Shown piece after piece: positions 1 to 24,700 of a stretch of 24,700 bases of DNA. Every line of letters begins with the position of its first letter. The first letter of the stretch is position 1. The notes under the pieces were generated by a model. That model was not told the DNA's origin, did no database searches, and saw only the letters and a program-made list of their open reading frames with translations. Source of the stretch: a virus. The stretch spans positions 1 through 24,700 of IMG/VR virus record IMGVR_UViG_3300012944_000058; one strand, 5' to 3'. The position numbers and the translations under genes are program-made.

Positions 1-23
1 CAGAAAATCAATGCGCTGTTACA

Positions 24-47
24 GCCTCGCTCCGGCGAGGCCTTTTT
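24..47 (+). terminator. Rho-independent terminator
   Basis: A perfect 7-bp stem (GCCTCGC at 24-30, GCGAGGC at 35-41) with a TCCG loop is followed by C and five T. This is a canonical intrinsic terminator, presumably ending a transcript that enters the window from the left. Confidence 0.8.
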
Positions 48-49
48 AT

Positions 50-83
50 GAGCGGCCTCTTTCGTCTTGAATCCAGGCCGCTC
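50..83 (+). repeat. 9-bp inverted repeat between two terminators
   Basis: GAGCGGCCT at 50-58 is the exact reverse complement of AGGCCGCTC at 75-83, with a 16-nt loop. No T-run follows, so it is not a standard terminator. It sits between two terminator-like hairpins in the non-coding lead-in to the terminase genes. Its role is unknown. Confidence 0.5.
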
Positions 84-107
84 GACGTCTCGATACCCTG
101 ATGACTT

Positions 108-136
108 GAGCCGCCTCCAGAAAAGGCGGCTCTTTT
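108..136 (+). terminator. Rho-independent terminator
   Basis: A perfect 9-bp stem (GAGCCGCCT at 108-116, AGGCGGCTC at 124-132) with a 7-nt A-rich loop is followed directly by TTTT. It is probably a second terminator insulating the terminase operon from upstream transcription. Confidence 0.72.
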
Positions 137-158
137 CGCTTCTAAAGGTAGGAAATTC

Positions 159-176
159 TGAGTCCTTTCGGACTCA
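159..176 (+). promoter_or_regulatory. Hairpin just upstream of the small terminase gene
   Basis: TGAGTCC at 159-165 and GGACTCA at 170-176 form a perfect 7-bp stem with a TTTC loop. It ends 18 nt before the terS start codon and has no T-run, so it lies in the 5' leader rather than acting as a terminator. It could shape terS translation or mRNA stability, which is inference. Confidence 0.45.
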
Positions 177-194
177 TTAGGAATCAGCAACATT

Positions 195-626
195 ATGGCG
201 GCACTTCGTGACCGCCGGCACGAAAAGGTGGCGCAGCTTCTCGCGGTAATGACTCCCTACGAGCAGGCGTCCCGCGAGGCCGGCTACAAAGATGGCAGTT
301 CATTCAAGGCCAATGCGCGCAAGCGGGCGCTGCGGCCTGATATCAAGGCGCGCGTCGCGGAGCTGCAGGCCAAGGAAGCCGCTCTCGCATCGGTCAACGC
401 CGCGTGGATCATGCGTGAAACTGCTGAGGTCGCTGGTGTCAAGCTTGCCGACGATCAGGTCAAGGCGAGTGACAAGATAGCGGCACTCAATCTGCTGGCC
501 AAGATGATCCCGGGCGCGCTGGTGCCGCAGAAAATCGCCCCTACTAATCCTGATGGCGATGGCCCCGCTTCGGTAGAAATCACGTGGAAAGACCCGAGTG
601 ACGCTCCATCAACGGATCGTTCTTGA
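195..626 (+). CDS. terS: Terminase small subunit (probable)
   Basis: A 143-residue protein directly before the large terminase, whose GTG start it overlaps by 29 nt. The N-terminal part (about residues 15-55) is basic and helical, with an EQASREAGY segment like the DNA-binding helix-turn-helix of small terminases. The middle (about 65-105) is helical and could be the oligomerisation region, and the tail is Pro/Asp-rich. In tailed phages this subunit recognises the packaging site and passes DNA to the large subunit. The ATG start has an AGGA about 12 nt upstream. Position and general shape support the call; sequence similarity alone is modest. Confidence 0.75.
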   Translation: MAALRDRRHEKVAQLLAVMTPYEQASREAGYKDGSSFKANARKRALRPDIKARVAELQAKEAALASVNAAWIMRETAEVAGVKLADDQVKASDKIAALNLLAKMIPGALVPQKIAPTNPDGDGPASVEITWKDPSDAPSTDRS

Positions 627-1905
627 CTACGTCCCCCGCTCGCAGTTCTTGCCCTTCCATCTGCGCCGCCAGCGCTGGGCCGTCCTGGTCTGCCATCGCC
701 GCGCAGGAAAGACAGTCGCTGCGGTCAACGACATCATCCGGCGGGCAGTCATCGAGAAAAAGCCGGACGGCCGCTATGGCTTCATCGCGCCATATCGCCA
801 GCAGGCCAAAGACATCGCCTGGAATTATCTCAAGAAGTTCGGCGCTCCGCTGCTGCGCGAAGCCCCGCGGGAAAGCGATCTGAGCGTCACGCTGCTCGGC
901 GGCCAGCTTATCCGGCTATTCGGTGCGGATAATCCGGACGCCATCCGTGGCGCCTATTTCGATGGCGTCGTGCTCGACGAATTCGCCGACATGCGGTCAT
1001 CGCTATGGGGTGAGGTGCTGCGGCCGATGCTCGCCGATCGGCAGGGCTGGGCAATCTTCATCGGTACGCCCAAAGGCAAGAATGAATTCCACGACATCTG
1101 GGAACGCGCCCAGGGCAAAGACAAGCCGGAGTGGTTCAGCCTGATGCTGAAGGCTAGTTACAGCAAAATTCTGCCGCAGCGCGAGCTGGTCGATGCCCGC
1201 AAGGACATGGGCGACGATCGCTATGAGCAGGAGTTCGAGTGCTCGTTCGAAGCGGCGATCAGAGGCGCATTCTATGGCGAGGAAATGCGCGTTATGATGG
1301 CTGAGGGACGTATCAAGCCCATCGAAATCGACAAGGCAGTCCGCGTCCATACCGCGTGGGATTTGGGCGTATCGGATTCAACGGCGATCTGGTTCGTGCA
1401 GTGCATCGGGCGAGAACGGCGCCTCGTGGATTATTACGAGACATCAGGCGTTGGCTTGGACCATTACGCCCAGGTGCTGATGGACAAGCGATTGAAGCAG
1501 GGCTGGAAATACGGCGACCATTTCTTGCCGCACGATGTGAGGCATCGGGAATTGTCGTCGGGACAATCACGGCTGACAGCATTGGCCGCGCTCGGCATCG
1601 AGGCGGTCATCGTCCCGGAGTCGAATGTTCTCGACGGCATCAACTCCGTTCGGAAGATGCTTGGCAGGACATGGATCGATATAGACCGCTGCGGTCGTGG
1701 CATCGAAGCGCTGCGCCAATATCAGCGGGAATGGGATGATCGACTGAAAGATTGGAAAGCCAATCCATTTCACAATTGGTCTTCTCACGGGTGCGATGCA
1801 CTGCGTTATTTCGCATGCGGCTTCGATGACTCGCACAATGCGACGGTACGGGCCGACAAGCGTATCGGTGACAGCCGCCCGGCGGGCTCCCATTGGTCGG
1901 CGTGA
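598..1905 (+). CDS. terL: Terminase large subunit (packaging ATPase-nuclease)
   Basis: This 435-residue protein has the two-domain terminase plan. The N-terminal ATPase shows a Walker A-type loop, CHRRAGKT (about residues 32-39), Walker B VVLDE (about 124-128) and an IGTPKG coupling motif (about 155-160). The C-terminal RNase H-like nuclease has candidate metal-binding acids in WDLGVSD (D255, D260), HDVR (D313) and HGCDALRYF (D400). It would cut concatemeric DNA and pump it through the portal into the prohead. The GTG start lies inside the terS end, implying translational coupling. It is full length and uninterrupted, although large-terminase genes can host introns in other phages. Confidence 0.96.
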   Translation: MTLHQRIVLDYVPRSQFLPFHLRRQRWAVLVCHRRAGKTVAAVNDIIRRAVIEKKPDGRYGFIAPYRQQAKDIAWNYLKKFGAPLLREAPRESDLSVTLLGGQLIRLFGADNPDAIRGAYFDGVVLDEFADMRSSLWGEVLRPMLADRQGWAIFIGTPKGKNEFHDIWERAQGKDKPEWFSLMLKASYSKILPQRELVDARKDMGDDRYEQEFECSFEAAIRGAFYGEEMRVMMAEGRIKPIEIDKAVRVHTAWDLGVSDSTAIWFVQCIGRERRLVDYYETSGVGLDHYAQVLMDKRLKQGWKYGDHFLPHDVRHRELSSGQSRLTALAALGIEAVIVPESNVLDGINSVRKMLGRTWIDIDRCGRGIEALRQYQREWDDRLKDWKANPFHNWSSHGCDALRYFACGFDDSHNATVRADKRIGDSRPAGSHWSA

Positions 1906-1934
1906 CCGGCCTCCTGAAGGAATGCATCAGCGCC

Positions 1935-2189
1935 ATGATTCCTGAGCCGATCGAATTCACTGTCGACCACGACGGCAGCTATCACTTCGCCCATGAGTCG
2001 ATGCCGTTCAAGACGGTCATCGATATCCACAACCTGCCATTCCGCTGGGTGAAGCTCGACGAAAGCCGCGGACGCGTCACGATTGCGCTCGACGGCCGCA
2101 AGGTGATTTATGAGCGCACGGCGACCGGCCTGCACGGCGAGTGGATCTGCGTGCTGCGGATAGGAACTCTGGACGATGCGGAGGTCTGA
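1935..2189 (+). CDS. Hypothetical phage protein
   Basis: An 84-residue protein of unrecognised family, rich in beta-type segments and aromatic residues. I chose the ATG at 1935, which has GAAGGA at 1916-1921. An in-frame GTG at 1902 overlaps the terL stop as GTGA, a junction used repeatedly in this cluster, so a 95-residue form is also possible. Its 3' end overlaps the histidine phosphatase start by 14 nt, placing it in the same operon. No signal peptide or membrane segment is visible. Confidence 0.6.
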   Translation: MIPEPIEFTVDHDGSYHFAHESMPFKTVIDIHNLPFRWVKLDESRGRVTIALDGRKVIYERTATGLHGEWICVLRIGTLDDAEV

Positions 2190-3063
2190 TCGCACGATCT
2201 ACATCGTTCGCCACGGCGCGACCAAGTTCAATGCCGAAGCAGGCGTCTCAGTCGATCGCGAGCGCGGATGGAGTGATGTCCGTCTGACAGAAGAAGGGCG
2301 CCAGGAGGCCCGCAAGGCCGGCGCAGCATTGAAGAGCAAAGGCCTCACCGCTATCGTCTCCTCCGATCTGGAGCGCGCCAAAGAGACGGCTCAGATCATT
2401 GGCGGTATCATCGGCATCAAGCCTGAGTTCTCGTTCAAACTGCGGCCGTGGAATCTTGGTGATTTCACGGGCGAGGATCTGAAAGAGGCAAATCCGCAGA
2501 TTTGCGCGTATGCCAAGACGGCCGATAAGCCGGTTCCAGGCGGTGAAAGCTTCAACGCCTTCAAGATGCGCGCATTCCAGGGCGTTGACGAGGCGGTCAG
2601 GAAACATCCCGATCCGCTGCTGATCGTCTGCCATCATCGCGTCGAGCGGCTGATTGCTGGCTGGTGCAAAGCGGGTGAACCGGCGAGCCACGCAATCAAT
2701 CTGAATACGTTTTTGGAACAGGGCGATCCGCCGGGCGGGATCATTATCCTGCATACCAGTGAGGCGGCGCTCGGCGGCAAGGGCGGTGACAGTTCGGCCG
2801 GCAAGCTCTCTCACGCAACGGTGCATTTTGGTCATGCCAAGGGCAAGGACCGCTGCGGCAACTGCAAGGCGTTCATCGGGACGAACCAATGCAAGAAGGT
2901 CGTGCCGCCGATCGACGCCGACGACTGGTGTGCTGTCGGCGTGAGTAAGACAGACGGGCATAGGTTCGATCCGCGGGGCGAGGCTATCGAGGCCAAGGGT
3001 GGACTGATGCCGAAGCCTGAGAAATCCGACATGAAGCCTCGCCGATTTGGAGCGCTCGCGTAG
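2176..3063 (+). CDS. Histidine phosphatase superfamily protein with C-terminal Cys cluster
   Basis: Residues 1 to about 195 match the histidine phosphatase (phosphoglycerate mutase-like) superfamily: the catalytic RHG at 12-14, the SSDLERAKET helix with a conserved Arg near 67, PGGES at 121-125, and a second-His region CHH at 152-154. The family transfers phosphate through the first His; the substrate here is unknown. A separate C-terminal region has four cysteines (227, 230, 239, 252) ending in DWC, which could bind zinc or an iron-sulfur cluster. The protein ends in RRFGALA, a tag shared with two downstream genes. A metabolic-type enzyme inside a packaging operon is unusual. Confidence 0.82.
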   Translation: MRRSDRTIYIVRHGATKFNAEAGVSVDRERGWSDVRLTEEGRQEARKAGAALKSKGLTAIVSSDLERAKETAQIIGGIIGIKPEFSFKLRPWNLGDFTGEDLKEANPQICAYAKTADKPVPGGESFNAFKMRAFQGVDEAVRKHPDPLLIVCHHRVERLIAGWCKAGEPASHAINLNTFLEQGDPPGGIIILHTSEAALGGKGGDSSAGKLSHATVHFGHAKGKDRCGNCKAFIGTNQCKKVVPPIDADDWCAVGVSKTDGHRFDPRGEAIEAKGGLMPKPEKSDMKPRRFGALA

Positions 3064-3266
3064 TGGCCAGCAAAGCATACGAGACCGCGGCACTCCGCAA
3101 TTTTGGCCATGCACTTGACCCCGACGAGCCGGGCGGCGATCCGGCGTATGACGCTGGATGGCGTGCTCTGTGTGCACGAATGAATGATCCGGAATATTGT
3201 CGGCGGTGCGACGAGCAGGCGCAGCGTGATGCGCTCCGAATACGGAAAGCAATGAGGGCCAGATAA
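3063..3266 (+). CDS. Hypothetical small phage protein
   Basis: A 67-residue, highly charged, mostly helical protein. The GTG start shares one base with the upstream TAG, and the stop overlaps the next ATG (ATAATG), so it is translationally coupled on both sides. It has a CRRC pair near residue 46 and a very basic C-terminus. No family is recognised. The tight overlaps are the main evidence that it is a real gene. Confidence 0.55.
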   Translation: MASKAYETAALRNFGHALDPDEPGGDPAYDAGWRALCARMNDPEYCRRCDEQAQRDALRIRKAMRAR

Positions 3267-3778
3267 TGCCGATTTCAAAGATGCCCTCCATCAATGCGAC
3301 CAATGACGAGCTTCGCAATCAGTCGGCCCGCGGTGCCGAGCATGGCGCCTCCCCGGGCTCGGCCGACAATATCGGCGGACGGATGGGCGCAGCAAAGCCT
3401 GCCATGGGCGGCGGGACGGCTGGCCTCAAGGCCAATCCGTCGCGCGTGGGCAATCCCCCGATCTCTTCCGGTGCTCCCGGCAGCCAGCCAACAGCCGACA
3501 GCGTCAGGACGCACTCCCTCGCGCTTGGCGGCATGAAACACATGGTAGCCGCTGGTCACATCCAGCCGCATCACGCGAAGGCGATGGAAGCGAAATCGCG
3601 CGCACATATCGCAGCGTACAAGGGCAGCAAGGGGGCGGCGGCTGCGCCCACCCCGCGGCGTTTCGGAGCGCTTGGCGGTTCGCTTGGGGCACCCGCGACG
3701 GGCGCGGCCGGAATGAATTCAGGCGGCCAGGCGCCAAATACGCCATCGCTGCCGACTCCTCCAGAGCGGAACTGGTAA
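3266..3778 (+). CDS. Gly/Ala/Pro-rich protein carrying the RRFGAL tag
   Basis: A 170-residue low-complexity protein rich in Gly, Ala, Pro and Ser. A more ordered, His-rich helical stretch lies at about residues 90-120, and the motif PRRFGALG at about 130-137. The same hexapeptide ends the genes on either side (stop at 3063 and stop at 3970). The disordered composition suits a linker or virion-associated protein, but no function can be assigned. Start and stop touch the neighbouring genes directly. Confidence 0.6.
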   Translation: MPISKMPSINATNDELRNQSARGAEHGASPGSADNIGGRMGAAKPAMGGGTAGLKANPSRVGNPPISSGAPGSQPTADSVRTHSLALGGMKHMVAAGHIQPHHAKAMEAKSRAHIAAYKGSKGAAAAPTPRRFGALGGSLGAPATGAAGMNSGGQAPNTPSLPTPPERNW

Positions 3779-3970
3779 ATGCCGAGCGTCTCGGAAGCGC
3801 AAAGACGCCTCATGTTTGCCGCTCGAAATAATCCCGAAGTTGCCAAGCGGACGGGCGTCCCGCAATCGGTCGCACGCGAATTCGCATCAGCCGATCCCGG
3901 CGGCAAGCTTCCGGCTCATGTCAAGGACGGCAAGCCCGCGAAGAGACGGCGATTTGGAGCGTTGGGATAA
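3779..3970 (+). CDS. Small basic protein, DUF3008-like, ending in RRFGAL tag
   Basis: A 63-residue protein starting immediately after the upstream TAA. The N-terminus PSVSEAQRRLMFAA and the later VAREFASAD resemble short phage proteins of the DUF3008 type, whose function is unknown to me. The C-terminus is strongly basic and ends KRRRFGALG, the third occurrence of the shared tag. It may bind nucleic acid or a common virion partner through the tail, which is inference. Confidence 0.65.
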   Translation: MPSVSEAQRRLMFAARNNPEVAKRTGVPQSVAREFASADPGGKLPAHVKDGKPAKRRRFGALG

Positions 3971-4402
3971 ATGAAAGTGATTGACGAAGTTGAACGGGCG
4001 ACCGGCGGCTATGCTACTCGGGAGCACTGGACTCGAGCAGAGTTCGGCGGTACTGCATTGATCGTTGCGAGCGATATACTCGACCATCGACGCAAGCGAG
4101 CGCTGACGCTGATTGTCCGGACCCCGGAAGGGCGCGAGTTCCACGGCCGTATTTCGTTCGATGAAGACATTACAGACAAACTGATCGGCGACGGCAACGA
4201 GACCATTCCGGCCTGCGGACCGTATCCGGGCGGAATAGATGCTCAGATGTTTCTCCGCGCGATCTTCGATCACGCGTGGGAACAGGGCTTTCGCCCCGAT
4301 GGTTTTCAGGATCGGCCGCGAGAAATCGCGCGGCTGGAAAAGCATCTCGAAGACATGCGCGCGCTCGTCTTCAAGGATCAGAAGACTGATGCCCCTCGAT
4401 GA
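3971..4402 (+). CDS. Hypothetical phage protein
   Basis: A 143-residue protein that starts directly after the preceding stop codon. The sequence looks like a folded alpha/beta protein with a charged C-terminal helix (about residues 110-135, REIARLEKHLEDM). No known family, signal peptide or membrane segment is seen. It overlaps the next gene by 14 nt in another frame. It is probably part of the accessory operon between terminase and portal. Confidence 0.6.
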   Translation: MKVIDEVERATGGYATREHWTRAEFGGTALIVASDILDHRRKRALTLIVRTPEGREFHGRISFDEDITDKLIGDGNETIPACGPYPGGIDAQMFLRAIFDHAWEQGFRPDGFQDRPREIARLEKHLEDMRALVFKDQKTDAPR

Positions 4403-4643
4403 AGACGGCTTCGCTCTCCCGGAGAGTGAGCCTCAACAGTCACCCATCCACCGGCCGCCACCCATGGCCGATGTCGGAAAGACCTTCGACGGCTGCGCAT
4501 CCACTGATGAAGCTATCGTCAAGGTGATCAATGAATTATCCGCGCCGGCTTCGATCCAGGTCGACGGCTATGACACGATGTATCGCCGGCTGGCCGATGG
4601 GTTAATCGTGCTGCTGGCGATCAAAGGAGGATTGAGTCCGTGA
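4389..4643 (+). CDS. Hypothetical small phage protein
   Basis: 84 residues from the ATG at 4389. The N-terminal half is Pro/acidic-rich and probably disordered. The C-terminal half (about 35-84) looks helical, with TDEAIVKVINEL and a hydrophobic GLIVLLAIKGG stretch too short to be a sure membrane segment. The frame stays open upstream to 4239, but that part overlaps the previous gene, so the internal ATG is preferred. The stop region overlaps the next GTG start (GTGA). Confidence 0.55.
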   Translation: MPLDEDGFALPESEPQQSPIHRPPPMADVGKTFDGCASTDEAIVKVINELSAPASIQVDGYDTMYRRLADGLIVLLAIKGGLSP

Positions 4644-5191
4644 AGCATTGCGAGTCCATCGACATCGAGACAACGCCGGCCGGCGCGATCTTCCGCGGCT
4701 CCCGCTGGCCCGAAGAAATCGACGTCGACCGCAATCTCCTGGATTATCTGCCCGGACCGCATGTCGTATTCGGCCGCATGGGCATCCTGCGTTTCCAGGC
4801 GCTCAACGGCTATGCCGTCTATCGGAGATTAGAGGACAGGCCGGGTGGATGGAATTACCGGCTGATGGAAAATCAGTTGATGGCGGAAGCCCCGGTCAGC
4901 GCGCCGGAGCCGGCATTGGCGAAAGCTGATCAAAAATACTTCGCGAAAACGTACATTGCGACAGTTCACGCGTTCCAATGGCTGCCCCACGCCGTGCCTC
5001 CTGTTGCGCTCCCGGAATGGTTCATGCGCGCGGACTTCGAGCACAACGGCAAGGGCGAGCTAACGATCCGCCAGTCAGGCGCGCTCATGAAAGCAGAGCC
5101 GGCCGACTGGATTTATCTCAGAGACGCGGAAATCTTCGTCTTGAAGCCTGACGTATTTGCGCTTGAGTTCGTAAAGGCAATCGAGCAATGA
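4640..5191 (+). CDS. Phage protein with a C-terminal domain shared with the gene at 6065
   Basis: A 183-residue protein with a GTG start and a strong AAAGGAGG at 4623-4630, spacing 9. The C-terminal half (about residues 105-180) carries HAFQW, LPEWF, ADWIYL and VLKPD in the same order and spacing as the C-terminal half of the 6065-6448 product, so the two share a small domain. The N-terminal half has no recognised family. The shared-domain layout, with aromatic anchors and a closing F-x(n)-Y/F, is like small modules seen in many phage accessory proteins. Function unknown. Confidence 0.65.
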   Translation: MKHCESIDIETTPAGAIFRGSRWPEEIDVDRNLLDYLPGPHVVFGRMGILRFQALNGYAVYRRLEDRPGGWNYRLMENQLMAEAPVSAPEPALAKADQKYFAKTYIATVHAFQWLPHAVPPVALPEWFMRADFEHNGKGELTIRQSGALMKAEPADWIYLRDAEIFVLKPDVFALEFVKAIEQ

Positions 5192-5439
5192 GCACAGCCG
5201 ATCTTCGCGACGCCTTCAACGCCGTCAGCCTTGAGAAAGGCACCCGTTGCACCAGCGCCCTGCTGATGTACTGCGATGCGCAAGGCACTCACGATGGCCC
5301 CCGCAATCATCAGCAGCTCATCTTCAACTGTGTGAACGGCAACGACAACACGACGAAGCAATTCACATCTGATCCGCTGCCGCCCGGGACCAACGTCAAT
5401 GCGGCGGCGGCGCAGCTTGCGAGCAAGGTGACAGCATGA
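5188..5439 (+). CDS. Hypothetical small phage protein
   Basis: An 83-residue protein; its ATG overlaps the upstream TGA as ATGA. It has cysteines near residues 21, 29 and 48 and an Ala-rich C-terminus. No signal peptide, membrane segment or recognised family. The coupling to both neighbours (ATGA at each end) supports a real gene in the accessory operon. Confidence 0.5.
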   Translation: MSTADLRDAFNAVSLEKGTRCTSALLMYCDAQGTHDGPRNHQQLIFNCVNGNDNTTKQFTSDPLPPGTNVNAAAAQLASKVTA

Positions 5440-5840
5440 GTCTCGACGACGACGTGAGGACACAAAATCTCCCAGCGATCATACCTCGCAAGCCGGACGC
5501 TGATCATCTGATGGCCATTACCGATCGCCCGCGGGAGCATGGCCATCTCATCATCACGGAATACAACAACATGGGCGACCTCAGCCCAGGGGCGCCGCAG
5601 GAGCCGCCGATTCTCGTCCAGAAAGTGGAGCTAGGCGGCGTCTCCGAACCGCTGAGCATGAACACGCGGCTGATCGCGCTATGGGCGACGCACGGCGGTG
5701 AGTTCGCGACGTTCCATTCGACCGGCTGGAAAGAGGGCGATCCGATTCACCCCGATGCTCATTGGGTTCCGATCGCGCCGAAATATGAGATTACCCGCAT
5801 CGCTCACATGACGGCGGATTTGAGGATTGCCTATCGATGA
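5436..5840 (+). CDS. Hypothetical phage protein
   Basis: A 134-residue acidic-to-neutral protein, coupled to its neighbours by ATGA overlaps at both ends. It contains a Pro-rich middle (PGAPQEPP, about 51-58) and an aromatic C-terminal half (ALWATHGGEF, HWVPIAPKY). No family is recognised, and no membrane segments or signal peptide are visible. Confidence 0.5.
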   Translation: MSLDDDVRTQNLPAIIPRKPDADHLMAITDRPREHGHLIITEYNNMGDLSPGAPQEPPILVQKVELGGVSEPLSMNTRLIALWATHGGEFATFHSTGWKEGDPIHPDAHWVPIAPKYEITRIAHMTADLRIAYR

Positions 5841-6052
5841 TCGGCACGCTGATCGGCATTCTCATCAGCGTCATCGTCCTGGGCGTGCTGTGGTGGGCGC
5901 TCAATGAAATCATGCGCGTGCTGCCGATAGCGGAGCCGTTCCATACGATTGCGCGCGTCGTCATGACGTTGATTGTGGTGGTCGTTGCAGTCTGGATCAT
6001 CGTGCAGTTGCTGACGATGGTCGGCGTGCATGTACCGATGACAAGGTTCTGA
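5837..6052 (+). CDS. Small two-helix membrane protein
   Basis: A 71-residue protein with two clear hydrophobic helices, at about residues 4-24 (GILISVIVLGVLWWAL) and 40-63 (VVMTLIVVVVAVWIIVQLL), joined by a short loop. It would be an inner-membrane protein. Small size and two helices could fit a holin or an antiholin, but no endolysin lies beside it and charged termini typical of holins are weak, so I leave the role open. The ATGA overlap with the previous stop shows operon membership. Confidence 0.65.
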   Translation: MIGTLIGILISVIVLGVLWWALNEIMRVLPIAEPFHTIARVVMTLIVVVVAVWIIVQLLTMVGVHVPMTRF

Positions 6053-6064
6053 GAGGAGGCAGTC

Positions 6065-6448
6065 ATGATCGATGAAGATCCGAAGAAGCCTGCAGTTGAT
6101 CCGGAAGAGCCGGCAGAGAACGCGCCGCAGGCAGAAGAGCCGGGCGACGAGGGCGACAGTGAAGAGGATGGCGAAGACCGCGAGGAGGGTACCTTGCCGC
6201 CGCCGCCTGATCCCGATCTGCCATCGCCGAATTATCTCGGCCAGATCGAGAAGCAATACATGAAGGTCGGCGGCTACGGCGTCGTCAACGCCTTCCAGTG
6301 GGAGCCAGACACAGAAGGCGTGTTGCCTGAGTGGTTCCGGCAAATGGAACCGCCTCCAGCCGCGGGCGATTGGATTGTCCGCCATGCGGATGCGGTCAGC
6401 ATCGTGAAGCCGGCGGACTTCGACCGGGATTACGAGGCACGGTCATGA
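6065..6448 (+). CDS. Acidic phage protein with a domain shared with the gene at 4640
   Basis: A 127-residue protein behind a strong AGGAGG (6054-6059), spacing 5. Residues 1 to about 55 are extremely acidic (runs of Asp/Glu with Pro) and probably disordered. The C-terminal half (about 60-125) has NAFQW, LPEWF, GDWIV and IVKPADF, matching the C-terminal domain of the 4640-5191 product. It is therefore a paralogous domain on a different N-terminal carrier. Its stop overlaps the next ATG (ATGA). Confidence 0.62.
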   Translation: MIDEDPKKPAVDPEEPAENAPQAEEPGDEGDSEEDGEDREEGTLPPPPDPDLPSPNYLGQIEKQYMKVGGYGVVNAFQWEPDTEGVLPEWFRQMEPPPAAGDWIVRHADAVSIVKPADFDRDYEARS

Positions 6449-6840
6449 TGCGAGTTCTTCTTGCTGCCGCAGCCTGGCTGTTTGGATGCGCGGGAGCGCT
6501 GGCGCAGCAGACGGGGCCGATCTATTGCAATAGATCGGCCGCCTTCACTGCGATTGTGGCCAATACTACGCTGGTAACGCACCTGCAAAATCAGGAGGTC
6601 TACATTTGCGGATTTATCATATTCGCAAACGCAGCCGCCGCGCCGGCTCTGGTATCGGGGACTGGCACAACCTGCGCAACCACTCCAACGACGTTGGCGG
6701 GGGTATTTACGCTGCCAATTGCCACCCAGGTCACCGACAGCGCGTCCCCGTGGCGCGGCATAATCGCGCTTGCCGGGCAGGACGTGTGCATTAACACGGC
6801 TGCGTCGATATCTGGCGTCCTTTATTACGCCCAGCAATAA
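6445..6840 (+). CDS. Exported Cys-containing protein with signal peptide
   Basis: 131 residues from the ATG at 6445, which overlaps the upstream TGA. A hydrophobic signal peptide (about residues 1-20) ends ALA-QQ, a normal signal peptidase site; an LFGC sequence at 12-15 leaves a lipoprotein form possible. The mature part is Thr/Ala-rich and beta-like, with four cysteines after the signal peptide, which could pair as disulfides in the periplasm. It resembles in style the exported products at 15664 and 16275. A perfect 26-bp DNA palindrome lies within the gene at 6515-6540. Function unknown. Confidence 0.6.
   Translation: MMRVLLAAAAWLFGCAGALAQQTGPIYCNRSAAFTAIVANTTLVTHLQNQEVYICGFIIFANAAAAPALVSGTGTTCATTPTTLAGVFTLPIATQVTDSASPWRGIIALAGQDVCINTAASISGVLYYAQQ
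6515..6540. repeat. Perfect 26-bp palindrome
   Basis: The 13-bp half GGCCGATCTATTG is followed immediately by its exact reverse complement, with no spacer and centre TTGCAA. It lies in coding sequence just after the signal peptide of the 6445 gene. It could form a hairpin in RNA or a cruciform, or be a binding site for a dimeric protein. Confidence 0.75.
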
Positions 6841-6848
6841 GACTTTCC

Positions 6849-7178
6849 ATGTCAGTAAAAGAATTGCCGTCTGCGAAAGAATTGTGGCAGACGTTCGATT
6901 ACGACCCGTTGACCGGTATGATTACATGGCGGAATGACCGCTTTAATATCTGCGGGCGCCTCATGGCGGAAGCAGGTTCAGAGGCTGGAAGCGTAAATGG
7001 CAACGGTCGAGGTGTCATCAGATTGAATCAACTTAATTATTACTCCCATCGCATAGCTTGGAAAATGGCGCTAGGAACCGAGCCGCCGGTTCTCATTGAT
7101 CACATTGACCGCAACCCGCTCAACAACGCCATTTCCAATCTTGCGGTGGCTGCCAGAATAAAGGAGAATATTAAGTGA
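6849..7178 (+). CDS. HNH endonuclease, free-standing (homing-type)
   Basis: A 109-residue protein with the layout of HNH_3-type homing endonucleases: YDPLTGMITWR at 18-28, SHRIAW at 66-71 with the first His at 67, and LIDHIDRNPLNN at 82-93 (catalytic-type D84-H85, then N93 and N97) followed by the usual ISNL. Members nick or cut DNA to spread themselves or nearby introns. The gene is more A/T-rich than its neighbours and breaks the chain of overlapping genes on its left, consistent with insertion. The C-terminus stops soon after the HNH core, so no long DNA-recognition tail follows. It could serve the capsid introns in trans, which is inference. Confidence 0.85.
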   Translation: MSVKELPSAKELWQTFDYDPLTGMITWRNDRFNICGRLMAEAGSEAGSVNGNGRGVIRLNQLNYYSHRIAWKMALGTEPPVLIDHIDRNPLNNAISNLAVAARIKENIK

Positions 7179-7696
7179 GCACAATGCTGAAAAGCACCAA
7201 CCCCGCCGCCGTCAACGAAATCGATCCTGACCACGATCGCCGCGTCCCCTATCAGGGCCAGCGCGTCCTGTTCCATTCCCGCCCGGGCGAAGGCCGCTCC
7301 GGCAAGATGACGGCCATTGCCGATGTGATGGCTGTCGAGGATGACGACCATTGCGAATTGTTGATCCACTATGCCGCCGATGATGCGATCGTCCGATGGA
7401 AGATTCCACGGCGGACGGAACAGAATCCGTACAACTCGTGGAGCTTCACGGAGCAGGATGACAAGCACTATCTGGAGACCACTGCTCTCTGGCAGGAAGT
7501 GAAGCCCGAAGGTCATCTCACCTGGGAAGACGTGAAGGCCATGCATGCCGAGATCGGCGTGCTCCGCAACAAGGTGGCGGCACTGGAAGCGAGGAAGAAG
7601 CCCGGGCCCAAGCCGAAATCCCATGGCGGAGAAACTGATACCGGCGAGGTCGAGGGCGCGGAACTGGCGACCGAACTCCGCGACGACCACGAGTAA
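7175..7696 (+). CDS. Hypothetical phage protein with coiled coil
   Basis: A 173-residue protein with GTG start at 7175 overlapping the HNH stop (GTGA) and AAGGAG at 7161-7166, spacing 8; an ATG at 7184 is an alternative. The first 110 residues look like a compact alpha/beta domain. Residues about 115-145 form a heptad-like helix (EIGVLRNKVAALEARKK), followed by a basic KKPGPKPKS segment and an acidic tail. No family recognised. It sits directly before the portal gene. Confidence 0.6.
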   Translation: MSTMLKSTNPAAVNEIDPDHDRRVPYQGQRVLFHSRPGEGRSGKMTAIADVMAVEDDDHCELLIHYAADDAIVRWKIPRRTEQNPYNSWSFTEQDDKHYLETTALWQEVKPEGHLTWEDVKAMHAEIGVLRNKVAALEARKKPGPKPKSHGGETDTGEVEGAELATELRDDHE

Positions 7697-7709
7697 TTGA
7701 CGCCAATCC

Positions 7710-10007
7710 ATGGCCCTCACCGGTTCCACCATCCAATCACTCGGTTCCCATCCCGGAATGCAGCCGCCGCCCGCTGACGCGGCGCTGCTCGACGGCTACC
7801 CGGGCAAGACCGACGACATCACCCAGCAAGACTCCCGTCCTTCCCAGATCAAAGACAAGGAGAAGCTGCTTGACGTCCTGAAAGGCTGGTTCCGCGCTGA
7901 CGCAACGCATTCGACCTCGTGGCGCGCCGATGCTCTCGTCATGTACAAGATGCGCGCGGGCAAGCAGTGGTCGGACGAAGACCGCCAGATTCTGAATGCG
8001 CAATCCCGCCCCGACATCGTCTTCAATCGCATTCTGACGATGCTCAAGGCCATCGCCGGCATGGAAATCAACGGCCGGCATGAGGTCCACTACATCCCGC
8101 GCCACAACGAGAATACCGCCGTCAATGAGCTGCTGACCGGCGCCAGCAAGTGGATGACGGACGAGTGTGACGCGGAGGATGAAGAGAGTTCAGCGTTCGA
8201 CGACTGTAATACCTGTGGCATGGGCTGGACTGAGCATTACCTCTCGTACGAATTGGAGCGGCAGGGCTCGTATATCGAGGAACGGATTCCGCCCCGCGAG
8301 ATGTATTGGGATCGCAACGCCAAGCGCAAGAACCTCGTCGATGCCCGCCGCATGGCCCGCGTCCGCAAGATGCCGCTGGCCGATGCCATGTCGATTTGGC
8401 GCGGCAAGACCCGGCAGCAGCTCGACGCGACCTGGGCGATCGGCACCGAAATGGACGCCTCCCAGAAGACCTTGGAGGAAAAGCGCAAGCGCGAGGAGAA
8501 CACGACCGACACCACCTATGACGATATGTACGAAGTCACCATCGTCAATATGCAGTGGTGGGAACGGGAGACTTACTGGCTTCTGGCCGACCCCACCAAC
8601 AACAACACCATGGAGTTATCGCAGGAGGAATACACAAAATTCTCCGCGATGATGAAGCAGCTTGGCATGCCGATTCAGTTCATGGCCGTCGAGATGACGC
8701 GGCGCGTATTCAAGGAAGCCTATATCGGGGGAGAGATTCTAAGCGTCGGCGATGCACCGCTCGGACAGTTCAAGTGGACCGTCATCACGGGCGAACATGA
8801 CGAAGAGACGAACACCTGGTTCGGCCTCGTCGCGGTCATGAAGCATCCGCAGGAATGGGCCAATAAATGGTTGAGCCAATCCCTGCACATCCTCAATACG
8901 TCCGCCAAGGGTGGCATCGTCGCGGAAGAGGATGCCTTCAAGGATATTCGCGACACAGAGGAGAAGTGGGCGCGACCGGACACTATCGTCTGGGCTAAGC
9001 GTGGTGCGCTGTCAGGCGATAAGCCGAAGTTCATGCCGCGCCCCGGCGGTACTTTCCCGCAAGGCCATATCCAATTGATGGAATTCGCGATATCAGCGAT
9101 CCGGGATGTGACCGGCATCAATCTCGAGCTGCTCGGCATGAAGGATGCCAATCAGCCGGGCGTCGTGGAGTCGATGCGCAAGCAAGCCGGCATGACCGTG
9201 CTCGCGACGGTCTTCGACTCGCTGCGCCGGTTCCGCAAGCTTGGCGGACGCATCCGCCTGCACATCATCCAGAACTATCTCAGCGATGGCCGGCTGATCC
9301 GCATCGTCGGGCCAGAGGGCGCCAAGGCCGTCCCGCTGATGAAGGATAAGTGCACCGGCGATTATGACGTCATCATCGACGACGCCCCGACCTCGCCCAA
9401 CCAGAAGGAAGCCAACTGGGCGATCATCGCCAGCATGCTCCCGGCCTTCAAGGATCAACTCGTCAACAATCCCGAGCTGCTCGTGATGATCATGGAATTC
9501 TCGCCGCTGCCGGCGAAGCTGGTCGATGGTCTCAAGCAGATGCTGGCGAAAATGCAGCCCTCACAGCAAGAACAACAGGGGCTGGCCAAAGCCGCCGCTA
9601 CGGCGAAGATCAACAAGGATCAGGGGCAAGCCGAACTCTTCCTGTCGCAGGCCAAGAAGCAGGAAGCGACTGCGATGTACGACATAGCCATTGCGATGGC
9701 GGAATTCACCAAGGCCCACAACGAGTCGGACTTGAGCAGCGCCAAGGCTGCGCATGAGAAGGTGAAGGCGGCCGTCGCGGCAATGACGCCCATCCAGCAG
9801 CCGCCGAACAGTGCGGGCGATCAGGCCCATGAGCGCACGATGCAAGCCATGGATTTGATGCACGCAGGCGCCTCTCAGGCGCAGCAGCAGCAGCATGAAC
9901 AGCGCCAGCAGCTCGGCCAGCAGCGCTTTGATATGCTCTCGCAGCTCGCAGCACAGCAGCATGAGAAGCAGTTGGCGGCGATGCAGCCGGCGCCGCGGGC
10001 GGCGTGA
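7710..10007 (+). CDS. Portal protein, P22-like
   Basis: A 765-residue protein, close in length to the P22 gp1 portal (about 725). Early features match this family: a helical region, then QWSDEDRQI near residues 89-97, a nearby RPDIVFNRI segment and an IAGMEINGR segment. The last 130 residues are helical and Gln/Ala-rich, like the barrel and tail of P22-type portals, ending in a Gln-rich stretch. It would form the dodecameric ring at the capsid vertex through which terminase packages DNA. Position before the scaffold and capsid genes agrees. Confidence 0.9.
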   Translation: MALTGSTIQSLGSHPGMQPPPADAALLDGYPGKTDDITQQDSRPSQIKDKEKLLDVLKGWFRADATHSTSWRADALVMYKMRAGKQWSDEDRQILNAQSRPDIVFNRILTMLKAIAGMEINGRHEVHYIPRHNENTAVNELLTGASKWMTDECDAEDEESSAFDDCNTCGMGWTEHYLSYELERQGSYIEERIPPREMYWDRNAKRKNLVDARRMARVRKMPLADAMSIWRGKTRQQLDATWAIGTEMDASQKTLEEKRKREENTTDTTYDDMYEVTIVNMQWWERETYWLLADPTNNNTMELSQEEYTKFSAMMKQLGMPIQFMAVEMTRRVFKEAYIGGEILSVGDAPLGQFKWTVITGEHDEETNTWFGLVAVMKHPQEWANKWLSQSLHILNTSAKGGIVAEEDAFKDIRDTEEKWARPDTIVWAKRGALSGDKPKFMPRPGGTFPQGHIQLMEFAISAIRDVTGINLELLGMKDANQPGVVESMRKQAGMTVLATVFDSLRRFRKLGGRIRLHIIQNYLSDGRLIRIVGPEGAKAVPLMKDKCTGDYDVIIDDAPTSPNQKEANWAIIASMLPAFKDQLVNNPELLVMIMEFSPLPAKLVDGLKQMLAKMQPSQQEQQGLAKAAATAKINKDQGQAELFLSQAKKQEATAMYDIAIAMAEFTKAHNESDLSSAKAAHEKVKAAVAAMTPIQQPPNSAGDQAHERTMQAMDLMHAGASQAQQQQHEQRQQLGQQRFDMLSQLAAQQHEKQLAAMQPAPRAA

Positions 10008-10105
10008 TGGAAATATCGCTATGGGGCTTCTGGGCAATGTTCATATTATCCTGCATCGGGGCGTACGAAGTCGGAATGATCGCAGCAACTTGGATCCTGC
10101 AATGA
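10007..10105 (+). CDS. 32-residue membrane microprotein
   Basis: A short frame from ATG 10007 (overlapping the portal TGA as TGATG) to TGA 10103-10105, which overlaps the next ATG at 10102 (ATGA). The product is almost entirely one hydrophobic segment (LWGFWAMFILSCIGAY onwards), so a single-pass membrane peptide is predicted. Overlap at both ends, as for the surrounding genes, argues that it is translated. Without it there would be a 94-nt gap in an otherwise gapless operon. Function unknown. Confidence 0.5.
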   Translation: MEISLWGFWAMFILSCIGAYEVGMIAATWILQ

Positions 10106-10368
10106 ACCCTCTCCATCGTTGCCGCGAGTGCGGCGGCCCTGCCACCTTTCAGGCAACTGTCGTTCTCCGGGGATCCATGATCAAGGGTGCAACCACAGTC
10201 AAGGTATGCGAACCGCATCGGCGGATGGCTGAAGCATTCTGCTTGAACGACGAGAACCGCAATCGGCTGGCCAGCCGCCTCGTCCTCGAAGGCTTCTGCA
10301 ATTACGAAATCGCGCACGGCATGGTGAAGCACAATGCGGCGGTTGAATTCGATCGGATCGCATCGTGA
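10102..10368 (+). CDS. Small Cys-motif protein
   Basis: 88 residues from the ATG at 10102. It begins with CRECGG (residues 7-12) and has VCEPH near 37-41, a pattern that could bind one zinc ion (CxxC plus Cys/His). The rest is helical, with no recognised family. The open frame extends further upstream, but that part overlaps the portal gene and is ignored. It is coupled to the next gene by a GTGA overlap. Confidence 0.55.
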   Translation: MNPLHRCRECGGPATFQATVVLRGSMIKGATTVKVCEPHRRMAEAFCLNDENRNRLASRLVLEGFCNYEIAHGMVKHNAAVEFDRIAS

Positions 10369-10598
10369 CGCCTGAAGAATGGGCGGAGCGCCAGGAGAGT
10401 TGGACGAAGGCCGAACGAGATTTCGATCATTGGCCGCTCAGCGGTACCGCTTGCGACGGTTCACCAATTCGCCGGCACGAGGACTGGGGTGATGGCGTAT
10501 TCGAGCGGGAAAGCGGAATGGTGATCAGCCCGGTCGCTTATGCTGTGCGGCGCGCGCTGCGGGCAGAACGCGTAATGCCGTTTGGTGACAAATCATGA
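10365..10598 (+). CDS. Hypothetical small phage protein
   Basis: A 77-residue charged protein from a GTG start overlapping the upstream TGA (GTGA); its own stop overlaps the next ATG (ATGA). It is rich in Trp, Arg and Glu and has no membrane segment or recognised family. The double coupling supports it as a gene of the portal-scaffold interval. Confidence 0.5.
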   Translation: MTPEEWAERQESWTKAERDFDHWPLSGTACDGSPIRRHEDWGDGVFERESGMVISPVAYAVRRALRAERVMPFGDKS

Positions 10599-10807
10599 GC
10601 GATAAGTTCTGCGTCAATTGCAAGCACTACCGCATCGCGCGCGAGCAGCCTTCCGGCTCCGAGCATCGCTGCAATCGGGCAGTCTTCGACCTCGTGACCG
10701 GCAAGGAAACGAAGCTTGACGTCATTTGCTCTCGGGAGCGCGCGCGGCCACAGACGGATGAGCATTGCGGCCCGGCGGGCCAGTTCTTCGAGCCTCGCGA
10801 AGCGTGA
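10595..10807 (+). CDS. Small cysteine-rich protein (possible zinc binder)
   Basis: A 70-residue protein with cysteines in FCVNCKHY (6, 9), HRCNR (26), VICSR (45) and EHCG (58). The CxxCKHY start, a VTG turn in the middle and CGPxGQFFE at the end form a pattern seen in small phage proteins of unknown function. A structural zinc site is likely. ATG overlaps the upstream TGA. Confidence 0.6.
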   Translation: MSDKFCVNCKHYRIAREQPSGSEHRCNRAVFDLVTGKETKLDVICSRERARPQTDEHCGPAGQFFEPREA

Positions 10808-11133
10808 TTCGTGGCCACATCGCTCTCATCCGCCAGCTCCGCCACTTCGTGGAAGACTCCGGCTTTCCCTGGCGAGACGTAACGCTCCGGCATGACAAAG
10901 ACGAGGAAGGCTACATCCTTCGCGATGATGACAAGGCAGAGATTTCTTTCCACTCCAATGGCAAATTCGTCGAGGTCGCGATCTTCACGCCTTCCACGGA
11001 CGGCGAGCACAGGCCGGATGGAAAGAACATCCTCCCTCTCGGGAAACTTTCGGCACGGATCGACGGCAAGGTGACAAGCGGCCCGATCGATCAGGCAACA
11101 TGGGACAAGATTAGACAGGCGATACATGGCTGA
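10804..11133 (+). CDS. Hypothetical phage protein
   Basis: 109 residues from GTG 10804, which overlaps the previous TGA as GTGA, the pattern used across this operon. The frame is open upstream to 10765, but that would overlap the cysteine-rich gene. An N-terminal helix (about 5-17) is followed by a charged beta-rich domain with EISFHSNGKF. No family is recognised. The 3' end overlaps the scaffold ATG by 8 nt. Confidence 0.5.
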   Translation: MIRGHIALIRQLRHFVEDSGFPWRDVTLRHDKDEEGYILRDDDKAEISFHSNGKFVEVAIFTPSTDGEHRPDGKNILPLGKLSARIDGKVTSGPIDQATWDKIRQAIHG

Positions 11134-12307
11134 CAATTTTGATGACGGCATGACCGACGCAGAACGGCATTTCTTTACGACCGGCGGCGATGTGAACGAC
11201 GACCTTGCGCGGGAGCATAGCGGCCCGCTTGGTGGCACGCCAGAGCCTCCAGTGGCGCCCGCGCCTGTCGAGCCTCCGTCTCCCGCAGGTCTGCCTCCGG
11301 CCGCGCCCGGCGCTGCGCCTCCCGCTGCTGACGAGGATCCTGGCGACGAACTCGTCCCCGGGCAACCGAATCCGCGCCGCGTCTCGTTTCGCAAGTACCA
11401 GGCCGAACAGGAAGCCCGGGCCGCTGTCGAGCGTCAGCTCCAGGAGCGCGCCGTCGCACAGGCACGCATCGAAGAGCGGCTGAACCTACTGCAGGAGGCA
11501 ATGCGAGAACCGGCCGCCGCCGCGCAGCCTGACCCTGCCAGCGAGCGCCCCGACCCGGCGCAAGACATCTTCGCTTATACGGCGTGGCTGGAACGGCAGC
11601 TGACCGACGTCTCAGGCAAGGTCAACAATTACGAGCAGCAGATTCAGACCGGTCAAGCCGAGATGAACGAGGAGCGCCAGTATGTGAACTCGCTCAACTC
11701 CTATGCCGGCTCAGATCCCAATTTCATGCAGTCCTACAACTTCCTGCTCCGCAGCCGCGCAGCCGAGCTGATGGCATCGCGCTATCCAAGTGCCAACTAT
11801 GAGCAGTTGATGCAGGCTCAAATCCCGGACGATGTCGGACAGATCCTGGTCCAGGAAGAGCGCGATCTGTACAAAAATGCATTCGCGGGCAACCGCAATC
11901 CCGCGGCGGATATCGTCCGCATGGCGCAGCTGCGGGGCTGGCGCGCGCCCGCGCCGCCGCCGCCTCCCGCAGCAGCTCCGCAGCCCGCCAGTAACGGCGC
12001 CGCGCCACCGCAGCAGCCTCCTGGAACTCCGCTGGCCGCCGCTCCAGCCGCGGCCCCGCGGCCCGGAAATGGCACGGCGGCTCCGCAGCCCGGCAACGGT
12101 GCCGCCCCGACAGCAACCGACCTCGTCGAATCGATCCGGCGCGGCCAAGCTGCCGCCACCTCGCTTTCCAATGGTTCCGGCTCGGCCGGCGGCGAGCTTA
12201 CCGCACAGATGCTCGCGGACATGCCGCAAGAGCAATTCGACGCCATCTTCAATGCGCTTCAAGCCTCCGGCGACAAGACGAGGCTGCGGGAATTGATGGG
12301 ATCATGA
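11126..12307 (+). CDS. Probable scaffolding protein
   Basis: A 393-residue protein between portal and capsid genes, the usual scaffold position. It begins with an acidic segment, then a Pro/Ala-rich linker (about 35-75), then a long charged helical region (about 85-225) with coiled-coil character (EARAAVERQLQERAVAQARI). A second Pro/Ala/Gly linker (about 270-330) and a helical C-terminal segment (MLADMPQEQFDAIFNAL) follow. Long helices, disorder and a helical C-terminus that can bind coat protein are typical of phage scaffolds, which vary greatly in sequence. It would direct prohead assembly and then be removed. Confidence 0.72.
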   Translation: MADNFDDGMTDAERHFFTTGGDVNDDLAREHSGPLGGTPEPPVAPAPVEPPSPAGLPPAAPGAAPPAADEDPGDELVPGQPNPRRVSFRKYQAEQEARAAVERQLQERAVAQARIEERLNLLQEAMREPAAAAQPDPASERPDPAQDIFAYTAWLERQLTDVSGKVNNYEQQIQTGQAEMNEERQYVNSLNSYAGSDPNFMQSYNFLLRSRAAELMASRYPSANYEQLMQAQIPDDVGQILVQEERDLYKNAFAGNRNPAADIVRMAQLRGWRAPAPPPPPAAAPQPASNGAAPPQQPPGTPLAAAPAAAPRPGNGTAAPQPGNGAAPTATDLVESIRRGQAAATSLSNGSGSAGGELTAQMLADMPQEQFDAIFNALQASGDKTRLRELMGS

Positions 12308-12522
12308 GCTACTATCGCGCCGATGCAAGCAAGCTTGCCGGGTCCATCAGGCAGAAACTGCCCGACGCCACGGTGGAAAACTGGCGCGACTATGGCTACG
12401 CGGTCGACGTCTGTCTCAACGGAAGAATCGTCACGGCTTGCCAGCCCGGAAGACTCGATATCGGCCAGCCGGAAATATTCAGATCAGTCGAAGACGTCAT
12501 GCGTCTCCTGACGAAGCACTGA
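12304..12522 (+). CDS. Hypothetical small phage protein
   Basis: A 72-residue protein coupled to the scaffold gene by an ATGA overlap. It has a compact alpha/beta look, with YGYAVDVCLNGRIV in the middle and a helical end (SVEDVMRLL). No family recognised. It is the last gene before a 309-nt non-coding stretch and the intron-split capsid gene. Confidence 0.55.
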   Translation: MSYYRADASKLAGSIRQKLPDATVENWRDYGYAVDVCLNGRIVTACQPGRLDIGQPEIFRSVEDVMRLLTKH

Positions 12523-12590
12523 TTCTACACGCGCGTAGATACCGCAACTTCCGCGACGGCGGGAGATGCATTCATCCGATGCGCATCCCA

Positions 12591-12636
12591 GATGACGACC
12601 GCCAACAGAGTGAAAGCTTAGGCGGCGGTCGTCATC
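12591..12636 (+). repeat. 13-bp perfect inverted repeat
   Basis: GATGACGACCGCC (12591-12603) and its exact reverse complement (12624-12636) flank a 20-nt loop. It is followed by AAAAA rather than T, so it is not a standard + strand terminator. It may be an RNA structure or a protein-binding site in the capsid leader. Confidence 0.6.
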
Positions 12637-12818
12637 AAAAATGCAAATCGGAAATGACTGAGGCGGCGGACGGCCTCTAACTGTCCGGTCCCGATTGCAG
12701 CGTTCGGCTAATCGCTGCCTGGAAGGCCACCAGCAAAATGGCAGTTCGGCACAGCCCCGGGAAATTGGCTAGTCCGGCTCGACGGAATTCGGGCATCGCC
12801 CTGAATGTCAACCAAACT

Positions 12819-12822
12819 GGAG
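12819..12822 (+). promoter_or_regulatory. Ribosome binding site that selects the capsid TTG start
   Basis: GGAG lies 9 nt before TTG 12832 but 15 nt before ATG 12838. Spacing therefore favours TTG as the capsid start, giving an N-terminus MAMTNFGT. A TAA in the same frame at 12823-12825 excludes any earlier start. Confidence 0.55.
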
Positions 12823-12831
12823 TAATCCAAA

Positions 12832-14766
12832 TTGGCAATGACGAATTTTGGGACTGAAAGTTAGTCCCTTACACGGGAACTGGTTCTATATCGAACCGTG
12901 TAAGCAAACGGCGTGAATTCAGAAGAAGCCCAGACCGGGCCATCCTGAGCGAAGCCCGCGCAAGCGGGACCGTGCAACGACTATCCCGAAAGGGAGTACG
13001 GCCAAGCGGCCGGAAGCGCGCCGGACCCTAACCAGCAGGGTTATGAGATAGTCTCGTCTCGCGTATTGAAGCGCGAGCAGCCGAAAGGCGGTCTTGGTCT
13101 AGCGAGCCAAGGTGAAGATTCAGTAACGATGCCTTAGCTGTAAAGCTTTGGAGTAAGTCCCTGGATGTCGAAGCCCTCAAGTATACCGACATCTTTCCTC
13201 TGATCGGCTCTGATGCCAACAGCATCATCCATCGCAAAGAGGAAACCAGCAAGGGAGCCGGCGATAAGGTCACCTATGGGCTGCGCATGCAGCTTACGGG
13301 CGCCGGCTTCACCGAGAACCAGCTCGCGGAAGGCAATGGTGAATCACTGACGATCTATTCTGATTCGGTTATTATAAACGAGTTGGGTCACGTCGTCGGC
13401 GTGAAGTCGCAGAACACCATCGATCAGCAGCGCGTGCCGTTCAACCTCCGGGAAGAAGCACGCGACGGGTTGGCCGACTGGTATGCGAAGCGGTTTAATT
13501 GATGGACCGCTCTAAACCGGGTGAATTCGGTGGACCTCTGCGAAAGCAGACAATACCGAGCCAAGCCTGTGAGGTGGGCTTGGACCAATGAGGAGCCCGA
13601 TAAAAAGGGCGTTGAGTTATTGGTTCGATACCCCACTTGGCAGGAAGGTGTAGAGACTAGGCGAAAGCCGTAGGGCCAAGCGGCCCGAAGCGCCCGGCCC
13701 CTCGTGAGAGGGTGATAAGATAGTCCTCTCTGCCGTGTGAGCGGCAGCAGCTCGCAAGAGCGGTCTTGGTCTAGCGATCCAAGGCGAAAATCAGGTTCAA
13801 CGGCCTTCTTCACACAGGTTTGCGGCTACACGCCTCAGACCGACATCCGGTTCTCGGGCCTTCAGGCAGTCCCGGCAACCACCCGCATCATCCGTCAGTC
13901 TTCCCGTACGGACGATGCGTCTCTGACCTCTGCCGATGTGTTCTCTCTCCAGCTCATCGACAAAGCGAAAGAGGCGGCCATCACGGCCACGCCGAAGATC
14001 CGGCCCATCCGAGTCACATCGAAGGCGGGACCGGGCGGTGGGCGGCGTGACTACAACGCCACGCTGACCGACAAGTTCGTCCAGTATTTGCACCCTTTTC
14101 AGGTAACTGACCTGAGACAAAGCACAAGTACAGGACAGTGGTTGGACATCTCGAAGGCGGCGATGACTGGCGGCGAGATCACCAACAATCCTTTGTACAC
14201 GGGCGCCATCGGAGAATATAACGGCGTAATACTTCGTTCTTCTTTCGACGTGACGAACGGAGTAAGTAATACTGGCGTTCCGGTAACGAACGTCTTCCGT
14301 TCTGTCCTCCTTGGAGGCCAGGCGGCAATGATGGCTTTTGGTCAGAAGGATTCCCCCGGCAAGTACCGGTGGAATGAAGAGTCAACTGGCTCCGTCGCGT
14401 CGCGAGGCGCGAATGATAACCGCGTGAATTCGGTGGATCCCCTCGCTGCATAAGCAGGGCAATACCGAGCGAAGCCCGCTCAAGCGGGAACGCGTAACGA
14501 CCATCCCTTCGGGGAGTAGGGCCAAGCGGCCCGAAGCGCGCGGCGCCCCATGTGGGCGATGATATGGCCTCCTCTCACGACGAAAGCGTGAGCTGCCCGC
14601 AAGGGCGGTCGCAGTCTAGCGAGCTGCGGCGAAGATCAAGGTGTTTGACCACAAGCGACGTCTCGAAGTGTCCGCATGGACGATCCATGGGATGAAGCGA
14701 GTCCAATTCAACGCCCAGGATTACGGCACGATCGCTGTTTCCACTTGGGCCGCGGCTCACACGTAA
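12832..14766 (+). CDS. Major capsid protein, N4 gp56-like, split by three group I introns
   Basis: Joined exons 12832-12854, 13124-13495, 13796-14382 and 14642-14766 total 1107 nt and encode 368 residues. Junctions fall in codon 8 (AC/T), codon 132 (TT/T) and codon 328 (T/TG). The spliced protein reads MAMTNFGT-NDALAVKLWSK, then GAGDKVTYGLRMQLTGAG, GESLTIYSDS, STAFFTQVCGYTPQTD and the C-terminal VSAWTIHGMKR and FNAQDYGTIAVSTWA. These are hallmarks of N4 gp56-type capsid proteins, which form the HK97-fold shell. No part of the family pattern appears to be missing, so this is an intact spliced gene rather than a frameshifted pseudogene. Unspliced RNA would stop at TAG 12862-12864. Start is TTG 12832 or ATG 12838. 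Confidence 0.9.
12855..13123 (+). ncRNA. Group I intron 1 of the capsid gene (IA-like, no ORF)
   Basis: 269 nt. P1 pairs exon GGGAC (12850-12854) with guide GTCCC (12864-12868), and P10 pairs GTTA (12860-12863) with exon TAAC (13124-13127). P2 can form between CTTACACGG and CCGTGTAAG. P3 is GGCGTG (12910-12915) with CGCGCC (13017-13022), P4 is UCAG with CUGA, P6 has a GCAA tetraloop, and P7 is GACTAT (12979-12984) with ATAGTC (13048-13053). Two hairpins lie between the P7 5' strand and the P3 3' strand, as in subgroup IA. P8 is ACCCT/AGGGT and P9-region hairpins follow. The intron ends in G. The splice-site pair is C-G instead of the usual U-G; the boundary could move by one T without changing the protein. 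Confidence 0.9.
13496..13795 (+). ncRNA. Group I intron 2 of the capsid gene (IA-like, no ORF)
   Basis: 300 nt. P1 is seven pairs: exon AGCGGTT (13489-13495) with guide GACCGCT (13505-13511), ending in the canonical U-G pair at the splice site. P3 is CCGGGTG (13517-13523) with CGCCCGG (13691-13697). P4 is TCGGTG (13527-13532) with TACCGA (13554-13559). P5 is TCTGC-GAAA-GCAGA. P7 is GACTA (13655-13659) with TAGTC (13721-13725). P8 is CCCTC-GTGA-GAGGG. P6 is expanded to about 85 nt with nested stems (CCAAT/ATTGG, GCCC/GGGC), accounting for the greater length. The intron ends in GG before exon TTCAACG. An in-frame stop (13500-13502) lies in the P1 loop. Confidence 0.9.
14383..14641 (+). ncRNA. 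Group I intron 3 of the capsid gene (IA-like, no ORF)
   Basis: 259 nt, the smallest of the three. P1 is GAGT (14379-14382) with GCTC (14389-14392), with a U-G pair at the splice site. P3 is CCGCGTG (14420-14426) with CGCGCGG (14537-14543). P4 is TCGGTG (14430-14435) with TACCGA (14463-14468). P6 is CCCGC/GCGGG. P7 is GACCAT (14499-14504) with ATGGCC (14564-14569), with one A-C mismatch next to the guanosine-binding pair. P7.1-type hairpin has a TTCG loop, P8 is CGCCC/GGGCG, and three P9-region hairpins precede the terminal G. The first in-frame stop is late, at 14451-14453. Confidence 0.9.
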
Positions 14767-14767
14767 A

Positions 14768-14773
14768 GGGAGG
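14768..14773 (+). promoter_or_regulatory. Strong ribosome binding site after the capsid gene
   Basis: GGGAGG lies 5 nt before ATG 14779 and directly after the capsid stop codon. It is among the best Shine-Dalgarno matches in the window and fits high expression of the downstream structural protein. Confidence 0.6.
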
Positions 14774-14778
14774 AACAC

Positions 14779-15606
14779 ATGGCTACTGGCTTTGCTGGTA
14801 CCAATGCCCGGCTCTTTCCGTGGCAGACCAAGCACTACCTCATCCGTGGCGGTCCGTTTGATCCGGCGATTCCATCGACCGGTAATGCGGGGTCGCTGCT
14901 TGGTGGGTATCTCAACGCGGTCAACGCGGCTGGCCAAACAAACCAGATCACGTTGCCGCCCGTTCCTGGCACACAAACGCCGCCGAATGTTCCGATTCCG
15001 CGCGTCCAGTCGATGAATTCATCGACTGGCGTGTATACGGCGGCTACCGGCACGCTTGCGACCAATAACGGCGGCGTCTATCTCGGAACCATCCCCGGTG
15101 GGTCATGGATCGAGAGCGTTGAGATGTTCGTCTACACTGCCCTCACGGGCGGTACGTCAGTTTCGGTCGGATTGTTCTATACTCCGTCCGAAAACGTAGG
15201 CGTGGCCCCGGGTTTCCAGCCCGCTACGCTTTACGCCCTGGCGGTTCAGAACACTCCGGTTATCAACACGATCTACTCGACCCGATATGTCGGGGCGACG
15301 CTCAACAACGCTACCTTTACCTCTGCGCCGCTGATCACTCAGTTCAACGGCGGTTGGCAAGTTGGCCCTGGTTTCGGCCCATCGGGTTTGGTGTGGCCGG
15401 CCATCAACGTCACCACTTTGGCAGCCGATGGCCCGCCCGGTGGGGAAGGCATTGGAGGCGCCAAAGACCTGCTTGCCGGCGGTGTCGCCAGCGTTCCGGG
15501 CGATATCGATCTGTACTTCGTGAACTTCCTGGCCGGTGGCAGTGGTACCGCCAACACCGCCGGAAACTTTGAAGTGAAGGTTGAATTCACCGGCAAGATG
15601 GGCTGA
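14779..15606 (+). CDS. Probable virion structural protein (decoration or head-fibre type)
   Basis: A 275-residue Gly/Thr/Ala-rich protein 12 nt after the capsid gene, with a strong ribosome site. The N-terminal part (about 1-40) has an ARLFPWQTKHYLIRGG segment, and the remainder has the alternating pattern of beta-sandwich proteins (IESVEMFVYTALTGGTSVSVGLFYT). It ends in a beta strand (NFEVKVEFTGKMG). Position and expression signals suit a capsid decoration protein or a short head fibre. A terminator-like hairpin follows. No named family is recognised. Confidence 0.6.
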   Translation: MATGFAGTNARLFPWQTKHYLIRGGPFDPAIPSTGNAGSLLGGYLNAVNAAGQTNQITLPPVPGTQTPPNVPIPRVQSMNSSTGVYTAATGTLATNNGGVYLGTIPGGSWIESVEMFVYTALTGGTSVSVGLFYTPSENVGVAPGFQPATLYALAVQNTPVINTIYSTRYVGATLNNATFTSAPLITQFNGGWQVGPGFGPSGLVWPAINVTTLAADGPPGGEGIGGAKDLLAGGVASVPGDIDLYFVNFLAGGSGTANTAGNFEVKVEFTGKMG

Positions 15607-15612
15607 TCTACG

Positions 15613-15640
15613 AGCGGCGGCATTCATGCCGCCGCTTCTC
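15613..15640 (+). terminator. Probable Rho-independent terminator
   Basis: An 11-bp perfect inverted repeat (15613-15623 with 15626-15636), realistically a GCGGCGGC/GCCGCCGC stem with an ATTCAT loop, is followed by a T-rich TTCTCCTCCTC stretch. It lies just after the putative decoration protein and probably ends or attenuates the capsid transcript. The T-run is imperfect. Confidence 0.6.
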
Positions 15641-15663
15641 CTCCTCAACAATAAGTGGCCAAA

Positions 15664-16227
15664 ATGAAAAGATTACTCTTTACTTTATTGGCTATCGCTG
15701 CGCTCGACGCGCCGTCTCATGCGCAGACCATCAATGCTTGCGTCGATAGTCACGGCGGTTTGTACATTGCCAGTGGCACGCCTCCGGCATGTGGCGGCAA
15801 TGATGCCGTGCTTTCGTGGAGTGGAACTGGCCCTACCGCGCCATCGAGTCTGGCAGCCGGTCAATATGATTGCGTCCCCAATCAGGCGGAGAGCCCGGGT
15901 AGCGCGATCGTGTTCACTGCAGGTCCCAATAATGGGCTGATCGGCACGACTGGGTCACAATTCAGTTCTCTCGTTTTGCAGCCTGGAGTCTATCAAATCA
16001 GCCTTACGGCTGCGGGCTGGTCCAGCATCGCAAGCGGCGTTCCCTGGGCTCAGATCACGCTCAGTCCTTCTGGGCTTCTCAGCCCAAGCCTCATTCAAAC
16101 GCAGTTCTCGTCCAGCGTAAGCGGTTTTTTGGCCGTGACATCGGCAAATACGACCTTGCAGTACATGGGATCTGGGCAATTCAGTGGAACAGCCGGATCA
16201 TGTCAGTTGAACATTCAACAGCTGTAG
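15664..16227 (+). CDS. Exported protein with signal peptide
   Basis: 187 residues from ATG 15664; an in-frame GTG at 15655 would add three residues. A clear signal peptide (KRLLFTLLAIAAL) is followed by the likely cleavage site SHA-Q. The first mature segment, INACVDSHGGLYI then PPACGGNDAVLSW, matches a short two-cysteine pattern found at the start of many exported bacterial proteins. The remainder is Ser/Gly-rich and beta-like (FSSSVSGFLAVTSANTTL), possibly a trimeric C1q-like or fibre-type sandwich. An exported protein within a virion gene cluster is unusual. It follows a terminator, so it may be transcribed separately. Confidence 0.65.
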   Translation: MKRLLFTLLAIAALDAPSHAQTINACVDSHGGLYIASGTPPACGGNDAVLSWSGTGPTAPSSLAAGQYDCVPNQAESPGSAIVFTAGPNNGLIGTTGSQFSSLVLQPGVYQISLTAAGWSSIASGVPWAQITLSPSGLLSPSLIQTQFSSSVSGFLAVTSANTTLQYMGSGQFSGTAGSCQLNIQQL

Positions 16228-16274
16228 CCTGCGGGCGTCGGTCTGCAACTTCTCCCCAACAAGGATCATCTGAA

Positions 16275-16772
16275 ATGAAACGCATCGCTTTGGCGGGCGG
16301 CCTCGCGCTCGCCCTCTGTTCTCAAGTCTTCGCGGCAAATCCGACTCCGACTCCGATCGTCCCGCCGACAGAGACGGGCGAGAACAGTGCCGGATCTCAG
16401 CAAGTTACGGATATGGCGCGGCTGAAGCTGGGCATGGGAACCGTTACCGCCTCGGGTGGGCCGACGGCCTTTACGGCGACGCTGAATTTTGCCTCGGGCA
16501 TTATCACGACCAACGGAATGACGCTTGTGGCTTCTGGCGCTGGTGCATGCCCGAATACGATTACGCTGACCAACAACAAGATTCAGGCGGGCGATATCGT
16601 CTTCGCGATACTCGATAGCACGAACTCGGCAGCCGGCGCGCCGTCCGTGGGCAGTGTGAAGGTATCGGCCGGACAGGTGGTGATCCTTATCTGCAATGAC
16701 ACCAGCACGCCGATGACCGCCTCGAACGTAAGCACCTACTTCCTGGTCAATACCCAGGGCAACCCGAACTAA
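16275..16772 (+). CDS. Exported protein with signal peptide
   Basis: 165 residues from ATG 16275, with AAGGA at 16261-16265, spacing 9. The frame extends upstream to 16200 but overlaps the previous gene. A signal peptide (KRIALAGGLALALCSQVFA) ends with the site VFA-AN. The mature part starts with a TPTPTP linker and continues as a Thr/Ala-rich beta domain with two cysteines (GACPNTI, LICND). No family is recognised. Its tandem placement behind another exported protein suggests a shared role at the cell surface or in the virion. Confidence 0.65.
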   Translation: MKRIALAGGLALALCSQVFAANPTPTPIVPPTETGENSAGSQQVTDMARLKLGMGTVTASGGPTAFTATLNFASGIITTNGMTLVASGAGACPNTITLTNNKIQAGDIVFAILDSTNSAAGAPSVGSVKVSAGQVVILICNDTSTPMTASNVSTYFLVNTQGNPN

Positions 16773-17129
16773 ATGCCCCTCGTCCCCTTCCCTCTACGCC
16801 GCCGCCCTCCGGCCCCCTCCGAGCCTCGCAAGCCTCCGAAGCTTCTCCCGACCGACCTCCGCCAGACCTACACGCTCTCCCCCGAAGAGCGAGAGGAATT
16901 CGCAGCTCTATGGCCGCAAGACACCAAGGCGTTCAAATTCTGGCGGACCGTCGCCGTCAAACGTGGCCTCGATTACACGACGATCATCGGGAGCGAGCAT
17001 TCGATGTACAGCTTCACGGCGATGCCGACCGGCCACGGGAAACATTGGTGCTGGCCGGAGCCGCTGGAGGTGAAGAATCCGGCGAAGCTTTTCCCCGACT
17101 TTCCGAACAAGGATAGCCGTCATGGCTGA
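16773..17129 (+). CDS. Hypothetical phage protein
   Basis: A 118-residue protein starting immediately after the upstream TAA. The N-terminal 30 residues are Pro/Arg-rich. The rest looks folded, with LSPEEREEFAALW (about 35-47) and a conserved-looking HWCWPEPLEV near 91-100. No signal peptide or membrane segment is present. It overlaps the next gene by 8 nt. No family assigned. Confidence 0.55.
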   Translation: MPLVPFPLRRRPPAPSEPRKPPKLLPTDLRQTYTLSPEEREEFAALWPQDTKAFKFWRTVAVKRGLDYTTIIGSEHSMYSFTAMPTGHGKHWCWPEPLEVKNPAKLFPDFPNKDSRHG

Positions 17130-17913
17130 TGAAGCAAGCGCACCATTCGTCTCGTTTGCCGGAGGGTTCTTCTCGGGCCGCGTCGAGTCGACGATGCGGG
17201 AGAGCGCGCAGGCGACTTGGTACAATCTGCTTTCGGTCGATGCGGGGCCGCTCGGAACGGGCGCGACCGTTACAGGTTCGCAGACGACGCAGTTGAACGG
17301 CTATCAGATCCAGGCATCCAATACGCTGTTCTCGACGGTCGCGGCCGGCGGCGCGTGCGTGCTGCCGCAGACCAACCGGCCGTATCCGTTCGCGGGGCTG
17401 GAAGTGTTCATCGCGAACACAGGAGCGAACAATCTGATTTGCTTTCCGCATCCGAGCGACGCGGGAACGATTAATGGACAGGCCACGAATTTATCCGTGG
17501 TGCTCGGGCCGAATACGATCACGCCGTTTCAGTGCTTTGCGCCTGGGGTTTGGTTTGCCGATTCGATCGGGACGGGATTTGCGGGATCGATGGAGACGGT
17601 CGTCAGTCAGGGTAACGTGGCTGCAGCGGGCACGACCGCGGGAACCGCAACGCCGATTACGCAGACGATGGTCAATTTCACTTCGGGCGGACCAAACCCG
17701 GCGGGAGGAACCTTGCCTCCAGCCAAAGCGGGGCTGCAGATCGCGGTGAACAACAACACAGGTGGAAGTATCCAGATATATGGCAGTGGTACAGACACCA
17801 TCAATGGTACCGCTGGGGCGACTGGCGTCACACAGACCAATACGACGACAGGAGCAACGCCGCAGTTGACCATATATTATACGTTCGTGAACGGCGTTTG
17901 GCTGACGAAGTAA
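17122..17913 (+). CDS. Probable virion structural protein with two related beta domains
   Basis: A 263-residue protein, Gly/Thr/Asn-rich, typical of phage fibre or decoration proteins. Two halves look related: about residues 50-150 contain AGLEVFIANTGANNLICF and TINGQAT and end GVWFA, and about 180-262 contain AGLQIAVNNNTGGSIQIY and TINGTAG and end GVWLT. This suggests an internal duplication of an about 90-residue beta domain. There is no signal peptide. It lies just before the gp4-like neck gene. Confidence 0.6.
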   Translation: MADEASAPFVSFAGGFFSGRVESTMRESAQATWYNLLSVDAGPLGTGATVTGSQTTQLNGYQIQASNTLFSTVAAGGACVLPQTNRPYPFAGLEVFIANTGANNLICFPHPSDAGTINGQATNLSVVLGPNTITPFQCFAPGVWFADSIGTGFAGSMETVVSQGNVAAAGTTAGTATPITQTMVNFTSGGPNPAGGTLPPAKAGLQIAVNNNTGGSIQIYGSGTDTINGTAGATGVTQTNTTTGATPQLTIYYTFVNGVWLTK

Positions 17914-17920
17914 ACCCGCG

Positions 17921-18922
17921 ATGACCTGGCCTTCGACTCACGCCCCCGGCACGATGGGTTTCATGCTCGATCGCATAGACGACGAGTTGAAGCGCTCCGG
18001 TACGATCTCAGACCGCATTCAGATCGCCATCGTCGATGCCGTCAACATCTACGCCCGCGAGCGCTTCCGCTTCAACGAGACGTTCACGACGACATTCCTC
18101 ACGGTCGGCGGCCAGCAGAATTATAGCTTACTGACTGATGTGAACTTCGGCAATGTGATCAACACCCAGCAGATCCACAAGATCGACTGGCTGACGATCA
18201 CGATCCCGCCCGCCGTCTTCGATATGCCGCGGATGCAGCCGGAAGAAATCCTGATCCTGACGCAGACCGGGACGCAGATGGGCCAGCCCTACTGCTACGC
18301 GTTCTCGAACGAGACGCTGATGCTCTATCCGATTCCGCCGACAGGAACGCCGGGGACCGGACCGGTATCGCAGCTGGGTCTGCTTGTCGGCGGCTCAGGC
18401 TACACACCCGGCACCTATGCTGCGATACCGGCTACGGGAGGGCATGGCGCGGGACTGACGCTCAATCTGACGGTCAGCGGCGGCGGCGTGATGCAGTCCG
18501 CCATCATCGCCAACGGCGGCCAGGGCTATCAGGTTGGGGATGTCATCGGCGCCATTCTCGGACTCGGTTCGGGATTCCAAATGACCGTCATGGCGATCAA
18601 CGCCACGGGCCAGGGGCCGTTCCTGATGAGCCTGGGCGCGCATGTGGACCTACCCGCCCCGATGGGATTTACCGGCTCTACGGGGCAGGACACGACGGGA
18701 AATCGATGGTTCACGGACGGGGAGAAGCTGATCAGGTCGCGTGCGAAGTATGAGCTGGCGGTCAATGTGCTGCGGGATCCAACGCTGGCGCAGATGATGT
18801 CGCCGTTCCCGCCGGATGAGAATGGCGGCGTCGCCGGGGCGGCCTGGGACGCCTACACGATGTTGAGCGGGGAAGCGGCGACGATGACCGCCAGAGGCGC
18901 AATTAAGGCGATGGCTTTCTGA
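17921..18922 (+). CDS. P22 gp4-like head-completion/neck protein with inserted beta domain
   Basis: A 333-residue protein. Both ends fit the P22 gp4-type tail accessory family: an N-terminal helical part (IDDELKRSGTISDRIQIAI, AVNIYARERFRFNE) and a C-terminal helical part (GEKLIRSRAKYELAVNVL). gp4 binds under the portal and plugs the channel after packaging. Between them, about residues 147-210, lies a Gly-rich module (GGSGYTPGTYAAIPATGG, then NGGQGYQVGDVIG) of a type found repeatedly in unrelated phage tail proteins. That explains the length beyond the 166-residue gp4. The next gene, gp10-like, keeps the P22 order. Confidence 0.75.
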   Translation: MTWPSTHAPGTMGFMLDRIDDELKRSGTISDRIQIAIVDAVNIYARERFRFNETFTTTFLTVGGQQNYSLLTDVNFGNVINTQQIHKIDWLTITIPPAVFDMPRMQPEEILILTQTGTQMGQPYCYAFSNETLMLYPIPPTGTPGTGPVSQLGLLVGGSGYTPGTYAAIPATGGHGAGLTLNLTVSGGGVMQSAIIANGGQGYQVGDVIGAILGLGSGFQMTVMAINATGQGPFLMSLGAHVDLPAPMGFTGSTGQDTTGNRWFTDGEKLIRSRAKYELAVNVLRDPTLAQMMSPFPPDENGGVAGAAWDAYTMLSGEAATMTARGAIKAMAF

Positions 18923-20724
18923 TGCCTCCCTATCTGCCGCGTCTTCCCTTTCCGCCCTGGGTTCCCGACCTCTCCGACAATGAGACGCAGGTCTCGGCGA
19001 ACGTGGTCAATGTGATTCCGCGCGGAGACGGATGGCTCCCGTTCCTTTCCTTTATTGCATTCACGCAGGCACTGCCGGCGCCATGCCGCGGGTTCTTCTT
19101 CGCGCGCAACGGTGATGGTTCTGTCTCGCTGTTTGCGGGCACGGCTGAATCGCGGCTGTATGTACTTAACAACACCACACTGACGTGGACCGATGTTTCG
19201 CTAGGCGGGACTGCGTACGGACCGCTGGCGACAACCGCCATGTGGGACTTCGAACAGTTCAACAATTTCGTGTTCGCCGTCCAAGCGAATTGTGTTCCGC
19301 AATACTTCGATCTGTCATCGCCTACGACGTTTCACAATTTCAGTTCTCTTCCCGGATATCAGGGCACGGTACCGCAGGCTGCGTTCATCGCGATTGTGAA
19401 TCGCTTCGTGATGCTTTCGGGGCTCAATGGGTTTCCCTACCGGGTGCAATGGAGCGACCTCGACAATCCCGCGATCTGGACCGCAGGCGTCGGGCAAGCC
19501 GACTTCCAGGACCTCCCCGACGGCGGCTTGGCCAAAGGCGTTGCCGGATTCGATCTATTCGGCGTGATCTTCCAGGACAACATGGCGCGGTTGATCACTT
19601 ACGCGCCGGGTTCTCCGGTCATCTTCACAATCACCAAGATTACGGGAGGCGATGGCAACGGCATCTACGCGCCTTACGGCTTTATCATTGACCAAGACAA
19701 TGTGTTCTGGATTTCCCAGGAAGGCTTCAAGATGCTGTCTCCCGGCGGCGTGCCGCAGGCGATCGGGAAGGAACAAGTTGACCGGTACTTCTTCGCCAAC
19801 GTAGATTCATCCAACCTGCAACTGGTCCTGCCGACAACCGACCCGGCGGCTTCGCGGCTCTACATCCCGTACAAATCGACGAGCGGCCAGGCGGGCCTGT
19901 TCGATAGCGTGCTGGTCTACGACTGGCGTTTGCAACGGTTCTCACTGGTGAAATTCTCGGGCGAATTCTTGAGCGTCGTGGCGCGGCCGGGACTGACCTT
20001 GGAGAACATGGATTCAGTGACGCCCGGGGCTGTGGCGATCACGGGGGCGGCGAGCAATGGCGGTCCCAATCTCATTCGTCTGACGGTGACCTCGACGGCG
20101 GGCATGTCTACTGCGGCTCAGCAGACCGTTTACGGCGTGTGGAATGTGACGCAGATTTCCGGGAGCGCGCCGTTCCTCGCCGCGATCAACAACAAGCAGA
20201 ACACGGCCAACAGCGCGTGGGGACAATGGCCGGTCACGATCATCGATGGGACGCATGTCGATCTTGTCGGCTCGACCTTCGCCGGTGCTTACACGTCGGG
20301 CGGCATTCTGGGCGGCAATATCGAGCTTATCCCGTTCTCGTTCGATACCGTCTCGACCTCGACGATTCCTTCGCTGGCGGGCTGGAATCCATCGAATCAA
20401 CTGGGCTTCTTCAACGGGCCTACAACAGAAGCGGTCATAGAGACGGGAGAACAGGGCGGGAATGACAAGCGGCTGTTCGTCAAGGGGTTCCGCGTGATCA
20501 GCGACGCGCCCGCGGTGTTCGGTTCGGTGTCGTATCGGGATAATCCGCAGGCGCCATACAATTACACGGCGGAAGTCGGGATCGATCAGACGGGAACGTG
20601 TCTCGTCGCAGGCGGTGGCATCGATACGCGCTACAGCCGGGCAAGAGTGAGGATCCCCGCGGGCACTGTATGGAGTTATATTTCTGCGGTGGAGCCGGAC
20701 GGAACGCCGACGGGGAGCTATTAA
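18922..20724 (+). CDS. P22 gp10-like tail hub / DNA stabilisation protein
   Basis: A 600-residue protein whose start overlaps the gp4-like stop by one base. The N-terminal PPWVPDL and the following beta-rich body with repeated aromatic strands (RVQWSDLDNPAIWTAG, FKMLSPGGVPQAIG, LVYDWRLQRFSLV) resemble the P22 gp10 packaged-DNA stabilisation family, which forms the tail hub below gp4. A module near residues 370-465 (ITGAASNGG, DGTHVDLVGSTFAGAYTSGG) looks like a separate beta insert common in phage fibres. The last 80 residues (RLFVKGFRVISDAP, RARVRIPAG) resume the body. Called from sequence style and gene order. Confidence 0.72.
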   Translation: MPPYLPRLPFPPWVPDLSDNETQVSANVVNVIPRGDGWLPFLSFIAFTQALPAPCRGFFFARNGDGSVSLFAGTAESRLYVLNNTTLTWTDVSLGGTAYGPLATTAMWDFEQFNNFVFAVQANCVPQYFDLSSPTTFHNFSSLPGYQGTVPQAAFIAIVNRFVMLSGLNGFPYRVQWSDLDNPAIWTAGVGQADFQDLPDGGLAKGVAGFDLFGVIFQDNMARLITYAPGSPVIFTITKITGGDGNGIYAPYGFIIDQDNVFWISQEGFKMLSPGGVPQAIGKEQVDRYFFANVDSSNLQLVLPTTDPAASRLYIPYKSTSGQAGLFDSVLVYDWRLQRFSLVKFSGEFLSVVARPGLTLENMDSVTPGAVAITGAASNGGPNLIRLTVTSTAGMSTAAQQTVYGVWNVTQISGSAPFLAAINNKQNTANSAWGQWPVTIIDGTHVDLVGSTFAGAYTSGGILGGNIELIPFSFDTVSTSTIPSLAGWNPSNQLGFFNGPTTEAVIETGEQGGNDKRLFVKGFRVISDAPAVFGSVSYRDNPQAPYNYTAEVGIDQTGTCLVAGGGIDTRYSRARVRIPAGTVWSYISAVEPDGTPTGSY

Positions 20725-21036
20725 ATGGTCGCCGCTCTCTCGCTCAAGGAAAAGAACAGCGATACCGTCAACCAAGCCATCAATCAGCTACAGCAAGGCC
20801 GCGACAATGCGAGCGGGACGGTGACGCTCACAACTGGAACATCGACAATAGTTCCTGCCGTCAATTGCAGCCCGACGAGCGGTGTGCAGCTTACGGCCGC
20901 CAGCTTGACCGCTGCGGCGGCGATTGCGGCGGGGACGCTGTTCGTCAGCGCAGCCGGCAAGGGTCAGTTCACGATCACGCATGCGGCGGGCGCCGCTGAC
21001 CGCACGTTCTTCTATCGTGTCCACGGTGGAAACTGA
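20725..21036 (+). CDS. Small virion/tail-associated protein
   Basis: A 103-residue protein starting right after the gp10-like stop. The N-terminal helix (about 5-25) is followed by a beta domain with TGTSTIVPAVNC and a closing KGQFTITHAAGAADRTFFYR. That closing pattern, FTITHA-x-DRTF-x-Y, recurs in small tail-associated proteins of many phages. Its exact role is not known to me. The stop overlaps the next ATG. Confidence 0.6.
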   Translation: MVAALSLKEKNSDTVNQAINQLQQGRDNASGTVTLTTGTSTIVPAVNCSPTSGVQLTAASLTAAAAIAAGTLFVSAAGKGQFTITHAAGAADRTFFYRVHGGN

Positions 21037-21704
21037 TGTCTTGGACACTTATTGCTCATGGAGTTGGCACCAGCACGGTAACACTGAATACGACTGGTGC
21101 TGATCTTATCGTTATCGGTACTTCCGGAGGCAGCTCCGGAATGTCTGATAACCAAGGCAATACATATACTCAAATCGACACAAACAACGTTTCAGGGCGT
21201 CAAGTAGGCATAACCTACTTTGTCCACAATCCTACTACTGCTGCGTCTTGTACATTTACAACCGGACAGTTTGCAGCTTCGTTCGAAGTGCAAGTTTGGT
21301 CCGGCTCTGGTACCGGAACGGTGCTAGACCAGCACACTACCTTGGTTACAAACGGTAATGGGTCATTAACAACCGCACAAACTGGTTCTATTACTCCTAC
21401 AACGAATGGGCAATTGATTGTAGCTTTCTGGGCATTGGATGACCCAGCCGATACTAGTGATACTGTAGATAGCAGTATGACTATCTCAGATCATTTCTAT
21501 ACAGTGGTTGGCGCGACATTTGGCAGTATCATGTCGTATCTTGCCCCACAAACTACCGCGGCGGCTATCAACCCTACGCTGACACGCAGTGGAGGCGGTG
21601 CTCCTCCCACCGGCAGAGGTACTGTCGGAATGATTGCGTCTTTCAAAGGAGCGGCCGCGGCGGGCGACACGCTTCAAGGCGGGGTTCCGTTACTGATGAT
21701 GTGA
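21036..21704 (+). CDS. Probable exposed virion protein, beta-rich
   Basis: A 222-residue Thr/Ser/Gly-rich protein with the pattern of a beta-sandwich: ADLIVIGTSGG, SDNQGNTYTQID, EVQVWSGSGTG and GQLIVAFWALDD. The segment SDNQGNTYTQ resembles a module widespread in environmental bacterial and phage surface proteins. The C-terminus is short and hydrophobic (GGVPLLMM). The coding sequence is visibly richer in A/T than neighbouring genes, consistent with recent acquisition of a fibre or receptor-binding part. Role inferred from composition and position only. Confidence 0.55.
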   Translation: MSWTLIAHGVGTSTVTLNTTGADLIVIGTSGGSSGMSDNQGNTYTQIDTNNVSGRQVGITYFVHNPTTAASCTFTTGQFAASFEVQVWSGSGTGTVLDQHTTLVTNGNGSLTTAQTGSITPTTNGQLIVAFWALDDPADTSDTVDSSMTISDHFYTVVGATFGSIMSYLAPQTTAAAINPTLTRSGGGAPPTGRGTVGMIASFKGAAAAGDTLQGGVPLLMM

Positions 21705-21707
21705 GCC

Positions 21708-22058
21708 ATGTTCTCGAAGCGCGATCTTGAAGGATATCTGGAGATTGATCATCGGGAAAGTCCCGGCTTTACTTCGGAAGAAGCGAATGCGGCCGGGTTG
21801 CGCCGCGTTGCTACTGACGTTGGCAAAGGCACACGGGCGCAGATTCCCGTGGTCAACTGCTCCCATTGTCAAATGCACATCATCATGAATCCGCTCCGCA
21901 CGCGGGATCGGGCATATTGCCCGAAATGTGATCGGTACATCTGCGACAGGTGCGAGATGGTGCGGGTGGCTTCGGGCGGGCTTTGCAAGCCATTCACCCA
22001 GGTTGTCGATGAATTTATGGAAGCGGCTGCGAAAGGAATGCTGAAACATGGCGCGTAG
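21708..22058 (+). CDS. Zinc-ribbon phage protein
   Basis: A 116-residue protein. After DHRESPGFT (about 14-22) come CSHC (51, 54), CPKC (71, 74) and CDRC (79, 82), plus a later Cys near 92, enough for one or two structural zinc sites. The C-terminal helix (VVDEFMEAAAKGML) is amphipathic. This layout recurs next to tail genes in other phages, but I know of no assigned function. It overlaps the next gene by 11 nt. Confidence 0.65.
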   Translation: MFSKRDLEGYLEIDHRESPGFTSEEANAAGLRRVATDVGKGTRAQIPVVNCSHCQMHIIMNPLRTRDRAYCPKCDRYICDRCEMVRVASGGLCKPFTQVVDEFMEAAAKGMLKHGA

Positions 22059-22563
22059 AATCTCGGCCCAAACGACTTTCACTCCTACTGCTGTGGCCGA
22101 CACCACAGCGTTTACGGCGGGGCAGGCGATGGGTTTCTGGAAGGGCGGCTCCGGTACTCAGTTAACCCGTTTCTGGGAAATCTCGATCAGCGGTCAAGCT
22201 GCATCGTCAAGTTCTCCGACCTTCATGCTGTTCTCCCGTGACAGTACGGTTGGAACTGGTACTCAAAGCCAGCAAACAGGCGGCACCGACACTGCGCTTG
22301 ACCCTGCGACGGCCGCTCTTGCTGCCGTCGTTGGAGTCGGATCAAACTGGGCGACCACGTTCCCACAGCGCGATACCGCAAACCATCTTGCGAACTGCTC
22401 ACTCAATGCATTCGGCGGCGTCTATTTCTGGCGTGCCAATCGCGCAGAGGAATGTTTCCTGATGCTCGGCAATACCGCATCGAACGGCGAATGTTCTCTT
22501 TCCGCCTTTACCGGCGGCACGCCGGGCGCGATCGGCGGTCATACGATCTATGAGACCCAGTAA
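22048..22563 (+). CDS. Probable virion structural protein
   Basis: A 171-residue protein, Thr/Gly/Ala-rich, beta-like, with no signal peptide. Segments such as TRFWEISISGQAASSSSPTF, the later TFMLFSRDST and YFWRANRAEECFLMLGN suit a phage head or tail surface protein. Its stop overlaps the next ATG by one base (TAATG), and the next product appears to be a partner. Family not recognised by name. Confidence 0.55.
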   Translation: MARRISAQTTFTPTAVADTTAFTAGQAMGFWKGGSGTQLTRFWEISISGQAASSSSPTFMLFSRDSTVGTGTQSQQTGGTDTALDPATAALAAVVGVGSNWATTFPQRDTANHLANCSLNAFGGVYFWRANRAEECFLMLGNTASNGECSLSAFTGGTPGAIGGHTIYETQ

Positions 22564-22937
22564 TGGCGACCGCGAACCTCAATGACATGTCGCTACTCGC
22601 TACCGACGCGACGTTCGGAAATCGTGTGTTCTCGTCTCTCATGGTCTATTGTACACTGTCTGGACCATCGAGCGACAGCATCACGTCAACGACCGTTCAA
22701 ATCCACGTGGCCCGCAAGAACTACGCGGCTGCGGTTCTCAACAATCCGACGTTCTATAAGCCGTTGTTCGTCAACGCTGTGGCGGCAAATCAGACTGTCG
22801 CTAACGACGCGACTGCCGGCGGAACATTGGCCGGGCTAACGCCGACACAGATAACAACTGCGGCGTCGTCCTGCACTGACACCGACATCAACAACGCCGT
22901 TGCTGCGTCATTCAATTCCTTCATTGCGGGCATCTAA
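22563..22937 (+). CDS. Probable virion structural protein
   Basis: A 124-residue protein directly coupled to the preceding gene (TAATG). The central RKNYAAAVLNNPTFYKPLF and FVNAVAANQTV segments look conserved and folded, with a hydrophobic C-terminal helix (NNAVAASFNSFIAGI). No signal peptide or catalytic motif is seen. It probably works with the 22048 product, judging by position. Confidence 0.52.
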   Translation: MATANLNDMSLLATDATFGNRVFSSLMVYCTLSGPSSDSITSTTVQIHVARKNYAAAVLNNPTFYKPLFVNAVAANQTVANDATAGGTLAGLTPTQITTAASSCTDTDINNAVAASFNSFIAGI

Positions 22938-23329
22938 TGAAGCTCCTCCGCCGGGCCGAAAGTGCCATCTACCGCTTCTTCAAGCGGCGCGAGGAACAGC
23001 GCCAGCTTGCATGGCAGACTACAACGATCATCAAGTCCGATGAGGCGGGCGCATTGGCAAAGGCGTGGGCTGATATCACCATTGCGGCCATCAAGGAGCG
23101 CCGGCCGATCTGCCGGCATTGCATGCAGCCCTACGAGCCGACGCCGCGCCCATGGACCGACTATGTGCGTCTACGGGCCGTCCTGATGATCCCCGACCGC
23201 GAGCCCGACCCGATGCTATGCGATCCCTGCTTTGAGAGCGCGGTATGCGCCTTCAATCCCGAAGCAACCAACATCGGCACGCGTAACGACGGCGCGGCCA
23301 ATCTCTGCCTGCGGCAGTTGAATGGCTAA
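22937..23329 (+). CDS. Hypothetical protein with two Cys pairs
   Basis: A 130-residue protein coupled to the upstream gene (TAATG). A basic N-terminal helix (KLLRRAESAIYRFFKRREEQRQ) is followed by CRHC (59, 62) and LCDPC (94, 97), a likely four-cysteine zinc site. The C-terminal part is Asn/Ala-rich. The function is unknown; the basic helix and zinc site would suit nucleic-acid or protein binding. Confidence 0.52.
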   Translation: MKLLRRAESAIYRFFKRREEQRQLAWQTTTIIKSDEAGALAKAWADITIAAIKERRPICRHCMQPYEPTPRPWTDYVRLRAVLMIPDREPDPMLCDPCFESAVCAFNPEATNIGTRNDGAANLCLRQLNG

Positions 23330-24698
23330 CGTCCCCCGGGCGCCATTCTGGGCGCCTCGGCCGGCAGATGACACGTATTGGTCGGGCTCTCCCGTCAAGT
23401 CGCCAATCATCCCGTTTCTGACAGCACAGAAAGTCTTTGGGGCCGGCGGCCAAGTTTCCACCAAGCGCTGGCTGCCGAATTATACGATCGATGATCCTCC
23501 GGTATGGTCAGGATCGCCGCTCGATGCTGCGCCTCTACGGATTCTCACGCAGCAAAAGCTATTTGGTCAGGGTGGTCAGGCCGTACCATTCCGGCCTAAT
23601 TTCACGATCGACGAACCGCCGATGTGGCAGGGGGCGCCGGTTGATTCACCTATCGTTTCGTTTCTGACGAAACAGAAGGTCTATGGGGCAGGCGGGCAAG
23701 TCCCGCCCTATCGCTGGAACTTCACGGCTGACGATCCTCCTGCATGGCAGCTCTTGGCCGGGCGTAATTCTAATCTCTTTGCGACATCGCAAAATCCGTT
23801 CAGCAACCGGCAAACATCCTGGTATAGCGAGGATAGCAACTGGCAGGGAGCGCCAGCAGGTTCAGCGCCGCTCCGGATACTCACCTCGCGGCGACTGTTC
23901 GGCCAGGGCGGACAAGTCCCGCCATCGCGATGGAATTTCAACAACGATGATCCGCCGCCATGGTCGCGCGCCACTGTCCGCAATGCCAATCTGTTGCAGT
24001 CACAGAACCCATTCTCAAACCGTCAGTGGCAATGGTCCGATGACGCCTCGGGATGGACAGGGCAGCCGATCGCCAGTGCGATCATTCCACAGCTTACAAA
24101 GGTAAAATTCTTCGGTGCGGGTGGTCAGACGCCGCCGTTCCGGCCGAACTTCACGCTGGATGATGCTCCAAGCTGGTGGCCGGCGACCGAACGCAATCTG
24201 ATCCTTTTAACGACGCCAATTGCTAGTCCTCGCAACGTTCGTTTCTGGTTATTCAATTATGACGTAGATGCTCCCCAATGGCAGGGAGGGCCATCGTCGG
24301 ATTATCTGCTGTTCCAACCGCAACCGCCGCCAGTTCTATCCTTCAATCTCCGTGTCTTCGGCTACTCCGGCATCCTGCAAATGCCAATCTTGAATCCCCA
24401 GCAGGACAGCGAAGATTCGCTCTATATGCTCTATCAGCCGTATGAGTTCGGGATTCTCGCCGCGAGCAATCAAGGGATTCCGGTTACGGTGGGTCCTTCT
24501 GGTTTGCCGCTATACCAGGATTATTCGCAAATCCTCCGTATCGAGGTGCCCGATGGGCAGGCCATCAGATACGAAGTCAATCCAGCCGGAAGATCGGTCC
24601 TCGCAAGTGCAAGCAGCCCAATCCTTACCGGAGTTCTGTATGTCGAGTGGGGGCCGGGCTGGTCATTGTCGTTCATCGATGCTTCGACGGCTCCTTGA
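23322..24698 (+). CDS. Repeat-containing probable virion protein
   Basis: A complete 458-residue protein overlapping the previous gene by 8 nt. It holds five clear copies of an about 43-residue unit beginning W-x-G-x-P and containing FGxGGQ and a closing DDPPxW, starting near residues 20, 63, 104, 173 and 243. Copies 3/4 and 4/5 are separated by a second repeat with QNPFSNRQ. A degenerate copy follows, then a different C-terminal domain (about 330-458) that ends in beta strands. The Trp/Pro/Gly-rich repeats suggest an extended beta structure on the virion, possibly a fibre or tape-like linker. No family is recognised. Confidence 0.65.
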   Translation: MANVPRAPFWAPRPADDTYWSGSPVKSPIIPFLTAQKVFGAGGQVSTKRWLPNYTIDDPPVWSGSPLDAAPLRILTQQKLFGQGGQAVPFRPNFTIDEPPMWQGAPVDSPIVSFLTKQKVYGAGGQVPPYRWNFTADDPPAWQLLAGRNSNLFATSQNPFSNRQTSWYSEDSNWQGAPAGSAPLRILTSRRLFGQGGQVPPSRWNFNNDDPPPWSRATVRNANLLQSQNPFSNRQWQWSDDASGWTGQPIASAIIPQLTKVKFFGAGGQTPPFRPNFTLDDAPSWWPATERNLILLTTPIASPRNVRFWLFNYDVDAPQWQGGPSSDYLLFQPQPPPVLSFNLRVFGYSGILQMPILNPQQDSEDSLYMLYQPYEFGILAASNQGIPVTVGPSGLPLYQDYSQILRIEVPDGQAIRYEVNPAGRSVLASASSPILTGVLYVEWGPGWSLSFIDASTAP

Positions 24699-24700
24699 GG

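Follow-up and report, generated by a model that had tools for sequence, protein, structure and literature searches.

Three predicted self-splicing group I introns in the major capsid gene of an environmental phage

An interrupted capsid gene

The window analyzed here is an IMG/VR virus record, a single 24.7-kb metagenomic fragment without an isolate or a host. Its genes run in the order terminase, P22-like portal, a 393-residue open reading frame in the scaffold position and then the capsid gene, and the 393-residue product is a putative scaffold protein as judged from gene order only. A histidine phosphatase gene (2176-3063; PF00300, 1e-32) lies in the packaging region between terminase and portal and is an unusual passenger there. 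The capsid gene is preceded by ~300 non-coding bases (12523-12831) that fold far better than shuffled sequences (z -4.2) and contain a long hairpin that includes a perfect 13-bp arm (GATGACGACCGCC ... GGCGGTCGTCATC), a candidate regulatory or processing site.

The capsid frame at ~12.8-14.8 kb is open in fragments only and is lost three times. A first-pass annotation of the sequence had ascribed each loss to a group I intron of 259-300 nt, and the frame breaks, coordinates and structure that it described hold (Table 1). Reading on from the exons into introns 1, 2 and 3 meets a stop at 12862, 13500 and 14451 respectively, and removal of the three segments yields 368 codons, from TTG at 12832 to TAA at 14764-14766. 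Sixteen intron-less relatives place the start codon two codons before the ATG at 12838, and the homologues begin with ATG GC. AT. at the position equivalent to the TTG of the window; a GGAG at ~12820, read from the sequence, fits a ribosome-binding site.

Table 1. Coordinates of the capsid gene exons and introns, and of a freestanding endonuclease gene, in the window
Feature	Position	Strand	Description
HNH_3 endonuclease ORF (phrog_99), freestanding	6849-7178		Between structural genes, 5.6 kb before capsid gene
Exon 1, major capsid gene	12832-12854	+	23 nt; TTG start at 12832; ends ...UUUUGGGAC
Intron 1	12855-13123	+	269 nt, ORF-less; P1 GGGAC/GUCCC, P10 UAAC/GUUA; ends in G
Exon 2	13124-13495	+	372 nt, 124 codons' worth; matches homologues
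Intron 2	13496-13795	+	300 nt, ORF-less; P1 GCGGUU/GACCGC, P10 UCAA/UUGA; extended P6a hairpin; ends in G
Exon 3	13796-14382	+	587 nt; matches homologues
Intron 3	14383-14641	+	259 nt, ORF-less; P1 GAGU/GCUC, P10 GUU/AAC; ends in G
Exon 4 with stop TAA	14642-14766	+	125 nt; matches homologues

The predicted spliced product matches PF13252 over 361 residues (E 7e-87; 292 bits, cut-off 23), PHROG 334 (major head) and the solved phage capsid 8h89 (E 1e-36). It also scores 78 bits against TIGR04387, the N4-gp56 family, above the cut-off of 60, and its junctions match the relatives exactly, in agreement with the earlier proposal of one 368-codon N4 gp56-like frame. Amino acid identity to intron-less relatives reaches 90%. 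In a comparison of the spliced frame with relative L003 (90% amino acid and 78% nucleotide identity), 174 of the 245 nucleotide differences fall at third positions, with dN 0.09, dS 1.6 and dN/dS ~0.06, all of which argues for a working capsid gene; the spliced frame is under purifying selection. The threefold loss of the open frame could also mark a decayed pseudogene with insertions, the capsid protein being encoded elsewhere in the genome, and the record, as a fragment, leaves room for a second capsid gene outside it. Such decay is nonetheless very improbable given this dN/dS, exons with neither frameshift nor stop, and insertions that lie at exact codon-neutral junctions and each comprise a complete ribozyme core.

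Predicted splice sites and ribozyme structure

The coding sequences of 16 aligned intron-less relatives run unbroken through all three junctions, so that the homologues represent empty sites with nothing at the positions of the introns, coding or otherwise. These relatives support the splice sites of the first-pass annotation overall, with a correction at intron 3, which ends at 14641: its junction is set as GAG U^UG UUU, encoding E-E-L-F, and the alternative GAG^GUG (EEVF) is ruled out because the relatives read EELF. Intron 1 can be placed in two ways that differ by one base (GGGAC^U or GGGACU^) and give the same mRNA. With the junctions fixed in this manner, introns 1, 2 and 3 terminate in AUUCAG, AUCAGG and UCAAGG respectively, each with the terminal G. 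The 5' splice sites of introns 2 and 3 have the usual U.G, whereas intron 1 has C-G (or U-A) there and, with it, a perfect P10. The P1 and P10 pairings in Table 1 were read from the sequence, and the P1 hairpins are also predicted local folds.

A focused search with the Rfam model Intron_gpI (RF00028) matches all three introns on the + strand, at 12824-13076 (49.3 bits, E 7.3e-11), 13486-13747 (54.2 bits, E 2.4e-12) and 14382-14592 (31.6 bits, E 1.5e-5), each match spanning the whole model; the Rfam gathering score of 50 bits is reached by one of the three, intron 1 being narrowly below. A whole-window Rfam search at default gathering scores gave no Intron_gpI match, and an own-genome Rfam search matched introns 1 and 2. 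No further introns of the same family were found elsewhere in the 24.7-kb window.

For structure we used an alignment, made by sequence, of 48 ORF-less introns comprising the three in the window and others from viral contigs. RNAalifold returns P3, P4, P5, P6, P6a, P7.1, P7.2, P8, P9 and two further 3' hairpins, and once the P7 pseudoknot is included 97.8% of 2,616 cells (48 introns, 55 pairs) are paired, with changes on both sides in 43 of the 55 pairs. Sliding the partners leaves 33-43% paired (43% for a one-base slide), a control that is somewhat generous because the structure derives from the same alignment, although the margin is very large; none of 500 shuffles reaches the observed level. 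The P7 pseudoknot covaries (U-A/C-G and C-G/U-A), as do the P7.1 and P7.2 hairpins between the P7 5' strand and the P3 3' strand. Individually, introns 1, 2 and 3 fold better than shuffled sequences with z scores of -3.4, -5.6 and -2.4, and intron 2 carries a 70-nt hairpin extension at P6a. An intein or programmed bypass is ruled out by the in-frame stops and the ribozyme cores.

Hairpins P7.1 and P7.2 in this position are the mark of subgroup IA, and their presence points to a probable IA assignment that does not separate IA1, IA2 and IA3. An IC3-like assignment was set aside on account of these two hairpins. IA2 introns make up over half of the viral group I introns in a recent database (PMC11835236).

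We regard it as very likely that the three segments are self-splicing IA group I introns whose removal would give one capsid mRNA, and that they are homing elements now without an endonuclease. Following transcription of the capsid operon each intron would fold into its P3-P9 core, and its internal guide would pair in P1 with the last bases of the exon before it and in P10 with the first bases of the exon after it. Attack by a guanosine at the 5' splice site would free the upstream exon, which would in turn attack just after the terminal G of the intron and be joined to the next exon; three such reactions, if efficient, would produce the single 368-codon message. Several splice forms are conceivable if a 5' site pairs with a later 3' site, so that exon 2 is left out, a situation known from Twort orf142 and phage SIOphi. 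Exon skipping is documented in multi-intron phage genes (PMC11878797), introns 1 and 2 share a core, and the length of exon 2 would keep the frame; we think it unlikely here, as 124 residues of the conserved capsid fold would be lost and the P1 and P10 of each intron fit its own exons.

Occupied sites and probable intron history

The same sites are occupied in other phages: site 1 in L021, L067, L129 and L231, site 2 in L024, L074, L359 and L366, and site 3 in L024 and L245, with an intron near site 3 in L025. All four site-1 introns have HNH-like sequence just upstream of the core, before P3. L024 (IMGVR_UViG_3300037755_000850) resembles the window in having group I introns at sites 2 and 3 of a homologous capsid gene, but its site 1 is empty and its site-2 intron has an HNH-like ORF in the P6a loop, exactly where window intron 2 has its 70-nt extension. 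In L025 (8464-8934) a pair of introns near capsid residues 325-332 is arranged nearly head to tail, separated by a very short exon. Elsewhere along this type of capsid gene, introns occur near residues 12 (L116), 30 (L246), 75-80 (L041, L130), 103 (L125) and 268 (L053, L359). The residue-30 example, MW202512.1 (Podoviridae sp. ctDrO704), has like the window a PF13252 capsid gene split by an intron of the same family, although this is a single, endonuclease-bearing intron; in the deposit the capsid CDS is short and starts late, and the remainder appears as separate ORFs including an 'icea protein'. As judged by span, 80 of the 80 best capsid matches are uninterrupted, which is not an occupancy rate because interrupted relatives rank lower by construction.

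These empty and occupied sites, with the RF00028 matches to all three segments and the covariation across 48 introns, bear out the earlier assignment to group I. An assembly or chimera artefact of a metagenomic contig, to which a single 24.7-kb fragment might be prone, has a negligible chance of being the explanation, given that the three introns differ from each other (63-70% pairwise identity) and flank correct exons, and that other contigs, assembled separately, also have introns at these sites.

Presence and absence at identical sites among related phages, a mark of homing, is seen. Since the sites are occupied elsewhere, often by HNH-bearing introns, the introns of the window resemble homing introns whose endonuclease was lost or never present. 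As the first-pass annotation stated, all three are ORF-less; no ORF fits inside 259-300 nt, and no homing endonuclease ORF of their own was found inside them. The endonuclease may have been lost or may act from elsewhere. The freestanding HNH ORF of the window may be a mobilizer in trans, although it is only ~32-36% identical to HNH ORFs of some other intron loci.

In a tree based on intron sequence alone, window introns 1 and 3 group with an intron of L030 (support 0.95), apart from intron 2, and a separate clade (0.94) unites the four HNH-bearing site-1 introns to the exclusion of window intron 1. The alignment is short and the branch order therefore tentative, but the tree suggests that the capsid gene of the window was invaded on at least two separate occasions and that different intron lineages have repeatedly entered site 1. 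Recent tandem copying of one intron is ruled out by the 63-70% identity and by the different clade of intron 2.

Capsid genes as intron hosts and comparison with known systems

Viral contigs were scanned, regardless of gene, with a signature of 20 bases (GGCCAAGCGGCCSGAAGCGC; P7.2 and the start of P3'). Nearly all of the matches listed are introns of the same family, and rough duplicate removal leaves at least 81 distinct loci among them. A major-capsid exon adjoins the intron (within 150 bases, or by PHROG match of the adjoining exon) in 56 of these 81 listed loci, covering seven sequence families, some of which share the HK97 fold: P22-like (18), PF13252 (16), Phage_capsid_2 (9), SU10 type (6), PHROG 1357 (5), PHROG 9953 (1) and PHROG 267 (1). 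The other hosts among the matches listed are tail sheath (6-7), tail tube (1), DNA polymerase (2) and ribonucleotide reductase (2) genes, and the remaining loci are unassigned or not adjacent. IMG/VR picks contigs by hallmark genes, which favors capsid genes; terminase and portal genes, also hallmarks, are absent among the assigned hosts of the matches listed. In contigs of at least 30 kb, 10 of 15 distinct loci among the matches listed are in capsid genes by hand count.

An independent signature from P4/P6 gives 83 distinct loci, and capsid families again lead in Pfam matches of 81 adjoining pieces: SU10 (8), Gp10A-like (8), Phage_capsid_4 (5), Phage_capsid_2 (4), Mu gpT-like (4) and P22 (1), with DNA polymerase (3) and terminase (3) among the rest, counts in which one protein may match more than one family. 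The capsid share is lower in this broader set than with the first signature. In sequenced isolates, the host of a related intron, where named, is usually a DNA polymerase or terminase gene (among the matches listed), and Blast of intron 2 against phage isolates finds weak and mostly unannotated relatives in enterobacterial and Acinetobacter phages. Of 22 pattern matches in bacterial genomes, 10 are not introns. P22-type capsid genes with introns of the same family are present in Phenylobacterium and other alphaproteobacterial assemblies (L228, L229, L233, L238, L239), which are probably prophage or phage contigs. Multi-intron capsid genes are found in L086 and L109 (three matches each with capsid exons between), L036 (three matches before the capsid exon), L028, L030 and L359.

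We favor, with some reservation, the view that these elements represent a broad IA intron family that resides chiefly in the major capsid gene, and less often in the tail sheath gene, of many unrelated phages, with fixed sites reused and introns stacked, the window being a well-preserved example. If so, capsid genes would be a main intron niche in environmental phages, and one overlooked because gene callers report fragments; splitting alone would explain why many environmental phages have no annotated capsid gene, and the most abundant phage mRNA would have to self-splice up to three times. The HNH genes of capsid introns could then work against phages that co-infect the cell, an effect demonstrated for an RNA-polymerase intron (PMC11620839).

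The introns might instead be kept as regulators, with splicing as an on-switch that senses GTP or growth state and delays or tunes capsid synthesis. The idea has been raised for phage introns (PMC11878797 discusses it), a delay could matter in a late gene such as the capsid gene, and introns of the family favor capsid and sheath genes among the matches listed. We give regulation only an outside chance over neutral parasitism; the closest relatives have no introns, the best 80 matches being uninterrupted by span, and the HNH genes at occupied sites point to homing instead.

In published surveys the main hosts of phage group I introns are genes for DNA polymerase, terminase and ribonucleotide reductase, and PMC11878797 asks why introns colonize only genes of nucleotide and DNA metabolism. 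Neither a capsid niche nor three introns in one capsid gene was found in the open-access literature that was searched. An intron in a capsid gene and three introns in one phage gene are already known (PMC3706429, PMC11878797), and other contigs have multi-intron capsid genes, so that three capsid introns, although present as described, are less striking than the first-pass annotation supposed. What is new, and unexpected, is the frequency of introns of this type in capsid genes (56 of 81 loci among the matches listed).

The nearest precedent is the Cluster J mycobacteriophage LittleE, in which an intron, most likely group I, interrupts the major capsid gene and splicing was demonstrated by RT-PCR and protein sequencing (PMC3706429); it is a single intron of ~820 nt with a LAGLIDADG-like ORF, whereas the window has three small ORF-less introns in a capsid gene of the N4-gp56 type. 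A lactococcal capsid-gene intron is cited in the same paper. Twort orf142, as cited in PMC11878797 (Landthaler and Shub 1999), likewise has three group I introns in one phage structural gene, but this is a tail tube gene of a Gram-positive phage and shows exon skipping. The Bastillevirinae have up to three group I introns per phage gene, mostly IA-like as in the window, but their hosts are the DNA polymerase, terminase and ribonucleotide reductase genes (PMC11878797).
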